This document shows, in pieces, positions 1-64,000 of a stretch of 64,000 nucleotides of DNA. Numbering within the stretch: position 1 is the first letter of the stretch; each line of letters opens with the position of its first letter. The stretch lies in assembly GCA_018267955.1 (NCBI GenBank), contig JAFDXL010000008.1:1-64000 (forward strand). Direction: 5' to 3'. The stretch is from Bacteroidota bacterium (lineage in GTDB: Bacteria > Bacteroidota > Bacteroidia > Chitinophagales > Chitinophagaceae). Made by a program: the position numbers and the translations under genes. The notes beneath the pieces are model-generated. The model worked only from the letters and a program-made list of their open reading frames with translations, ran no database searches and was not told the origin of the DNA.

Positions 1-368
1 GCCAGCAGGATGTGCTCTTTAGTTTGTGGCATCGGACCATCCGTAGCAGCAACTACCAGGATAGCACCGTCCATCTGAGCAGCACCTGTGATCATGTTTT
101 TCACATAGTCAGCGTGGCCCGGACAGTCTACGTGTGCGTAGTGACGGTTAGCTGTTTCATATTCTACGTGTGCAGTGTTAATTGTGATACCACGTTCTTT
201 TTCTTCCGGAGCAGCATCGATCTCATCATAACCTCTTTTTTCTGCCAGACCTTTGTTTGCCAGAATAGTCGTGATTGCTGCAGTCAATGTAGTCTTACCA
301 TGGTCAACGTGGCCGATGGTACCGATGTTTACGTGGGGTTTTTCCCGCTTAAAGGTCTCTTTTGCCAT
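1..368 (-). CDS. tuf: Elongation factor Tu, N-terminal part (cut by window edge)
   Basis: EF-Tu is the GTPase that delivers aminoacyl-tRNA to the ribosome. The visible 122 codons begin [20 protein letters not shown] and contain the P-loop GHVDHGKTT, the switch I region with [13 protein letters not shown] and the G3 motif DCPGHADYV, so the identification is secure. The rest of the gene lies to the left of position 1. It is the last visible member of a minus-strand unit led by four tRNA genes, as in E. coli tufB. A TATATTTG box 46 bp upstream may give it an additional promoter of its own. Confidence 0.98.
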
Positions 369-414
369 TTTTATTTGTGTTTAAAAAATTTAGATTTCTA
401 CTTTAAAAAGTGTG

Positions 415-422
415 CAAATATA
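415..422 (-). promoter_or_regulatory. Possible internal -7 box upstream of tuf
   Basis: TATATTTG on the minus strand matches the Bacteroidota -7 consensus TAnnTTTG and lies 46 bp before the tuf start, in the 271-bp spacer between tRNA-Thr(GGT) and tuf. No TTTG occurs at the expected -33 distance, so this is a candidate only. Nothing else recognisable is seen in this spacer. Confidence 0.4.
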
Positions 423-639
423 AGTTATTTTTGATTAAATGCATTTATTTTTCAGCGATGCCCTGCTGTTTTCGTTTTTCTGCACTAAATGCCTGTTTTT
501 TAACTGTTTCGTTCCCCGATTATTAACAGGTAAATAATTTAGCTCCGTAATTAATAACGACTTGTTCCTGCCCGGAAGAGGCTAGGTTAGCTTTTTTAAA
601 TCAATAAAATCTAAAAGGGAAAATCAAAGAAAAGCAGAG

Positions 640-711
<72 letters not shown>

Positions 712-721
712 TTTGATGAAG

Positions 722-794
722 AGCGGGAGACGAGATTCGAACCCGCGACCTACAGTTTGGAAGACTGTCGCTCTACCGACTGAGCTACTCCCGC
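722..794 (-). tRNA. tRNA-Gly (anticodon TCC)
   Basis: Acceptor arm GCGGGAG/CTCCCGC, T-loop GTTCGAATC, and anticodon loop CTTCCAA within the stem ACAGT/ACTGT give anticodon TCC. It is the third tRNA of the tRNA-tuf unit, 10 bp upstream of tRNA-Thr(GGT). Confidence 0.95.
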
Positions 795-812
795 TTACGG
801 TTCAAAATTAAG

Positions 813-895
813 TGGGCAGAGAAGGATTCGAACCTCCGAAGTCGTAAGACAGCAGATTTACAGTCTGCCCCCGTTGGCCGCTTGGGTATCTGCCC
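813..895 (-). tRNA. tRNA-Tyr (anticodon GTA)
   Basis: An 83-nt class II tRNA with a long variable arm. The acceptor arm GGGCAGA/TCTGCCC is followed by discriminator A, and the anticodon loop CTGTAAA within the stem GCAGA/TCTGC gives GTA. It is the second tRNA of the unit. Confidence 0.95.
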
Positions 896-911
896 GCTTG
901 AAAACAAAAAG

Positions 912-984
912 AGCCACTTGCCGGAATCGAACCAGCGACCTACTGATTACAAATCAGTTGCTCTACCAGCTGAGCTAAAGTGGC
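912..984 (-). tRNA. tRNA-Thr (anticodon TGT)
   Basis: Acceptor arm GCCACTT/AAGTGGC, T-loop GTTCGATTC, and anticodon loop TTTGTAA within the stem ACTGA/TCAGT give TGT. It is the first gene of the tRNA-tuf unit, about 50 bp downstream of the promoter. Confidence 0.95.
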
Positions 985-1015
985 TTTTTAAATTCTTAAA
1001 GTGTGAAAGAACTTT

Positions 1016-1028
1016 CCTCGTTTCGAGG
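1016..1028 (-). promoter_or_regulatory. 5' leader hairpin of the tRNA-tuf transcript
   Basis: CCTCG-AAA-CGAGG on the minus strand begins 5 nt after the -7 box, so it should lie at the extreme 5' end of the RNA. A similar hairpin in the same position, with the same flanks (CAAT before, AAAG after), precedes the tRNA-Ser/tRNA-Pro genes at 29054-29066. Confidence 0.5.
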
Positions 1029-1033
1029 GATTG

Positions 1034-1064
1034 CAAAAGTAGACAACAAATTGATTTTTACAAA
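1034..1064 (-). promoter_or_regulatory. Promoter of the tRNA-tuf operon
   Basis: The minus strand reads TTTG (1061-1064), a 19-bp spacer, then TACTTTTG (1034-1041). This is an exact match to the Bacteroidota housekeeping promoter TTTG-N19-TAnnTTTG. It lies 50 bp before the first tRNA. Confidence 0.85.
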
Positions 1065-1123
1065 TTTTTTTGTGCCGATTTTCAAAAAGAAAATAGCGTA
1101 ATATATTCTCTGGCAACTGCTTA

Positions 1124-1654
1124 TTATTTCTTCCAGGTAAAGTTGGTGGTGATGATCGTATCCTTTGTTGCCAGTTTCTTTGTTACCATATACGTACCGG
1201 TAATATTCCCTGATACAGAATCTATTATTCCATTACCGCTGGTGATGGTGGTAACAGAATCAGGTAAGTTTTGACTGCCTTGTATAGAGAAGCTTCTGTA
1301 GCCTGTATGCGCGCATACAACAAAAGAACTGCTGCTATTGGCGAAGCCTGCAATATAAAAACTATCAAGGGTGTTATTGGCATTGATATACACATCAAAT
1401 ACATGATGAACGGAATCACGGAGGAATACTTCATCGGCATGCCAGGTGCCACCAAATTTTCCATTCCATATTTTGGTGCATCCATTGCCTTCATAGCCTG
1501 ATGGACAGGAGCAAATGCCGGCCACACATACGCCGCCATTAAAGCAGGTTACAGTTTCGCATTTGTTTTTGATGCAGGATGTATAGAGTACCATACTACT
1601 TACTGCAATGAAAAATAGGGTAGTGATGAAAACCAGTTTATTGCGCTGATGCAT
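1124..1654 (-). CDS. Putative lipoprotein with an EGF-like domain
   Basis: The 176-residue protein has a hydrophobic signal ending in the lipobox LYTSC (Cys27), so it is probably a lipid-anchored envelope protein. Residues about 32-59 hold one EGF-like module with six cysteines in the order expected for that fold (CETVTCFNGGVC, then CSCPSGYEGNGC). The rest is a Ser/Thr/Asn-rich beta-type domain with no motif I recognise. Function is unknown. It has no obvious partner: tRNA genes lie downstream and the transhydrogenase operon terminator upstream. Extracellular EGF modules occur sporadically in Bacteroidota lipoproteins. Confidence 0.75.
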   Translation of the reverse strand: MHQRNKLVFITTLFFIAVSSMVLYTSCIKNKCETVTCFNGGVCVAGICSCPSGYEGNGCTKIWNGKFGGTWHADEVFLRDSVHHVFDVYINANNTLDSFYIAGFANSSSSFVVCAHTGYRSFSIQGSQNLPDSVTTITSGNGIIDSVSGNITGTYMVTKKLATKDTIITTNFTWKK

Positions 1655-1685
1655 ATTGGCAAAGATAGAATATTGATACGTGCGA

Positions 1686-1716
1686 ATAAAAAAGAGCCTT
1701 CCTATCGGGAAGGCTC
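1686..1716 (-). terminator. Rho-independent terminator of the pnt operon
   Basis: GAGCCTTCC-CGATA-GGAAGGCTC followed by TTTTTTATT on the minus strand, 24 bp after the pntB stop codon. Confidence 0.85.
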
Positions 1717-1740
1717 CTATGTATAATTCAAGAAACGGCT

Positions 1741-3186
1741 TTACATCTGTTTCAACTCTGCCACCAGGTCTTGCAGCACTTTCTTAGCATCGCCAAAGAG
1801 CATAGAGGTTTTGGGCCTGAAGAAAAGTTCATTTTCAATACCTGCATACCCGGGCTTCATGCTTCGTTTGTTTACGATCACATGCTCTGCCTTCTCTACT
1901 TCAATAATAGGCATACCATATATCGGGCTCGATGGATCGTCTTTTGCAGCAGGGTTCACTACGTCATTGGCACCTAAGATCAATACCACATTAGTGCTAC
2001 TCATCTGGTCGTTGGCATCTTCCATTTCCTTCAGTTTATCGTATGGCACATCTGCTTCTGCCAGTAACACGTTCATGTGTCCCGGCATACGGCCTGCAAC
2101 AGGATGTATGCCATAGTTCACTTCCACACCTTTTTCTTCCAGCAGTTTTTCCAGTTCATGGCAGGCATGTTGCGCCTGTGCTACTGCAAGTCCATAACCG
2201 GGCACTATCAGCACCTTGCTTGCATAGGCCATTAGCGTAGCTGTATCGTTCAGCGATATTTCTTTGTAAGTGCCTTGCTCTTTAGAACCGCCGCCACCTG
2301 CAACCTTATTACCTCCGCCAAATGATCCTATCAATACATTCTTCAGTGATCGGTTCATGGCCTTACACATCAGTATGGTAAGGATAGTACCTGCGGAGCC
2401 TACCAATATACCACCGGTTAGCATCACCGGGTTGTTATACAGGAAGCCTCCAAATGCTGCTGCCACACCGGTAAAGGAGTTGAGCAATGATATCACTACA
2501 GGCATATCCGCGCCACCGATAGGGAAGACGAACATAATACCATATAATAACGCCATACCAAGTACAGTATAGAACAGCATAATTGTATTATCAGGACGCG
2601 CAGCTATAATGTAAACAGTAAGTGCTGTGATAACACCGAGCAACAACAGGTTTACAATATGCTGTCCATTGAAAGAAAAGTCTTTGATCTTGCCATTTAG
2701 CTTACCCCATGCTATGATGCTGCCGGCAAAGGATACACTACCTATCACCATACCTACGATGATGGTAATGAATAATGTGCCCGGTATAGTACTGAAGATG
2801 GAGCCACCTGCTTCTTCATACAGTTCGGTCATCCCGGTTGTATGATGCTTGAATTCGATGATGGATATCAGCATGGCACAAGCGCCACCCATACCATTGA
2901 AAAGGCTTACCATTTCGGGCATTGCCGTCATTTGCACTTTTTTGGCAGCCAATGTTCCTACAACACTACCTATTATCAGGCCACCGAATATCCAGCCATA
3001 GTTGCCCAGTTTATTGCCGTCTTCATCAGTATAAAGGAATATGGTGGCAAGTATTGCAATGGTCATGCCCACAGCTGCTACCATGTTGCCACGGCGTGCG
3101 CTGTCAGGGTGAGAAAGCATTTTTAGCCCTATGATAAATGTTACCGATCCGATCAGGTAACTGAGAGGCAGAATAATTTGTGTCAT
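1741..3186 (-). CDS. pntB: NAD(P) transhydrogenase subunit beta
   Basis: The beta subunit of the proton-translocating transhydrogenase (481 residues) couples inward proton flow to hydride transfer from NADH to NADP+, supplying NADPH. The first ~270 residues are glycine-rich membrane helices. The C-terminal ~180 residues are the NADP(H)-binding domain III, with VPGYGLAVAQAQ and GIHPVAGRMPGHMNVLLAEA. It is the third gene of pntAA-pntAB-pntB, 9 bp after pntAB, and is followed by a terminator. Length and motifs are normal for the family. Confidence 0.97.
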   Translation of the reverse strand: MTQIILPLSYLIGSVTFIIGLKMLSHPDSARRGNMVAAVGMTIAILATIFLYTDEDGNKLGNYGWIFGGLIIGSVVGTLAAKKVQMTAMPEMVSLFNGMGGACAMLISIIEFKHHTTGMTELYEEAGGSIFSTIPGTLFITIIVGMVIGSVSFAGSIIAWGKLNGKIKDFSFNGQHIVNLLLLGVITALTVYIIAARPDNTIMLFYTVLGMALLYGIMFVFPIGGADMPVVISLLNSFTGVAAAFGGFLYNNPVMLTGGILVGSAGTILTILMCKAMNRSLKNVLIGSFGGGNKVAGGGGSKEQGTYKEISLNDTATLMAYASKVLIVPGYGLAVAQAQHACHELEKLLEEKGVEVNYGIHPVAGRMPGHMNVLLAEADVPYDKLKEMEDANDQMSSTNVVLILGANDVVNPAAKDDPSSPIYGMPIIEVEKAEHVIVNKRSMKPGYAGIENELFFRPKTSMLFGDAKKVLQDLVAELKQM

Positions 3187-3195
3187 ACTTATGGC

Positions 3196-3525
3196 TTATG
3201 CTTTTTTTGCTTTTTTCTTTTTGTCAAACATTTCCAGCATCCTGTCGGTAACCACAAAGCCACCTACCACGTTTAGGGTGCCTAATACTACGGCAAGGAA
3301 GCCAAGTGTCAATGCTACATAATCATCAGAGGATGCCTGCCCCATTACTATGATGGCGCCAATGATTACCACACCATGTATGGCATTAGCACCACTCATT
3401 AGCGGAGTGTGCAGCACAGATGGTACCCGGGAGATTACTTCAATACCCAGGAATACCGATAGGATCACAATGGTAAGCAACCGGTATGTGGCCGGGTCAG
3501 AAAATAGTTGTGTGAGAAAATCCAT
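3196..3525 (-). CDS. pntAB: NAD(P) transhydrogenase subunit alpha part 2 (membrane)
   Basis: A 109-residue membrane protein with about three helices, corresponding to the C-terminal membrane part of E. coli PntA. Recognisable segments are IEVISRVPSVLHTPLMSGAN and GFLAVVLGTLNVVGGFVVTD. The lysine-rich tail is probably cytoplasmic. It sits between pntAA and pntB with 8-9 bp gaps, so it is certainly cotranscribed. The three-subunit split is common outside the enterobacteria and is not a broken gene. Confidence 0.96.
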   Translation of the reverse strand: MDFLTQLFSDPATYRLLTIVILSVFLGIEVISRVPSVLHTPLMSGANAIHGVVIIGAIIVMGQASSDDYVALTLGFLAVVLGTLNVVGGFVVTDRMLEMFDKKKKAKKA

Positions 3526-3533
3526 ATAGTTAA

Positions 3534-4670
3534 TTAAGCATTTGCTGTTTGAGGATTAATTAAAGACAGTACTCTTTCATTGGTGATATTACCGCCATGT
3601 ACAATGCAGGTGCCTTTTACCAGGTCATCTTCAAAGTTCAGGTTCATGTTCCCGTCTTTGTCTATGATCAGTTTCAGAAAGTTCAGCACGTTCTTGGCAT
3701 ACACTTTACTGGCGTCTGCCGGTGCAGTTGCGGGCAGTGCAGAATTGCCTATGATAGATACGCCGTTATGTACTACTGTTTCTTTGTCTTTTGTAAGGTC
3801 TGTATTGCCGCCTGTTACAGATGCTATATCTATGATCACAGATCCCGGCCGCATATCTTCTATCATGTCCCTGGTGATGAGTATCGGTGCTTTCCTTCCC
3901 GGTATTTGCGCGGTGGTAATAATGATATCTGATTTCTTTGCGTGCTCGTGTATCTTGTTCTTTTGCCTTTCCTGGAATTCTGCAGATTGCTCTACTGCAT
4001 ATCCTCCGGCTTTAGAAGCGTCCGCAGCACCTTCCACTTCTACGAATTTCGCGCCAAGGCTCATTACTTCTTCTTTTACTGCAGGGCGTGTGTCAAACAC
4101 TTCTACTACAGCGCCAAGGCGTTTGGCAGTAGCAATTGCTTGCAAGCCCGCAACACCTGCGCCCAATATCAGTACCTTGGCAGGTGGTATACTGCCTGCT
4201 GCCGTCATGAACATGGGGAAGTAGCGTGGATACTGATAGGCGGCAAGCAGCACAGCCTTATACCCGGCTATGTTTGCCTGGGAGCTCAATACATCCATTG
4301 CTTGCGCACGGGTAGTGCGTGGTATCGTATCCAGGCTGAACACGGAATAACCTTTCCCTGCCCAGTCCTGCATCGTTTTTGTATTAAAGAGCGGCTGGAA
4401 GACGCCCATCACCACAGCGCCGGGTTTTATATTCTCCGGTACATTATCTGCATGTATGGTCAGCAATAGATCAGCGCCACCTGCTATAGATGCTTTGTCC
4501 TTAATAGTTCCCCCGGCGTCAGTATATGTTTTATCGCTATGAAATGCATTATCTCCCGCTCCCTGTTCTATCCACACCTGCACATTCATTTTAGTCAATG
4601 CAGATACTACTTCGGGCACAAGTGAGACTCTTGTTTCCGGAGCTTGCTCTTTTAGCACACCAATTATCAT
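3534..4670 (-). CDS. pntAA: NAD(P) transhydrogenase subunit alpha part 1 (NAD-binding)
   Basis: The soluble NAD(H)-binding domain I of transhydrogenase (378 residues), homologous to alanine dehydrogenase. It opens with the family signature IGVLKEQAPETRVSLVPEVV. The Rossmann motif GAGVAGLQAIATAKRLGA lies near residue 170, and TTAQIPGRKAPILI near residue 260 is a typical transhydrogenase segment. It is the first gene of the operon. No clear promoter box is visible in the 115-bp divergent gap to the ABC-F gene. Confidence 0.97.
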   Translation of the reverse strand: MIIGVLKEQAPETRVSLVPEVVSALTKMNVQVWIEQGAGDNAFHSDKTYTDAGGTIKDKASIAGGADLLLTIHADNVPENIKPGAVVMGVFQPLFNTKTMQDWAGKGYSVFSLDTIPRTTRAQAMDVLSSQANIAGYKAVLLAAYQYPRYFPMFMTAAGSIPPAKVLILGAGVAGLQAIATAKRLGAVVEVFDTRPAVKEEVMSLGAKFVEVEGAADASKAGGYAVEQSAEFQERQKNKIHEHAKKSDIIITTAQIPGRKAPILITRDMIEDMRPGSVIIDIASVTGGNTDLTKDKETVVHNGVSIIGNSALPATAPADASKVYAKNVLNFLKLIIDKDGNMNLNFEDDLVKGTCIVHGGNITNERVLSLINPQTANA

Positions 4671-4771
4671 AAGGTGAAATTCTTTTTTTTAGATGATGAA
4701 AAATAACTTTTTTATGTGATAAGTCAAAGCTGTACAGATAAAATAATACGGCGCATTTGCTGGTGACAAAG

Positions 4772-4779
4772 TAATTTTG
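4772..4779 (+). promoter_or_regulatory. -7 box of the ABC-F gene
   Basis: TAATTTTG, a match to TAnnTTTG, ends 6 nt before the ATG at 4786. No TTTG is present at the -33 distance. The closeness implies a very short or absent 5' leader. Confidence 0.6.
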
Positions 4780-4785
4780 CCAACT

Positions 4786-6672
4786 ATGCATTACGTTTCA
4801 GCAGAGGGGATAAGTAAGTCTTTCGGAGTTAAACCTTTATTCAGCAATATTTCATTTCATATAAGCGAGGGTGATAAGATTGCACTCGTGGCCAAGAACG
4901 GTAGTGGCAAATCAACCCTGCTAAAAATACTATCAGGTAAAGAGCAGCCTGATGATGGAAAGGTCTGGATCAATAAAGATGTAACCGTGGCCTTGTTCGA
5001 GCAGGATCCTACTTTCAATGAAGAACTGTCTGTAGCAGATAATATCTTCCATTACAAACATCCGGTAGCAGAGGCTTTGCGCGATTATGAAAAGATACTG
5101 GAGAGCCAGGAAAAAGATCCGGTTGCATTGTCTGAAGCGTTAGCCAGGATAGATGACCTGGGCGCCTGGGATTTTGAAGCCAAGGTAAAACAGATCTTAG
5201 GCAAGTTGAATATTCATAATCTCGATCAGCCTGTGAAAACTTTATCAGGTGGACAACGCAAACGGGTAGCGCTTGCTCAAACCCTTATTGATATAGGTTT
5301 TGAACATAAGCATGTGCTGCTGATAATGGACGAACCTACCAACCACCTGGATGTGGAAATGGTAGAGTGGCTGGAACATTTTCTGAACCAGGAAAATGTA
5401 ACACTGCTGCTGGTAACGCACGATCGTTATTTTCTGGATGCCGTCTGCGAAGAGATATGGGAACTGGATGGCAGTGATCTTTTTGTGTACAAGGGGGATT
5501 ATGAAAACTACATCGAAAAGAAAGCAGCCCGCATAGAAAGCCACCAGGCCAGCATTGACAAGGCTAAGAACGAGTACCGTAAGGAGCTGGAATGGATGCG
5601 CAAGCAACCTAAAGCGCGCAGCACTAAAGCACGCAGCCGTATAGATAACTTCTACGACGTAGAAGCCAGGGCAAAGCAGCGTATAGAAGATACAAAGGTA
5701 GAGCTGCAGATGAAGATGAACCGGCTGGGTGGCAAGATCGCGGAGCTGAAGAAAGTGTATAAGAGCTTTGGTGATAAGCAAATACTAAAAGGGTTTGATT
5801 ATACTTTCAAAAAAGCTGATCGCATTGGCGTGGTCGGTAAAAACGGTGCCGGTAAATCTACATTCCTGCAAATGTTGCAGGGGCTGGAACCTGCAGACAG
5901 CGGTAAGATCAATATAGGTGATACGGTAGTGTTTGGTAATTTTTCACAGCAGGGATTGGTCTTTAAAGAGGACATGCGTGTTATAGAATATGTGAAGAGT
6001 ATTGCAGAAAGCTTCCCTTTAGCTGGTGGTGGTAGCCTTAGTGCGGCACAGTTTCTGCAGTTGTTTTTGTTTCCACCAGATCAGCAGTACACTTACTTAT
6101 CCAAATTGAGTGGAGGAGAGAAGAAACGCTTACAATTGCTGACCATATTGTTCCGAAATCCCAACTTCCTGATACTGGACGAACCTACCAACGACCTGGA
6201 TCTTCCGACCCTTTCTGTGCTGGAAAACTTCCTGAGTGAATACCAGGGCTGCCTGTTGATAGTTTCGCACGATCGTTATTTTATGGACCGCCTGGTAGAT
6301 CACCTTTTCGTATTTGAAGGCGACGGTGTTGTGCGTGATTTCCCGGGTAACTATACTTTGTATCGTATCGCTCAGAAAGAAGAAGAGCAAAAGAAGAAAC
6401 AGCAGGAACAAACTGTTACTACGCAAGTGCAACAGCAGGCTTCTGTCGGACAAAAAAAGAAGATGTCTTTTAACGAAAAGCGTGAGTTCGAGCAATTAGG
6501 AAAGGATATTCCTAAGCTGGAGCAGGAAAAGATGGATATAACCGAGAAAATGAGCACGCCTAACCTCTCATTCGATGAGTTGCAAACACTAAGCGCCCGT
6601 ATTACCGAGGTGACAAATCTATTGGAAGAGAAAGAAATGCGATGGCTGGAGCTGAGTGAATTGGCCTCCTAA
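4786..6672 (+). CDS. ABC-F family ATPase, Uup-like
   Basis: A soluble protein of 628 residues with two ABC ATPase domains and no membrane part. These proteins act on the ribosome or on DNA rather than in transport. Walker A motifs are GSGKSTLL and GAGKSTFL, and signatures are LSGGQRKRVALA and LSGGEKKRLQLL. The Arg/Lys-rich ABC-F linker (MRKQPKARSTKARSRID) lies between them. A basic coiled-coil C-terminal tail (from about residue 530) is like E. coli Uup. I chose ATG 4786 rather than the TTG at 4777, because that TTG is part of the -7 box. A bidirectional terminator follows. Confidence 0.93.
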   Translation: MHYVSAEGISKSFGVKPLFSNISFHISEGDKIALVAKNGSGKSTLLKILSGKEQPDDGKVWINKDVTVALFEQDPTFNEELSVADNIFHYKHPVAEALRDYEKILESQEKDPVALSEALARIDDLGAWDFEAKVKQILGKLNIHNLDQPVKTLSGGQRKRVALAQTLIDIGFEHKHVLLIMDEPTNHLDVEMVEWLEHFLNQENVTLLLVTHDRYFLDAVCEEIWELDGSDLFVYKGDYENYIEKKAARIESHQASIDKAKNEYRKELEWMRKQPKARSTKARSRIDNFYDVEARAKQRIEDTKVELQMKMNRLGGKIAELKKVYKSFGDKQILKGFDYTFKKADRIGVVGKNGAGKSTFLQMLQGLEPADSGKINIGDTVVFGNFSQQGLVFKEDMRVIEYVKSIAESFPLAGGGSLSAAQFLQLFLFPPDQQYTYLSKLSGGEKKRLQLLTILFRNPNFLILDEPTNDLDLPTLSVLENFLSEYQGCLLIVSHDRYFMDRLVDHLFVFEGDGVVRDFPGNYTLYRIAQKEEEQKKKQQEQTVTTQVQQQASVGQKKKMSFNEKREFEQLGKDIPKLEQEKMDITEKMSTPNLSFDELQTLSARITEVTNLLEEKEMRWLELSELAS

Positions 6673-6705
6673 AAGTAAAGCCACGCAATGCGTGGCTTTA
6701 CTTTT
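6671..6705. terminator. Bidirectional terminator between ABC-F and porV
   Basis: A perfect 17-bp inverted repeat (AAAAGTAAAGCCACGCA and its complement, one base between) has A-rich and T-rich ends on both strands. It overlaps the ABC-F stop codon and lies just beyond the porV stop, so it serves both convergent genes. Confidence 0.9.
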
Positions 6706-6725
6706 TATATTCAGAATTGTTATTA

Positions 6726-7952
6726 CTATGGAGTAGTAACTTCTTCTTTTTTGATCTTATCAAATTCAAACATCAGCGAGAAGCGGAATGTGTTTGAAAG
6801 TGGGTTGCGGTTGATGCCACTGCCTGAAGGTACCAGGTAAGCAAAGTTCAGGTTGAAGATATTGTAACGAACACCAAGGCCGCAAGTGAAGTATTTACGG
6901 TCACCTTTAGTCTTGTCTTCGTAGAAATAACCTGCACGTACTGCAAACTGATTTTGATACCAGTATTCAGCGCCTAAAGAAACCTGGAATTCGCGAAGTT
7001 CTTCGCTGAAACCACCTGGTGCATCGCTGAATGAGCCCAGCACGCCTGATGCTACAGATTTGTTAGGAATGTAGTGGTATAGCTCACCCATATTGTTAGA
7101 CATAGTACCGACGCTATCCTGTGGTGTTGGAACCAGGAGCTTATTTACGTCCAACGCAAAGGTCAGCTTATTATACTCGTCCATCTGGTAAGTATAGGCA
7201 GCACCTAAACCTAAGTTGATAGGTATAAAATCGCTGCGGGTGCTGCTGTAAGATATCTTAGATCCCAGGTTGGTGATTACTGCACCAAAACTGAAATTAG
7301 ATTTGCGGAACTCATCTATTTCTTTGGTTTTAGTATAGTAGATACCAAGATCGGCTGAAAATGCATTGCCCGGTTTATAATCTATACTTGTAGTACCTGC
7401 TGCAAGGCCGGTAGCAATTGCAGAGTGTATGTATCGGAAGGATAAACCTGTAGATAAGTACGGAGACAATTGACGGCTATATCCCAGGTCTAATGAAAAT
7501 TCATTAGGCTTACCGGTACCCAAAGACTGCGCATTGATATCGGTATAGTTGATTTCACCTAAAGAGAAATAACGCAGAGATGCACTGATGGTTTGCGGTG
7601 TTTTTTCGCCAAATTTTGCATAACCGGAGAGGTATGCAAGGAATATATCAGGTACGATGTCCTTCAGCCATGGGGTATATGTAGCAGAGATACCATAGCT
7701 TTTTGTAGCAAAAGGTAGTTTGGCTACGTTCCAGTATTGCGCATTCGCGTCAGGGCTAAGTGCTATGCCCACGTCACCCATAGCACCAGAACGTGCATCA
7801 GGAGAGATTCTTAGGAAAGGTACTGCGGTGGTAACTGTGTTTACGGCACCGTTGGAACCGGTTTGGTTTGCTTTGCTGCTTTGACCTAAAGCACTTGCTG
7901 ATATTAAGCCGGTCGCAACAAACAAACCCAATGAAGCAACTAATCTTGCCAT
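6726..7952 (-). CDS. porV: Type IX secretion outer-membrane protein PorV
   Basis: PorV (LptO) is a 14-strand FadL-like outer-membrane barrel. It collects cargo from the SprA translocon and carries it to the PorU sortase. The 408-residue protein has a signal peptide ending near ALGQSS, then the family landmarks FLRISPDARSGAMGDVGIA and NVAKLPFATKSYGISATYTP. It lies 117 bp downstream of porU, the arrangement known from Flavobacterium. I start at ATG 7952 (MARLVASLG), since an upstream TTG at 7988 overlaps a -7 box. Confidence 0.94.
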   Translation of the reverse strand: MARLVASLGLFVATGLISASALGQSSKANQTGSNGAVNTVTTAVPFLRISPDARSGAMGDVGIALSPDANAQYWNVAKLPFATKSYGISATYTPWLKDIVPDIFLAYLSGYAKFGEKTPQTISASLRYFSLGEINYTDINAQSLGTGKPNEFSLDLGYSRQLSPYLSTGLSFRYIHSAIATGLAAGTTSIDYKPGNAFSADLGIYYTKTKEIDEFRKSNFSFGAVITNLGSKISYSSTRSDFIPINLGLGAAYTYQMDEYNKLTFALDVNKLLVPTPQDSVGTMSNNMGELYHYIPNKSVASGVLGSFSDAPGGFSEELREFQVSLGAEYWYQNQFAVRAGYFYEDKTKGDRKYFTCGLGVRYNIFNLNFAYLVPSGSGINRNPLSNTFRFSLMFEFDKIKKEEVTTP

Positions 7953-7985
7953 TCTGTGTCTATTATGATTTTTATTAAAGTACTG

Positions 7986-7993
7986 CAAATGTA
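7986..7993 (-). promoter_or_regulatory. -7 box of porV
   Basis: TACATTTG on the minus strand matches TAnnTTTG and lies 33 bp before the porV ATG, so porV may be transcribed separately from porU. No TTTG is found at the 19-20 bp spacing; the nearest is at 23 bp. Confidence 0.5.
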
Positions 7994-8069
7994 TTATCTA
8001 TTAATGAAACACCTGCCAAAGAGTTTTTCAGTCAATTGGCAGGCAATATACACCAATCAGTTATATAAT

Positions 8070-11000
8070 TTAACGTATCAGGACAAGTTTTTGGTATCCC
8101 ATGTCTTCTGCTCCTTTGTCCGAAACGATACGCATACGGTACAAATACACACCTGATGGTTGCTTTGCCCCGTTATTGTCAGTTCCGTCCCAGGTGATTT
8201 CATTACTACGGCTTACACCTGTTTGAAACACCTGCTTCAGATTTCTCACCAAAACACCTTGCTCATTGTAAATATTCACTTCTCCGTACATGTATTCATT
8301 AGGGTGGTTGTTCTCAAATACAAAATGAGTAACATCCCTGAATGGGTTCGGATAATTCATTACTTTCTGAATTTTTACAATATTTCCGTTAGCTACTTCA
8401 AAATCAACGGATCCGGTACCCGAATTATTGTTTACATCCCAGGCTTTTATTGTAATTCTATGTCTTCCATCAGAAATATTGGATATCGGGAAGTTTACAT
8501 AACCTCTTTTATAGGTATTGTATTCGGTTTCGTAATAGTCATTCATAATGTATTGATTCTCAACATCCCCATCTAATATTGCCACTAGATCATGCCCTAC
8601 TGAGTTGCCCGATACATTAATGCCCGTTTCGTCTTCCAGTATTGCATAAAGCAAGGTGTTAGACCCGGTGAGCCCTCCATTCCTAAACAAGCTGTCTCCG
8701 ATAAATGCCCTGACTATAGGTCCGTCTGTTTCGTATATAGGATGGTCGGAATACCCGCCTACAGAATAAGAATAATCAGCACCTGCAGCGTCGGTTTCTC
8801 CATTTTCAGCGTACAGGCTTATTTTGGCGCTGCCCATATCATAGTTAATGTCTTTGGGCGCAATAAATGCAAAAGCAAATTTTCCGTCAACTACAGTGGC
8901 TTTTCCCTTATAAATAATATTGTTCCTTACGGTAAAAGTCTTTCCAATACCGCTGATCGTATTAACTACGCGAGGTTTATCGTAGATGGTCACATAAAGC
9001 CTTCCGTTGAAATTATCGAACGGAGCCCTTTTGTTATCGCCAACATAGCCGCTTACTTCGTAGCTGCCTAATGCACTCATAGTATCCGTATTCAGCCCCG
9101 TCGCCACGTCCTTGATGTTACCGACGTATATGCTGTGTTCCGGAAAATCCGGTAGCAATGCAGGGTCGCCCAGTAAAGCAAATTTGCGAAAGTTGATAAT
9201 ATCACTGGACCCGGTAGTTGCTACACTATAGGTAATATTTTTCCCTATCCTGAAGGCATCGCCAAATGTATTCCAGCGATCATTCATTTTTTCAAACTGG
9301 GCTTTTAGATAATCCCTGTTGAGTTCCCTGTTAGACGATTGAAAAACCAGCTTTACCGTGGTTACGGAACTGATAACACCACCATCTTTTTTCAACACTA
9401 TTTGTTCTCCGGCAGATACAAATTGAGGTTGATCGAATTGACCAAAATCACAGGTGGCAGTTACTGAAAAAGGCATCTTATTCAGGTTCGTCCATTTATT
9501 GTAGTCATCCTGTGTCACGATGCGTTCATGAGACAATACTTCGGTATTGCCGTGGCCACTATAGTTGACAAGGATAGTGCCTTTATACATCTGGTCATTG
9601 ATCATTTTATTGGCTTCGGGGGCACGTGCTCCGCCAGGTGTTGATACAAATGGTATCGCATCTTCGTACACCTTTGTAGCGTTGTATAGATCGCTTTGAG
9701 AGTTAATAGTTGCCTCCATAATCTCTTCATCACCCATGTGCGGGCCTGCAATATCTTCATTATCTGCAACAAGAGTGGTAGATAGCCTCCATGGGCCAAG
9801 AGAAGAAGGTGCCTTGTATTGTTTTATCTTATTAACCACTCCTTCTGCCTCGTCAACGGTTTTCACAGGCAGGCGGCCTACACCTATATCAAGGGTATTG
9901 GCAATTCCTATGGTTTCAATATTTTCATTATCGTCCAGCATTCCATAAAAATCATCATCACAGTAGCTGCTTAGCTCTGCGTACGATTCATACGATTCAT
10001 GCGTAGGTACAAAGTTGGTATTACCTGCTACACGGTTTTTGTAATCGTAGGATGCATCGCCCAAAAGCAGCAGGTACCGCGGCATCTGCGTACTGTCATT
10101 TCCTGCGCGGTCATAAAACATTTTCATGTAATCGCGTATAGCAGTAATATCCTGTCCGCCCGAAGAAAACTCATTATATATCTGTTGCGGGGTTACTACG
10201 GTAACACGTATATGGTCGTGATTTCTGTGAAAATCGGCAATCTCATTCGCAGCATTCAGAAAATCAGGGTAGCTTACTATTACCATGTCCGTCTGATCTT
10301 GTCCCTGCAGGTTTTGATTGTCAACAGTACCTGCGTATTCCGGTACCGAAAGCTGGTCGCTGTTTAGAGCAGCGTATTCATGCAAGCTGCCTGCATCTTG
10401 CGAAAATGTATACGTGCTGCCATTAAGGGTGCCTTTCATTCTTATAGGGTTCTGCGGATCAGTAACATCCCAAACCTGGGTGTTGCTGTTAGCGTTGCCA
10501 AGTTCAAAGCTGGCTATATTTCCATTAGCCACAGAGCCCGCGTCGCGAAAGTTAACGGCACTTCCCCTAAACGCCAGCGGCCTCCTCACATTGGCTTCAA
10601 TGTAATCCAGGAATGCACGCCCATCGGTAGCAGTAGGCTGGTAGGTAATATTGATTGGCACCTGCCCGGTCACCACCGCAGTCCAGTCCGATACATCACT
10701 TTGATCGAGTGGCCTGTTAGAGTCGCCGACCAGGTTATTGTCTGTAGCAGCATAAAAAACAAAATTGCCGCCGGGCTGCCCGTTAATAGTAGCATTAAGT
10801 GTACTTGCTGTATTACTGCAGGAAGAAGATGCGCGCATTTTAAAGTAAGCTATGCCTGTATTGTCGCCCAGGTCCATAGTCACCGTATGCTGTGTAGATT
10901 TACCGATGTTGTTGCTGAATTCCTCTTTCCACCACCAGGTTTTGCCAAATTTAGCAGGGCTGATGTCATCTTCATCAAATACTACATAATCATCGTAGCT

Positions 11001-11831
11001 GTTAACTGTTATATTGCCGGTAGGTACTGCATCTTGTGTGCTTATACGTTTACCGGCTTCACCGTCAAAGTTCAGCAAATAATACCCTTTGTCTTCATAT
11101 AGGTTTTTAACATGCTTATAGTGTTTGGTGGTAGAATCATAATTCCAGGAAACAGGGCCTTCTGCATAGAAAACAAAGTAGTCACCTTTGCCAAAAGTTC
11201 CATCCCCCCCGTCATTTACCCATATTGCATCTTCTGTAAGGCCCACCGGGCGTGCCACTGCATTATTTTCACTGAGCATATTGCCGCCCTTCCCAAAAAC
11301 TCTGATGCTGGCAGAACTGATGGGGCCGGAAATGCCAAGTTTAGAGGCTATGAAATCATAATCGATCTTACATAATCCTGTATAGCTCACCGCTACCTTA
11401 TACCACTTACCTGTAGCCAGCGGAGAATTGGTAATGGATGTTGTTTTTTGTGCTGCATTTCCGGCGGTGGTACTAACAGCTTTTTCTGTCACATTGATAG
11501 AAAACGAGGCCAGTTGCTGCATCATCCCGTTGGCATTGTTATACACAGGTATGCGCACCAGGGCAAAGGGCTTTTTGCGTTCCTTTCCCAGTGTTATCTG
11601 TATATTGGCGGAATTTCCGGGTACGGCATCTACGGGCAGTATATCCACGTTGGAATAGGTAGTATTCCCGATGGTGACGTCCGGAATGGCATAAGATTGC
11701 AGCCATATTCTTTTCACGACATATCCTTGGTGGATGTCGGATTTTGATACGGTAAAATCACTTTTTTCGGCCGCTCCCGCTGCAAAAAAGCTACCGGCAA
11801 TAAATGCCAGGGAACATATCGTTTTTTTCAT
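8070..11831 (-). CDS. porU: Type IX secretion sortase PorU (gingipain-type, C25)
   Basis: PorU removes the C-terminal sorting domain of cargo on the cell surface and links the cargo to lipopolysaccharide. The 1253-residue protein has a signal peptide (first ~20 residues), a long N-terminal beta region, and a C25 peptidase domain from about residue 510. Catalytic His760 is in NYSGHGN and Cys794 in TATCDFG. The C-terminal end is FlgD-like (NYPNPFRDVTHF, then EITWDGTDNNGAKQPSGVY), as in other PorU proteins. It is followed by porV and diverges from gldJ, which is the standard Bacteroidota neighbourhood. Confidence 0.95.
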   Translation of the reverse strand: MKKTICSLAFIAGSFFAAGAAEKSDFTVSKSDIHQGYVVKRIWLQSYAIPDVTIGNTTYSNVDILPVDAVPGNSANIQITLGKERKKPFALVRIPVYNNANGMMQQLASFSINVTEKAVSTTAGNAAQKTTSITNSPLATGKWYKVAVSYTGLCKIDYDFIASKLGISGPISSASIRVFGKGGNMLSENNAVARPVGLTEDAIWVNDGGDGTFGKGDYFVFYAEGPVSWNYDSTTKHYKHVKNLYEDKGYYLLNFDGEAGKRISTQDAVPTGNITVNSYDDYVVFDEDDISPAKFGKTWWWKEEFSNNIGKSTQHTVTMDLGDNTGIAYFKMRASSSCSNTASTLNATINGQPGGNFVFYAATDNNLVGDSNRPLDQSDVSDWTAVVTGQVPINITYQPTATDGRAFLDYIEANVRRPLAFRGSAVNFRDAGSVANGNIASFELGNANSNTQVWDVTDPQNPIRMKGTLNGSTYTFSQDAGSLHEYAALNSDQLSVPEYAGTVDNQNLQGQDQTDMVIVSYPDFLNAANEIADFHRNHDHIRVTVVTPQQIYNEFSSGGQDITAIRDYMKMFYDRAGNDSTQMPRYLLLLGDASYDYKNRVAGNTNFVPTHESYESYAELSSYCDDDFYGMLDDNENIETIGIANTLDIGVGRLPVKTVDEAEGVVNKIKQYKAPSSLGPWRLSTTLVADNEDIAGPHMGDEEIMEATINSQSDLYNATKVYEDAIPFVSTPGGARAPEANKMINDQMYKGTILVNYSGHGNTEVLSHERIVTQDDYNKWTNLNKMPFSVTATCDFGQFDQPQFVSAGEQIVLKKDGGVISSVTTVKLVFQSSNRELNRDYLKAQFEKMNDRWNTFGDAFRIGKNITYSVATTGSSDIINFRKFALLGDPALLPDFPEHSIYVGNIKDVATGLNTDTMSALGSYEVSGYVGDNKRAPFDNFNGRLYVTIYDKPRVVNTISGIGKTFTVRNNIIYKGKATVVDGKFAFAFIAPKDINYDMGSAKISLYAENGETDAAGADYSYSVGGYSDHPIYETDGPIVRAFIGDSLFRNGGLTGSNTLLYAILEDETGINVSGNSVGHDLVAILDGDVENQYIMNDYYETEYNTYKRGYVNFPISNISDGRHRITIKAWDVNNNSGTGSVDFEVANGNIVKIQKVMNYPNPFRDVTHFVFENNHPNEYMYGEVNIYNEQGVLVRNLKQVFQTGVSRSNEITWDGTDNNGAKQPSGVYLYRMRIVSDKGAEDMGYQKLVLIR

Positions 11832-11869
11832 AGAAAACTAATCAGTGCAAATTCCATTGCCGGGTTCTT

Positions 11870-11877
11870 CAAAATTA
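11870..11877 (-). promoter_or_regulatory. Possible -7 box of porU
   Basis: TAATTTTG on the minus strand, 38 bp before the porU start, in the 258-bp divergent gap to gldJ. No -33 element is evident. The rest of this AT-rich gap shows no clear box for gldJ. Confidence 0.4.
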
Positions 11878-12089
11878 AGGTAAATAGCCACAGTAAACAT
11901 TTACGGGCTTTACCCGTATGTAATTCTAACGTAAAATTTAATATATTATTATCGTTTGGATTACCAAAAAAAACTACATTTTTCATATTATGGTTCTTAA
12001 ATGCTTGACATTTCAAAAAGAATGCTCTATCATTGTAACAACTTTTAACAATTGTTCAACCAATTCGTAGCAAATATTTTTCTCTGATT

Positions 12090-13619
12090 ATGAAAAGAAC
12101 TCTCATCGGCGTGAGCTTGCTTTGCATAGGAGCGACGACCTTTACGGCCTGCTCTTCGAAAAAAAATGTCGGTGTGTCACAGGTTACCGGTTGGGATTAT
12201 AATGATCCCCGTCTCGGTGGCTTTGATGTGGCCAACTATCCAGGACAGCAAACCGGGCCGGGCCTTACTTTCATCGAGGGTGGTCGCTTTACAATGGGAC
12301 AAACCGAAGAGGATCTGACTGTAGAACGTAACAATATTCCGCGTACCGTGTCGGTTTCTTCTTTCTATATGGATGAAACTGAGGTTGCGAACGTACACTA
12401 TCGCGAGTATATTTATTGGCTGTACCGCGCCTACGGTGCTGACTATCCAAATATTATAGCAAAGGCATTGCCTGATACCAACTGCTGGCGCAGGGCTCTG
12501 TCTTATAACGAACCACTGGTTCAATATTATTTCCGCCACGCCGCGTACAACTACTATCCTGTAGTAGGTGTTAACTGGTACCAGGCGCAGGATTTCTGTA
12601 AATGGCGTAGCGACCGTGTGAATGAGTATATCCTCATCAAGAACGGTTTCCTGAAAAGGAATTCTAATCAGGTGAATGAAGACATCTTTGATGTTGAAAC
12701 TTATTCAAATGGTCAGTACGAAGGTACTCCTGGCCGTAGCCGCAAACGCGATCTGGATCCTCAGGGTTCAGGCAAGCGTAACATGAGGTTCTCTGACGGT
12801 TACCTGCTGCCAAACTACCGCCTCCCGACAGAAGCTGAATGGGAATATGCAGCTGTTGCTAATATAGGTAACAACCCTGAACGCGAAACTAGCCGTCGCC
12901 GTGGCGAAGAAGTAGAAACAGATCGTAATGTTTACCCTTGGGGTGATGCTTATACAACACGTTATGGCCTGCGTAACTCTTATCAGGGTCAGTTCCTTGG
13001 TAACTTCAAACGTGGTAAAGGTGATGCGATGGGTGTTGCCGGTGGTCTGAACGATAACGCTGATATCCCTGCTCCTGTATATTCTTATGAGCCTAATGCT
13101 TATGGCTTGTACAACATGGCTGGTAACGTGAGCGAATGGGTACTGGATACTTATCGTCCATACACTGAAGATCTGAATGACTTCCGTCCGTTCCGTGGTA
13201 ATGAATACATGACTTACAAACGTCTTTCTGAAGATAACTCTTTGGATGAAAAAGATTCTTTAGGCCACCTGCCTGTTCGTTCTATGACAGACGAAGAAGT
13301 GCTGGCTACAGAAAACTTCGACGGTACACATGCTGATCTGCGTGATTACAAAGATGGCGACAGTTCTTCAATGTTTGTTTACAACTACGGTAACACCACA
13401 TTGATCAACAACGATGCTAAAGTTTATAAAGGTGCATCATGGAATGACCGCGCTTACTGGATGTCTCCTGGTACACGTCGTTTCATGCCGGCTAAACAAG
13501 CTAGTGCAACAGTAGGTTTCCGTTGCGTAATGGATCGCTTAGGTTCTCCTAACGGCCGCAACGACGAAAAAGCCGGTAACTATTTCGGTAAAAAAGGTGG
13601 CCGTCCGGCAAGAAAATAA
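12090..13619 (+). CDS. gldJ: Gliding motility lipoprotein GldJ
   Basis: GldJ is an essential partner of the gliding/type IX secretion apparatus in Bacteroidota. The 509-residue protein has a lipoprotein signal with the lipobox TFTACSS (Cys21) and a formylglycine-generating-enzyme (SUMF1) fold. Landmarks are GGRFTMGQTEED, YMDETEVANVHYREY, NYRLPTEAEWEYAA, YNMAGNVSEWVLDTYRP and RRFMPAKQASATVGFRCVMD. Such proteins use the fold structurally rather than catalytically. It diverges from porU-porV and is followed by a terminator and murF, as in flavobacteria. Confidence 0.95.
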   Translation: MKRTLIGVSLLCIGATTFTACSSKKNVGVSQVTGWDYNDPRLGGFDVANYPGQQTGPGLTFIEGGRFTMGQTEEDLTVERNNIPRTVSVSSFYMDETEVANVHYREYIYWLYRAYGADYPNIIAKALPDTNCWRRALSYNEPLVQYYFRHAAYNYYPVVGVNWYQAQDFCKWRSDRVNEYILIKNGFLKRNSNQVNEDIFDVETYSNGQYEGTPGRSRKRDLDPQGSGKRNMRFSDGYLLPNYRLPTEAEWEYAAVANIGNNPERETSRRRGEEVETDRNVYPWGDAYTTRYGLRNSYQGQFLGNFKRGKGDAMGVAGGLNDNADIPAPVYSYEPNAYGLYNMAGNVSEWVLDTYRPYTEDLNDFRPFRGNEYMTYKRLSEDNSLDEKDSLGHLPVRSMTDEEVLATENFDGTHADLRDYKDGDSSSMFVYNYGNTTLINNDAKVYKGASWNDRAYWMSPGTRRFMPAKQASATVGFRCVMDRLGSPNGRNDEKAGNYFGKKGGRPARK

Positions 13620-13639
13620 TCAGAGCTTCTTTTCATAAT

Positions 13640-13668
13640 AAAACCCCTTCTTCCGAAGGGGTTTTCTA
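13640..13668 (+). terminator. Terminator of gldJ
   Basis: AAAACCCCTTC-TTCC-GAAGGGGTTTT followed by CTATTTTTA, 21 bp after the gldJ stop codon. Confidence 0.9.
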
Positions 13669-13694
13669 TTTTTACGCCGTTAAACAGAACAGCT

Positions 13695-14978
13695 TTGGAA
13701 ATACCTTCATTATACGAGCTCTATAAACAACATCCATCTGTACAGACAGATACCCGTAAGCTAAAGGCCGGTGATCTGTACTTCGCACTAAAAGGGCCAA
13801 ATTTTAATGGTAATATTTTCGCCCTGCAGGCATTGGATGCCGGTGCCGCTTATGCTATTGTGGATGAGCGGCAGTACGCTGTCAATGACAAATGTATATT
13901 GGTAGAGGACGTATTAACTACATTGCAGCAACTCGCCTTGTATCACCGGCAGCAATTTTCCATACCGTTTATTGCTATTACCGGCTCTAACGGAAAGACC
14001 ACAACAAAAGAACTGGTAACGGCGGTATTACGCAAAAAATACATCACCTATGCCACCGAGGGCAATTTGAATAATCATATCGGTGTGCCGCTCACCTTAT
14101 TAAAAATAAGGCGCGACGCGCAGATGGCTGTGATTGAAATGGGGGCCAATCACCAGAAGGAAATTGAAGGCTATTGTAAGATAGCCCTGCCAACACATGC
14201 TATCATCACCAACGTTGGTAAGGCACATATTGAAGGCTTTGGAGGCGTGGAGGGGATTCGTAAAGGCAAAGGTGAACTGTATGACTTCATTAGAGAGACG
14301 AAGGGCACTATATTTAGGAACGCCGACCTGGAGTATTTAGCAGAGATGAGCCAAGGCATAGCTACCCAGGTAACATACGGCACCACTGATGCCACTTATA
14401 CCGGTGTCCCGCAAATGGATGATGTGTTTATTAATGTTTCTCTGTCAGAAGACAAAACTGTAATACACAGCAATCTTGTTGGCGATTATAATTTTCCTAA
14501 CCTGATGGTTGCCATAGCCGTAGGTAAATATTTTGACGTGCCTTTAACAGACATTAAAGCAGCAATAGAGGAATATAACCCGGATAATAGCCGTTCACAA
14601 TGGCTGCAACAGGGTAGTAATAGAGTAATACTGGATGCATACAATGCCAACCCCAGCAGTATGCGGGCTGCAATTATCAATTTTGCAAATGCTAAGCTCG
14701 ATAATAAAATGCTGTGGATCGGTGCTATGAAAGAAATGGGTAGCGAGGAGCATACAGAACATATGGAACTGGTACAACTTGCCGGGCAATACCACTGGAG
14801 CCTGGTAATACTGGTAGGCAAGGAGTTTAACGGTATTACCCATAATTATCTGCATTTCGAAACTTCTGCCCAGGCTGCAGATTACATCAGGCAGCATCCT
14901 CCCGCTAATGCCGCGATCTTAATAAAAGGCTCACGGGGTAGCAAGATGGAGCTGATGGCAGAAGCCCTGCCTTTATAG
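13695..14978 (+). CDS. murF: UDP-N-acetylmuramoyl-tripeptide--D-alanyl-D-alanine ligase
   Basis: MurF adds D-Ala-D-Ala to the UDP-MurNAc-tripeptide, the last cytoplasmic step of peptidoglycan precursor synthesis. The 427-residue protein shows the Mur ligase plan: an N-terminal UDP-binding domain (HPSVQTDTRKLKAGDLYFAL), an ATP loop at 95-105 (ITGSNGKTTTKEL), VIEMGANHQKEIEGYCKIA, and a C-terminal domain with DAYNANPSSM. The start is TTG at 13695; no closer ATG exists and the first residues align with family N-termini. It begins 75 bp after gldJ. Confidence 0.95.
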   Translation: MEIPSLYELYKQHPSVQTDTRKLKAGDLYFALKGPNFNGNIFALQALDAGAAYAIVDERQYAVNDKCILVEDVLTTLQQLALYHRQQFSIPFIAITGSNGKTTTKELVTAVLRKKYITYATEGNLNNHIGVPLTLLKIRRDAQMAVIEMGANHQKEIEGYCKIALPTHAIITNVGKAHIEGFGGVEGIRKGKGELYDFIRETKGTIFRNADLEYLAEMSQGIATQVTYGTTDATYTGVPQMDDVFINVSLSEDKTVIHSNLVGDYNFPNLMVAIAVGKYFDVPLTDIKAAIEEYNPDNSRSQWLQQGSNRVILDAYNANPSSMRAAIINFANAKLDNKMLWIGAMKEMGSEEHTEHMELVQLAGQYHWSLVILVGKEFNGITHNYLHFETSAQAADYIRQHPPANAAILIKGSRGSKMELMAEALPL

Positions 14979-15017
14979 TTTTTTATTAATTTCGTTGGCG
15001 ATTGAAAAAAGAGAGAG

Positions 15018-15422
15018 ATGAAAACAAATGAGGTGCCGCAGGATCCGAAGAATTTTAGGGAAGGGGATAAAGTAAATAAACTACTGTACGCTGTAGATAA
15101 GGATGGTAACTATACCGGTGTTACTTCCGCGGGCTGGGAGGCAGAGAACTTTGCTACAAAACAGGCCTGGGATGCGGTGGATGAAGAACTGGCACATACT
15201 GCTGAACAGGTAAAACGTGGTGCATTGAGCCCCATAGCCTATTATATGCACAAATGCCTGATGGAGCCATCACTGCTGGCCAAATATGTAGGTAAGTGGA
15301 CATGGCAGGTAAAAAGGCATATGAAGAAAGAAAATTTTGAAAAGCTAAGCGCGGATATGCTTGCCAGGTACGCAAAAGCTTTTAATATATCCGTAGAAGA
15401 ACTCACCTCTTTCGGAAAATAA
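15018..15422 (+). CDS. Conserved hypothetical protein
   Basis: A 134-residue soluble protein with no signal or membrane segment. The N-terminal third is charged (GDKVNKLLYAVDKDGNYTGV, then SAGWEAENFATKQAWD). The rest is predicted helical and ends in LARYAKAFNISVEELTSFGK, which resembles the last helices of Xre-type helix-turn-helix proteins. I do not recognise a function. It lies 19 bp upstream of a BtrH-like gene and 39 bp after murF. It could be a small partner or regulator of its neighbour. Confidence 0.8.
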   Translation: MKTNEVPQDPKNFREGDKVNKLLYAVDKDGNYTGVTSAGWEAENFATKQAWDAVDEELAHTAEQVKRGALSPIAYYMHKCLMEPSLLAKYVGKWTWQVKRHMKKENFEKLSADMLARYAKAFNISVEELTSFGK

Positions 15423-15441
15423 TATTCCCCTATATTTATCT

Positions 15442-16446
15442 ATGAGCATTGCTGATTACAAACATTACCAACATGCCCATTGCGAGAGCGGTGTTACTGC
15501 TAACTTGCTCAGGCACGAGGGGGTAGATATTTCTGAGCCGTTAGCATTTGGTATTGGTGCCGGTATGTTCTTTGGCCATTTACCTTTTCTTAAAGTAAGT
15601 GGCACACCGGGTACCACATTCCGTACATGGCCGGGTGCTATATTCAAGCGTGCTACACAAAGGCTGGGTATTACCATGCACACGCAGCGCTTCCCCAATC
15701 CGGAGAAAGCTATGAGGACTTTGGATGATGTGCTCGCAACAGGCAAGCCTGTTGGTATGCTCAGCAGCGTCTATTATCTGCCATATTTGCCGGAGGCTTT
15801 CCGCTTCCATTTCAATGCCCATAACCTTGTAGTGTATGGCAAAGAGAATGGAGAATATTATGTAAGTGACCCGGTGTTGGAACAAACAACACGCATTGCC
15901 CCTGAAGATCTGGCCAAGGCGCGCTTTGCCAAAGGCGCCCCCGAGCCGAAGGGTTTTATGTACTATGTAAAATCAGTACCTAAAGAGATCCATTTTGAGA
16001 AGGCGATTCAGTCAGGTATTAAGCAGACTTGCTTTTTCATGTTATCCCCGCCCATACCTTGGTTCGGCAATAAAGCAATATTCCTGTTAGCCAATAAAAT
16101 TCAGCAATACCCTAAAAAACTGACACCTCGGAAGGCATCACTTTACCTGGGCAATATCATCCGTATGCAGGAAGAGATAGGTACAGGTGGCGCCGGTTTT
16201 CGCTTTTTATATGCTGCATTTTTACAAGAGGCAGCCAATATTTTAAAGAGAGATGACCTGCAGGAATTTTCACACGAGCTCACCCTGATTGGCGACGATT
16301 GGAGGAATTTCGCCTACAATGCTGCCCGTGTCATGAAGGACAGGAAAGAGGGTATGGTATCTTTTGACGAGCTGGCAGATATGCTTCGTATCTGCGGAGA
16401 AAAAGAAAAAGATTTCTTTAAAAGGATGCAGAAATTAAAATGGTAA
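15442..16446 (+). CDS. BtrH N-terminal domain protein (papain-like fold)
   Basis: A 334-residue cytoplasmic protein of the BtrH_N/DUF4872 type. BtrH itself is an acyltransferase that moves an acyl group from a carrier protein during butirosin synthesis. Visible candidates for the catalytic set are Cys14 in HAHCESGVTANLLRHEG, a His in HFNAHNLVVYGKE and an Asp in YYVSDPVLE. The C-terminal half is helical and matches the usual partner domain. Neither a carrier protein nor a ketosynthase lies nearby, so the substrate cannot be guessed. It probably forms an operon with the preceding small gene. Confidence 0.8.
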   Translation: MSIADYKHYQHAHCESGVTANLLRHEGVDISEPLAFGIGAGMFFGHLPFLKVSGTPGTTFRTWPGAIFKRATQRLGITMHTQRFPNPEKAMRTLDDVLATGKPVGMLSSVYYLPYLPEAFRFHFNAHNLVVYGKENGEYYVSDPVLEQTTRIAPEDLAKARFAKGAPEPKGFMYYVKSVPKEIHFEKAIQSGIKQTCFFMLSPPIPWFGNKAIFLLANKIQQYPKKLTPRKASLYLGNIIRMQEEIGTGGAGFRFLYAAFLQEAANILKRDDLQEFSHELTLIGDDWRNFAYNAARVMKDRKEGMVSFDELADMLRICGEKEKDFFKRMQKLKW

Positions 16447-16481
16447 AGCCGTTTTTAACAAGCACCTATGAAAAATAAACC

Positions 16482-16489
16482 TATTTTTG
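16482..16489 (+). promoter_or_regulatory. -7 box of the GtrA-family gene
   Basis: TATTTTTG matches TAnnTTTG and lies 18 bp before the GTG start at 16508. No -33 match is seen. Confidence 0.5.
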
Positions 16490-16507
16490 CACACTAATTT
16501 GTGATTT

Positions 16508-17008
16508 GTGGCCGGTACCAAGAGACGTATCATATTGAATTTCATTGACTTCTTTCATAAACCTTTTTCCAGGTTTATAGATCAGCAAACGTTCCGTTAC
16601 CTGGCTTGTGGTGGTTCCAATACAGTTTTAGATATCCTTATTTACTTCATTAGCTATAATTTCATCCTGCATAAACAAACGGTAAATATTGGCCCGCTGC
16701 ATATAGCGCCGCACATATTTGCCTTCATGATGTCGTTTTCAATAAGCTTTCCTTTAGGTTTTGCATTGTCTAAATACCTCGTATTTGCGCACTCTAACCT
16801 TCGGGGCCGCATCCAGTTATTCCGCTATGCCATGCTGGTGGCTACCTGTATTGTGCTCAATTACATCTTCCTGAAGCTTTTTGTAGATGGATTAGGCTGG
16901 TATGCAACACCTTCCAAAATTGTTACTACCGCTATCGTAGCCGTATTCAGCTATTTCTCCCAGCGCAATTTTACCTTCAAGGTAAAAGAAGTTCCCGTTA
17001 CAGAATAG
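16508..17008 (+). CDS. GtrA-family membrane protein
   Basis: A 166-residue protein with four predicted membrane helices from about residue 33. It carries the family start FRYLACGGSNTVLDILIYF and ends with FSYFSQRNFTFKVK, typical of GtrA. GtrA-like proteins are thought to flip undecaprenyl- or dolichyl-phosphate-linked sugars across the membrane. The start is a GTG 18 bp after a -7 box, and no in-frame ATG precedes the first helix. No glycosyltransferase is adjacent, so the sugar is unknown. Confidence 0.88.
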   Translation: MAGTKRRIILNFIDFFHKPFSRFIDQQTFRYLACGGSNTVLDILIYFISYNFILHKQTVNIGPLHIAPHIFAFMMSFSISFPLGFALSKYLVFAHSNLRGRIQLFRYAMLVATCIVLNYIFLKLFVDGLGWYATPSKIVTTAIVAVFSYFSQRNFTFKVKEVPVTE

Positions 17009-17048
17009 TTTTTAATAAGTATAGAGGAAACCTATAAGCCAGGGTTAG

Positions 17049-17083
17049 ACTCACGACTTATTACTTACTACTTACGACTAATC
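17049..17083. repeat. Five imperfect 7-bp tandem repeats upstream of prfB
   Basis: The sequence divides into ACTCACG, ACTTATT, ACTTACT, ACTTACG and ACTAATC, consensus ACTTACN. The array ends 3 bp before the prfB -7 box, so it occupies the whole -10 to -45 region of that promoter. Confidence 0.6.
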
Positions 17084-17085
17084 AG

Positions 17086-17093
17086 TACCTTTG
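17086..17093 (+). promoter_or_regulatory. -7 box of prfB
   Basis: TACCTTTG matches TAnnTTTG and ends 8 nt before the prfB ATG. No TTTG stands at the -33 position, which lies inside a heptamer repeat. Confidence 0.6.
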
Positions 17094-17101
17094 CCTCGTT
17101 T

Positions 17102-18190
17102 ATGACACAGGAATACCTGAAGGAGATGCGCGAGCGGGTGCAACACCTCAATCGCTTTCTTAAAATTGATGACCGCAACGCCAAAATAGAAAATGACCGC
17201 AGCCTTACGCTTGCCCCCGGCTTTTGGGATGACAATGCGCGTGCTACGGGTATCTTAAAAGAGATCAAGATCAATAAATATTGGGTAGATCTTTATGAGC
17301 AGGCAAATACTGCTGTGGAAGATTTTGCCATCCTTTTTGAATTCTGGAAAGAAGGTTCTGCTACAGAAGAAGAAACAAAAGAAGCTTACGATAAAGCGCT
17401 GAAAACGCTTGATGACCTGGAATTCAAATCTACGCTCAACGAGCCGGAAGATGAGATGCACGGGGTTATGGTGATCAACTCAGGCGCCGGTGGTACAGAA
17501 AGCCAGGACTGGGCAGAAATGCTGTTACGCATGTATCGTATGTATGGCGAAAAACAGGGCTGGAAAGTTTCAGAGATAGATGTGCAGTATGGCGATGGTG
17601 CAGGTATCAAACAAGCTACTATAGAATTTGATGGTGAATTCTCTTACGGCCTTTTGAAGGCAGAAAGTGGAGTACACCGCCTGGTGCGTATATCCCCATT
17701 CGACTCCAATGCCCGCAGGCATACATCTTTTGCTTCGGTATTCGTTTATCCGCTGGTGGATGATAGTATCGAGATACAGGTAAACCCTGCCGACCTGGAA
17801 TGGGAATTTTATCGGGCTGGTGGTAAAGGTGGGCAGAACGTAAATAAGGTAGAGACTGCTGTGCGTTTGAAGCATATCCCCAGTGGCATTATAGTGGAAT
17901 GTCAGCAGGCACGTACACAAGGCGAGAACCGTGAGAAAGCATTGACCATGTTAAAGAGCCGCTTGTACGAAGAAGAACTGCGCAAACGTGAAGAATTGAA
18001 AAATGCTGCTAACAGTAGCAAAAAGAAAATAGAGTGGGGCTCCCAGATACGTTCTTATGTATTCCATCCGTATAAGATGATCAAAGATCACCGTACGGAT
18101 TACGAAGTAGGTAACGTAGGCCCCGTTATGGATGGCGAAATAGATGACTTCATCAAGGCATACCTGATGATGATGAAAGAAGAAGTATAA
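17102..18190 (+). CDS. prfB: Peptide chain release factor 2
   Basis: RF2 recognises UGA and UAA stop codons and triggers release of the finished protein. The 362-residue protein has the codon-recognition tripeptide SPF (198-200) and the catalytic GGQ (243-245, in [16 protein letters not shown]). In many bacteria a programmed +1 frameshift at an in-frame TGA near codon 25 controls prfB. Here the corresponding stretch ([14 protein letters not shown]) is open, with CTT-AAA in place of CTT-TGA, so the gene is one continuous frame. The next gene starts 10 bp later. Confidence 0.97.
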
Positions 18191-18200
18191 AACTATTAGT

Positions 18201-19976
18201 ATGGCAGAAGCACCAAAAGCAAATCCTCCCAAACCTAAGCTCGCAAGCGGGCTGAAGCGCCTGTTTACATTTGCAGCGCCTTATAAGCGTGGATTCTTTT
18301 TTGCCATATTCATGTCGATCATACTGGCTGTTCTTACACCATTACGCCCTTACCTGATACAGTTATCGGTAGATAAATACATCAGCAACAGTTTGTTGCA
18401 GGGGCTTATCACAGTGAGCATCATTCAGTTGGTTGCCCTGCTGCTGGAAAGTGGATTGCGATTCTGGTTTCTATATCGCATTAGCTGGCTTGGGCAAAGC
18501 GTGGTGAATGATATGCGTAAGATCACGTTCAGGAAAATATTGTTTCAGAACATAGGCTTCTATGATCGCACGCCTATAGGTACACTTACTACACGCACCA
18601 TCAATGATATTGAAGCGGTAAATGATGTTTTCTCAGAAGGTATCATATCCATCATGGCCGATCTGCTGACCATCATTTCCATCATGATCGTCATGTTCAT
18701 TACGGATTGGAAGCTTACGCTGGTTTGTTTGATACCGTTTCCTTTACTTATTGTCGCTACCTACTATTTTAAGGAAAGTGTAAACAAATCATTTCAGCGG
18801 GTGCGTAACGCGGTTGCCGCGCTCAACGCGTTTGTGCAGGAACACATCACGGGCATATACATTGTACAGGCTTTTGCGGCAGAGAGCCGTGAAATGGGTA
18901 AATTTAGGAATATTAATAAAGAACATCGTAACGCTAATATCAAAGCCATCTTTGCCTACTCCGTGTTTTTCCCGATAGTGGAAATAATACTGGCATTGTC
19001 TATGGGCTTGCTGGTATGGTATGGTGCAGGCAGGATGCTGCACTATGAGGTTACCCCCGGTATTGTTATAGCATTTGTAATGTACCTCAACCTGTTGTTT
19101 CGTCCCCTGCGTATGATGGCCGATAAGTTTAATGTACTGCAAATGGGTATGATCGCATCAGAGCGTGTCTTTACAGTTTTAGATAGCGAAGAGAACCTAA
19201 AAGGCAATGGTGAATATCACCCGCAACAGATTGCGGGCAAGGTAGAGTTTAAAGATGTACACTTCAGCTACAATCCCGGTGTGCCGGTATTGAAGGGTGT
19301 TTCGTTCGAGATACCTGCCGGTAAAACAATGGCGGTTGTGGGCCATACAGGTGCAGGTAAAACATCTATCATCAGCATACTCAACAGGCTATACGAAATA
19401 GAAAGTGGCAAGATATTAATAGATGATCGCGAGCTGCAGGATTATGACGTCTATAGCCTCCGTGAGCATATTGGTATCGTCTTGCAGGACGTGTTTCTGT
19501 TTAGTGGTACTATATATGAAAACATTACGCTACGCAATAGTAATATCCCATTGTCAAAAGTAGAGGAAGTGTGTAAGCTGCTGGATATTCATGATTTTAT
19601 ACAACGGCTTCCCGGTGGTTACAACTTCAATGTAATGGAGCGCGGTAATACTTTGTCGCAAGGACAAAGGCAACTTTTGTCTTTTGCGCGTGCATTGTTA
19701 TACAATCCATCCATTCTCATTCTTGATGAGGCAACCTCTTCAGTAGATAGCGAAAGTGAGCAACTGATACAAAAAGCAATAGATACACTGATACAGGGCC
19801 GTACTTCTATAGTGATTGCCCATCGCTTGTCTACCATCCGCAAAGCCGATCAGATAATCGTAATGGACAAAGGCCGTATTACAGAACGTGGTAACCACCA
19901 GTCGTTGATGGCCTCACAGGGTGAATATTATAAGCTATACACTGCAGTAGAAAAGGAAAAAGAAAAGATGCTATGA
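18201..19976 (+). CDS. ABC exporter, fused permease-ATPase (MsbA-like)
   Basis: A half-size exporter of 591 residues that would work as a homodimer in the inner membrane. Six helices lie in the first ~320 residues, followed by an ATPase domain with Walker A GHTGAGKTSI, Q-loop VLQDVFLFSGTI, signature LSQGQRQLLSFARALL, Walker B ILILDEATSSVD and the H-loop IAHRLSTI. This family includes MsbA-type lipid flippases and drug exporters; sequence alone does not decide. It follows prfB by 10 bp and is likely cotranscribed. Confidence 0.93.
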   Translation: MAEAPKANPPKPKLASGLKRLFTFAAPYKRGFFFAIFMSIILAVLTPLRPYLIQLSVDKYISNSLLQGLITVSIIQLVALLLESGLRFWFLYRISWLGQSVVNDMRKITFRKILFQNIGFYDRTPIGTLTTRTINDIEAVNDVFSEGIISIMADLLTIISIMIVMFITDWKLTLVCLIPFPLLIVATYYFKESVNKSFQRVRNAVAALNAFVQEHITGIYIVQAFAAESREMGKFRNINKEHRNANIKAIFAYSVFFPIVEIILALSMGLLVWYGAGRMLHYEVTPGIVIAFVMYLNLLFRPLRMMADKFNVLQMGMIASERVFTVLDSEENLKGNGEYHPQQIAGKVEFKDVHFSYNPGVPVLKGVSFEIPAGKTMAVVGHTGAGKTSIISILNRLYEIESGKILIDDRELQDYDVYSLREHIGIVLQDVFLFSGTIYENITLRNSNIPLSKVEEVCKLLDIHDFIQRLPGGYNFNVMERGNTLSQGQRQLLSFARALLYNPSILILDEATSSVDSESEQLIQKAIDTLIQGRTSIVIAHRLSTIRKADQIIVMDKGRITERGNHQSLMASQGEYYKLYTAVEKEKEKML

Positions 19977-19981
19977 TTCTA

Positions 19982-20452
19982 TTATTCAAAAATCAATTTT
20001 CCCATCTGATCTTTAAATGAATTTGCGTCTGCTTCTGAGGCAAAAGCAGAAAATGGTACATACAAAAAGGATGCTGCGTTTAAATATATCAGACAACACT
20101 CATTCATTTTCGTTATTCCAATAATTCGGTCATATAAGACTTCTGATTTACTTCCATCTTCCATATTTACCATTATCCTATCTTCTTCAAAAATCAGTTG
20201 TCTCTTTAGATAAACATTTCTGTTCTTTTTATTTCTAGTCCATCTATAATAGTAACCCAACATAACTGCTATATACGCGAAGTAGATAAAAATTATAAAA
20301 TTAGCTAGTGTGTTTTTATTATAGTTTAGAATGGTCATTAGTACGAGCACGAGATTGAAAAGGTGTATCAATTTCCTTTTTCTGAATTCTATTTTTAGAA
20401 TAATCTTTAAATATTCGTTTCGAGTTAACGCAAATACTTTAGTCTTAATCAC
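19982..20452 (-). CDS. YcxB-like membrane protein
   Basis: A 156-residue protein with two close membrane helices (about residues 31-48 and 51-70). A YcxB-like C-terminal domain follows, with FEEDRIMVNMEDGSKSEVLY and YVPFSAFASEADANSFKDQM. The function of the family is unknown. The start is GTG at 20452. The gene is visibly richer in A and T than its neighbours and stands alone, converging on the exporter gene with a 5-bp gap, so a recent arrival is possible. Confidence 0.7.
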   Translation of the reverse strand: MIKTKVFALTRNEYLKIILKIEFRKRKLIHLFNLVLVLMTILNYNKNTLANFIIFIYFAYIAVMLGYYYRWTRNKKNRNVYLKRQLIFEEDRIMVNMEDGSKSEVLYDRIIGITKMNECCLIYLNAASFLYVPFSAFASEADANSFKDQMGKLIFE

Positions 20453-20503
20453 TTCAATACCGTTTACGTATTAATAATACCATATTTAGCGGGATAAATA
20501 AAA

Positions 20504-20534
20504 TTTGCGTAACCGATCAGTTACACTATATTTG
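20504..20534 (+). promoter_or_regulatory. Promoter of the ArsR-SRPBCC-VOC operon
   Basis: TTTG (20504-20507), a 19-bp spacer, then TATATTTG (20527-20534) is an exact Bacteroidota promoter, 20 bp before the ArsR start codon. Two matching palindromes overlap it. Confidence 0.85.
20509..20524. promoter_or_regulatory. Upstream ArsR operator candidate
   Basis: GTAACCGATCAGTTAC is an imperfect palindrome filling the spacer between the -33 and -7 boxes. It shares the half-site GTAACCG with the second copy 25 bp downstream. Confidence 0.65.
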
Positions 20535-20549
20535 TAACCGAACGGTTAT
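20534..20549. promoter_or_regulatory. Downstream ArsR operator candidate
   Basis: GTAACCGAACGGTTAT is a near-perfect palindrome (GTAACCG/CGGTTAT) that starts on the last base of the -7 box and covers the expected transcription start. A protein bound here would block initiation. Confidence 0.65.
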
Positions 20550-20554
20550 TAAAT

Positions 20555-20878
20555 ATGAGACGAGACGTATTCCAGGCCATAGCAGACCCTACAAGACGGG
20601 AGATCATAAATCTGCTGGCCCATAAAGAACTAAATCTAAACGAAGTTGCAGGCCAATTCAATATCAGCAGGCCCGCTATCAGCAAGCATATAAAGATCCT
20701 TACAGAATGTGGCCTCGTGGTAATAACGCAAACGGGTAGGGAGCGCTATTGTAAAGCGGAAGTCAATAAGCTGAAGGAAGTGTATGATTGGGTAGCTCAC
20801 TACAGCAATTTCTGGGATAAGAAATTGAATGCATTGGCTTCATTCCTTGAAACTGAAAAGAAACAAAAACGTAAATAA
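20555..20878 (+). CDS. ArsR-family transcriptional repressor
   Basis: A 107-residue winged helix-turn-helix protein with the family opening VFQAIADPTRREIINLLA and a recognition region NEVAGQFNISRPAISKHIKI (about residues 33-52), then the wing GRERYCKAEVNKL. No cysteine pair for metal sensing is evident. It leads a three-gene run with SRPBCC and VOC genes; ArsR plus AHSA1-type SRPBCC is a very common pair. Two palindromes over its own promoter indicate autoregulation. Confidence 0.93.
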   Translation: MRRDVFQAIADPTRREIINLLAHKELNLNEVAGQFNISRPAISKHIKILTECGLVVITQTGRERYCKAEVNKLKEVYDWVAHYSNFWDKKLNALASFLETEKKQKRK

Positions 20879-20900
20879 TAACAATTTTTAAACCACGGTT

Positions 20901-21341
20901 ATGACAAACCAATCCAATGCACCTGTAATTAAGGAAGTTCTGCTGGATGCCCCTGCGCAAAAAGTATGGGAGGCCATCACAGACAAAAAGAAAATGAAAG
21001 AATGGTATTTCGATGTTTCTGATTTTAAACCAGAAGTAGGTTTTGAATTCACCTTCGAAGGTGGTGATCCCCAAGGTGATATTTATGTGCACTTGTGTAA
21101 AGTAACAGAAGTAATTCCCGGCAGGAAGCTGGTACATAGCTGGCGCTATGAGGGTTATGAGGGTAACTCCTTTGTATCATGGGAACTGTTTCCCGAAGGA
21201 GATAAAACCAAACTCGTTTTAACACATACCGGGCTGGATACATTCCCTGCTGACAACAAGGCCTTCGCTCGTGAGAATTTCAACATGGGTTGGACAGAGA
21301 TCACCGGAACAAACCTGCCTCAATATTTAGCCAAAAATTAA
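20901..21341 (+). CDS. SRPBCC (AHSA1-like) domain protein
   Basis: A 146-residue single-domain protein of the START/Bet v 1 hydrophobic-pocket fold. It opens IKEVLLDAPAQKVWEAITDK and carries WYFDVSDFKPEVGFEFTFEG and the C-terminal helix ENFNMGWTEITGTNLPQYL, typical of the AHSA1 (activator of Hsp90 ATPase) branch. The ligand is unknown. It is 22 bp after the ArsR gene and shares its promoter. Confidence 0.9.
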   Translation: MTNQSNAPVIKEVLLDAPAQKVWEAITDKKKMKEWYFDVSDFKPEVGFEFTFEGGDPQGDIYVHLCKVTEVIPGRKLVHSWRYEGYEGNSFVSWELFPEGDKTKLVLTHTGLDTFPADNKAFARENFNMGWTEITGTNLPQYLAKN

Positions 21342-21352
21342 TCGATATAAAC

Positions 21353-21730
21353 ATGAAAATTACAATGACCAGTGTATCGGTAAACAACCCGATAGAAGCT
21401 TTCAAATTTTATACAGAGGTACTGGGGTTTCAGCAATACCTGTTTATGCCCGAGGCTTACCTGGCTATCGTTGTATCTCCTGAACAGCCTGAAGGAACAA
21501 CACTATTATTGGAACCACGCGGTAACTACGGCTCCAAGGAATACTATGACGGCATCTATAATACAGGCCTCCCCGTTATAGTAATGGGTGTAGACGATAT
21601 AAATGCAGAATATGAAAAGCTGAAAGAGAAAGGTGTAGTGTTTAAGCATCCTCCTAAGCAGGAACCATGGGGTATTGGTACCATCTTTGATGATACCTGT
21701 GGTAACTGGATACAGCTAGCACAACGATAA
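21353..21730 (+). CDS. VOC (glyoxalase/bleomycin-resistance) family protein
   Basis: A 125-residue protein built of paired beta-alpha-beta modules: MTSVSVNNPIEAFKFYTEVL at the start and KHPPKQEPWGIGTIFDDTCG before GNWIQLAQR at the end. Members are metal-dependent enzymes or drug-binding proteins; this one cannot be assigned further. I chose ATG 21353, 11 bp after the SRPBCC stop. A longer frame starting at 21290 would overlap the upstream gene by 52 bp with no family match. Confidence 0.88.
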   Translation: MKITMTSVSVNNPIEAFKFYTEVLGFQQYLFMPEAYLAIVVSPEQPEGTTLLLEPRGNYGSKEYYDGIYNTGLPVIVMGVDDINAEYEKLKEKGVVFKHPPKQEPWGIGTIFDDTCGNWIQLAQR

Positions 21731-21763
21731 AATAAAAGCCCGGTATTACCGGGCTTTTATTTT
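21729..21763. terminator. Bidirectional terminator
   Basis: AAAATAAAAGCCCGGTA and its complement, separated by one base. It overlaps the VOC stop codon and lies 15 bp beyond the hydrolase stop on the other strand, so it ends both convergent operons. Confidence 0.9.
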
Positions 21764-21778
21764 AGATTAAGGAGAAAA

Positions 21779-23185
21779 TTATTTTACGTTCTTATCTAAC
21801 CAATCACTAACGGTGCTGAGTGCTTTTGGAGATATGGTTTGATCAAGTGTGCCGTATTCAGTTACAGTACATTTATTACATTCCTGGAAAAGGTGATTCA
21901 ATCCTTCCAGTTCTACAACGTCATATTTCTTTGATTTGCTTTTAGCAAGCGATTGCCTGATGCTTTCGAGATTGCTTTTGGGCAGTACTTGTATATCCTT
22001 GCTACCATTGATCGCTAGTACTTTGCATTTAAGATTTTGCAGCGTCGGCTGTGGATCGTACTTCAGGAAGTACATAAACCATTTGTCATTATATACCTCC
22101 ACAAAATCATCTATGAACTTTGTGCGCGCGCTATCAGTAGTCCCAACTACTTCTATAGATCCGGGTTTAGCTACTTTTAACCACGCTTTCATCACTTCAT
22201 TCATTTTATTGCGTGCATCAGCTTCAGATGTGCCTGTTATAAGTGACTGCTCAAATCCACGATATAGCTTGCGATAGTCAGCTATGATGCCTGCAGGCAT
22301 TCCTTCCGATTCAAACGAGGCAGCTGCCTGGTCTTCCATCAGTTCATATATTTTCACGCCGGGGCCGGCTTCCAGTATGATGAAGTCAATATCACTCCTG
22401 CTGGTAGCAACCATAGGCGCTATCATACCACCTTCGCTATGGCCCATGATGCCTATCTTTTTCGGGTTCACTTCCTTGCGCGATTTTAGATAGTCGATAG
22501 CGGCACTGGCATCTTTTGCATAGTCAGCAGATGTAGCATTCTTCCTGCTACCGGTTGTCTTACCTACACCGCGGTCATCTACACGTAGCACGATATAGCC
22601 TTTGTTGGTAAGGTAATCTGCTATTACAGCAAATGGTTTATGCCCCGCAAGTTCTTCATTCCTGTTTTGTGCTCCTGAACCCGTTACCAGTAATAGTGCA
22701 GGCTTGGTTCCCGGTGTGCGTGGTATCGTAATGGTGCCACCATAAGTAATGCTTTTATCTGCATTGGTAAAGCTCACATCTTCGCTTTCATACTGGAAAG
22801 GTGGTATAGGCGTTTGTGGTCTTACAACCTCAGAAGGTTTTTCGGTCTTGGCAAGATCCAATGGTAAGGTCATTCCGTTTTGATGCCATACACCATTAAT
22901 AACTTCACTATTCAGCTTGCCTTCGTAGTTGGCATTAGGGCCTGCAGAAAAGAATACACTATCACCTTTTAGCTGAACCGCTCCTATCGGTATATTAGAT
23001 ACTCCCTGGTCAGGGCTGGATAGCAAGCCTGAGTACTTGCCATCTACTTCTTCTACTTTTAATACCATGCGAAGGGTCATGCTGCCTGCATCTAATTTTC
23101 CTTCCCAGTTGCCGGGCAGTTTGCTTTGTGCGTTTGCTGACAAGGCGATGGCTATCAATGCAGCTATGCTTAATGCTTGTTTCAT
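21779..23185 (-). CDS. Secreted alpha/beta hydrolase
   Basis: A 468-residue protein with a signal peptide (IALSANAQ, first ~20 residues), so probably periplasmic. A small beta domain (residues 25-110) precedes an alpha/beta-hydrolase domain with the nucleophile elbow GIMGHSEGG (Ser250), RVDDRGVGKTTGSRK upstream of it and the likely catalytic His in VELEGLNHLFQ near residue 435. Related proteins are esterases or acyl-peptidases; the substrate is unknown. It is the third gene of an sdpR-sdpI-hydrolase run, 5 bp after sdpI. Confidence 0.88.
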   Translation of the reverse strand: MKQALSIAALIAIALSANAQSKLPGNWEGKLDAGSMTLRMVLKVEEVDGKYSGLLSSPDQGVSNIPIGAVQLKGDSVFFSAGPNANYEGKLNSEVINGVWHQNGMTLPLDLAKTEKPSEVVRPQTPIPPFQYESEDVSFTNADKSITYGGTITIPRTPGTKPALLLVTGSGAQNRNEELAGHKPFAVIADYLTNKGYIVLRVDDRGVGKTTGSRKNATSADYAKDASAAIDYLKSRKEVNPKKIGIMGHSEGGMIAPMVATSRSDIDFIILEAGPGVKIYELMEDQAAASFESEGMPAGIIADYRKLYRGFEQSLITGTSEADARNKMNEVMKAWLKVAKPGSIEVVGTTDSARTKFIDDFVEVYNDKWFMYFLKYDPQPTLQNLKCKVLAINGSKDIQVLPKSNLESIRQSLAKSKSKKYDVVELEGLNHLFQECNKCTVTEYGTLDQTISPKALSTVSDWLDKNVK

Positions 23186-23190
23186 AAAGG

Positions 23191-23856
23191 TTATGATTGC
23201 GTATTTGAAGATTGTTTTTTCTTAAAAAGTATAAATGAGTAGGCTATGGGTATAAGTACCATTATCCCTATTATTATCTGCATTAGAATTGCACCGGTTT
23301 CAGCAGAAACTGCCAGTGACAAAAGCGTTATGAGTATACCGCCGGCAAACCATATGGTGCCGGCCAGCCTGTGTGTTTTCTTCCAGTTGTCTTCGTCATG
23401 CAGTGTCCATGGTATACGTATGCCTACAAAATAATTGGGTTTCACACTATGCATATAGTTGCCGAGAAATATAAACATTAAGCCCATGAGTGGCAATAAC
23501 GCTTTGTCTGCGATCTTTTTATCCGGATTCAGCCCGCTTATAATAATAACAATGTTTAGCGCCGTCAAAAATATGGTCATCCCTGTTGCTATCTTGTTAA
23601 ATACTGCTGCCCGATCTGCTGTAGCTCTTTTGGGGTCTATTTTTTCAATATTCACCAACAGTAGGTACATCCCAATGTTCAACACGCACATAAAACCTAT
23701 CAAGCCCATAAATCCGGCCCTGCTGCTCCACCCATTTGCATTGCCATGTAAGTCAAAATGTGTCGGTACTTCTGCCGGTATATGATTCCATTGCATGCCA
23801 ACGTAAACAAGGGGCACAAGGGCCAATAACAATAAAAGAATGTCTTTTAGTTTCAT
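23191..23856 (-). CDS. SdpI-family membrane protein
   Basis: A 221-residue integral membrane protein with about six helices. It has the DUF1648 segment near the start (HIPAEVPTHFDLHGNANGW) and the SdpI region FVGIRIPWTLHDEDNWKKTH, GTIWFAGGILI. In Bacillus subtilis SdpI gives immunity to the SdpC toxin and signals to the repressor SdpR. Here the repressor gene is 12 bp upstream but no toxin gene is visible. A stress or antimicrobial-resistance role is an inference from the family. Confidence 0.88.
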   Translation of the reverse strand: MKLKDILLLLLALVPLVYVGMQWNHIPAEVPTHFDLHGNANGWSSRAGFMGLIGFMCVLNIGMYLLLVNIEKIDPKRATADRAAVFNKIATGMTIFLTALNIVIIISGLNPDKKIADKALLPLMGLMFIFLGNYMHSVKPNYFVGIRIPWTLHDEDNWKKTHRLAGTIWFAGGILITLLSLAVSAETGAILMQIIIGIMVLIPIAYSFILFKKKQSSNTQS

Positions 23857-23868
23857 AACGGTTCGATG

Positions 23869-24123
23869 TTATTTTTTGAACTTCATTAGCCATTTCAGGA
23901 ATTCGTCTACAACAGTGGTGTTGAGCGAATAATAGATAAACTGCCCTTGCTTGTCGGCGTCCACCAATTCTGCTTGTTTCAATATATCCAGGTGATGAGA
24001 AATGCTTGGCTTAGATATGTTGAAGTGCTCAGCTATTTCACCGGCAGTCATATCCCTCTTCTTCAGCAATTCCAGTATATCTCGCCTTGTCTGGTCGTTC
24101 AATGCCTTGAACAGTTTGTCCAC
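23869..24123 (-). CDS. SdpR-type ArsR-family autorepressor
   Basis: An 84-residue winged-helix protein: LFKALNDQTRRDILELLKKR, then TAGEIAEHFNISKPSISHHL and a wing GQFIYYSLNTTVVDEFLKWL. The combination with sdpI directly downstream matches the B. subtilis sdpRI pair, where SdpR represses its own operon and is titrated at the membrane by SdpI. The start is GTG at 24123, and an 8-bp palindrome lies 11 bp upstream. Confidence 0.9.
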   Translation of the reverse strand: MDKLFKALNDQTRRDILELLKKRDMTAGEIAEHFNISKPSISHHLDILKQAELVDADKQGQFIYYSLNTTVVDEFLKWLMKFKK

Positions 24124-24134
24124 TGGTAATTAGT

Positions 24135-24156
24135 TATTTAGACAAATATCTAAATA
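24135..24156. promoter_or_regulatory. Operator candidate for the SdpR-type repressor
   Basis: TATTTAGA-CAAATA-TCTAAATA is a perfect inverted repeat with 8-bp arms, 11 bp before the repressor start. Its centre holds GATATTTG on the minus strand, one base off the -7 consensus, so a bound dimer would cover the promoter. Confidence 0.7.
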
Positions 24157-24184
24157 CTTTTCCGCATCTCAAAGCTCATTAACA

Positions 24185-24212
24185 AAAAAGGCTCACCGAA
24201 GTGAACCTTTTT
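24185..24212 (-). terminator. Terminator of fbp
   Basis: AAAAAGG-C-TCAC, loop, GTGA-A-CCTTTTT: a stem with one mismatch, downstream of the fbp stop codon and ending in T residues on the minus strand. Confidence 0.65.
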
Positions 24213-24214
24213 AA

Positions 24215-24263
24215 CTTATTAACCTATTATCTTATTAACCTTTTAACTTATTGCCCTATTACC
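24215..24263. repeat. Three imperfect 16-bp tandem repeats at the end of fbp
   Basis: CTTATTAACCTATTAT, CTTATTAACCTTTTAA and CTTATTGCCCTATTACC follow one another directly. The third overlaps the fbp stop codon, and the array runs up to the terminator. Confidence 0.55.
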
Positions 24264-25281
24264 CTACAACAGCTTTTTCGTTGGCAAATTGCAATGCTTT
24301 CTCCACCAGGTTTTTAGACCCGATGTAGATAGGTACACGCTGGTGCAGTTCTGTTGGCATCACATCCAGTACATCTGCATAGCCTGTGCTGGCAATACCA
24401 CCTGCAGCTTCCACCAGGAAGGCCATAGGGTTGCATTCGTATTGCAGGCGCAGCTTGCCATTCGGATTGCTTTTATCGGCAGGATACATAAAAATGCCGC
24501 CCTTTATAAGCGTGCGGTGCATATCCGCCACCATAGAGCCTATATAACGTTGAGAGTAAGGACGTCCTTCTTCTTTGTTGCTTTCCATGCAATAGTTTAG
24601 GAAGTTGATAGTACCCTCATGGTATTTGCAGGTATTGCCCTGGTTGATGGAATATATTTTTCCTTTTTCACTGCACTTCATGTTCGGGTGCGACAAACAG
24701 AACTCGCCGATGGATGGTTCCAGTGTAAAACCGTTCACGCCCAGTTTAGTAGCATATACCATCATGGTACTGCTGCCGTAGATCACATACCCTGCCGCCA
24801 TCAGCTTGTTGCCCGGTTGCAAAAAATCTTCTTTAGAACATGGTTTGCCCAGTTCGCTTACACGGCGGTAGATAGAAAAGATGGTACCGATAGGTGCATT
24901 TACATCTATATTGGAAGAGCCATCAAGGGGATCAAATAGTACTACGTATTTTGAGTTAACAGAGTATTCATCGTCGAAGCAAATATGGTTGTCATTTTCT
25001 TCAGAAGCTACGCCTGCGCAGTCTGCACTGTTACGCAGTACATTGATGAGCGTTTCATCGGCGTACACGTCCAGCTTCATTTGCTCTTCGCCTTGTACGT
25101 TGGTCGCTCCATGTTTGCCTAGTATATCTACAAGGCCGGCCTTCAGCACTTGTTTGTTTATCAGTTTGCAGGCGAGGCCTATATCCCTTAGCAGGGCAGA
25201 TAGCTCGCCCGTAGCCTGCGGAAATCTTCTTGTTTCCTGGATGGTAAACTCATCCATGGTCATTAACTTCTTCGGATTCAT
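24259..25281 (-). CDS. fbp: Fructose-1,6-bisphosphatase, class 1
   Basis: Hydrolyses fructose-1,6-bisphosphate to fructose-6-phosphate, the committed step of gluconeogenesis, in the cytoplasm. The 340-residue protein has the metal-site motif LFDPLDGSSNID, the substrate segment SQRYIGSMVADMHRTLIKGG and PADKSNPNGKLRLQYECNP, all typical of class 1. I start at ATG 25281 (MNPKKLMTM), which lies 4 nt after a -7 box; an upstream in-frame start at 25329 would precede the promoter. It stands alone with its own terminator. Confidence 0.96.
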   Translation of the reverse strand: MNPKKLMTMDEFTIQETRRFPQATGELSALLRDIGLACKLINKQVLKAGLVDILGKHGATNVQGEEQMKLDVYADETLINVLRNSADCAGVASEENDNHICFDDEYSVNSKYVVLFDPLDGSSNIDVNAPIGTIFSIYRRVSELGKPCSKEDFLQPGNKLMAAGYVIYGSSTMMVYATKLGVNGFTLEPSIGEFCLSHPNMKCSEKGKIYSINQGNTCKYHEGTINFLNYCMESNKEEGRPYSQRYIGSMVADMHRTLIKGGIFMYPADKSNPNGKLRLQYECNPMAFLVEAAGGIASTGYADVLDVMPTELHQRVPIYIGSKNLVEKALQFANEKAVVG

Positions 25282-25285
25282 AACG

Positions 25286-25293
25286 CAAATATA
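25286..25293 (-). promoter_or_regulatory. -7 box of fbp
   Basis: TATATTTG on the minus strand, an exact -7 match, ends 4 nt before the fbp ATG. Transcription would start at or next to the start codon. Confidence 0.65.
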
Positions 25294-25385
25294 ACGATGC
25301 TTGGCGGCAATATATATTTTATTTAACACTACTATGTAGGGCTAAAACTCTTTCTATTTAAACACATTTTTTAGGCATGCTTTAT

Positions 25386-25393
25386 TAACTTTG
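25386..25393 (+). promoter_or_regulatory. -7 box of corA
   Basis: TAACTTTG matches TAnnTTTG and lies 28 bp before the corA ATG. No -33 match is seen. Confidence 0.55.
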
Positions 25394-25421
25394 CACGACA
25401 TTTAAAACCTCGCGGGGTAGT

Positions 25422-26363
25422 ATGATTCAGTATTTCAAAAATATCAACCGCCAGACACTGGAGATCCAGTCCCCCGAGGGTGCTAACTGGATCAATGTAA
25501 CTCCTCCTTTCCAGGAAAATGAGATCGATAACCTGTCCAAGGCATTAAGCATTCCAAGAGACCTATTGACCGACACGTTGGATATCGAAGAACGCGCCCG
25601 TTTCGAGATCGAAGACGGTGTTCGTTTGATCATTCTTAAAACACCGGTAGATAACAAGTCGCTGAATGAAGGTGATGCGGAATTTGTAACTATTCCTATT
25701 TCCATTATCATCAATGAGCGCAACCAGGTAGTGACGGTAAACTCTTTTGAGAACGTAGCTATCAGGCGTTTTCTGAATACGTTTGCCAAGCGTCATCCGG
25801 AGCGTCCGAATATGATGGTGCTGAAGATATTTGAAAAAGTGGTAATGGACTTCCAGGAAGTGCTGAAGGAGATAAACCATCGCCGCAATGTGTACGAGCA
25901 AAAGCTGTATGATAGCAACCGTAACGAAGAGTTGCTGGCCCTGATGCGTGTACAGAAAAGCTTGGTGTACTTTCTTACAGCGCTACGCAGCAATGAGCTG
26001 ATGCTGATGAAGATGGAGCGTACTAACTTCCTCAATTGCGATGAGGAGGAATTGGACTTCCTTTCCGATCTTGTTGTAGAATTTTCTCAGGCCTTGGAAA
26101 TGGCCAATACATATACCAACATCCTTAGCTCTACTATGGATGCTTTTGCCAGCATCATTAATAACAACATGAACATTGTTATTAAGCGCCTCACCGCTAT
26201 CACGATCGTGATCAGTGTACCGGGGCTTGTGGCAGGCTTCTTTGGTATGAACGTGGTATTCCCTTATGAGAATACAACATTGGGCTTTCTCTTTGCTATT
26301 GTTATCTCTATCGTGGTTTCTATCGTTACCGTCTTCTATTTCAATAAAAAGAAATGGTTCTAA
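25422..26363 (+). CDS. corA: CorA-family divalent cation transporter
   Basis: A 313-residue channel subunit for Mg2+ (or Co2+/Ni2+) that works as a pentamer in the inner membrane. The large N-terminal cytoplasmic domain has a long helical part (residues ~140-250). Two C-terminal membrane helices follow, with the pore signature GMN in GFFGMNVVFPYE and a lysine-rich end (NKKKWF), as expected. The stop codon directly abuts the ATG of the next gene, so the two are coupled. Confidence 0.93.
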   Translation: MIQYFKNINRQTLEIQSPEGANWINVTPPFQENEIDNLSKALSIPRDLLTDTLDIEERARFEIEDGVRLIILKTPVDNKSLNEGDAEFVTIPISIIINERNQVVTVNSFENVAIRRFLNTFAKRHPERPNMMVLKIFEKVVMDFQEVLKEINHRRNVYEQKLYDSNRNEELLALMRVQKSLVYFLTALRSNELMLMKMERTNFLNCDEEELDFLSDLVVEFSQALEMANTYTNILSSTMDAFASIINNNMNIVIKRLTAITIVISVPGLVAGFFGMNVVFPYENTTLGFLFAIVISIVVSIVTVFYFNKKKWF

Positions 26364-26774
26364 ATGTCACGCTTTAACATACGCGTATATGGCATTTGGA
26401 TACATGATGGTCATTTGTTGGTGAATGAAGAGATCATTCGCGGCAGGCAGGTAATAAAATTGCCCGGCGGTGGTATGGAAATAGGAGAAGGTACTATTGA
26501 TTGCCTGAAACGCGAATGGCACGAAGAGCTTGGCCTGCAAATAGAAGTAACGGATCATTTCTATACTACCGATTTTTATCAGCCTTCTGCATTTGACGAT
26601 TCGCAGGTCATCAGTATTTATTACAGGGTTAGCGCCGATTCACGATGCGTCATTACTAATTATCAGTCTAATGAACGCACTTACTGGCTGCCGCTGACAG
26701 ATATGAAAGAAGATACTTTTACATTGCCGATTGACCGGATAGTGGGTAGTATGATAATACAAGGGCAATATTAA
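26364..26774 (+). CDS. NUDIX hydrolase
   Basis: A 136-residue protein with a complete Nudix box (Gx5Ex7REUxEExGU) read as GGMEIGEGTIDCLKREWHEE plus LGL, near residue 32. It would hydrolyse a nucleoside diphosphate linked to another moiety; the substrate cannot be told. It starts on the base after the corA stop codon. The downstream gene is convergent. Confidence 0.92.
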   Translation: MSRFNIRVYGIWIHDGHLLVNEEIIRGRQVIKLPGGGMEIGEGTIDCLKREWHEELGLQIEVTDHFYTTDFYQPSAFDDSQVISIYYRVSADSRCVITNYQSNERTYWLPLTDMKEDTFTLPIDRIVGSMIIQGQY

Positions 26775-26792
26775 TTTTCGCCTGCAGTTTCC

Positions 26793-27713
26793 CTAATTAA
26801 ACTGCTGCCTGAATTCCAGTGGAGAAAGAGTCGTTTTGCTTTTAAATAGTTTGCTGAAAGATTGTGCATACTCAAATCCCAGGGCATAAGCCACCTCAGC
26901 TACAGATAAATTCGTTGTCGATAATATTTCTTTAGCCCTTTCAATAAGCTTATCATGTATGTGCTGCTGGGCGCTTTGTCCCGTAAGGGAGCGCAGCATA
27001 TCACTCAGATAACTTGGCGAAAGGTTTAATTCCTTAGCAAGATAAGCTACTGTTGGTACGCCCTGCCTTAATAGTGTATCGTCATTGAAATAATTATTCA
27101 ATGATTCCTCCAGTCGTTCCAGCAGATCGTTGTGTACCGCCTTACGTGTAATGAATTGACGCTTGTAAAAGCGGTTGGCATAATTAAGCAGCAGCTCTAT
27201 CTGGGAAATCACAACATCCTGGCTGAAATCGTCTATACGGTTATGCAATTCAGCATCCATTATCTGGAAGATGGACATGATGGTTGTCTTTTCATCTTCA
27301 GATAGATGTAGCGTTTCATTAATAGCATACGAGAAAAAGCCGTACTGCTTTATTTTTTTAGCAAGCGGATAGCCTAAAAAGAAATCCGGATGGATGAGCA
27401 AGGTGTATTGCGAACATACTGTATCCCCGTTATCATCACCGCCAATAACTTGCCCCGGCGAAGCAAACAGAAGGCCCCCTTCATCAAAGTCATAATAACC
27501 CTGGCCATATTTTACTTTGCCGCCGAGCTTTGGCTTATAAGATATTTTATAGAAGCCCAGGACATGGCGCTGGGGCATATTGTAAAGCTCAATTTGATTG
27601 TGTGCGCCATTAAGCATACTGATAAGCGGATGCTTCGGCAATGGTACTCCGAAGTACCTGTGGGCATCTGATAAGGATTCAAACTTAAGCGGACTGTTTT
27701 CCTCTTTTTTCAT
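26793..27713 (-). CDS. AraC-family transcriptional regulator
   Basis: A 306-residue regulator with an N-terminal cupin-like sensing domain (GQGYYDFDEGGLLFASPGQV) and a C-terminal double helix-turn-helix from about residue 210 (VAYLAKELNLSPSYLSDMLR, then LSVAEVAYALGFEYAQSFSK). I start at ATG 27713, 8 nt after a TATATTTA box; a longer frame from 27812 would run through the hairpin and into the SDR gene. It lies 65 bp after an SDR oxidoreductase gene on the same strand, a frequent AraC target in this phylum. Confidence 0.9.
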   Translation of the reverse strand: MKKEENSPLKFESLSDAHRYFGVPLPKHPLISMLNGAHNQIELYNMPQRHVLGFYKISYKPKLGGKVKYGQGYYDFDEGGLLFASPGQVIGGDDNGDTVCSQYTLLIHPDFFLGYPLAKKIKQYGFFSYAINETLHLSEDEKTTIMSIFQIMDAELHNRIDDFSQDVVISQIELLLNYANRFYKRQFITRKAVHNDLLERLEESLNNYFNDDTLLRQGVPTVAYLAKELNLSPSYLSDMLRSLTGQSAQQHIHDKLIERAKEILSTTNLSVAEVAYALGFEYAQSFSKLFKSKTTLSPLEFRQQFN

Positions 27714-27721
27714 TTCAATAT

Positions 27722-27765
27722 TAAATATAACGACAACCGGCGGTCTTTGGGCAACCGGTTGTCGT
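27722..27765 (-). terminator. Hairpin between SDR and araC, with an adjoining -7-like box
   Basis: ACGACAACCGG, 14-nt loop, CCGGTTGTCGT (27730-27765) is an 11-bp perfect stem after the SDR stop codon. On the minus strand it runs straight into TATATTTA (27722-27729), one base off the -7 consensus and 8 nt from the araC start. It can be read as the SDR terminator, or as an operator at the araC promoter. Confidence 0.55.
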
Positions 27766-27778
27766 AGTTCGTTTTTAA

Positions 27779-28615
27779 TTAACCTTGTGCACTGCTCGAT
27801 ACTTCGTCCCATGCTTCCCAGGTTGCCAGCCGCTCTGCATAGGTAGCCCGTGTTAACGGAAGATTGTGGCTGCCTAAGTTGAACCGTAGTGGCGGGTTCT
27901 CCGCATCAGCTATTGTAAACAATGCATGTGGGGTAGCCTGTGGATCTCCTCTTTCAAAACCTTTCAGCTCTTCAAAAAATTGTGCTTTGAAATCACCATA
28001 TACATCCAGGTTTTGCGAGAATCTTAAAGACTCCGGGCTGCCAAACTCAGTAGCATAAGCGCCGGGCTCTATGATCGTAACCTTAATGCCAAATTGTTTT
28101 ATCTCGGTCGCCAGGCTTTCATATATAGCTTCAAATGCCCATTTAGAAGAGCAATAGTAACCAATAACCGGAAGGGTAACATGCCCAAGGTTGCTGGATG
28201 TACCCATTATATGGCCGTAGCCTTGTTTACGCATAATGGGCAGTGCTGCCTGTATTACAGAAACAGGGCCTATAATATTGGTTTCATACAAAGCCCGTAT
28301 CTCATTAGCATTAGCTTCTTCAATAGTACCTACCAATGAGTATCCGGCATTATTGAGAACAATGTCAAGCTTGCCGAAATGAGTATAGGCTTGCTCTACT
28401 GCTGTCTTCACTTGTTCGGGTTTCGTTACGTCCAATTCCAGTGTCAAAACGTTATCGCCATACTTTTCTTTGAAGTCCGCAATGCTTGCCAGGTTGCGTG
28501 CAGTAGCGGCTACTTTATCGCCGCGTTTTAGTGCAGCTTCTGTCCATACACGCCCGAATCCTCTCGATGATCCTGTGATAAACCATACTTTTCCGTTTTC
28601 CTTTTGTTGTGCCAT
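27779..28615 (-). CDS. Short-chain dehydrogenase/reductase
   Basis: A 278-residue NAD(P)-dependent oxidoreductase of the classical SDR family. The cofactor motif is TGSSRGFG (residues ~15-22), DIVLNNAGY is the structural motif, and the catalytic pair is in YYCSSKWA (YxxxK). PGAYATEF follows as usual. An Arg near the cofactor site (ATARN) suggests NADP. The substrate is unknown. An araC gene directly downstream on the same strand is a candidate regulator. Confidence 0.93.
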   Translation of the reverse strand: MAQQKENGKVWFITGSSRGFGRVWTEAALKRGDKVAATARNLASIADFKEKYGDNVLTLELDVTKPEQVKTAVEQAYTHFGKLDIVLNNAGYSLVGTIEEANANEIRALYETNIIGPVSVIQAALPIMRKQGYGHIMGTSSNLGHVTLPVIGYYCSSKWAFEAIYESLATEIKQFGIKVTIIEPGAYATEFGSPESLRFSQNLDVYGDFKAQFFEELKGFERGDPQATPHALFTIADAENPPLRFNLGSHNLPLTRATYAERLATWEAWDEVSSSAQG

Positions 28616-28687
28616 ATTTTAATCTTTAAATGATAGACGCAAAGGTCAATGGCGCCAACTACTTGCATGTGTGCTAAATGAGGGATC

Positions 28688-28708
28688 TCGTGTTCAAAAT
28701 GAGAACGA
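28688..28708. promoter_or_regulatory. Imperfect inverted repeat upstream of the SDR gene
   Basis: TCGTGTTCA-AAA-TGAGAACGA has seven matching positions in nine. It lies about 40 bp beyond GACCTTTG (28640-28647), a near-consensus -7 box for the SDR gene, and could be a regulator site. Confidence 0.35.
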
Positions 28709-28767
28709 TAAGATTGATGACTGTATAGCTAGTCAGCATGTGTAGGGAAAATAAATGGTAAAAAAGA

Positions 28768-28803
28768 AAAGGACAAAACGGAAATGATTCCATTTTGTCC
28801 TTT
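28768..28803 (-). terminator. Terminator of the tRNA-Ser/tRNA-Pro unit
   Basis: AAAGGACAAAA-C-GGAA, loop ATGA, TTCC-A-TTTTGTCCTTT, a 15-bp stem with one mismatch. It is followed on the minus strand by a T-rich stretch, 5 bp past tRNA-Pro. Confidence 0.85.
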
Positions 28804-28807
28804 GTTC

Positions 28808-28882
<75 letters not shown>

Positions 28883-28916
28883 AACCTTATCGACATTGCT
28901 GTCAATTTCTTCCTGG

Positions 28917-29005
28917 CGGTGAGGGAGGGATTCGAACCCTCGGTACGATTTGACTCGTACGACAGTTTAGCAAACTGTTGGTTTCGGCCTCTCACCCACC
29001 TCACC
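28917..29005 (-). tRNA. tRNA-Ser (anticodon GCT)
   Basis: An 89-nt class II tRNA with a long variable arm. Acceptor arm GGTGAGG/CCTCACC, discriminator G as required for serine, and anticodon loop TTGCTAA within ACAGT/ACTGT give GCT. Confidence 0.95.
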
Positions 29006-29053
29006 GTATATGTCTTGTAAGCAAAGCCTACAAAGGGTATTAGCCGATTCTTT

Positions 29054-29066
29054 CCCCGTTTTGGGG
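29054..29066 (-). promoter_or_regulatory. 5' leader hairpin of the tRNA-Ser/Pro transcript
   Basis: CCCC-AAAAC-GGGG on the minus strand, 4 nt after the -7 box. It has the same position and flanks (TTTGCAAT before, AAAG after) as the hairpin of the tRNA-tuf operon at 1016-1028, but different stem bases. Confidence 0.5.
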
Positions 29067-29070
29067 ATTG

Positions 29071-29100
29071 CAAAGATAGTGTTATTAACAACAATTCAAA
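29071..29100 (-). promoter_or_regulatory. Promoter of the tRNA-Ser/Pro unit
   Basis: TTTG (29097-29100), 18-bp spacer, TATCTTTG (29071-29078) on the minus strand. The spacer is one base shorter than usual. Confidence 0.7.
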
Positions 29101-29171
29101 AAGTTTTTTCAGTTCCTTTTCGCAGTTATAGCTATCAGGCTTAACTTTATTGGAATATCAAATTAATTGAG

Positions 29172-31445
29172 ATGAGGAAAAGCTCTATTCTAAGCCTAAT
29201 ATGCATTTTTGTATTATCTGTTTCGGCCTCGGCACAGCAACAAAAATTATCTCCTGTTACCCGTATGTTTTTGCAGGATCTGGAAAAAGCAAAACAAAAC
29301 GATGTGTTACCTGCAGGTTATGTTTATAAAAAACATGCTGACGGTAATATATATGTGAGTGGTATGATAAAGGTGGATAACCCATCACAGGCTGAAGCTA
29401 AAATAATGGCCATAGGGGCTCAAATAGGCACTAAAGCAGGGAATATATGGACGGTACAGGTTCCTTATGAAAAAATGCCTCAATTCGCGGCTATTACGGG
29501 CATCAGCTATATTCAGCTGGATGAACCCGTTAGGCCAACATTGGATGTTGCACGTAAGACTACAAGGGTAGATTCTGTACATGCAGGATATGGATTGCCT
29601 TATATCTTTTCAGGTGCAGAAGTAGTGGTAGGCGTTATCGATTTCGGTTTTGACTATACACACCCTACTTTTTTTGATACGTCCTACAATCAATATAGGA
29701 TCAAAAAAGTGTGGGAGATGAATGGTACAGGTACTCCTCCCGCAGGCTATACTTATGGACGTGAACTGGTAGGCGATGCGATCATACAAGCTGCGCAGAC
29801 AGATAACGTGAAGCAAACACATGGTACTGCTACGGCAGGTATGGCAGCAGGTTCCGGCTATGGCAGTACAGACAACAGGCAGTTGCGCGGCATGGCCTTC
29901 AACGCAGATATTGTAATGGTGGGTGTACGCCGCGATTCTATTGGTGGGCAATGGATGCAAAGCGGCTTCTCTGATTTTGTAGACGGCATCAAGTATATAT
30001 TTGATTATGCGGCTTCGGTAAATCGCCCTGCAGTTGTAAATATTAGCTGGGGCTCACAGTCAGGCCCGCACGATGGCACTACGCTTATGAACCAGGCTTG
30101 CGATAATCTTTCCGGTTCAGGTAAGATTGTTGTAATGAGTGCTGGTAATGAAGGTGAGGAAAACATCCACCTGTCAAAAACATTTACTGCTACAGATAGC
30201 CTTATAAGTACTTTCCCTTTATTTAATAATTATGGAGGTGGCCCGTCTTACAAACGTACATGGGTAGACGTATGGGGGGAAACCGGAAAATCTTTCTGTG
30301 CCAAAGTGACCATGTATAAGCATGGTGTTATTGGTAATACCACCGGCTATGTTTGCCTGGATGATATGATACATGACGATACACTGATAGGATCATCCGG
30401 TAACGATACTTGTTATGTTCAATTCATTACATCAAGTGCAGATTTCAATGGTAAACCTCGCATTACTGTAAATGTATTTGATAGAACAGTTGATAGCTTT
30501 TTTGTTACAATAAAAGGAACAGACGGTACAATAAATATGTGGGACGAGTATTATTATTATGGCTATGATAAAGGCTACCAGAGCGATTTTCAAACCGGTG
30601 GTGAACCATGGGCAACAGTAGGTAACAGCACATCTACAGTAAGTGACATGGGGGCGGCTCAGTCTGTATTGTTAGTTGGTGCATATGCGTCCAAGATTAA
30701 ATTTACCAATCTGCAAAATCAAAGCCTGTCATACGCCCCAAATTTTGCGGCTGGTGGTCTGGCTGGGTTCTCTAGCCGTGGTCCAATGGTAGATGGCCGT
30801 ATCAAACCGGATATTACTGCACCGGGCCTTACCATAGCAACTTCTATGAACTCATACAACGTTGATTATATTCCGGGCGGTGCAAGTGAAAAATACCTGG
30901 TGCAGAAATACACAAGTTCAAAGGATGGCCGCACTTATTATTTTGGTGAGTTTACAGGTACTTCTGCTTCCGGCCCGGCCGCTTCCGGTATTGTTGCTTT
31001 AATGCTGCAGGCCAATCCGAGGCTTACACCGCAGCAGGTGCATGATATTATCGCAGCAACTGCTATTACAGATAGCTATACGCATCCATTGACTGCCAGT
31101 GGAGATAATAAATGGGGCCATGGTAAGATCAATGCTTATGGCGCTGTGAAAATGGCGCTGCAGCAAAACAGCATTTATCAATTCACCGGTAACAAATTGG
31201 ATTGCATATTATACCCTAATCCAAGTAATGGTAATTTTATGCTAGAATATTCTGGCAACAAATCTGAAGTTCTTACGGTTACAGTTACGAACGTAACAGG
31301 CGGCGTGGTTGCAAATTTTGACTGGAAAGTTACTGCAGGTAATAATAATCATGCATTAGATATTTCCGGTGTTGCTAAAGGAGTTTATATGGTGAAGGTT
31401 GGCGGGGCAAATGGAGCTGTTGCTATAAAAACTGTTGTACAATAA
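29172..31445 (+). CDS. Secreted subtilisin-like protease with type IX sorting domain
   Basis: A 757-residue S8 serine protease exported by the type IX system. A signal peptide ends near SASAQQ. The catalytic triad is Asp157 (VVGVIDFGFDYTHP), His217 (THGTATAGMAAGSG) and Ser598 (GTSASGPAASG), with oxyanion Asn325 in SAGNEG. An inserted beta region lies between residues ~340 and 480. The last ~80 residues, beginning ILYPNPSNGNFMLEY, are a type A sorting domain, which PorU (8070-11831) would remove. It has its own terminator and stands alone. Confidence 0.94.
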   Translation: MRKSSILSLICIFVLSVSASAQQQKLSPVTRMFLQDLEKAKQNDVLPAGYVYKKHADGNIYVSGMIKVDNPSQAEAKIMAIGAQIGTKAGNIWTVQVPYEKMPQFAAITGISYIQLDEPVRPTLDVARKTTRVDSVHAGYGLPYIFSGAEVVVGVIDFGFDYTHPTFFDTSYNQYRIKKVWEMNGTGTPPAGYTYGRELVGDAIIQAAQTDNVKQTHGTATAGMAAGSGYGSTDNRQLRGMAFNADIVMVGVRRDSIGGQWMQSGFSDFVDGIKYIFDYAASVNRPAVVNISWGSQSGPHDGTTLMNQACDNLSGSGKIVVMSAGNEGEENIHLSKTFTATDSLISTFPLFNNYGGGPSYKRTWVDVWGETGKSFCAKVTMYKHGVIGNTTGYVCLDDMIHDDTLIGSSGNDTCYVQFITSSADFNGKPRITVNVFDRTVDSFFVTIKGTDGTINMWDEYYYYGYDKGYQSDFQTGGEPWATVGNSTSTVSDMGAAQSVLLVGAYASKIKFTNLQNQSLSYAPNFAAGGLAGFSSRGPMVDGRIKPDITAPGLTIATSMNSYNVDYIPGGASEKYLVQKYTSSKDGRTYYFGEFTGTSASGPAASGIVALMLQANPRLTPQQVHDIIAATAITDSYTHPLTASGDNKWGHGKINAYGAVKMALQQNSIYQFTGNKLDCILYPNPSNGNFMLEYSGNKSEVLTVTVTNVTGGVVANFDWKVTAGNNNHALDISGVAKGVYMVKVGGANGAVAIKTVVQ

Positions 31446-31469
31446 TCTTGAAGTAGATCATTTTTGTAG

Positions 31470-31491
31470 AGCCTTAGCAATTGCTAAGGCT
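31470..31491. terminator. Terminator between protease and anti-sigma genes
   Basis: AGCCTTAGCAATTGCTAAGGCT, a perfect 22-bp palindrome (two 11-bp halves), then TTATTTTAT. It abuts the stop codon of the convergent gene and can serve both. Confidence 0.85.
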
Positions 31492-32607
31492 TTATTTTAT
31501 GACTGAATACTGTACTTGCACAAGAAAGTAATTCCTGCTGATGTAGTCCTTCCCACTTGTAATGGTTACCACACTTTGTCTATATGCAATACCCGCGCCT
31601 ATTCTTTTAGTAAAGGCATAGCTGAGCCCTGCAGTTACGCCTGGGTCTAGCTGGGGTAGTTTCTTATTACTGCTGCGTAGTTCATCATTGATCTCATCAA
31701 GCTTACGGCCATCAATTAATAAACGTTGCAGGTCTGCACCAATGGTAGCATTGATCTTAGAATGCAATTTAATACTAAGCGCTGGCGAGAATTGCAGGTA
31801 GGGTAGTGTTCTCTTGTGTTGTTCATTCCATGTTTTACTTTCTTCTGACGTTACACTCATAATATGCGATGTATCAGCAGGAGAATTTCCCTGGTCAAAA
31901 GCCAGTGCATTATTTTTTACCTGTACATTTTGGTTGCCTTGCGCATACCCGATGCTGGTTTCTAAAGAAATAGTGCGGGATAGCCTATTGCGAAAGGTAA
32001 CGCCTGCTGCAATGGCGCCTCCGCCGGATACGCCGATCCCCCCATTCAGCGAAAGCCCCATTTTATGCCCTTGCGACGGTAATTCTTCCATAAAAGAATA
32101 AGGCGGTTGCTTTGTTTTTTTGAAAGCATCTGCTATCTCTTTTTTTGAATCAACAATAGGTAAATCCTTTGACGTGTCAATAGTGTTGGTGGTATTGTTG
32201 TTTACTACACTCTCTGCTTCATGGCTTGGTAACGATTGCCTTGTAGTAGTGGCAGTATTCCCGAATGAATAAACAATTAGCTTTGAAATCTTCTTTATAT
32301 CGTTGGTATTGGTATGCGTCGGCGTGACAGATATATTGTTTGCAGCATTTCTTACAACACTTTGATTACTGTTGCCTTCGTGCTTACTGACTACGTTATA
32401 AATATATAGTGAAGTAATAACAATAAGGCTGCCTGCACATGCCGCGGCTGCCCATTGCTTTGTAACGAGAAATGGTAACAGCAACAGCTTTCGCCTTTCT
32501 TTATTATCCAGGCGCTTATTCAAAGAGTCCCAGTTATGTTCATCAAACGGGAATGTCTCCGAAGCCTCAATTTGCTGCAACGCAAGGTCAAACTCCTTAT
32601 TTGTCAT
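31492..32607 (-). CDS. Putative dual-membrane anti-sigma protein
   Basis: A 371-residue protein in three parts. Residues 1-50 are a charged cytoplasmic segment (LALQQIEASETFPFDEHNWD) like the anti-sigma end of Bacteroidota regulators. Residues 51-73 form one membrane helix. A Ser/Thr/Asn-rich linker (about 75-180) leads to a glycine-rich C-terminal region of alternating strands resembling an outer-membrane barrel (GLSLNGGIGVSGGGAIAAGV and onward). If both ends are placed as predicted, it spans both membranes, like the dual-membrane anti-sigma (Dma) proteins described in Bacteroides. It overlaps the ECF sigma gene by 11 bp. Confidence 0.7.
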   Translation of the reverse strand: MTNKEFDLALQQIEASETFPFDEHNWDSLNKRLDNKERRKLLLLPFLVTKQWAAAACAGSLIVITSLYIYNVVSKHEGNSNQSVVRNAANNISVTPTHTNTNDIKKISKLIVYSFGNTATTTRQSLPSHEAESVVNNNTTNTIDTSKDLPIVDSKKEIADAFKKTKQPPYSFMEELPSQGHKMGLSLNGGIGVSGGGAIAAGVTFRNRLSRTISLETSIGYAQGNQNVQVKNNALAFDQGNSPADTSHIMSVTSEESKTWNEQHKRTLPYLQFSPALSIKLHSKINATIGADLQRLLIDGRKLDEINDELRSSNKKLPQLDPGVTAGLSYAFTKRIGAGIAYRQSVVTITSGKDYISRNYFLVQVQYSVIK

Positions 32608-33172
32608 AACGCATCATTTTAGAAGTATGCATTGGTATTCTTTGTTTTAACAGTTCCCTGGCCTGGTTTACATACCACTGAGATGTACCTTCTTTTATAT
32701 TCAGTTTTACTGCGATCTCTTTATGGCTGTATCCATCAAATACATAGAGGTTAAAGACGGTTTTGTGCATGGTGGGCAAGCTGTGTATCAGCGCAATAAG
32801 CTCTTTATAGCTGAGATTTTGTATCGGGCCATGTAAGTCATTGTCTTTTAGATGTGCTGCTTTTTGTTCATCTATTTCATCTAACTGGCTGCTATGTTTA
32901 TGTATTGCCGATCTTAAATTATCGAGGCAGGTATGCACTACTATTCGTTTCATCCATCCTTCGAAGGAGCCTTTGTATTCAAACTGATCGATCCTGGTGA
33001 AGATCTTATAAAAGCCGTCATTCATCCATTGTTCTGCATCTTGTTGATTGGCAGAGTATCTAAAGCATACCTTTAGAAAGTCGCTATAGTAGCGACGATA
33101 CAGGAAGGCTTGCACCTTCCTGTCCCGGTTTTTACAACCTTCTATCAGGTCCTTTTCTGTCAATAACTTCAT
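32597..33172 (-). CDS. ECF-type RNA polymerase sigma factor
   Basis: A sigma-70 family factor of 191 residues. Region 2 (RRYYSDFLKVCFRYSANQQD, then GSFEGWMKRIVVHTCLDNLR) would melt the -10 region. Region 4 (LPTMHKTVFNLYVFDGYSHK, then EIAVKLNIKEGTSQWYVNQA) would read the -35. Start choice: ATG 33172 (MKLLTEKDLIEGC) fits the family; ATG 33220 is possible and would leave only 19 bp to the upstream lipoprotein gene. The overlap with the downstream anti-sigma gene points to tight coupling. Confidence 0.88.
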   Translation of the reverse strand: MKLLTEKDLIEGCKNRDRKVQAFLYRRYYSDFLKVCFRYSANQQDAEQWMNDGFYKIFTRIDQFEYKGSFEGWMKRIVVHTCLDNLRSAIHKHSSQLDEIDEQKAAHLKDNDLHGPIQNLSYKELIALIHSLPTMHKTVFNLYVFDGYSHKEIAVKLNIKEGTSQWYVNQARELLKQRIPMHTSKMMRYDK

Positions 33173-33239
33173 TTCAGTTCGCCAGAATGGGCAGGCTATC
33201 AATTCAGTGGCCTTGTCCATTCTAACGGATATCCTTACC

Positions 33240-33701
33240 TTATCGTATAATAACGGAGTCTTTTCCTGACACTTTCTGGATATGGCAGCAATCTGCATTT
33301 ACGCTATAGGGTTCATCAACTATTTTGACCCCATTTTTATAGCCTTGAAACAACAAATGAACATTGGTTCTTTGATGTCCTTGTACCCAGCCATCTGTTA
33401 GTACAATGTAATTATGACTATAGTTATCATAGCTATACAGCCCGGCTGGCAGTTTGTGTTCGGCCATATCTGTTGTGTAAAAGGAATCGAGGACAACGGG
33501 GTTGTTTGATGAATCAACAACAGATAGTGCAATTGCTACAACATTCATGGTGCACATTACGCTGTCGCAAGGAGGCATTTCAATAACCTGGCAAATGCCG
33601 GTGACGCTGTTGTCGTCTAATGGCTCTACATGCTTAGGTTTGGAACAGCCAAACCATAAACAAGCGCCTATCAGCGTGATGAAAACAATACTATTCTTCA
33701 T
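33240..33701 (-). CDS. Putative lipoprotein, unknown function
   Basis: A 153-residue protein with a short signal and lipobox ending at Cys19 (LWFGCSK). The mature part has further cysteines (CQVIEMPPCDSVMC and DCCHIQK) that may form disulphides, and a predicted beta-rich middle. I recognise no family. It lies directly upstream of the ECF sigma gene on the same strand, so it may be part of that signalling unit or one of its targets. Confidence 0.7.
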   Translation of the reverse strand: MKNSIVFITLIGACLWFGCSKPKHVEPLDDNSVTGICQVIEMPPCDSVMCTMNVVAIALSVVDSSNNPVVLDSFYTTDMAEHKLPAGLYSYDNYSHNYIVLTDGWVQGHQRTNVHLLFQGYKNGVKIVDEPYSVNADCCHIQKVSGKDSVIIR

Positions 33702-33796
33702 AAGGTAACATTTAGGTGTTTAATGTGCGTATATAAGAATAGACGAAGCGCCAGGAATAAACCTTGGTGATAAAAAGGACTTTTTATAAAAAATAA

Positions 33797-33817
33797 ACCC
33801 CGGAACCGGTCCGGGGT
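33797..33817 (-). terminator. Terminator of dnaA
   Basis: ACCCCGGA, 5-nt loop, TCCGGGGT. On the minus strand it is followed by TTATTTTTTATAAAA, 23 bp beyond the dnaA stop codon. Confidence 0.8.
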
Positions 33818-33839
33818 ATTATGAGTTTAATACTTATTC

Positions 33840-35321
33840 TTAGATGCTTGCCAATTGCACTTTTTGCTGCAGCTCCAGCATGTGCTCTTTGTATTCTGCG
33901 TCGGTATCCATCAGGTTTTCTACCGTTTGGCAGGAGTGTATTACCGTAGTGTGGTCGAAGCCGCCAAAGTGCTCACCGATGTTCTTAAGAGAGCTTTTGG
34001 TAAATTTCTTGGCCAGGTACATGGTAATCTGGCGGGCCTGCACTACTTCGCGCTTGCGGGTCTTTGCCAGCAGCCTGTCGTATGGCAGGTGGAAATAATC
34101 ACACACCATTTTCTGAATATTCTCGATAGTAACCTCGCGTGCTGACGTCTTCACGAAGTTCTTCATTACACGCTTAGCCAGCTCCAGGTCTATCTCTTTC
34201 TTGTTAAGCGTAGCCTGGGCAAATAAGGCTATCAAAGCGCCTTCCAGCTCACGAACATTGCTTTGTACATTATAAGCAACATATTTTACCACATCTTCCG
34301 GTATATCCAGCCCTTCCTGCTTCATTTTCATGTGCAGTATCTGCTGGCGTGTTTCGAAGTCGGGAGATTGAATGTCTGTGTTCAGGCCCCAGCGAAAACG
34401 ACTCAGCAGGCGCTCTTGCATACCATCCAGGTCTTTCGGAGGTGTGTCGCTCGTAAGGATGATCTGTTTGCCACTCTGATGCAGGTGGTTGAAGATCGCA
34501 AAGAACGCGTCCTGCGTTTTTACGGCAGGCACAAACAAGTGTATATCATCCAGGATCAATACATCTATCAATTGATAGAAATGTATGAAATCGTTGATCT
34601 CGTTATTCTTGGCGTGCTCAATAAACTGGTTGATAAACTTTTCGGCACTTACATACAGCACAGCCTTATTAGGGTGCATCCTGCGTACTTCGTTACCAAT
34701 AGCCTGTACCAGGTGAGTTTTACCCCAACCCACGCCACCAAATATTACCAGCGGGTTGAAAGCGGTTGCAGCAGGCTTTTGAGCTACGTGCAAACCTGCA
34801 GAACGGGCTACGCGGTTACAATCCCCCTCCACATAATTTTCAAATGTGTAGTTGGGATTCAACTGCGGGTCTATCTGCATACGCTTGAGGCCCGGTATAG
34901 CGTAAGGCGTTTTAATATTATGCGGATCGTCCCACTTCAGGGGCATATCTACATAGTTATTCTCCTTGGGGGGCTTGTTGTATGTGCTGCCCGGCATATT
35001 GATAGATGCAGGGTTGCGTTGTGCCGCACTGCTTTCCATCAGGATGCGATATTCAAGGCGGCCATCTTTGCCAAGTATCCTTTTTATTGTTTTACCCAAT
35101 AATTCTACATAGTGTTCTTCCAGCCATTCGTAGAAGAACTGGCTGGGCACCTGTAGTGTGAGAATATTATTATCTAAAGCGACAGCTTTAATGGGTTCGA
35201 ACCATGTCTGATACGTACGCCAGTTCACATTATCCTTGATAATGTTCAGGCATTTTTCCCACGCAGCTTCCGCTTCGTTGTAAATTTTATTAGAAGATGT
35301 ATCGTAAAGGTTTTTATCCAT
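33840..35321 (-). CDS. dnaA: Chromosomal replication initiator protein DnaA
   Basis: DnaA binds the origin and opens it for replication. The 493-residue protein has the four usual domains: the N-terminal helicase-loading domain (to ~95), a linker, an AAA+ ATPase (Walker A GGVGWGKTH at 194-202, Walker B VLILDDIHLF) and the C-terminal DNA-binding domain with the signature GGFDHTTVIHSCQTVENL. Neighbours are a lipoprotein and a metallophosphatase, not dnaN or recF. I found no cluster of DnaA boxes beside it. Confidence 0.97.
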   Translation of the reverse strand: MDKNLYDTSSNKIYNEAEAAWEKCLNIIKDNVNWRTYQTWFEPIKAVALDNNILTLQVPSQFFYEWLEEHYVELLGKTIKRILGKDGRLEYRILMESSAAQRNPASINMPGSTYNKPPKENNYVDMPLKWDDPHNIKTPYAIPGLKRMQIDPQLNPNYTFENYVEGDCNRVARSAGLHVAQKPAATAFNPLVIFGGVGWGKTHLVQAIGNEVRRMHPNKAVLYVSAEKFINQFIEHAKNNEINDFIHFYQLIDVLILDDIHLFVPAVKTQDAFFAIFNHLHQSGKQIILTSDTPPKDLDGMQERLLSRFRWGLNTDIQSPDFETRQQILHMKMKQEGLDIPEDVVKYVAYNVQSNVRELEGALIALFAQATLNKKEIDLELAKRVMKNFVKTSAREVTIENIQKMVCDYFHLPYDRLLAKTRKREVVQARQITMYLAKKFTKSSLKNIGEHFGGFDHTTVIHSCQTVENLMDTDAEYKEHMLELQQKVQLASI

Positions 35322-35391
35322 TTCGGTTACTCGTTCCTCAAGTTAATACCTATTTTTTAAAAAGCCATAGTTAAAGCGATGATTTTACCGC

Positions 35392-35412
35392 TGTGAAACA
35401 TATCATTTCACA
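35392..35412. promoter_or_regulatory. Inverted repeat upstream of dnaA
   Basis: TGTGAAA-CATATCA-TTTCACA, a perfect 7-bp inverted repeat about 70 bp before the dnaA start, in the 236-bp gap to the metallophosphatase gene. It could be a regulator site. No -7 box or DnaA box (TTATNCACA) is visible in this gap. Confidence 0.4.
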
Positions 35413-35557
35413 CTTAGGTCGTTTTTTGCCTTATTCTATAACTGATTTTTTATCACAATTGTCCATCTGCACCAGGGGTTTCCTCGCCAGGTTTTTTATT
35501 AGCGGGAGGACGAAATTGCTAACAATTTGTTGAAAAAAAAAATCAAAGTACTATTGT

Positions 35558-36478
35558 TTATTTGTTGATGATTACAGATTGTGCGCTTGCGAGATTAGCA
35601 TCTTTTTTGCTTGAAAGAATATAATCAAGCCTGCCCAATCTAACGCCTGCCCATCCTACCTGATTTACAATGGTTTCCCTGCCCGCTTTATTGATCACAG
35701 ACACCGGTGCATCAAGGAATGTATGTGTATGCCCGCCAATAATGAGATTTATATATTCTGTTTCTTTCGCTATATCCATATCGCATATTTTATTGCCATC
35801 GTATTTATAACCAAGATGTGACAGGCAAATGACCATATCACATTTTTTATCCTTTACCAGCATCTCCGAAACCTGTTTGGCAACAGGTAAGGGATCGTTG
35901 TATTTAGTATTGCCAAACGATGATGGAGATACCAAACCTTGCAACTCGATGCCTAATCCCATAATGCCAATTTTGATGCCAGCTTTTTTGATGATGGTAT
36001 AAGGTTGGGTTTTGTGTTCCAATTCAGTATTGGTAAAGTCATAATTAGCCACCAAAACAGGAAAGCTGGCATGAGGCAGTTGTTTTGCGAAACCCTCTAC
36101 ACCGGCATCAAAATCGTGATTACCCATAGTGCAGGCATCATAGCCCATCATGCTCATCGCCCTGATCTCCGGTTCGCCTTTGTACAGATTAAAGTAAGGT
36201 GTGCCCTGGAAGATATCACCTGCATCCAGCAACAGTACATTTTCTTCCTGGGCTCTTATTTTGTCTACTAATGCAGCCCTTGGAGCAACGCCTCCCTGGC
36301 CCTGGTATTTGCCTCCATCCATAGGGAAAGGATCGAGCCTGCTATGTACATCGTTGGTGTGCAATATGGTCAGCTTCGTAATTCGTTCGCCGGTAAGGCT
36401 ATCAAAAGGGAAGCCTCCCGCGAGCAGTAACCCGCTACCAAGCGCAGTGTGTTTTATAAAGCTTCTTCTATTCAGCAT
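35558..36478 (-). CDS. Metallophosphatase (5'-nucleotidase N-terminal domain)
   Basis: A 306-residue calcineurin-like phosphoesterase carrying only the catalytic half of a 5'-nucleotidase. The start MLNRRSFIKH looks like a twin-arginine signal, so it is exported. Metal-site motifs are LHTNDVHSRLD, LLDAGDIFQGTP, MGNHDFDAG and IIGGHTHTF. The usual C-terminal substrate-binding domain is absent here and is encoded by the gene just upstream, whose end overlaps this start by 11 bp. Confidence 0.9.
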   Translation of the reverse strand: MLNRRSFIKHTALGSGLLLAGGFPFDSLTGERITKLTILHTNDVHSRLDPFPMDGGKYQGQGGVAPRAALVDKIRAQEENVLLLDAGDIFQGTPYFNLYKGEPEIRAMSMMGYDACTMGNHDFDAGVEGFAKQLPHASFPVLVANYDFTNTELEHKTQPYTIIKKAGIKIGIMGLGIELQGLVSPSSFGNTKYNDPLPVAKQVSEMLVKDKKCDMVICLSHLGYKYDGNKICDMDIAKETEYINLIIGGHTHTFLDAPVSVINKAGRETIVNQVGWAGVRLGRLDYILSSKKDANLASAQSVIINK

Positions 36479-37214
36479 TGTAAACCCTTTTATCTATATA
36501 CGGATGAAGGTGCCTGCCCTGTTTTGCCAGGCTTTTAACATAGTCAATACATAGATCGCGTATCAACAGAGGCGTTGTTGTTCGTTTGAGCTGTGTGAGG
36601 AAGCTACAATAATCACCACCATTAGCCAGGTAATCATTAGTGGCTACGTAATAGATCTTACCCGCATCAATAGCCCGGCCATTCACCCATATGTTGATGG
36701 CCTTCTTATCCTTTATGGCATAACTGATACCACTTACCGGCCAACCGCCTGCCATAGCCATGTGATTGCAGAATCGGATCAGGGTATCGCCGGGTATTTC
36801 TATAATAGTAAGCTGGTTATCGAAAGGCATCAGCTCGTATATCTTGCCTACAGCTATAGTGCCGCTGCTCATGTACGGTAAGCGGATGCCGCCATAATTA
36901 AGAATAGCAGCGTCTACATGGCTATCTTGCTGCCGTGCAGCCAGCAACATTGCATCTGCCATAAAATCGCCCAGTGTGCTCTCGGGTTGTGCTTTGTATA
37001 GTATTGTATCTGCAACGCCTATAGGCACATTCATAATGCTATCCATCGCTTTGCGATACGGCTGCAGCATTTGAACATATTGCTGTTCTTTACCGGCGGC
37101 AGTATCAACTATATATAACGAAGCTGTATGTTGCCTGATGTAGCGTGCATGGTGACAGGATGTACCTAAGAGTACAAAGAGACAGTATAGATAATACTTG
37201 TATATCCTGTTCAT
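36468..37214 (-). CDS. 5'-nucleotidase C-terminal domain lipoprotein
   Basis: A 248-residue lipoprotein (lipobox LLGTSCHH) holding the substrate-binding half of a 5'-nucleotidase. Landmarks are ESTLGDFMADAML, ILNYGGIRLPYMSSGTIAVG, LMPFDNQLTIIEIPGDTL and YYVATNDYLANGGDYCSFL, where the last segment normally stacks on the base. It precedes the catalytic half, so domain order is reversed relative to single-chain enzymes such as UshA. The overlap suggests equal production of both. Confidence 0.88.
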   Translation of the reverse strand: MNRIYKYYLYCLFVLLGTSCHHARYIRQHTASLYIVDTAAGKEQQYVQMLQPYRKAMDSIMNVPIGVADTILYKAQPESTLGDFMADAMLLAARQQDSHVDAAILNYGGIRLPYMSSGTIAVGKIYELMPFDNQLTIIEIPGDTLIRFCNHMAMAGGWPVSGISYAIKDKKAINIWVNGRAIDAGKIYYVATNDYLANGGDYCSFLTQLKRTTTPLLIRDLCIDYVKSLAKQGRHLHPYIDKRVYNAE

Positions 37215-37289
37215 GGTAATGACTACTAATACTTTATCTGCAAATTACCTTCACTAACGTGTCTTTAATGTTAAGTATTAAAGAAACCG

Positions 37290-37313
37290 AAGGCTTGCGA
37301 TGAAGCAAGCCTT
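37290..37313 (-). terminator. Terminator after the DinB-like gene
   Basis: AAGGCTTGC, 6-nt loop, GCAAGCCTT, then CGGTTTCTTTAAT on the minus strand, 4 bp past the stop codon. Confidence 0.7.
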
Positions 37314-37316
37314 GTA

Positions 37317-37787
37317 TTATTCCGTAATCCCGAACTGGCGTAAGTGGTGCCATGCATGTTTGTGCAGCAACTGCACCTGCATATCATAATTCAACTCGCC
37401 GAAGAAGGGATTGGTTATTGTCTTTTGAGGATCGGTACCATATACGTGGAAGAAATGATCGATCTCCGCTTGCAGATCGTTCAGAGAATCCTGCATGGAC
37501 TCATGTTTGGCCGGGGCAGGCTCGTCGGGCAATAACTGATTAGGTGTATTTTCCCGGAACGGCTTCTCACTCATCAGGAAGGCCTGCATCCTGGGCAGGT
37601 GTTCTTCTGCAGTAACAATAGTATAAGGGTCTTTGCCGCTAGCCTGGCGCATGGCATAGCTCATATGTTCCACCATTTGCTGCGGGTTCATTTTGCCCCA
37701 CAGTGGTTTGGTTGCAGGATCTATCGTTGCCAGCATCTTTACCAGATCATTCCTCAGGAAGGTAGCTTTAGTGCCAAGGTTTTCCAT
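37317..37787 (-). CDS. DinB-like (DUF1569-type) protein
   Basis: A 156-residue four-helix-bundle protein. The pattern of histidines at MNPQQMVEHMSYAMRQ and LLHKHAWHHLRQFGI fits the metal-binding triad of the DinB/YfiT superfamily, several members of which are thiol transferases using bacillithiol or mycothiol. A bacillithiol gene (bshC) is in this window, but not adjacent. It lies 25 bp after the MoxR gene and is probably cotranscribed with it. Confidence 0.8.
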   Translation of the reverse strand: MENLGTKATFLRNDLVKMLATIDPATKPLWGKMNPQQMVEHMSYAMRQASGKDPYTIVTAEEHLPRMQAFLMSEKPFRENTPNQLLPDEPAPAKHESMQDSLNDLQAEIDHFFHVYGTDPQKTITNPFFGELNYDMQVQLLHKHAWHHLRQFGITE

Positions 37788-37812
37788 AAAATATCAATCG
37801 ATTTAATAGTAG

Positions 37813-38775
37813 TTATAATAATTGCCTGATCAGTTGTTCCTGCGAAATGCCTTCAGCTTCGGCCTTATAGTTGCGTACCACGCGATGGCGGAGTACTGAT
37901 AATGCCATTGCCTGCACATCCTCGATATCAGGGGAGTACTTACCTGTGAGCAAGGCATTGCACTTAGCGCCTAAAACAAGGTATTGAGATGCACGTGGTC
38001 CTGCTCCGTAAGCCACATACTGCTTCGTAATATCCGGAGCTGTGGCATTTGACGGACGTGTTTTGTGAACCAGGCGAACGGCATATTCCAGCACATTATC
38101 AGGCACCGGCACACGACGGATCAGATCCTGGAAGTAAAGGATGTCTTCACCCGTCAGCACCTTATCTAACTCAGGTGTAGCAGCGCCTGTAGTATTACGC
38201 ACGATCATTACCTCCTCTGCAAAATCAGGGTAATCGAGCCATATCTGGAACATGAAGCGATCCAGCTGGGCTTCGGGTAAGGGATAGGTACCTTCCTGCT
38301 CTATAGGGTTCTGCGTAGCCAGCACAAAGAACGGTGCAGGCAGTTTATAAATGGTGCCGCCCGCAGTAACATTGCGTTCCTGCATGGCTTCCAGCAAGGC
38401 CGACTGCGTTTTGGGTGGTGTACGGTTGATCTCGTCTGCAAGAACGATATTGGCAAATATGGGGCCTTTTACAAAACGGAACTGGCGGCTCTCGTCGAGT
38501 ATCTCCGCGCCCACAATATCGCTGGGCATCAGGTCTGGGGTGAACTGTATGCGCTTGAAAGAAAGGTCCAGCACGTCGGACACTGTCTTTACCAGTAGTG
38601 TCTTGGCAAGGCCGGGCACACCTACCAGCAGGCTATGGCCATTACATAGGATAGATGTGATGAGTTTGTTCACTACATCGTCCTGGCCAACGATCACTTT
38701 GCCGATGGCTTTGCGAATCACTTCAAATTTATCCTTGAGCGCATTGGCTGCTTCAATATCAGTATTATAGTTCAT
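37813..38775 (-). CDS. MoxR-family AAA+ ATPase
   Basis: A 320-residue ATPase of the MoxR family: Walker A GVPGLAKTLLVK (about residues 52-63), Walker B IVLADEINRTPPKTQSALL and sensor FVLATQNPIEQEGTYPLPEA. MoxR proteins act as chaperones that insert cofactors or assemble complexes, usually with DUF58 and von Willebrand A partners. None of those partners is next to it here; the neighbours are a DinB-like gene downstream and a divergent MazG-type gene. Confidence 0.93.
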   Translation of the reverse strand: MNYNTDIEAANALKDKFEVIRKAIGKVIVGQDDVVNKLITSILCNGHSLLVGVPGLAKTLLVKTVSDVLDLSFKRIQFTPDLMPSDIVGAEILDESRQFRFVKGPIFANIVLADEINRTPPKTQSALLEAMQERNVTAGGTIYKLPAPFFVLATQNPIEQEGTYPLPEAQLDRFMFQIWLDYPDFAEEVMIVRNTTGAATPELDKVLTGEDILYFQDLIRRVPVPDNVLEYAVRLVHKTRPSNATAPDITKQYVAYGAGPRASQYLVLGAKCNALLTGKYSPDIEDVQAMALSVLRHRVVRNYKAEAEGISQEQLIRQLL

Positions 38776-39072
38776 TTGAGAATGCAGTAACAGATTTAAT
38801 CAGCGGCAAATTGCCGATAATCAAATAAATATAAACAGAGTAGTGCTATTATTTTGTGAAAATATGAAGAGGATATTCATTTAGGTGGTGAAGGGAAATG
38901 ATATAAAATGTTAGTTTTTGCTAGTCTTTTTGTCGTTTTTGTTTTTTCCTATTGTTTTCATGAACTGCATTTGCAGGTAAATGTAAATTACAAAATAAGC
39001 GCCGGATGGCGAAAAATAAGATGAAAACACAGCGGTGGCTCAGATTGAGTATTTTGCAGAAAAGAACGATAC
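38776..39072. other. 297-bp gap between MoxR and MazG-type genes
   Basis: AT-rich divergent promoter region. It holds a small perfect inverted repeat, CGGCAA-A-TTGCCG (38804-38816), and a 38-codon frame at 38908-39024 that I do not accept as a gene. No consensus promoter box is found on either strand. Confidence 0.5.
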
Positions 39073-39411
39073 ATGACCATACAGGAAGCACAGCAGAAAA
39101 CGGATGAATGGATACGCACAGTAGGGGTGCGTTACTTTAACGAACTGACTAACCTGGGGATATTGATGGAGGAGACCGGGGAACTGGCAAGGATCATGGT
39201 GCGGAAATATGGGGAGCAATCGTTTAAAGAATCTGATAAAGGAAAAGACCTTGCCGATGAGATGGCGGATGTGTTGTGGGTATTGCTATGCCTGGCCAAC
39301 CAAACGGGGGTAGACCTTACCGATGCGTTGAAAAAAAATTTTGAGAAGAAAAATATACGGGATGCAGAAAGACATAAAGGGAATGATAAACTGAATACGA
39401 AGCCGGAATAA
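39073..39411 (+). CDS. MazG-like nucleotide pyrophosphohydrolase
   Basis: A 112-residue all-helical protein with the metal-binding pattern of the MazG/dUTPase superfamily: LMEETGELARIM (ExxE) and DLADEMADVLWVLLCLAN (ExxD). Such proteins hydrolyse nucleoside triphosphates to monophosphates and pyrophosphate, cleaning damaged nucleotides. It stands alone with no terminator seen. Confidence 0.88.
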   Translation: MTIQEAQQKTDEWIRTVGVRYFNELTNLGILMEETGELARIMVRKYGEQSFKESDKGKDLADEMADVLWVLLCLANQTGVDLTDALKKNFEKKNIRDAERHKGNDKLNTKPE

Positions 39412-39557
39412 GTAGCAAGAAATGTCATATGAATAACACTTAATTGTCATTCATTAATGTACGGTTAAAGACAAAGAGAAGAAATTGATGATATGGCGCC
39501 AATTTTTCAAAAACTTTTTTACCTTTAGCCCTCACACTAAAAATTAAACTTCCTTTT

Positions 39558-40280
39558 ATGAAGCGTATTTACTTATTAATGATTCTTTTTATTGGCCTGA
39601 GTTCAAGTGTTATGGCTCAAAGCGCCGATATTCAATTGCTCAGCAATGTTAACACAAATGATACCATTAAATGGAATACAGCTGGCACATGGGGTAGAAT
39701 TCTGGTATGGGGATTCAGGAATATTGGGCCTACTGCACTCACTTCGTCTGATACAATTGTGTTGAAAAGGGCTTATACCGTAGGTGGTAATGCAAGTATT
39801 AAATTGAGATTGCCTAGTACTGGAGTAGCTGTAAATGACACAGTATATTACGCTGATACGGTTTACTTTAATCAAGCACCTGCTACTAATCCATACAACT
39901 GGTGCGATAGTGTTTGGGTAAAACGTGGTTCTTCTGCATTACCAGACCCAGTTCTGACTAACAATAAAATTTGCAAGAGTGTAATATTTAAAGAAATGTC
40001 TACATCTATTGCCGGCATAGCTGCAAATGAAGCTGGATTGGCTGTTTATCCTAACCCTGCAAATACAATTGTGAATGTTAGATACACATTTGCCACTAAC
40101 GATAACGCTAGTTTAATAATTCGCGATATGATGGGCAAGGTTGTTTATACAAAAGACTTAGGACGTAACAGCGGCGAGAGAAACTTCCCAATTGATATTA
40201 GTTCTTTGAATTCAGGATTATATTTCGTTGAGTTACATGCTGACAATAATAAGATTGTTTCCAAGTTTACTGTGCAATAA
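39558..40280 (+). CDS. Small secreted protein with type IX sorting domain
   Basis: A 240-residue protein with a signal peptide (VMAQSADIQLL, cleaved near residue 21). A beta-rich middle (to ~150) follows that I do not recognise. The C-terminal sorting domain begins LAVYPNPANTIVNVRY and ends NNKIVSKFTVQ. It should be exported through the type IX system and processed by PorU. A weak TACCTTTA box at 39520-39527 precedes it and a strong terminator follows. Confidence 0.88.
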   Translation: MKRIYLLMILFIGLSSSVMAQSADIQLLSNVNTNDTIKWNTAGTWGRILVWGFRNIGPTALTSSDTIVLKRAYTVGGNASIKLRLPSTGVAVNDTVYYADTVYFNQAPATNPYNWCDSVWVKRGSSALPDPVLTNNKICKSVIFKEMSTSIAGIAANEAGLAVYPNPANTIVNVRYTFATNDNASLIIRDMMGKVVYTKDLGRNSGERNFPIDISSLNSGLYFVELHADNNKIVSKFTVQ

Positions 40281-40298
40281 ATATCTTAACTAATATGG

Positions 40299-40329
40299 AA
40301 CGGACCGGGGTATTCCGGTCCGTTTTTTT
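40299..40329 (+). terminator. Terminator of the small cargo gene
   Basis: AACGGACCGG, 6-nt loop, CCGGTCCGTT, then TTTTT, 18 bp after the stop codon. Confidence 0.9.
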
Positions 40330-40357
40330 ATTTGTGTATCAACTGTAACTTTACCAA

Positions 40358-40981
40358 ATGGTTTTTTCGTCGAAGCTGATAGAAGATGCGGTGCAGGAAT
40401 TTTCAAAACTACCGGGTATAGGTAAGAAAACAGCCTTGCGTATGGTGCTGCAATTGCTGAAAATGGAAACGGAAAGTGTAGATTCGTTTACCACTGCTAT
40501 ATCACGCATGAGGAACGAGATACAATTTTGCAAGCAGTGCCATAATGTATCGGACGGAGATACCTGTACTATATGCAGCAGCCCGGGACGTAACAAGACC
40601 CAGGTATGCGTGGTGGAGAATATTCGCGATGTAATAGCCATAGAAAGTACGCAACAGTACAATGGCCTCTATCACCTGTTAGGAGGCATCTTATCACCAC
40701 TGGATGGTATTGGCCCGGAACAACTAAATATTGCCAGCCTGCAAGCCCGTGTGAAAGATGGTGTGGAGGAGCTGATCATGGCGCTGAGCCCCACTATAGA
40801 AGGCGATACTACTGTATATTATATTGCTAAACAAGTGGCAGAGCTGCCTGTAAAGATCACTACTATAGCAAGAGGCATAGCCTTTGGCGGTGAACTGGAA
40901 TACGCGGACGAAATGACACTGGCCAGAAGCATAGCCAAACGGCTGCCTATTGAAAATTATGTAAGTGTAAAGAAATTGTAG
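40358..40981 (+). CDS. recR: Recombination protein RecR
   Basis: RecR helps RecF/RecO load RecA at gapped DNA. The 207-residue protein has the helix-hairpin-helix FSKLPGIGKKTALRM at the N-terminus. A C4 zinc finger follows (CKQCHNVSDGDTCTIC), then the Toprim domain (VCVVENIRDVIAIEST, YHLLGGILSPLDGIGPE). Normal length. It converges on a lipoprotein gene with no base between the two stop codons. TAACTTTA at 40346-40353 is a near-match to a -7 box. Confidence 0.96.
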   Translation: MVFSSKLIEDAVQEFSKLPGIGKKTALRMVLQLLKMETESVDSFTTAISRMRNEIQFCKQCHNVSDGDTCTICSSPGRNKTQVCVVENIRDVIAIESTQQYNGLYHLLGGILSPLDGIGPEQLNIASLQARVKDGVEELIMALSPTIEGDTTVYYIAKQVAELPVKITTIARGIAFGGELEYADEMTLARSIAKRLPIENYVSVKKL

Positions 40982-41239
40982 TTACTCGCCGTTGTTAGCC
41001 GGGAAAGATGCTACTTTGTCCTGGTTTACATTATTACCGGATACTTCTTTAACATTATTGTTTGGTTTAGTAGTAGTGCTACTGATATTTGTTGCTGTAT
41101 TAGTTTGCGTAGCAGGTGATGAAGAAATAATAGTATTACTATTATTATCACTACTCGAAGTACTTTCTCCAATTTTAGGGCTGCAGCTATATAAGCAACA
41201 AGCTATAATAGCTAAAGGTAATATTACTAGTCTGTTCAT
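40982..41239 (-). CDS. Small Ser/Thr/Asn-rich lipoprotein
   Basis: An 85-residue lipoprotein with lipobox CLYSCSP (Cys near residue 17). The mature part is almost entirely low complexity (Ser, Thr, Asn) and unlikely to fold. I start at ATG 41239 (MNRLVILPLAI); an upstream frame from 41290 adds a charged stretch before the signal and would spoil it. Function is unknown. It lies 72 bp after dapF on the same strand. Confidence 0.65.
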   Translation of the reverse strand: MNRLVILPLAIIACCLYSCSPKIGESTSSSDNNSNTIISSSPATQTNTATNISSTTTKPNNNVKEVSGNNVNQDKVASFPANNGE

Positions 41240-41311
41240 TTTTCTCGTTTTCTTACTGTTATGCAATTTGTGTTCCAAAGATAATAGCATAGGATTGCCA
41301 ATAATGTTAAA

Positions 41312-42091
41312 TTATATTTCCACATCACCTTCAAACACCCATGTTGCAGGGCCGGTGAGGATCACATCATGAACGGTAGTGGGTGAATTCTTGATAAAGG
41401 AAACCCGAAGGTCGCCACCGGGAGTGATGATCTGAATATCGAACACGCCTTTATTATGTTTTGTTGCAGCTATGGCAGATGCCGTAACACCTGTACCACA
41501 ACTGAGCGTTTCGTCTTCTACACCGCGCTCGTAGGTACGTACGCGGATGCTATTGTCTGAGATGCGCTCTACAAAATTTACATTAATGCCCTTAGGCTGA
41601 TAACGCTCCATGTTGCGTATGGTACGACCGCGGTTTACCACATCGTGCTGCTGTACATTGCTGACGAAAGTTACATAGTGTGGTGAGCCTGTATTAAGTT
41701 CTGTATAATCTTCTTCTTCTTTGATCTCTTTAACATCCTGCATGTGCAGGCTAATGGTGCCATCTTTATTGATGAGGGCATGATGAGGGCCATCAACGGC
41801 AACAAAGCCGGCTTTGTCTTTAATAATACCCAGCTTTTGCGCAAAAGCAGTAATGCAGCGGCCACCATTACCGCACATGGTGCTTTCGTTGCCATCTGCA
41901 TTATAATATACCATGCGGAAGTCGTACCCACTTGCCTGCTCTAAAAGCATCAAACCATCTGCGCCAATACCCATGTGCCTGTTGCACAAAAAGGCTACCT
42001 GTGCATTCGTAAGTTTTACACTGTTGTCGCGATTGTCGATCAATACGAAATCATTGCCGGTGCCCTGGTATTTATGAAAATGCAGCTTCAT
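41312..42091 (-). CDS. dapF: Diaminopimelate epimerase
   Basis: Converts LL- to meso-diaminopimelate, needed for lysine and for peptidoglycan cross-links. The 259-residue protein opens HKYQGTGNDFVLIDNRD. It carries the two catalytic cysteines in STMCGNGGRC and TLSCGTGVTASAIA. Its -7 box overlaps the stop codon of the upstream GWxTD gene and ends 4 nt before the ATG. Confidence 0.97.
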   Translation of the reverse strand: MKLHFHKYQGTGNDFVLIDNRDNSVKLTNAQVAFLCNRHMGIGADGLMLLEQASGYDFRMVYYNADGNESTMCGNGGRCITAFAQKLGIIKDKAGFVAVDGPHHALINKDGTISLHMQDVKEIKEEEDYTELNTGSPHYVTFVSNVQQHDVVNRGRTIRNMERYQPKGINVNFVERISDNSIRVRTYERGVEDETLSCGTGVTASAIAATKHNKGVFDIQIITPGGDLRVSFIKNSPTTVHDVILTGPATWVFEGDVEI

Positions 42092-42095
42092 AATG

Positions 42096-42103
42096 CAAAG
42101 TTA
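42096..42103 (-). promoter_or_regulatory. -7 box of dapF
   Basis: TAACTTTG on the minus strand, an exact -7 match, ends 4 nt before the dapF ATG and overlaps the stop codon of the GWxTD gene. dapF could be expressed alone from here as a leaderless RNA. Confidence 0.6.
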
Positions 42104-43576
42104 CTTGTTACCGGAGAAATATTGTTCGGCACGTGCATTGGTATTACCACTACTGCTGCCACTTACAGTATATAAATAGTTACGCCACGAAGGATTGCGC
42201 AATTCTCCGCGTACATTAGAGTGCAATAGTTTGTACCCGCTGACATAATCTGCAGGGCGGTAGAAGAGGAATAAACCGCCGAGGCTTTGCTCGGGCAAGG
42301 CGTTATAAACCCATATTTCGTAAGGCAGTACGCCCTGTTCATTATTTACGGTAATGATATCATTGGGCTTGCCATAGCGCAGGAACACCTGTCCGCGATC
42401 GGTCTGATAACCGGGATAGAGCTCTCCCCGGAACATTTTATTTACTTCCTTGATCTTATCGGTATAAGCCTCCCATGCTTTTTTAGGGTCTTTAGGGTTG
42501 CGTTCTTTCCAGAAATTGTAAATGAAGTAGCGCATATAGTTGTCATCGGGCCTTACCTCAAAATTATCTATCGCATCGCGTTCTATAGCGCTGGCTATCG
42601 GCCGTATCATAACGAGTATTGCCATTACCTGTTTTAAGGTAAACTTGCCGACAAACGTAGTGTTGAGATCCACAAAATTGAGTTTCTCGAAATTGCTGTC
42701 GGCCATATTAGCGTTGCTGATAGTATCCTCCGGCAATTCATTCACTACCTGGAAGAAAGAAGATTTCTCAGCAAGACGCTGCTTGTCTTTACTCTGCAAT
42801 ACCGCGTTGATATAATAATTACCGGTAGGCAGTTTAGAAACATCAAAGCTACCCAACAGCGGCCTTACATCACCACGGCGTAGGGTATCTGTTTGCTTCA
42901 GGTCATATATTGGCGAGGAACGTTCTTTTTTAGAAATATAGGTGGTTTGGATAAGAGGTGTATCTTCTTTGGTAAGATGAGTAGTGTTGTAGAGTTCCAT
43001 ATAAAAATGGAGCGTGTGGCGCCATTTATCAAGGAAATTAGCGCTTAAAGGTATTTGCTGGCGATTGTTTTTGCTAAATACAGAGTTGATGACGGATGTG
43101 TAACTGGTGTCGAGCAACTGGATAGTGCTGTACATAGGTTTATCCGCCATTTTTTCTACTGTAAAAGAATCTGTGAGAGCTAGCGTATTGGCAGGGTCGG
43201 CGAGATCTGACAGATATAGTTGCACGAGTATTTTGCCCGCAGGCAGTTTATAGCGATGCAGTTCTATAATGCTTTGACGCTGCGCTGCCTGGACATTAGG
43301 GAAAGGATCTGTCTGTAAAATATAACGATCTGAAGCAACGATGCCTGTATCATTCACTAGCCGGATCTCGGTTTTGATACGCCCGGTAAACTGGCCGGGA
43401 GATAACTCTTTGAAGACAATGCTTTCAGGTTCTATCTGCCAGTAGACCTCGGCATAAGGAGTATGGCCATCAGTTGCAGGCATATAAAAAATACTGTGAG
43501 ATAAAACAGCATTCAAAGCATTTGCCTTAAAGCCGATACCCAGCAGCAGTAATATAAGCCAGAGCCATCTTGTCAT
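42101..43576 (-). CDS. GWxTD domain-containing protein
   Basis: A 491-residue secreted protein with a signal helix (TRWLWLILLLLGIGFKANAL). The body is beta-rich, and a C-terminal GWxTD domain follows: ELYPGYQTDRGQVFLRYGKP, PYEIWVYNALP, FLFYRPADY. The name-giving tryptophan is a tyrosine here (GYQTD). These proteins occur across Bacteroidota; their role is unknown. The start is ATG 43576; an in-frame TTG at 43594 sits inside the -7 box. dapF follows after 9 bp. Confidence 0.88.
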   Translation of the reverse strand: MTRWLWLILLLLGIGFKANALNAVLSHSIFYMPATDGHTPYAEVYWQIEPESIVFKELSPGQFTGRIKTEIRLVNDTGIVASDRYILQTDPFPNVQAAQRQSIIELHRYKLPAGKILVQLYLSDLADPANTLALTDSFTVEKMADKPMYSTIQLLDTSYTSVINSVFSKNNRQQIPLSANFLDKWRHTLHFYMELYNTTHLTKEDTPLIQTTYISKKERSSPIYDLKQTDTLRRGDVRPLLGSFDVSKLPTGNYYINAVLQSKDKQRLAEKSSFFQVVNELPEDTISNANMADSNFEKLNFVDLNTTFVGKFTLKQVMAILVMIRPIASAIERDAIDNFEVRPDDNYMRYFIYNFWKERNPKDPKKAWEAYTDKIKEVNKMFRGELYPGYQTDRGQVFLRYGKPNDIITVNNEQGVLPYEIWVYNALPEQSLGGLFLFYRPADYVSGYKLLHSNVRGELRNPSWRNYLYTVSGSSSGNTNARAEQYFSGNK

Positions 43577-43591
43577 TTTCGTTATTTTGCG

Positions 43592-43599
43592 CAAAACTA
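43592..43599 (-). promoter_or_regulatory. -7 box of the GWxTD gene
   Basis: TAGTTTTG on the minus strand matches TAnnTTTG, 15 bp before the ATG at 43576. No -33 match. Confidence 0.5.
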
Positions 43600-43678
43600 T
43601 GCCTTTTGCGGCGTATGGGGGGACTAATGTGCGGGGTAGTGACTATTAAATGACATTGAGAATTTAAAAATCAGAAGA

Positions 43679-44326
43679 GTGATCGTATCGGCAGTAATAC
43701 CGTTTCCTAATATATACTGGTGGCTACAAGTGGCTGAGGCAGATAAAGTAGCATTTGACCTGGCGGAGCATTTTGAGAAAATGACCTATCGGAATAAGTA
43801 TTTTATTACGGGAGCAAACGGGGGGATCCAATTGAGTATACCACTAAAGAAGGGGAGGGGACAGCGAACCCCTATGGGAGACGTAGCGATAGATAATAGC
43901 CAGCGATGGCAGGTGCAGCATTGGCGCACACTGGTATCGGTATACAAAAGATCGGCCTATTTTGAGCATTATGAACCATTGTTGCTGCCGTTATTTGAGC
44001 AGGAATATGGGGAGCTTGCAGACTTTAACCAGGCATCAATGCAATGGCTAAAAAAGCAACTGGGGCTGAAATTTGAAGAGGAAATGGTTACTGTATATAA
44101 GCACTCTTACGAAGAAGGGGGTACAGACCTACGGAATGCTCTAAAACCGGGCATGGAGTATACAGCAATAGAAGGGATTGAACCTTATTACCAGCTGTTT
44201 AGCGATCGCAATGGTTTTTTGCCCAACCTGAGCATGCTTGATCTGTTATTTGCAGAAGGGCCACATGCAATGCAATGGGCGAAAAACAATGAAACAGTGA
44301 TAAAAAGATGGGTGGCTAAAAAATAA
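43679..44326 (+). CDS. WbqC-like family protein
   Basis: A 215-residue cytoplasmic protein of the WbqC family, found in polysaccharide gene clusters of other bacteria but of unknown reaction. It shows AVIPFPNIYWWLQVAEADKV, YRNKYFITGANGGIQLSIPL and WRTLVSVYKRSAYFEHYEPL, all typical. The start is GTG at 43679. It is a lone plus-strand gene between minus-strand blocks, converging on a glycosyltransferase gene. Confidence 0.85.
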   Translation: MIVSAVIPFPNIYWWLQVAEADKVAFDLAEHFEKMTYRNKYFITGANGGIQLSIPLKKGRGQRTPMGDVAIDNSQRWQVQHWRTLVSVYKRSAYFEHYEPLLLPLFEQEYGELADFNQASMQWLKKQLGLKFEEEMVTVYKHSYEEGGTDLRNALKPGMEYTAIEGIEPYYQLFSDRNGFLPNLSMLDLLFAEGPHAMQWAKNNETVIKRWVAKK

Positions 44327-44335
44327 AAAAAGAGA

Positions 44336-45040
44336 TCAGTCGCCTTTTCTCATTTTCCATACGCCATACATGGCTTCTTTGACAATGCCCTTGGTCATTT
44401 TAGATTGACCTTCCGTTCGATCGATGAACGTAATAGGCACTTCGGCAATATGATAGCCAAGTTTCCAGGCGCGGAATTTCATTTCTATCTGGAAGGCATA
44501 ACCGATAAAACGTACTTTATCTAAAGGAATGGCTTTGAGTACATCTTTTTTATAGCATACAAAGCCGGCTGTAGGATCTTTTACCGGCATCCAGGTAATG
44601 ATGCGCGTGTACATAGCACCACCTTTGGAAATGAATATCCTATCCCATGGCCAGTTTACTACTTTGCCACCCGTAACATAGCGGGAGCCTACGGCAACAT
44701 CTGCACCATTGACACAAGCCTGGTATAATCGTTGTAGATCCTCAGGATTGTGCGAGAAATCGGCGTCCATTTCGAAAATGTATTCATAGCCATGCTCCAA
44801 TGCCCATTTAAAGCCTGCAATGTAAGCAGTGCCTAATCCCAGTTTACCCGAACGTTCAATAATATGTACCTGTTCGGGGTATAGTTTGATCAGGGATTTT
44901 ACAATATCAGCAGTGCCATCCGGCGAGCCATCGTCAATTACCAAAATATGGAAACTACCGGGCAGGGATAACACTTTAAGGATAATACGCTCGATATTTT
45001 CCTTTTCTTTATATGTTGGTATTATGACTAATTTGTCCAA
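44336..45040 (-). CDS. Polyprenol monophosphomannose synthase-like glycosyltransferase
   Basis: A 234-residue family 2 glycosyltransferase close to dolichol-phosphate mannose synthase. It opens VIIPTYKEKENIERII and has the nucleotide site VIDDGSPDGTADIV, the DxD-type motif EMDADFSHNPEDL and the acceptor region FVCYKKDVLKAIP. No membrane helices are predicted, so it acts at the inner face of the membrane, presumably charging undecaprenyl phosphate with a hexose. The start is TTG at 45040; no ATG precedes it in frame. Confidence 0.9.
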   Translation of the reverse strand: MDKLVIIPTYKEKENIERIILKVLSLPGSFHILVIDDGSPDGTADIVKSLIKLYPEQVHIIERSGKLGLGTAYIAGFKWALEHGYEYIFEMDADFSHNPEDLQRLYQACVNGADVAVGSRYVTGGKVVNWPWDRIFISKGGAMYTRIITWMPVKDPTAGFVCYKKDVLKAIPLDKVRFIGYAFQIEMKFRAWKLGYHIAEVPITFIDRTEGQSKMTKGIVKEAMYGVWKMRKGD

Positions 45041-45108
45041 AATGTGCTAATGGAATGCCGAAAATAAGAAAATATGAATAATCAACAGGATAATAAATGT
45101 TTAAGCCC

Positions 45109-45888
45109 TTATTTGGTTAACCTTTTGAGCTTCATAGCATTTAGAATCTCAGAGATCTTTTGCTTGGTATGTAAAGGGAAATCAGCCTGCATCATCCAAT
45201 CATAATACTGAGGTTCTTCGGTAAATATATCTTCTACTTTCCGTCCTTTATGTTTGCCAAAATTAAAAACAGGGTGGCCGTCTTTCATCACCATGCGGCG
45301 TGCATAATCCACCATCTCTTCGCCACTTGTAAAGTCATGTAGTTGCTTTACATCTGTACCGAGGTGGTTGTATTTATCCAATTGAGACTCCAGTACTTCA
45401 ATGGTTGCCAGTATGTCTGCTTCTGCGCTGTGGGCATTCTCCATCTGCTTGCCACAATAGAAACTATATGCAGCAGACAGTGTACGGGCTTCCATTTTGA
45501 AGAATATCTGCTGCACATCTATCATGCTGCGTTCTGTGAAATCAACAGGCACACCGGCACGTAATAGCTCTTCTGCAAGCATTGGGATATCAAACTTATT
45601 AGAGTTGTATCCCCCAAGATCGCAGCCTTTCATCCAGTTATATAGCTCATGCGCTATCTGCTTGAATGGGGGAGCATCTTTTACATCCTCGTCTTTAATG
45701 CCGTGTATAGCGGTGCTACTTGCCGGGATAGGCATGCCGGGATTGATGCGTTTTACATAACGATGTCTGCTTCCGTCGGGGTTTATTTTTATAAAAGCCA
45801 GTTCGATGATACGGTCCTTCACATGATCAGTTCCAGTCGTCTCGAGGTCAAAGAAAATTATGGGCCGTTTTAAACTTAGCTGTGCCAT
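45109..45888 (-). CDS. DnaQ-like 3'-5' exonuclease
   Basis: A 259-residue DEDDh exonuclease. Exo I is IIFFDLETTGTDH, exo II GYNSNKFDIPMLAEE, exo III HSAEADILATIEV. After residue ~200 a short C-terminal module follows (VFNFGKHKGRKVEDIFTEEP) like the DUF3820 domain often fused to such enzymes. Related to the proofreading subunit of DNA polymerase III but may act alone. It starts 10 bp after mpl. Confidence 0.9.
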   Translation of the reverse strand: MAQLSLKRPIIFFDLETTGTDHVKDRIIELAFIKINPDGSRHRYVKRINPGMPIPASSTAIHGIKDEDVKDAPPFKQIAHELYNWMKGCDLGGYNSNKFDIPMLAEELLRAGVPVDFTERSMIDVQQIFFKMEARTLSAAYSFYCGKQMENAHSAEADILATIEVLESQLDKYNHLGTDVKQLHDFTSGEEMVDYARRMVMKDGHPVFNFGKHKGRKVEDIFTEEPQYYDWMMQADFPLHTKQKISEILNAMKLKRLTK

Positions 45889-45898
45889 TTACTTTTTG

Positions 45899-47263
45899 TC
45901 AATTTTGCTGCGAACTTACAGTATTCCAATCAATTCCATCAAAAGTACCTGAGCTCATCAATAAAAGACAGGCCGGTTTGCCTATGTTCTTTAACAGACC
46001 ACTTACTTTTTGCTCCAGTTGGGTCTTGTCGTTGATCACAGACAGGTCGTTACGACCAAAGTGCTTTTGTACCGTATTAATGTCCAGGTCGGGAAGGCTC
46101 TTTAATTCTAAAGCATGTTTGCTGAAGAAAACGATCGCGTCGTCTGCCGCGTCCATACTATGAGTGTATTCGCTAAGGAATTGTTCGTTGAGGCTGCTAT
46201 AAGTATGGAGTTCAAAACATGCAATCAGTTCACGATCAGGATAACCTTCACGAACCGCATCTAAAGTTGCTTTTAGCTTAGATGGCGCATGTGCAAAATC
46301 CCGGTAAACTACGAGAGTATCGGTTTCACTTAATTTTTCAAGGCGGCGTGCTGCACCGGTGAAGTCAGCTATAGCTTTGTAACAGTCAGCTTTGCTGACA
46401 CCTAATTCCATGCAAACTGCGATGGCTGCCTGAGTATTTAACAGGTTGTGGCGGCCGAAAACTGAAACAGGTATCGAACCCATTTCAGTATCGAGTACTG
46501 CCTGGCCATTGTCATAATGGAAGGCAGGCATATTATAAGGCATCCATTTAAGGTGCTTGCCGGCAACCTCTACTACGTATCTCACCTCCGGGTCCTCGTT
46601 GTTGTAAATGACAGGAACATCTTTTTCGATACCCTGCAGATATTGCTCGAACTGGCCGCGGTAGTTATCGTATGTTGGGAATACGTTGATATGATCCCAT
46701 GCTATACCACTTAGCACTGTAATATGCGGATGATAGAAGAATATCTTGGGCTTCTTTTCTACAACGGAAGCGGGATATTCATCTCCCTCCAGTATGATAA
46801 TAGGAGCATCACTTAGTTTTACGGATTGATCGAACCCGGCGACCTTTGCCCCTACCATATAGTCGAAATCGATGCCTTGATGGCGAAGGATATGCATGAT
46901 CATGGAAGTGATGGTGGTTTTGCCATGGCTACCGGCTACTACTACACGTTTCTTCGCTTTACTTACCTCATATATATACTCGGGAAAGGAATAAATGGGA
47001 ATACCGAGTTTCTGCGCCTCTAGCAGTTCGGGGTTATCTGCTTTCGCATGCATTCCTAACACTATGGCATCTAATTGGTTAGATATTTTTTCCGGGAACC
47101 AGCCAAATTTGTCCGGGAGGATTCCCGCATTTGCCAGGTTGGTTTTTGCCGGGTCATTTATTTCGTCATCGCTGCCTGTAACATTATTTCCTGCCTTTTT
47201 TAGAGCCAGGGCTAACTGGTGCATTACGGCACCGCCGATGGCTATAAAGTGAATATTCTTCAT
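45899..47263 (-). CDS. mpl: UDP-MurNAc:tripeptide ligase Mpl
   Basis: Mpl attaches recycled L-Ala-gamma-D-Glu-meso-DAP to UDP-MurNAc, saving MurC-E steps in cell-wall recycling. The 454-residue protein has the Mur ligase plan: IHFIAIGGAVMHQLALAL, ATP loop VVVAGSHGKTTITSMIM, ILEGDEYPAS, SGIAWDHINVFPTY and DFAHAPSKLKATL. The missing glycine in the first loop (GGAVMHQ rather than GIGMSG) separates it from MurC. dapF, which makes its DAP component, is close by. Its -7 box is 24 bp upstream. Confidence 0.93.
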   Translation of the reverse strand: MKNIHFIAIGGAVMHQLALALKKAGNNVTGSDDEINDPAKTNLANAGILPDKFGWFPEKISNQLDAIVLGMHAKADNPELLEAQKLGIPIYSFPEYIYEVSKAKKRVVVAGSHGKTTITSMIMHILRHQGIDFDYMVGAKVAGFDQSVKLSDAPIIILEGDEYPASVVEKKPKIFFYHPHITVLSGIAWDHINVFPTYDNYRGQFEQYLQGIEKDVPVIYNNEDPEVRYVVEVAGKHLKWMPYNMPAFHYDNGQAVLDTEMGSIPVSVFGRHNLLNTQAAIAVCMELGVSKADCYKAIADFTGAARRLEKLSETDTLVVYRDFAHAPSKLKATLDAVREGYPDRELIACFELHTYSSLNEQFLSEYTHSMDAADDAIVFFSKHALELKSLPDLDINTVQKHFGRNDLSVINDKTQLEQKVSGLLKNIGKPACLLLMSSGTFDGIDWNTVSSQQN

Positions 47264-47287
47264 TAAATATTTTTAGTTATCTTCGTA

Positions 47288-47295
47288 CAAATGTA
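47288..47295 (-). promoter_or_regulatory. -7 box of mpl
   Basis: TACATTTG on the minus strand matches TAnnTTTG, 24 bp before the mpl ATG. No -33 match. Confidence 0.5.
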
Positions 47296-47332
47296 AATTA
47301 CAGTTTTTAACTATTTATAAGTCTGATTGATT

Positions 47333-47470
47333 ATGCAATTTGTTTCTGTTTTTCGTCGTATAGTACCCATAGCAGCTATAGCGGCATTAGTGTTAATGGC
47401 TTCGTGCAATAGTGGTAGCAAAAAGTATGGTTGTCCTAACCATTTAAGCATTTCATTGTCTTTACGCTAG
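47333..47470 (+). CDS. 45-residue lipoprotein
   Basis: A short frame of 45 codons beginning MQFVSVFRRIVPIAAIAALV and running to the lipobox LMASCNS (Cys25). The mature peptide is only about 21 residues, including one more cysteine (YGCPNHLSISLSLR). A well-formed signal, the lipobox and a hairpin 26 bp after the stop argue that it is real. Similar tiny lipoproteins occur in this group. Function is unknown, and mpl diverges from it. Confidence 0.65.
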   Translation: MQFVSVFRRIVPIAAIAALVLMASCNSGSKKYGCPNHLSISLSLR

Positions 47471-47495
47471 TTTATTAGATAGTCATTATAAAGAT

Positions 47496-47517
47496 GGTTG
47501 ACAGGTAACTGTCAACC
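47496..47517 (+). terminator. Hairpin after the small lipoprotein gene
   Basis: GGTTGACAG-GTAA-CTGTCAACC, a perfect 9-bp stem with a GNRA loop, followed by TCTTGTTATTT. A probable terminator, though its T tract is weak. Confidence 0.55.
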
Positions 47518-47540
47518 TCTTGTTATTTAGTAACGGCAAT

Positions 47541-47573
47541 AAAAAAGCAGCCTTCCTGAAGGCTGCTTTTTTT
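47541..47573. terminator. Bidirectional terminator
   Basis: AAAAAAGCAGCCTTC-CT-GAAGGCTGCTTTTTT, a 15-bp stem, 16 bp beyond the stop of the beta-barrel gene and reading in both directions. Confidence 0.9.
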
Positions 47574-47588
47574 GTATCATATATTTCG

Positions 47589-48239
47589 CTACAGGAAGCT
47601 ATAACCAACGCCTAGTTGTATCGTGCGCGTTTTCCATGAATCAGATACAGAGGATGCATTCATATCGCCAAGGCCTACGATATAACGTGCACTGGCACGA
47701 AGCCCCATCGGCAGATTAAGCTGAAGGCCCAGTACACCGGCTATATCGCCTGATTTAAGCAGGCCTTTAGTGTCTTTCAACAGGTTTGATTTGTCGTTGA
47801 TGCTCAGTACACCACTATATTGCGGGCCAACCTGGAACCATAGCGGGCCAACGATCTTAACATTCAGTAAAATTGGTATGTTAAGGTAGGAAACTGCGAA
47901 ATCTCCTTTTTTAGAAGAGTCTGCAGGATTGTTGTAACCACTTGCAGCAGCTGTACCATTGCGATAGTAAAAATCAAGTCCGTTGCCTGTGTATTTCACC
48001 TGGCTAAAAAGCAACTCAGCAGTAACGCCGAAACGCTTACCGCTAACGCCTCCAAAAATACCACCTACGAAGCCGGGTTTGTATCCGCTTTCCCATTGTT
48101 TACCATCGAGGTTAGCGAAATTGGCACCCACCTTAATACCCAAATCAATTTTTACGGGCAAAACCTTAGAAGCAGGGCCCTGTGCAAATGAAAGAACCGG
48201 CAGTACAATAATGGCTACAAGTAATTGAATACGTCTCAT
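47589..48239 (-). CDS. PorT-family outer-membrane beta-barrel protein
   Basis: A 216-residue protein with a signal peptide (LVAIIVLPVLSFAQG) and an eight-strand barrel pattern: DLGIKVGANFANLDGKQWES, FGVTAELLFSQVKYTG and a C-terminal RTIQLGVGYSFL with the terminal aromatic residue. It belongs to the large OmpA-like/PorT barrel group of Bacteroidota; most members have no known role, and it should not be taken as the type IX component PorT itself. Confidence 0.85.
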   Translation of the reverse strand: MRRIQLLVAIIVLPVLSFAQGPASKVLPVKIDLGIKVGANFANLDGKQWESGYKPGFVGGIFGGVSGKRFGVTAELLFSQVKYTGNGLDFYYRNGTAAASGYNNPADSSKKGDFAVSYLNIPILLNVKIVGPLWFQVGPQYSGVLSINDKSNLLKDTKGLLKSGDIAGVLGLQLNLPMGLRASARYIVGLGDMNASSVSDSWKTRTIQLGVGYSFL

Positions 48240-48266
48240 CTATATGTTGTTTTGATTTTGTGAAAA

Positions 48267-48274
48267 CAAATTTA
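48267..48274 (-). promoter_or_regulatory. -7 box of the beta-barrel gene
   Basis: TAAATTTG on the minus strand matches TAnnTTTG, 27 bp before the ATG. A TTTG exists only 12 bp further upstream, too close for a -33 element. Confidence 0.45.
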
Positions 48275-48304
48275 TTAAAGGCTCGACAAAAAACGTGCCT
48301 ACAA

Positions 48305-49909
48305 TCAGGCTTGTTGTGATATCACCAAAAACTGATTGCGTAGAGGGGCTATATTGTTGTACAATACATCCAGATATTGCGGGCCCAGAGCTGCATAATA
48401 ACCTACGAAATTATCCTGGCGCTCCTGCAATTTATAGTCGGGAAAAATACTGTTTTTGAGGTTGATGATGCGCTGTACCTGATCTTGCATTTTTCTTTTT
48501 TCGGCACGGAGCATTTTCTTTTCCAGGTTGACAAGCTGTTTGCGGATGCGCGCAAGTACAGCCTCTGCAGAGGCATTCAGCGTTACATCCAATGCATTGG
48601 CTTTTTGCTTTAGCTGCATCAATACTTCTTCTATTGCATTCATTTCATCTGCAGTCTGCCAGTTGTTGGTGCCGTGGTGAGCTATATAGTACCTGATAAG
48701 AGAAGATTCAGATTTAAACATATCTGCAACGGAGAAGCCCAGTTTTTTACGCAAAGCATCCTGCTGGGGTGTGATCCATTGAACAGATTGCCTCAGCAGG
48801 ACTGTGGGGTAGAAAGCTTTATAATGATGGAACAGGCTTTTAAGCTCTAGCCAATAGGCTACTTCCGCGCCCCCACCAATAAAGACTATATTGGGTAAAA
48901 TACGCTCCTGGAAGATACCCCGTAATATGACATTAGGGCTAAAGCGATCGGGATGCTGCTCTAATTCTGCCTTTAATTCGTCGGCAGTCCATTTAATATC
49001 GGTATTAAGAACGATCCAGTTTCCGCCTTTCTTTTCAATCCGCTCCCGTATATCATCCTTCATGTAGAAGAGGTTGATATAACGTGGGTGCGCCTGTATC
49101 TTATATTGCTCGCTAAGATTATCTGTTGTTTCGTTGACAATGGCGTAAGCGATGTGATTTTCGAGGTCGTCCTGCAGGATAGGGAGAATAGCTCGTTTCA
49201 GTTCTGCATCATCGGGATTTAAAATAACCAGGCCAAAGCGCCCGAACAGTTCATTTACTAAATACTGTGTTGCGTCGGCGATAGTTTTATGCTTCAGATA
49301 CGCTTCTGTAATTGTCTTTTGCAATAACTCTGCATTAGGACCGGGAGGGCCTAGCAGTTTAAACAGGTCGCCTAATAATGGTTTCAGGCTCTCAGTTTTC
49401 ATGCGGCCTACAGCACCGGTTTGCCCCTTTGCATCCCAAACGAATTTTTGACCTGCATAGCGGAATGTCCCCAGTTCCTCAAGATCATTGTCCTCGCTGC
49501 CCATGTAGTACACAGGTACGAAGTGTTTACCGGGATATTCGTTATTAAGATCATCTGCCAGTTTTATGGCATGGATGATCTTGTATATGAAATACAGATA
49601 GCCCGTGAGCAGATTGGGCTGATGTGCCGTGCAGATAGTGAAAGTATTTTCTTGAGACAGCAGCCGAATATTCTTTGTCACTTTTTCATCTACCTGCAGG
49701 CCTTCGTATTGTTTCTGTAAAGTTTCTACCAGCAATTTCCTGTTTACGGGAAAACCTGGGCGTTCCTCTATAGCTTGTTTGATGCCGGCTTTATCCGGAG
49801 TGTATTTGTAGTAATTTTTCAGAGCATCGCTACCATCGAGGTAGTCCAGAACGAGGTCAGTAAAATAGGCTGTTTCGTTGTATGGTAAGTATGTACAGTC
49901 GATATCCAC
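48305..49909 (-). CDS. bshC: Bacillithiol biosynthesis cysteine-adding enzyme BshC
   Basis: BshC adds cysteine to glucosaminyl-malate, the last step of bacillithiol synthesis. The 534-residue protein has the family segments TICTAHQPNLLTGYLYFIYK, PVYYMGSEDNDLEELGTF, FIGGGAEVAYWLELKSLF, and a C-terminal coiled coil (NLEKKMLRAEKRKMQDQVQR) typical of BshC. The start is GTG at 49909. The genes for the first two steps (bshA, bshB) are not in the window, as is usual in Bacteroidota where they are scattered. Confidence 0.94.
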   Translation of the reverse strand: MDIDCTYLPYNETAYFTDLVLDYLDGSDALKNYYKYTPDKAGIKQAIEERPGFPVNRKLLVETLQKQYEGLQVDEKVTKNIRLLSQENTFTICTAHQPNLLTGYLYFIYKIIHAIKLADDLNNEYPGKHFVPVYYMGSEDNDLEELGTFRYAGQKFVWDAKGQTGAVGRMKTESLKPLLGDLFKLLGPPGPNAELLQKTITEAYLKHKTIADATQYLVNELFGRFGLVILNPDDAELKRAILPILQDDLENHIAYAIVNETTDNLSEQYKIQAHPRYINLFYMKDDIRERIEKKGGNWIVLNTDIKWTADELKAELEQHPDRFSPNVILRGIFQERILPNIVFIGGGAEVAYWLELKSLFHHYKAFYPTVLLRQSVQWITPQQDALRKKLGFSVADMFKSESSLIRYYIAHHGTNNWQTADEMNAIEEVLMQLKQKANALDVTLNASAEAVLARIRKQLVNLEKKMLRAEKRKMQDQVQRIINLKNSIFPDYKLQERQDNFVGYYAALGPQYLDVLYNNIAPLRNQFLVISQQA

Positions 49910-50028
49910 GATCGCGGAATTTTTTTGTGGGATAAAGGTAGCAGTCCTATTGTATAGTTCAACTATTTAGAAATAAGTAAACTCGATAACCGCAAATAAT
50001 CTGAAGCTTTGCTACTTTCACGATACTT

Positions 50029-50718
50029 ATGAATCAGTCGAACAGTATAAAAAACTGGTCTGAAGACGAACGACCGCGGGAAAAGATGATGCAAAAAGGC
50101 ACAACCGCGCTGACAGATGCAGAGCTGCTGGCCATACTTATATCCAGCGGTACGAAGGAGAAATCGGCACTAGACCTAGCGCGCGATATACTGAGCCTTG
50201 CACATAATAACCTGCATGAACTGGGCAGGCTAAGTGTACCGGAATTGCAGAAGACGAAGGGTATAGGAGAGGCAAGAGCCATAACCATAGCTGCCGCGCT
50301 GGAACTAGGCAGGCGCAGGCAAATGGGAGAAGCCCTGCAACGCGCGGCAATAACACAAAGCGCGGATGCGGCAGAAATTGCCATACCCCTGATGCGGGAT
50401 CTGAACCATGAAGTATTTTGTGTGCTGTACCTGAACCAGGCCAACCGTGTAATAAGGCATGAGATCATCAGCAGTGGCGGATTGACAGGCACTGTTGCCG
50501 ATATCCGGATCATATTAAAAAATGCAGTATTGCAAAATGCCAATAAGCTTATAGTAGCGCACAATCATCCATCCGGAAATCTGCAACCGAGCCATGCAGA
50601 CAAAGAGCTGACAAAGAAGATGAAAGAAGCAGTGGAATGGATGGATATTAAATTATTAGACCATTTGATAGTGGCAGGTACAAATTACCTTAGTATGGCA
50701 GATGAGGGCATCTTATAG
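50029..50718 (+). CDS. radC: RadC/JAB-domain protein
   Basis: A 229-residue protein of the RadC family. An N-terminal helix-hairpin-helix region (ELQKTKGIGEARAITIAAAL) precedes an MPN/JAMM metalloprotease-like domain with the zinc motif VAHNHPSGNLQPSHADKELT. Early DNA-repair claims for RadC are doubtful, and the activity is unsettled. It is a single gene with a weak AT-rich hairpin after it. Confidence 0.93.
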   Translation: MNQSNSIKNWSEDERPREKMMQKGTTALTDAELLAILISSGTKEKSALDLARDILSLAHNNLHELGRLSVPELQKTKGIGEARAITIAAALELGRRRQMGEALQRAAITQSADAAEIAIPLMRDLNHEVFCVLYLNQANRVIRHEIISSGGLTGTVADIRIILKNAVLQNANKLIVAHNHPSGNLQPSHADKELTKKMKEAVEWMDIKLLDHLIVAGTNYLSMADEGIL

Positions 50719-50753
50719 TGGCTGTTTATCATTATATTGCAACACTTTTTTGA

Positions 50754-50778
50754 ATAAAAGCAGGAGTATTGCTTTTAT
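50754..50778 (+). terminator. Weak hairpin after radC
   Basis: ATAAAAGCA-GGAGTAT-TGCTTTTAT, a 9-bp AT-rich stem followed by ATTTTATT, 35 bp after the stop codon. Confidence 0.45.
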
Positions 50779-50811
50779 ATTTTATTAGCCTTCATATTAA
50801 GCGCACAATTC

Positions 50812-51798
50812 ATGTTAAAAGTAGGCGTATTTGGAGCCGGACATTTGGGTAAGATCCATATGCAGCAGTGGAAGGAAATTCCAAATGTTGAATTAGTAGG
50901 TTTTTTTGATCCGGATGATGCCAATGCCGAATCTGCAATTGAGCAATATAATGTAACGAGATATGATACTGCCGATGCGCTTATACAGGCGTGCCAGGCA
51001 TTAGACATCGTATCTACCACAAGCACCCATTATGATATTGCCAAGAAATGCCTGCTTAATTCCAGGCATTTGTTCATTGAGAAGCCTCTTGCCAATACGT
51101 TAGAGCAGGGCAGAGAGTTAGTGAAGCTGGTAAAAGAAGCCAACATCAAATGCCAGGTAGGACATGTGGAGCGTTATAACCCTGCATATCTCGCATTGGC
51201 CGAAGAGTCGTTAAAGCCCATGTTCATAGAAGGGCACAGGCTGGCACAGTTTAACCCACGTGGTACAGATGTATCTGTGATACTGGACCTGATGATACAT
51301 GATATTGATATTGTGATGCACCTGGTAAAATCGCCTGTGCGCAGAATATCAGCCAGTGGTGTATCCGTTATCAGCGAAACAGCCGATATAGCCAATGCAC
51401 GTATAGAGTTTGATAACGGCTGTGTTGCCAACCTGACTGCAAGCCGTATATCATTGAAGAAAATGCGGAAACTCCGCATTTTTCAACGTGATGCCTATAT
51501 AAGCCTCGATTTTCTTGAAAAGAAAACCGAGGTAGTAAGGATAAAAGACAGCGACGCTACAAAGGGAATGTTTGACTTTCCGATAGATATGCCCAATGGT
51601 GATAAGAAAATACTTTCAGTGCAGCTACCGGAAGTAGTGCCCTCTAACGCTATACGCAGCGAACTGGCAGATTTTGCCGATGCTGTAATCAACGATAAGC
51701 CTGTGAGAGTCAGTGTTTACGACGGATACCAGGCAATGGATGTGGCGCACCAGATATTAAAGAAGATGAGCCTGCACAATGAATTGCATAACGTTTAG
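50812..51798 (+). CDS. Gfo/Idh/MocA-family oxidoreductase
   Basis: A 328-residue NAD(P)-dependent sugar oxidoreductase. The Rossmann motif is VGVFGAGHLGKIHMQQW, the catalytic lysine is in HLFIEKPLANTLEQG (EKP motif), and GHVERYNPAYLAL follows. Enzymes of this type oxidise the 3-hydroxyl of UDP-sugars in surface-polysaccharide pathways; in Chlorobi and Bacteroidota a close homologue sits in lipid/LPS loci. It leads a run with a lipoprotein and a sugar-phosphate transferase gene. Confidence 0.92.
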   Translation: MLKVGVFGAGHLGKIHMQQWKEIPNVELVGFFDPDDANAESAIEQYNVTRYDTADALIQACQALDIVSTTSTHYDIAKKCLLNSRHLFIEKPLANTLEQGRELVKLVKEANIKCQVGHVERYNPAYLALAEESLKPMFIEGHRLAQFNPRGTDVSVILDLMIHDIDIVMHLVKSPVRRISASGVSVISETADIANARIEFDNGCVANLTASRISLKKMRKLRIFQRDAYISLDFLEKKTEVVRIKDSDATKGMFDFPIDMPNGDKKILSVQLPEVVPSNAIRSELADFADAVINDKPVRVSVYDGYQAMDVAHQILKKMSLHNELHNV

Positions 51799-51841
51799 CA
51801 CAATTATTGCTTATTGATAGAAAGGTACCTGAAGTTTATTA

Positions 51842-52711
51842 ATGATGAAAAGTATTATACCGGTTGCAGCAATTGCACTCTGCAGCTATATGTGCAGTTG
51901 TAATATTATTAACCCGGCAGAGAAAGTACCTACGTTTGTGTACCTCGACTCAGTGCGTGTTACCAGTAAAGAACTAAGCCGAACCGGCACCACAAACAGT
52001 AAGGTTACCAGTGCATGGGTGTACCAGGATAACAACCTGGTAGGCGTGTTTGGAGTGCCATCGAGCATACCTATACCACTGGAAAAGGCTGCAACTATAA
52101 AGATATTGCCGGGTGTGAGCCTGGATGGCCTTAAGAACTTCCAGGATCAATATGACTTCTACTCATTTGATACGTTTACGTTGCAGCCACAGCCGGGCGT
52201 ACAGGTACGCCGTACATCAACTGTAGAATACACATCGGCAGCGAGGATACAGATCGTTTGCGATTTTGAAACGGGCAACACCTTTCGTAAAACGAACGCC
52301 GATAATACCTCAGATACTACTATTGTAAGAACTGCAGATAAATCAAAAGTATTTGAAGGTGGCGGTTCAGGATTAATCTACCTGGATGCCAGCCACCCGG
52401 AATCAGAAAATATTAATACCCCTGATAACTACTATACCATTCCGACAGGGAAATCCTATATCGAGATCAACTACAAATCGGATGTGGATTTCCAAGTAGG
52501 GTTGCAAGGTAGCCAGAGCGGAGCTGTTGTATATGAGTATCCTGTAGTGATAAAAGCAAGCGATACCTGGAACAAGATGTATATAGGCCTGGAAAGCCTT
52601 GTTGGTACGTTCAACAGCTCTGCCTACAGGGTTATGCTAAAAGCAACATTGCCCGACGGGCAAGCTACCGGTTATGTGCTGGTAGATAATATTAAAATAG
52701 TATCGTACTAA
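51842..52711 (+). CDS. Putative lipoprotein, unknown function
   Basis: A 289-residue protein with lipobox YMCSCN (Cys near residue 20). The mature part is beta-rich and ends in a jelly-roll-like segment (YIEINYKSDVDFQVGLQ, YVLVDNIKIVSY) resembling carbohydrate-binding folds, but I cannot name a family. Starts at 51842 or 51845 are equally possible. It lies 43 bp after the oxidoreductase gene and 8 bp before the glycosyl-1-phosphate transferase gene, so an envelope-polysaccharide role is a reasonable guess. Confidence 0.75.
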   Translation: MMKSIIPVAAIALCSYMCSCNIINPAEKVPTFVYLDSVRVTSKELSRTGTTNSKVTSAWVYQDNNLVGVFGVPSSIPIPLEKAATIKILPGVSLDGLKNFQDQYDFYSFDTFTLQPQPGVQVRRTSTVEYTSAARIQIVCDFETGNTFRKTNADNTSDTTIVRTADKSKVFEGGGSGLIYLDASHPESENINTPDNYYTIPTGKSYIEINYKSDVDFQVGLQGSQSGAVVYEYPVVIKASDTWNKMYIGLESLVGTFNSSAYRVMLKATLPDGQATGYVLVDNIKIVSY

Positions 52712-52719
52712 GGAAACGC

Positions 52720-54141
52720 ATGTTGAGCCCTGCAAAGAAGAATGCTATAAAATCCCTGATCGTAGCTGATTATATCACAGCAATGATCTCGTGGGTAGTG
52801 TTTTTTGCGTATCGGCACAGTTTGCTTGACAATGTAAGCTTCCTGGATTCGTTAAAAGGACTCCAACAAAGAGACTACCTGTTTGCCCTGCTGGTGATAC
52901 CGGCAGGCTGGCTATTCCTGTACACATTATCGGGCACTTATTTTGACCTGTACAGGAAATCAAGGCTTAATGAGATCAATCGTACACTCATATCCTGTAT
53001 CATAGGCAGTATATTCCTGGCATTGTTTGTATTTGCGAATGATGCCCGCGATTATTCGTACTTCATCAGGATGACGGGGCGTTACCTGCTGATACATACT
53101 GCTTTTACCCTGGTGGTGAGATTGCTGATACTGAACAGGGTGAAGCACCATATCATTGAAGGGAAAGTAGGTTTTAATACACTGATCATTGGTGGTAATC
53201 AAAAAGCTATCGACATCTATAACCAGATGAAGGATAGCCCAAAGGTACTTGGCAATATTTTCAAAGGCTTTATTTACTCTAATCTCGAATCTGCCAATGG
53301 TATGAGTAAATACCTGCCTCAACTGGGCAATCTTGCAGAGCTCGAGGATATTATTGACCGGCACAATATAGAAGAAGTAGTGGTGGCCGTGGATTCATCA
53401 GAACACCATTTGCTTGAAAATATACTGACACGACTAAGCTACAGGCCTGTAGTAATAAAAGTATTACCCGATCTGTACGATATCATATCCGGCTCTGTGA
53501 AAACAAGCAATGTGTATGATGCTGTACTGATACATATACATCCAGACCTGATGCCCGATTGGCAAAGGGTTTGTAAACGTACTATAGATATTACGGCATC
53601 GTTACTGGCGATCATTATATTGTCTCCCATATATCTGTTTGCAGCGATAAAGGTGAAACTATCTTCGCCGGGGCCCATTATCTATAGCCAGCAAAGGATT
53701 GGTTTGTTTGGGCGGCCTTTTAGTATATACAAGTTCCGGTCTATGTACGTGGATGCGGAAGCAACCGGGCCTGCATTATCGAGCAAGGAAGATAGCCGCA
53801 TTACCAACTGGGGCAAGATCATGAGGAAATGGCGGATAGACGAACTGCCGCAATTTGTGAACATTATAAAGGGCGATATGTCGCTTGTAGGGCCGAGGCC
53901 GGAGCGTAAACACTTTATTGATATTATCAGCCAGACACATCCACACTATAAGTACCTGCATAAAGTAAAACCCGGACTTACATCGTGGGGAATGGTACAA
54001 TATGGATATGCAGAAAATGTGAGCCAGATGATGGAGCGTATGAAGTATGATCTGCTGTACATAGAGAACTGTTCACTGGCTCTCGATGTAAAGATCATGC
54101 TCTACACACTAATGGTGATCTTCCAGGGAAGAGGGAAATAA
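52720..54141 (+). CDS. Polyprenyl glycosylphosphotransferase (WbaP/WcaJ-like)
   Basis: A 473-residue membrane enzyme that moves a sugar-1-phosphate onto undecaprenyl phosphate, starting a surface-polysaccharide repeat unit. Four or five N-terminal helices and a Rossmann-like CoA-binding-type domain (TLIIGGNQKAIDIYNQM) precede the catalytic domain: KRTIDITASLLAI, YKFRSMYVDAE, WRIDELPQFVNIIKGDMSLV and VGPRPERKHFID. Its last 33 bases overlap the end of folC on the opposite strand. Confidence 0.94.
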   Translation: MLSPAKKNAIKSLIVADYITAMISWVVFFAYRHSLLDNVSFLDSLKGLQQRDYLFALLVIPAGWLFLYTLSGTYFDLYRKSRLNEINRTLISCIIGSIFLALFVFANDARDYSYFIRMTGRYLLIHTAFTLVVRLLILNRVKHHIIEGKVGFNTLIIGGNQKAIDIYNQMKDSPKVLGNIFKGFIYSNLESANGMSKYLPQLGNLAELEDIIDRHNIEEVVVAVDSSEHHLLENILTRLSYRPVVIKVLPDLYDIISGSVKTSNVYDAVLIHIHPDLMPDWQRVCKRTIDITASLLAIIILSPIYLFAAIKVKLSSPGPIIYSQQRIGLFGRPFSIYKFRSMYVDAEATGPALSSKEDSRITNWGKIMRKWRIDELPQFVNIIKGDMSLVGPRPERKHFIDIISQTHPHYKYLHKVKPGLTSWGMVQYGYAENVSQMMERMKYDLLYIENCSLALDVKIMLYTLMVIFQGRGK

Positions 54142-55476
54142 CTTGCCGTTATTGATGTGCATGTATTCGATTGCCTCGCCTACAATAAAGAAACTCCCGG
54201 TAACCAATATGGCGTCATGTTGCGTAACTGCATTACGGGCAGATGCCACAGCATCAGCAACTGACTTGTAGAGGTTTCCGTTCAGCCCTTTCGCTTCTGC
54301 ACGTTTTTTTAATTCAGATGCAGGCAGCGCACGTGGAATGTTTGCGTTGCAGAAGTAATAGATATTGTCTTTAGGGAAAAGGCTTAGTGCCTCATCAACA
54401 TCCTTATCTTTTACAAAGCCTACTACAATATGCTTTTGCGCAGCGTTCACATTTTGCCATTGCTTCATTACCTCTGTAAGTCCCGCAGGATTGTGGGCGA
54501 CATCTGCCACTATGATGGGCGACGTCTGTAATATATCCCAGCGACCGTGCAAACCGGTGAGCCTTTTCACTTTTGAAAGCGCCCGCTGAACTGATGCGAA
54601 GGGAATGTTCCATCCACCGGCGGCAAGCACATCTACTGAAGCGAGCACAGTTTTCAGATTATGATATTGATAGCTGCCTTGCAGATCTGTATCAATATCG
54701 TGCATCTCGCGTTTGGCCCTGTTCACAGCTTTATAAAACTGGTGGGTACCGTTATTGCCGGTGCGTACCATATCCCACATAGCGTCGGCATAATAAATAG
54801 TGCTTTGCTTGTGTATGGCATGCTCAAAAAATACTTTTTCTGTTTCGGGATGCTGCTGGCCGATCACAACAGGAATTTTCGGTTTGATAATACCTGCTTT
54901 TTCGCCCGCGATGAGCGGCAGCGTATTGCCCAGCATATCCATGTGATCGAAGTCGATGTTGGTAATTACCGATAACACCGGTGTAATTACATTCGTACTA
55001 TCCAACCTGCCACCAAGGCCTGTTTCAATCACTGCGATGTCTACCTGCTCTTCTGCAAAACAAGCGAAAGCCATAGCTACCGTGATCTCGAAAAAAGAAG
55101 GTTCGATGTCTTCGATCTCGCGTTGATATTTTGCAACAAAATCGACCACCCACTGCTTGCTAACAGGTGTGCCGTTGATGCGTATGCGCTCCCGGAAATC
55201 TACCAGGTGCGGAGAAGTGTATAAACCTACTTTATAACCGCTTTCCTGCAATATAGCTGCCAGCATGTGGCTCGTACTGCCTTTGCCGTTGGTGCCGGCT
55301 ATATGTATCGACTTGAATTTTTCATGAGGGTTACCTGCTACTTCACAAAGCTTTAATGTATTGGTCAGATCTTTTTTAATGGCATCCTTGCCGATCTTTG
55401 AAAACATTGGCAGCTGATCGTACAGAAAACTGAGGGTTTTCTCATAATCGCGCTGTATATCTGGATTATTGGTCAC
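54109..55476 (-). CDS. folC: Folylpolyglutamate/dihydrofolate synthase
   Basis: FolC makes dihydrofolate and lengthens its glutamate tail. The 455-residue protein has the Mur-like ligase core: ATP loop IHIAGTNGKGSTSHMLAAI, SPHLVDFRERIRING, IETGLGGRLDSTNV, TNIDFDHMDMLGNTL and DVAHNPAGLTEVM. The start is a GTG overlapping the tonB stop codon (GTGA), so translation is coupled. Its 3' end overlaps the convergent glycosylphosphotransferase gene by 33 bp. Confidence 0.95.
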   Translation of the reverse strand: MTNNPDIQRDYEKTLSFLYDQLPMFSKIGKDAIKKDLTNTLKLCEVAGNPHEKFKSIHIAGTNGKGSTSHMLAAILQESGYKVGLYTSPHLVDFRERIRINGTPVSKQWVVDFVAKYQREIEDIEPSFFEITVAMAFACFAEEQVDIAVIETGLGGRLDSTNVITPVLSVITNIDFDHMDMLGNTLPLIAGEKAGIIKPKIPVVIGQQHPETEKVFFEHAIHKQSTIYYADAMWDMVRTGNNGTHQFYKAVNRAKREMHDIDTDLQGSYQYHNLKTVLASVDVLAAGGWNIPFASVQRALSKVKRLTGLHGRWDILQTSPIIVADVAHNPAGLTEVMKQWQNVNAAQKHIVVGFVKDKDVDEALSLFPKDNIYYFCNANIPRALPASELKKRAEAKGLNGNLYKSVADAVASARNAVTQHDAILVTGSFFIVGEAIEYMHINNGKLFPSSLEDHH

Positions 55477-56321
55477 GAACGTGTTTTGAATACAAAGGTA
55501 ATATCCCCGAATTGTTCTTCAGGGGCGTTTTCACTTTTATTGAACCTTACTTTGTCTGCTTTTCGTAATGCAATGGCCCTGATCTCTGAATTGGTAGCAG
55601 AACGGACCTGTTTGTTCACGATAACACCCTGGCGGTTAACTGTGATGCGTATCACTACACGGCCACCTTCACGGAAATCGGCATCGGGTGGCGGAAAGGC
55701 AACAATGGACCGTCCGCTTAAGTTGTGGCTGATACCGTTGCCACTGCCGGGAATACCACTATAGTTGCTTGCACCGGGTGTACCACCCGGAACGCCCCTG
55801 TCGCCATTGCCATGAGTATTCCCTTCGCTTGTGCCGGGCGCATTGGTCATGGCATTATTGCCGCCTTTTCCTGTACCTCCGTTGTACACATAACGAGGAC
55901 GCTGTGGGCGGGTGGTATTCGCATTATCAGAGTTGGTATTTGTTTTAGCAGGCTTGCGCGGAGTTGCAGCAGCGTTGTTATTGGGCTTATTGTTAACCGG
56001 CGGAGTGTTGATCACCGGAGCATCTGCCTCCTCTGACTGCAATATTTCTTTAGCATTGTTTGCCTGTGATGCAGTAGCTGCATTTTTAGCGGACGCATTG
56101 TCTGGGGCAGGTTCTTCTACTGCCATTGGCTGATTTGTACCGCTGCCTTCATCACTGGTGCCGAGGTTTACTTCCATGCCCAGTTCCTGAACAGGTGTTT
56201 CGATAGCGGGCGAACTGTATTTTAAAAGCAGGAATAATAACAGCAGTACAATGTGTACCCCTGCAGTCCATGCCGCGGCCTTTACATTGATCTTTTGTTC
56301 TACCGTTGCCTCCATTTGCAT
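55473..56321 (-). CDS. TonB-like energy transducer
   Basis: A 282-residue protein with one N-terminal membrane helix (AWTAGVHIVLLLLFLLLKY). A long Asn/Ala/Pro then Gly-rich periplasmic linker (about 50-190) leads to a TonB C-terminal fold (GGRVVIRITVNRQGVIVNKQ, VRSATNSEIRAIALRKADKV). It would transmit proton-motive force to outer-membrane transporters. The exbB and exbD partners that often precede it are not adjacent; a radical SAM gene is. folC overlaps its end by 4 bp. Confidence 0.83.
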   Translation of the reverse strand: MQMEATVEQKINVKAAAWTAGVHIVLLLLFLLLKYSSPAIETPVQELGMEVNLGTSDEGSGTNQPMAVEEPAPDNASAKNAATASQANNAKEILQSEEADAPVINTPPVNNKPNNNAAATPRKPAKTNTNSDNANTTRPQRPRYVYNGGTGKGGNNAMTNAPGTSEGNTHGNGDRGVPGGTPGASNYSGIPGSGNGISHNLSGRSIVAFPPPDADFREGGRVVIRITVNRQGVIVNKQVRSATNSEIRAIALRKADKVRFNKSENAPEEQFGDITFVFKTRS

Positions 56322-56352
56322 CTAAAATAAATAAAGAATTGCAAGAATAACG

Positions 56353-57636
56353 TTAATGTGCAAAATCTGTATCGTAGTTGCGCATACGCTCTATAGACGG
56401 ATTGTAGTATCCGAATTTTATATGCGGGAATTCTTCGTGTATCAGGTCCATCAACTGGCGTACACCGAGGCATTCGCCTGTGTCTGTAACACCAAGCCTG
56501 CCGAGATACCAGTCAGGATCGATATTGAAATTACGCCACTGGATCATAGAGATATCTGTGTATTTGATGAATTCGCGCAGGGCTTCATATTCTGCAACAC
56601 TATCGGTCATGCCCGGGAATACAAAATAGTTGATAGAAGCCCAGCCGCCATATTGCCTGACAATGCGGGCGCTTTCGCGGATGTCCTCAAACTTGTAGTT
56701 ATTGGGCAGATAGTATTTGGTATAAATCTCCGGGCGAACAGAGTTCAGACTTACCCTGATGCTGTTCAAGCCGGCTTTCATCAGTTCTTCAACCGCATCC
56801 GGCTTGCTGCCGTTTGTATTGATGTTGATGCTTCCCTTTTGCGTATGCTTGCGTATCTCAATGATGGCTTCGCGGATTGTCTCCCACATAAGCAAAGGCT
56901 CGCCTTCGCAACCCTGCCCGAAACTAACTATAGGGTAAGGTGCGGTCTCGAGATGCGGAACGGTATATTCAACCACTTCAGCAGCGGTAGGTTTAAATGT
57001 GAGCCTATCCTGTGCAGAATAGATGGTTTCTTCCTGCGGCTGGAAGGAGATGCAACCAATGCAGTTAGCATTACACGCAGGAGATATCGGTATAGGACAT
57101 TCCCAACGGCCTATAAAATAATTACGCGCGGCAGGACAATGATAGGTGAGTGCACAGTTATTAGCAAGATGCTCGACGAGGCGGTTATGCGGGTATGCTT
57201 CCAACATATGTTCTACACCCAGTTTTATTTTATCCTCGTTATATCCCTTCGCTTCCTGGCGTATATCTCTTTCTATGCGTACGGCGGTAACGTAGAATTT
57301 TTCGTTGTACCAACCGACAGCGGTATAACAAAATAAAGGCAGGGTCTGCGCTTCGGGTAATGCTTCGAACGCTGCCATGTATAAACCGGTATGAGCTGGC
57401 GGAATGAATGCCGCTACCGCCCATCCTTTTTCGCATAGGCGCATCTCACCTGTTTTTACATCAATACCAATGCCTCTTCTTTCCGGCAATTCATACAATG
57501 AACCACCATCGGGCAGTTCTATCCAATCTTCTTCATCTACAGGCATAGCATCCCAGCCCATACGGCCTATTGCATACAGAGATGTATCTTCGTAGATGTT
57601 GCCGTTACCGTCAGAATATAATAAATAAGGTGTCAT
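56353..57636 (-). CDS. Radical SAM protein
   Basis: A 427-residue radical SAM enzyme from the chosen ATG (57636); a GTG at 57648 would add four residues. The [4Fe-4S] motif CNANCIGC is near residue 190, unusually late, after a ~180-residue N-terminal domain. Three further cysteines just before it (in NNCALTYHC and RWECPIP) might bind a second cluster. FGQGCEGEPLL is the usual SAM-binding GE motif region and ININTNGSKP follows. The substrate is unknown. It belongs to a minus-strand run with DUF1835 and tonB-folC genes. Confidence 0.85.
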   Translation of the reverse strand: MTPYLLYSDGNGNIYEDTSLYAIGRMGWDAMPVDEEDWIELPDGGSLYELPERRGIGIDVKTGEMRLCEKGWAVAAFIPPAHTGLYMAAFEALPEAQTLPLFCYTAVGWYNEKFYVTAVRIERDIRQEAKGYNEDKIKLGVEHMLEAYPHNRLVEHLANNCALTYHCPAARNYFIGRWECPIPISPACNANCIGCISFQPQEETIYSAQDRLTFKPTAAEVVEYTVPHLETAPYPIVSFGQGCEGEPLLMWETIREAIIEIRKHTQKGSININTNGSKPDAVEELMKAGLNSIRVSLNSVRPEIYTKYYLPNNYKFEDIRESARIVRQYGGWASINYFVFPGMTDSVAEYEALREFIKYTDISMIQWRNFNIDPDWYLGRLGVTDTGECLGVRQLMDLIHEEFPHIKFGYYNPSIERMRNYDTDFAH

Positions 57637-57677
57637 TCCCTTCTTCACTGAATTTATAAATAATAAAACCGGTAGTA

Positions 57678-58346
57678 CTACCAGTCGTTCTTAACTCTTC
57701 TTTCTTTTGCTTTTTCTATTTGCCTGATGCAATAGACATCAAACAATTCTTTTTCAAACGCAAGGTTGCCTACATTCCATTGCATCATGCTATTATCGTG
57801 CATATTCAAGGTGAGCGTACCAAAGCGAAGCAACACATGATCCACATCGCGCCAGTCGATAAATCGTTTGCGGGAATTTACTGGAAGGCGGATGCCTGTT
57901 TGATCTACTTTTATTACCAGGGGTTTGTCTGAAAGGCGTTCCCAATAAATAGCAAAACATACTGTTGCGGCCAGTAAGCCATAAGTGACTGCGGGCACTG
58001 TAACGTGGCTCCTGATGGCCAGGATCGTGAGCGCTATCATCACCATAAACTCCAGCACCCTTAGTACAAAGTTGAAAAAGGGATTGCGCATGAGCGTTTT
58101 ATTCTTCAGTAATATCAGTAGCAATAAACCAAGCCCGAGTACCAATACTCCAATGCCTACTGCCTGGCCATAATATAACACGCTACGATATTGCAGCGCC
58201 TTGTCTATAGGCATTTTGGAAACGCCATAATACCCGGCTAAAACAACTGCGCCGGTTATCACCAATATAAAGGAGATAAACAGATGCAAGGCTGTTACCT
58301 GGTGCGATTTTACTCTTTCTTCTGTAAGCGGTAATTCAAACGTCAT
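57678..58346 (-). CDS. Membrane protein, unknown function
   Basis: A 222-residue protein with about four helices between residues 18 and 135. A soluble C-terminal domain follows (VDQTGIRLPVNSRKRFIDWR, DVDHVLLRFGTLTLNM) resembling the bacterial PH-like membrane-associated modules. I do not recognise a named family. It is 9 bp after the DUF1835 gene and 41 bp before the radical SAM gene, so it is probably part of the same transcript. Confidence 0.75.
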   Translation of the reverse strand: MTFELPLTEERVKSHQVTALHLFISFILVITGAVVLAGYYGVSKMPIDKALQYRSVLYYGQAVGIGVLVLGLGLLLLILLKNKTLMRNPFFNFVLRVLEFMVMIALTILAIRSHVTVPAVTYGLLAATVCFAIYWERLSDKPLVIKVDQTGIRLPVNSRKRFIDWRDVDHVLLRFGTLTLNMHDNSMMQWNVGNLAFEKELFDVYCIRQIEKAKERRVKNDW

Positions 58347-58355
58347 TTGCTGAAA

Positions 58356-59207
58356 TTAGTTCTGGTTTTCCTGTGCTTCTGTTGCTGCAGCTACTTCGGT
58401 CACACTGTCGCCACCCGGCAGCTTCACTTCAAAATCCTTCAATGTTTTAGTAACATCTCCCTGTAACTGCAGTTTGCCCTCTGTTGCGAGTTGCTTCAAG
58501 CGCCACCCAAGGTACACATCTCCTGTTGGTACATTGTATTTGCTTATCGACTGGTTAATGATCTTACTCGCTTTTTGATACTGGTGAGAACAAAAACTCA
58601 GCAGGATATTATCGTAATGATCTTCTTTGCGTGCTGCGATCTTCTTGCCGCCTTCGTGTGTCCGTATCGGGGCGTCTTCCTGCTCCATTTTGTGCCATTC
58701 TTCGCCATCCACCTCAAACTCTGCCGGTGTTACCTGCCTTGCCAGCCTGCGCGCTTTCACCAGTTCTTTTGGCAATATCTCACTCAGGTTCTTAGGAAAG
58801 TACACTTTACCATCTTCATTAAGGAATGGTAAGCCTGCAATATTCACCAGGTAAAAACGACCCGGGTGTTTGCTCATATAAGGAAGCATCCAGTGGTAAG
58901 CGGTAACGTCTGCCGGCCATGGGGCCATCCAAAGCCATGTCTGCGCGTCCGGATTATTGAACATTTGTTTGGAAACCTCCAGTAGCCTTTCCATATCATT
59001 CAGTTCGGGTGCTTTATCGCTGCCGGTAACCTGCTGCCAGAAGGCACCGCGCAATGCACTGAAACCTTCGCCATTTTGCTTTTGTAAGGGGCCTACATGC
59101 AGAATATCTTTTAAAACGATCACTTCTCCCTGTAAAGAAGGTTCATTAGCAACAGCTTCTATAAGGGGTTGGGCTGCCATATCGCCCACAACAAAATGAT
59201 AAATCAT
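58356..59207 (-). CDS. DUF1835 domain-containing protein
   Basis: A 283-residue cytoplasmic protein beginning MIYHFVVGDMAAQPLIEAV with VIVLKDILHVGPLQ, the DUF1835 signature (HIVFGDS / D.L..GP type). The C-terminal part has HEGGKKIAARKEDHYDNILL and is helical, ending with an acidic tail. The family is uncharacterised. It is the first gene of a five-gene minus-strand run and its -7 box ends 4 nt before its ATG. Confidence 0.8.
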   Translation of the reverse strand: MIYHFVVGDMAAQPLIEAVANEPSLQGEVIVLKDILHVGPLQKQNGEGFSALRGAFWQQVTGSDKAPELNDMERLLEVSKQMFNNPDAQTWLWMAPWPADVTAYHWMLPYMSKHPGRFYLVNIAGLPFLNEDGKVYFPKNLSEILPKELVKARRLARQVTPAEFEVDGEEWHKMEQEDAPIRTHEGGKKIAARKEDHYDNILLSFCSHQYQKASKIINQSISKYNVPTGDVYLGWRLKQLATEGKLQLQGDVTKTLKDFEVKLPGGDSVTEVAAATEAQENQN

Positions 59208-59211
59208 GGTG

Positions 59212-59219
59212 CAAATTTA
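59212..59219 (-). promoter_or_regulatory. -7 box of the DUF1835-to-folC run
   Basis: TAAATTTG on the minus strand, an exact -7 match, ends 4 nt before the DUF1835 ATG. A leaderless first gene is implied. Confidence 0.6.
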
Positions 59220-59330
59220 ACTTATTAACACTAAGTGGCAGGGTTTAGAACACGGTATTTAAAAGAAATATGTATTATATATCTATTGTGAGTGTAAAAA
59301 AGTCGAAAATGATACCCTGCAACAAAACAG

Positions 59331-59354
59331 AAACCACTCCTAATGGAGTGGTTT
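59331..59354 (-). terminator. Terminator of sodA
   Basis: AAACCACTCC-ATTA-GGAGTGGTTT on the minus strand, 24 bp after the sodA stop, followed by CTGTTTTGTT. Confidence 0.7.
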
Positions 59355-59378
59355 ATATATATTGTTTGGAAATAATTA

Positions 59379-59984
59379 TTAGCGTGCAGCTTTGAAGCGC
59401 TTGTTTACCTCGTCCCAGTTGATCACATTCCAAATAGCGGAAAGATAATCAGGGCGTTTGTTCTGATACTTTAGGTAATAAGCGTGTTCCCAAACATCGA
59501 TACCGAGGATCGGAGTGCCTTTTACTTCCGCAATATCCATCAATGGATTATCCTGGTTAGGAGTAGAGCATACATCCAGTTTGCCATCTTTTACGATCAG
59601 CCATGCCCAGCCGCTACCAAAGCGTGTAGCACCTGCAGTGTTCATTTTTTCTTTCAGAGCATCGAAAGAGCCGAATGCGCTATTGATCGCTTCAGCGATA
59701 TCGCCTGTTGGGGCGCCACCTGCGTTAGGGCCTAAAACTGTCCAGAACAGGGTATGGTTAAAGTGGCCACCACCGTTGTTGCGAACTGCCATTGGATATT
59801 TGGAGATATCAGCCATCAGTTCTTCCAGCGTTTTGCTTTCGCCTTCGGTACCTGCCAAAGCTTTATTCAGATTGTCGACATAAGCCTGGTGGTGCTTGTC
59901 GTGGTGTATTTGCATTGTCTGAGCATCGATGTGTGGTTCCAGAGCATCGAAGGCATACGGTAATGCCGGTAAAGTATGTGCCAT
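59379..59984 (-). CDS. sodA: Superoxide dismutase (Mn/Fe family)
   Basis: Converts superoxide to oxygen and hydrogen peroxide in the cytoplasm. The 201-residue protein has the expected metal ligands: His27 (QIHHDKHH), His77 ([10 protein letters not shown]), Asp163 and His167 ([18 protein letters not shown]). The glutamine in TPNQDNPL (Gln144) is the position that favours the manganese form, though cambialistic use is possible. It has a full promoter at 60011-60042 and a terminator, so it is a single-gene unit. Confidence 0.96.
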
Positions 59985-60010
59985 AATTGTAAGTTTTAAA
60001 AAATAAAAGT

Positions 60011-60042
60011 CAAAGTTAACCGCCCTCTATTAATGCCCCAAA
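60011..60042 (-). promoter_or_regulatory. Promoter of sodA
   Basis: On the minus strand TTTG (60039-60042), 20-bp spacer, TAACTTTG (60011-60018): a full Bacteroidota promoter, 26 bp before the sodA ATG. Confidence 0.8.
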
Positions 60043-60220
60043 CAATAAACCCTGATAATAATAAATTAAAATAGGCTTATAGACTATATGCTGATTTAGA
60101 ACGGTGTATCACTGAAAAGGTAATTATGGGTATAATATCATGCCAATAAATCGCCATTTAATGTATAGGTAATAGTAAAATTCTTAACTTTTTGAAAGGG
60201 TTTGTAATAGTGTTGCTATG

Positions 60221-60228
60221 TATATTTG
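60221..60228 (+). promoter_or_regulatory. -7 box of the RND efflux gene
   Basis: TATATTTG matches TAnnTTTG exactly and lies 24 bp before the ATG at 60253. The nearest TTTG upstream is at 16 bp spacing, too short. Confidence 0.5.
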
Positions 60229-60252
60229 AATGATTTTTCGAACCTAAACTGC

Positions 60253-63200
60253 ATGAGTCTTCCTTCTATATCCTTGCGACGGCCTGTAATGGCTATCGTA
60301 TTTAGTATCATAATTATTGTATTTGGTTTCATAGGTTTCAACTTTTTGGGTGTACGCGATTACCCATCAATAGACCCACCGATCATCAGTGTGCGTACCA
60401 GTTATGCCGGTGCCAATCCTGATATCATTGAATCGCAAATAACCGAACCCCTCGAAAAATCTATTAACGGTATTGCAGGTATTAAAAATATCTCTTCTAC
60501 AAGTGCATTGGGAACCAGTAATATAACGGTAGAATTTGATCTTGGGGTAGACCTGGAAGCAGCTGCCAATGACGTGCGTGACAAAGTATCGCAGGCAGTA
60601 CGCAGCCTGCCGCAAGATATTGACGCGCCGCCTGTAGTGACCAAGGCAGATGCCAATGCGCAGCCCATCATATCTATGACGGTGCAGAGCGATACCAAGA
60701 ACCAGCTGGAACTTACTGAATATGCGGAAAATGTACTCGTAGAGCGGCTGCAAACCATACCAGGCGTAAGTAGTATACAAATATGGGGGCAGAAGCGCTA
60801 CGCCATGCGACTATGGCTGGATCCGCTGAAGATGGCCGGTTATGGAATCACTTTCCAGGATGTACAGGATGCTTTGAATAAACAAAACGTGGATCTGCCA
60901 TCAGGTAAGGTATCCGGTTATAATACGGAATTGACAGTAAGGGCTTTTGGACGATTGTTTTCAGAGGAAGATTTCAATAACCTGATATTAAAAAATGCTA
61001 ATGGAACCGATATACACCTGAGAGATGTAGGCGAGGCTGTATTAGGTCCGGAAGTGGAAGAAACAGTGCTGAAGGAAAGCGGTACACCTATGATCGCATT
61101 GGCATTATCGCCGCAGCCGGGAGCTAACTACGTAGCTATTGCCGATGAATTTTACAAACGTTACGAGGCATTAAAAAAAGACATACCTGCTGACTTCAAG
61201 GTAAATATTGCATTGGATACCACGGTGAACATCAAGAAGTCGATAGCAGAGGTAGAAGAAACCTTGTTCATTGCCTTTGCGCTGGTAATCCTGATTATCT
61301 ACCTCTTCTTCAGGGATTGGCTGATCGCCTTCCGCCCGCTGATAGATATACCTGTGAGTTTGATCGGGGCCTTCTTTATCATGTATATCATGGGGTTCAC
61401 CATCAACATCCTTACCCTGCTGGCCATAGTACTGGCAACAGGACTAGTAGTGGATGATGGTATAGTGGTGACGGAAAACATCTTTAAGAAGATAGAGAAG
61501 GGGATGGAGAAGCACCGTGCTGCCAAAGAAGGTAGTGAGGAGATATACTTCGCGGTAATTTCTACCTCCATCACCCTGGCCGTAGTGTTTTTGCCGATCG
61601 TATTCCTGCAAGGTTTCACAGGAAGGTTGTTCCGGGAATTTGGTATTGTAGTGGCCGGCGCTGTATTGATATCAGCATTTGTATCGTTATCGCTGACACC
61701 GGTACTAAACGTGCTGATGACCCGCAAAGTGCATAAGCCATCTAAATTCTATGTGAAGTCTGAGCCATTCTTTGAATGGATGGAAGCTACCTATAAAAAA
61801 GGCCTGGTATGGATCATGAGGCATAAGTGGGTGGCCCTGACGGGTATGGTGGTGTGTTTTGCCCTCATCTATTTTGTAGGCCGTACACTGCAAAGTGAAT
61901 TGGCACCGCTGGAAGACAGGTCGCGCTTCAGAGCACAAATATCAGCACCCGAAGGAACATCGTATGACGCGATGGACGCTTATATGGACAAGCTGATAAA
62001 GATGGTAATAGACTCTGTACCTGAAAGTGAAGTGTTACTTTCGGTTACTGCGCCGAGCTTTTCCGGATCGGGAGCGGTAAACACCGGTATATTGAGTGTG
62101 CGGCTAAAAGACCCTGAAGACCGTACGCGCAGCCAGGATCAAATAGTGCAAATGGTAAACCGCAACCTGCAGAAGTATAATTTTGGACGGGCCTTTGCCA
62201 TACAGGAGCAGACCATATCCGTGCAACGCGGTGGCAGTGCGTACCCCGTAGTATTTATCCTTCAGAATATCAATTTCGATAAGCTGGCAAAGGCGGTACC
62301 TGAATTTTTGGATGCGGTAATGCAGGATCCGATGTTCCAGGGTACGGATATAGACCTGAAATTTAACAAGCCGGAGCTTACCGTTAATATCGACAGGGCG
62401 AAGGCATCGCAGTTAGGTGTTTCAATAGCTGATATATCGCAAACGCTGCAACTGGCATTAAGCGCCGGCAGGTTTGGCTACTTTACAAAGAATGGTAAAC
62501 AGTACCAGGTAATAGGACAGGTGGACAGGCAAAACAGGGAAGCCCCGCTGGACCTGAATACTTTTTATGTAAGAAGTACATCGGGACAACTGATGCCGCT
62601 GGATAATTTTGTTACTATGACAGAAACCACCAGCCCGTCGCAGATATACCACTACAACCGTTATAAATCTGCTACTATATCTGCCGGCCTTGCACCCGGT
62701 AAAACAATTGGCGATGGTATTGCCGAGATGCAAAAAATATACGACAGGCTGAAAGAGAAAAAAGTATTTGACGAGTCATTTACCACATCTCTTGGTGGTT
62801 CTTCAAAAGACTATGTGGAAAGCTCTTCAAACACCTTATTTGCCTTTTTGTTGGCACTGGTGTTGATATACCTGATCCTGTCAGCGCAGTTTGAAAGCTT
62901 TATCGATCCGTTGATCATCATGCTGACGGTACCGCTGGCGATAGCAGGTGCCGTATTATCGTTGTGGCTGTTTGGGCAGACGTTGAATATATTCTCGCAG
63001 ATAGGTATGATCATGCTAATAGGGCTGGTGACGAAAAATGGTATCCTGATAGTGGAATATGCTAACCATATAAGAGACAGGGGCGCCAGCAAAACACAGG
63101 CTGCTATTGATGCTGCATCTATGCGTTTGCGCCCGATATTGATGACTAGTCTTGCCATGATATTTGGTGCATTGCCGCTGGCGCTGTCGCTTGGGGCAGC

Positions 63201-63351
63201 ATCTACCAGCCGTATGCCGCTGGGTATTGTAATTGTAGGCGGTGTATTGTTCTCTTTATTCCTATCGTTGCTTATAATACCTGTAATTTATACCTTCCTG
63301 TCCAGGAGGAAAGTGGAAGAAGCAACTGCAATTGATAAACTGGCTGATTAA
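60253..63351 (+). CDS. RND efflux permease (HAE1/AcrB type)
   Basis: A 1032-residue inner-membrane proton-driven pump of the AcrB/MexB type, normally part of a tripartite exporter. The first helix (RPVMAIVFSIIIIVFGFIGF) is followed by the porter loop DYPSIDPPIISVRTSYAGA. The proton-relay aspartates are in GLVVDDGIVVTENI, and the second half ends GLVTKNGILIVEYANHIRDR. I start at ATG 60253 because the TTG at 60226 lies in the -7 box. A tolC-like gene follows by 22 bp. The periplasmic adaptor is not upstream. Confidence 0.95.
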   Translation: MSLPSISLRRPVMAIVFSIIIIVFGFIGFNFLGVRDYPSIDPPIISVRTSYAGANPDIIESQITEPLEKSINGIAGIKNISSTSALGTSNITVEFDLGVDLEAAANDVRDKVSQAVRSLPQDIDAPPVVTKADANAQPIISMTVQSDTKNQLELTEYAENVLVERLQTIPGVSSIQIWGQKRYAMRLWLDPLKMAGYGITFQDVQDALNKQNVDLPSGKVSGYNTELTVRAFGRLFSEEDFNNLILKNANGTDIHLRDVGEAVLGPEVEETVLKESGTPMIALALSPQPGANYVAIADEFYKRYEALKKDIPADFKVNIALDTTVNIKKSIAEVEETLFIAFALVILIIYLFFRDWLIAFRPLIDIPVSLIGAFFIMYIMGFTINILTLLAIVLATGLVVDDGIVVTENIFKKIEKGMEKHRAAKEGSEEIYFAVISTSITLAVVFLPIVFLQGFTGRLFREFGIVVAGAVLISAFVSLSLTPVLNVLMTRKVHKPSKFYVKSEPFFEWMEATYKKGLVWIMRHKWVALTGMVVCFALIYFVGRTLQSELAPLEDRSRFRAQISAPEGTSYDAMDAYMDKLIKMVIDSVPESEVLLSVTAPSFSGSGAVNTGILSVRLKDPEDRTRSQDQIVQMVNRNLQKYNFGRAFAIQEQTISVQRGGSAYPVVFILQNINFDKLAKAVPEFLDAVMQDPMFQGTDIDLKFNKPELTVNIDRAKASQLGVSIADISQTLQLALSAGRFGYFTKNGKQYQVIGQVDRQNREAPLDLNTFYVRSTSGQLMPLDNFVTMTETTSPSQIYHYNRYKSATISAGLAPGKTIGDGIAEMQKIYDRLKEKKVFDESFTTSLGGSSKDYVESSSNTLFAFLLALVLIYLILSAQFESFIDPLIIMLTVPLAIAGAVLSLWLFGQTLNIFSQIGMIMLIGLVTKNGILIVEYANHIRDRGASKTQAAIDAASMRLRPILMTSLAMIFGALPLALSLGAASTSRMPLGIVIVGGVLFSLFLSLLIIPVIYTFLSRRKVEEATAIDKLAD

Positions 63352-63373
63352 GACTAAATGTTGTAAAATTGTA

Positions 63374-64000
63374 ATGAACAAGTTTTTAATTATATTCTTA
63401 TTTGCAACCATTGGCGTAAAGGCCCAGGAACGGCTGACGCTGGAAGATGCCATACAAAACGCATTGCAGTATAACTATGACGTGCGTATAGCAAAAGCGG
63501 CAGCAAGACAAGCAGCAGTGAATAACACCCTTGGTAATGCAGGGTTCTCGCCATCTGTGGGGCTGAACGGAGGTGTAACAGCAAGTAACTATAACACCCA
63601 TAACGAACTGGTAAACGGAACCGTGCAGGATAACCCGCATGCCCGCACTATAAATGTAAACGGCAGTGCTGCGCTCAACTGGACCCTTTTTGACGGTGGC
63701 AGGATGTTTATCGTTAAAAAGCAACTGAACGAGCTTGATAAAATAGGTGAGCAGCAATTTAAGGCCCAATTGCAGAACACCGTATCGCGCATCATACAAG
63801 TATATGCACAGGCCGTGTTGCAACAGCGACAACTGCTGGCAATAGATACTGCATTGGTACTGGCAGTAACCAGGATGAATATATCGAAAGTAAAGTATGA
63901 TAACGGATCGGCACCCAAGGTAGATTATCTGCAGGCAAGGGTAGACTACAACGGACGACGGGCAGACTCACTGACCCAGCAGGCTTTACTTACCCAGTCT
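63374..64000 (+). CDS. TolC-family outer-membrane channel (cut by window edge)
   Basis: The first 209 codons of an open frame that runs off the window. A signal peptide (MNKFLIIFLFATIGVKAQ) is followed by RLTLEDAIQNALQYNYDVRI, AGFSPSVGLNGGVTASNYNT and LNWTLFDGGRMF, the hallmarks of outer-membrane efflux proteins, and then a long helix. It is the exit channel for the RND pump directly upstream and probably cotranscribed. Confidence 0.92.
   Translation, partial: MNKFLIIFLFATIGVKAQERLTLEDAIQNALQYNYDVRIAKAAARQAAVNNTLGNAGFSPSVGLNGGVTASNYNTHNELVNGTVQDNPHARTINVNGSAALNWTLFDGGRMFIVKKQLNELDKIGEQQFKAQLQNTVSRIIQVYAQAVLQQRQLLAIDTALVLAVTRMNISKVKYDNGSAPKVDYLQARVDYNGRRADSLTQQALLTQS

Follow-up and report, generated by a model that had tools for sequence, protein, structure and literature searches.

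The window analyzed here, i.e. the whole stretch of 64,000 nucleotides, contains three minus-strand genes, probably a single operon that regulates itself and serves in envelope-stress or surface signalling, with a dual-membrane anti-sigma factor in control. The order in transcription is promoter-like element, lipoprotein gene, ECF sigma gene and anti-sigma gene (Table 1). The anti-sigma protein is a member of the Dma/EcfO-Reo architecture, matched to Dma1 and Dma2 by published description. The more surprising result is found in the relatives, whose version of this switch appears, from its protein domains, to be coupled to the type IX secretion system (T9SS).

Table 1. Positions of the predicted features in the window and of related anti-sigma genes in other loci
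Feature	Position	Strand	Basis
Dual-membrane (Dma-type) anti-sigma factor, predicted	31492..32607	-	371 aa, ATG start; AlphaFold2 and PDB fold matches
Anti-sigma residues 1-49, putative cytoplasmic sigma-binding region, two helices	32461..32607	-	alignment and AlphaFold2
Anti-sigma residues 50-77, predicted inner-membrane helix	32377..32460	-	DSSP helix on AlphaFold2 model
Anti-sigma residues 78-182, predicted disordered periplasmic tether, 105 aa	32062..32376	-	pLDDT <50 across residues 73-178 (AlphaFold2)
Anti-sigma residues 183-371, predicted 8-stranded beta-barrel, outer-membrane type	31495..32061	-	AlphaFold2 and PDB matches
ECF sigma factor, 191 aa	32597..33172	-	Sigma70_r2 E 3.6e-12, Sigma70_r4_2 E 1.4e-10
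Cys-rich lipoprotein, 153 aa, C-terminal beta-sandwich (residues about 50-153)	33240..33701	-	lipobox and AlphaFold2
ECF-type promoter-like element CCAAGG-N16-CGTCTA	33740..33767	-	conservation; lipoprotein ATG starts 39 nt past its last base
dnaA-like gene, with the three-gene operon downstream of it	33840-35321		named by eye
CHU_C-ended single-TM anti-sigmas	L138, L141, L146, L149, L151, L152, L155, L158, L162, L170
PorP/SprF-fused anti-sigmas	L148:1402-3977, L156:1436-3975, L159:1566-3985
Short anti-sigmas with PorP/SprF encoded separately by the next gene	L134, L135, L139, L140, L142, L143, L145, L153

The anti-sigma chain is predicted to run from the cytoplasm through the inner membrane to the outer membrane (OM). 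The original prediction had described a cytoplasmic segment, one transmembrane (TM) helix, a disordered linker and a C-terminal barrel-like domain, and the AlphaFold2 model agrees with this. The N-terminal region displays two helices (residues 3–15 and 23–34, block pLDDT 65–77) and would bind the sigma factor; F6, D7 and W26 are nearly invariant in 33 aligned sequences. Positive charges are located ahead of the TM helix, and pLDDT is below 50 for residues 37–60. The tether ranges from 103 to 143 aa in the 33 aligned sequences. The eight barrel strands are at positions 183–193, 198–208, 213–236, 256–282, 285–296, 320–331, 336–345 and 359–370, with a block pLDDT of 77–95, but 45–59 for residues 231–260. 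Lack of a closed barrel in a structure prediction had been named beforehand as the outcome that would count against a dual-membrane protein; the structure predicted is an eight-stranded barrel of the OM type.

Most of the top PDB fold matches of the barrel are integral OM barrels, e.g. PagL, OprF, OmpA and OmpW. The Pfam family OMP_b-brl_2 scores 17.5 bits on the window protein against a cut-off of 27, thus the barrel is invisible to Pfam alone; a match at E ≤ 0.1 is present in 18 of the 33 aligned proteins. An aromatic C-terminus is usual for OM barrels, and an aromatic residue ends the anti-sigmas of inferred Bacteroidales relatives. These properties, and published members described as reaching the OM or the surface in the accessible text of two papers (PMC13088901, PMC13114119), argue against an ordinary single-membrane anti-sigma whose C-terminal beta domain is a soluble or unassembled periplasmic sensor that never enters the OM. 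That alternative is unlikely. It draws on a tether that is short for a two-membrane span, on soluble designed barrels, which fit the C-terminal model almost as well as OM barrels do, and on the status of OM insertion as a prediction. The Pfam matches of the window protein contain neither CHU_C nor PorP/SprF, and up to E 1 they do not contain the FecR family, which was looked for as the mark of a FecR-type anti-sigma with a TonB-dependent receptor.

In the dual-membrane protein, which is the reading preferred here, constraint is strong at both ends and weaker on the tether. The tether has a dN/dS of 0.36 against the nearest relative, as compared with 0.14 in the N-terminus and 0.135 in the barrel. 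It is quite improbable that the barrel is a porin-like OM protein fused to an anti-sigma without being the sensor, the signal entering elsewhere, e.g. by way of a periplasmic protease acting on the tether. The fast-evolving tether could carry protease sites and anti-sigma factors are commonly released by proteolysis, but the barrel and the N-terminus are equally and strongly constrained in one chain, and fusions to a barrel are found repeatedly in the class, at 24 of 78 loci.

A match to the anti-sigma at E ≤ 0.001 is found in 13 of 59 genomes, its own included. Within the genus 10 of 14 relatives have it, and in the rest of the family 2 of 21 genomes. The open reading frame is thus more than a chance occurrence, given this distribution and the low dN/dS values. 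A profile of the 13 anti-sigmas matches 86 of 195 family genomes at E ≤ 0.001, many of the matches being partial. The sigma gene is directly upstream in 26 of 29 anti-sigma family loci (three of the 29 were already in an earlier set). That open reading frame 31492–32607 is not an anti-sigma at all, for which the absence of any anti-sigma family from its Pfam matches could be cited, is very improbable in view of this adjacency and the nearly invariant N-terminal F, D and W.

The sigma and anti-sigma open reading frames overlap by 11 bp, as had been noted from the sequence, and 17 other sigma/anti-sigma pairs that were checked overlap by 4 to 20 bp or are one base apart. The sigma start at 33172 is 67 bp after the lipoprotein stop, thus the lipoprotein and sigma genes do not overlap. 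A 233 aa sigma open reading frame from position 33298 is not a conserved gene; the start that can be aligned with homologues is 33172. Placement of the lipoprotein gene in the sigma/anti-sigma operon is supported. A search for the same three-gene order finds it in nine genus relatives (L022–L030), where the lipoprotein is ahead of the sigma gene. It is not upstream of the sigma gene in L031, L032 and L033, of which L032 is from the same genus.

Of 149 genomes sampled in the class, 135 have a match to the sigma profile at E ≤ 1e-30. In the genome of the window three genes match, which are the pair-linked ones, and all three were in the profile. When eight sigmas from inferred Bacteroidales were used to scan named genomes, 522 loci were obtained, of which the best 80 include Bacteroides, Phocaeicola, Alistipes, Proteiniphilum and Chryseobacterium; B. 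thetaiotaomicron is not among these best 80. In 74 of the 80 the sigma gene is followed by one whose protein fits the barrel anti-sigma profile (E ≤ 1e-39, calculated for one sequence). In the remaining six, no next gene was found in five and it is short in one. A tree of 80 sigmas separates 66 pair-linked sigmas from 14 other ECF sigmas of the window's own genome with no error (support 0.83). The window sigma is in the same clade (support 0.83) as the sigmas that precede barrel anti-sigmas in Bacteroides, Phocaeicola and Chryseobacterium, and the named members of this clade also include Proteiniphilum. The sigma partners of the Dma family are of group ECF21, to which the window sigma may belong. 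When the window anti-sigma profile is compared with the eight inferred Bacteroidales anti-sigmas the match is on the barrel columns only (probability 98, E 1.1e-13).

The genome itself has two further sigma and anti-sigma pairs of the same type with far longer low-complexity tethers. The anti-sigma L044:1720-3963 (747 aa) has a C-terminal OMP_b-brl match with an E-value of 1.9e-4, below the cut-off, and L045:4214-6103 (629 aa) has one of 5.3e-8, above it.

Dma proteins control vesiculation in Bacteroides. The accessible text on Dma2 describes an N-terminal anti-sigma region, a TM helix, a disordered tether and a C-terminal barrel, with an adjacent ECF sigma (PMC13088901). The window protein, as modelled, likewise has an anti-sigma N-terminus, a TM helix, a long tether and a barrel in one chain, and it shares the adjacent ECF sigma gene. 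It differs in its adjoining gene, a Cys-rich lipoprotein with no NigD match. The Dma-type resemblance first proposed therefore holds for the architecture and for the sigma clade shared with the barrel anti-sigma loci of Bacteroides and Phocaeicola. The added claim that this is a case from a distant branch was overstated: the Dma family is described as occurring solely among Bacteroidota (PMC13088901, accessible text) and the barrel type recurs within the class at the frequency given above.

A second comparison is EcfO-Reo of Phocaeicola vulgatus and Bacteroides fragilis. In the accessible part of that study Reo spans from the cytoplasm to the surface, EcfO controls nigD surface lipoproteins, and ecfO and one nigD have consecutive locus tags in P. 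vulgatus (PMC13114119). The window shares a lipoprotein gene beside the sigma/anti-sigma pair and, in the model, a chain to the surface; the lipoprotein family is different. In P. vulgatus ATCC 8482 one locus (L202) has a sigma/anti-sigma pair beside a divergent NigD gene, and because of this gene order, not a locus tag, L202 is very probably the EcfO-Reo locus.

The lipoprotein has its lipobox cysteine at C19 and a total of seven cysteines, of which C19, C45, C50, C138 and C139 are invariant in ten aligned sequences. The block pLDDT is 90–97 from residue 51 onward. The protein would be located at the cell surface. No Pfam family is over the cut-off, there is no NCBIfam match and the PDB matches are weak. 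NigD, looked for as its NigD_N OB domain and NigD_C beta-sandwich, gives no match to the lipoprotein at E ≤ 1, and none was found in the genome. Relatives of the lipoprotein amount to 18 matches in 13 of 195 genomes, mostly at sites other than sigma loci. It is doubled in tandem in L023 and L024, where the domain is duplicated head to tail inside one protein (L023:6551-7357 and L024:9757-10563).

Lipoprotein-like genes, as recognised by a home-made lipobox rule, adjoin the pair in 32 of 66 named loci that have both neighbours; 15% would be expected from the 26 such genes among 341 other genes at these loci. Ten of these neighbours were analyzed: six are NigD (NigD_C over the cut-off), and the other four comprise DUF4840, DUF4943, an Ig-like match and one with no match. 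The neighbour in L202 likewise matches NigD_C over the cut-off. NigD genes adjoin sigma genes of the window type at G404:C16, G444:C1, G477:C93, L199, L202 and L207, and are divergent in five of the six. The lipoprotein had been proposed as a possible third component. It is in the operon, and the analogy with NigD under EcfO favours a role as output of the sigma factor over one in signalling.

The sequence CGTCT is found upstream of the lipoprotein gene in all ten genus loci, 44–51 nt ahead of the ATG. CCAAG precedes it in nine of the ten, at a distance of 17 nt in six and 18 nt in three, and is absent from L030. A search of the 400 nt ahead of the sigma gene in 23 further loci (22 from other genera, and L032) finds CCAA-N17-19-CGTCT in 11, which come from seven genera; 200 dinucleotide shuffles gave a mean count of 0.035 and never more than 1. 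The pattern was chosen after 300 nt of 20 of the 23 loci had been viewed; of the three unseen, two carry it. It is found in none of 38 class-level loci.

The exact sequence CCAAG-N17-CGTCTW occurs four times in the window's own genome: at the operon, at two sites inside long open reading frames on the opposite strand, and at C5:225779 (L274). At this last site the ATG of a 180 aa lipoprotein gene is 43 nt later and is followed by a 179 aa lipoprotein gene. In the sister genome G010 (L333, G010:C21:6630) three lipoprotein genes are found at the corresponding locus, with the element 52 nt ahead of the first ATG, and the best lipoprotein pair between the two clusters displays 73% identity. The pattern itself is not enriched genome-wide, and 13 of the 87 genus sites listed were inspected. 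We read the promoter-like element as a predicted sign of autoregulation and of a small lipoprotein regulon. Surface lipoproteins would thus be the likely output of the sigma factor, as NigD is of EcfO.

The proposed mechanism joins the computed architecture, barrel fold, constraint on two ends, operon order and conserved promoter-like element with its second site. The N-terminal helices of the anti-sigma would hold the ECF sigma at the inner membrane, while the barrel would be inserted in the OM and the disordered tether would link both ends. A change at the OM (barrel misassembly, a ligand or damage) would be passed along the chain or would cut it, and the sigma would be freed, whether by pulling, proteolysis or loss of the barrel. 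The freed sigma would then start transcription at the promoter of its own operon (CCAAG-N17-CGTCTA) and at one or more others, which would raise the levels of the anti-sigma, the neighbouring surface lipoprotein and two to three lipoproteins encoded in an unlinked cluster. Dual-membrane anti-sigma signalling would in this way be extended beyond the gut Bacteroides. Both a promoter and a small lipoprotein regulon are predicted for it, and sensing at the outer end becomes a testable question in an organism whose genome showed no NigD.

The wider family was analyzed in 80 class-level loci with the window type of sigma, one per genome (40 high-ranking, 40 hand-picked from listed sigma-profile rows). 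A gene follows the sigma in 78; of these, 73 have a hydrophobic helix at the expected place and 69 the N-terminal W motif. The outer ends are 24 barrel, 23 CHU_C, four PorP-fused and 27 with no recognised fused end, eight of the last having PorP as the next gene. These classes were assigned by home-made profiles from members of the first 40 loci, with lowest accepted scores of about 18 bits and two weak PorP hits discarded. The second 40 alone give 13 barrel, 13 CHU_C, one PorP and 13 with none.

CHU_C, the T9SS type B signal domain, is over the Pfam cut-off in ten of ten anti-sigmas chosen by the look of their C-termini; seven display two PKD domains, and the NCBIfam model for the same signal is over its cut-off in five. 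Thirteen more CHU_C-ended anti-sigmas are found by the home-made profile. A PorP/SprF barrel is fused to the anti-sigma in three loci, all of one genome family (61 to 83 bits; cut-off 22.3). Each of these fusions is directly followed by a gene for a lipoprotein-like protein with a CHU_C end just above the cut-off (27.9–30.8 against 27). Thirteen anti-sigmas are short. The next gene was analyzed for ten of them and is PorP/SprF in eight (206–228 bits) and an OMP_b-brl barrel in two. After the short anti-sigma of L137 the next protein has a T9SS type A domain, and L147 and L154 have no suitable next gene.

The resemblance to T9SS type B CTD proteins and PorP/SprF is thus limited to the wider family, where these domains form part of an anti-sigma from the same sigma clade or are encoded next to one. 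On the sigma-tree branches listed, the barrel, CHU_C and short types are mixed with one another, which suggests that the outer end may have been exchanged more than once. It is an evenly balanced question whether the sigma/anti-sigma core is a plug-in module with a swapped outer end, in which the versions with CHU_C or with the type B receptor barrel PorP/SprF, fused or as the next gene, would make the T9SS the sensor. The inner-membrane-anchored anti-sigma would report via export, pulling or binding of its C-terminus if the T9SS is functional, and transcription would be set to match. In the accessible text of one source, type B substrates bind PorP-like barrels, CHU_C-type proteins are secreted substrates and the barrels are anchors, and anti-sigma regions are not mentioned (PMC9143113). 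PorP-like barrels would be the logical partner of a CHU_C-ended anti-sigma. A literature search found no description of an anti-sigma with a T9SS domain; the founding Dma paper was outside this search, and a prior mention there is possible. Related accounts, as far as their accessible parts go, list P. gingivalis ECF sigmas with untested anti-sigma candidates (PMC7712824) and describe flavobacterium promoters with a CGT -10 box that drive T9SS genes and one sigma/anti-sigma pair (PMC9723704). If true, anti-sigmas with T9SS ends would connect secretion directly to transcription in Bacteroidota, and this would explain a matching of secretion load to gene expression.

A subtilase gene is the convergent neighbour of the operon (29172-31445, plus strand); its product carries a T9SS type A sorting domain, therefore the genome probably has a T9SS. 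This domain and the named members of the sigma clade make an origin in Bacteroidota, to which the Dma family is confined by description, very likely. In the PorP/SprF-fused anti-sigmas the N-terminal region may be repeated, as judged by eye, and the hydrophobic helix is later, around residue 140–180. In the anti-sigma L063:1366-2727 the N-terminal region is, also by eye, apparently present twice in tandem.
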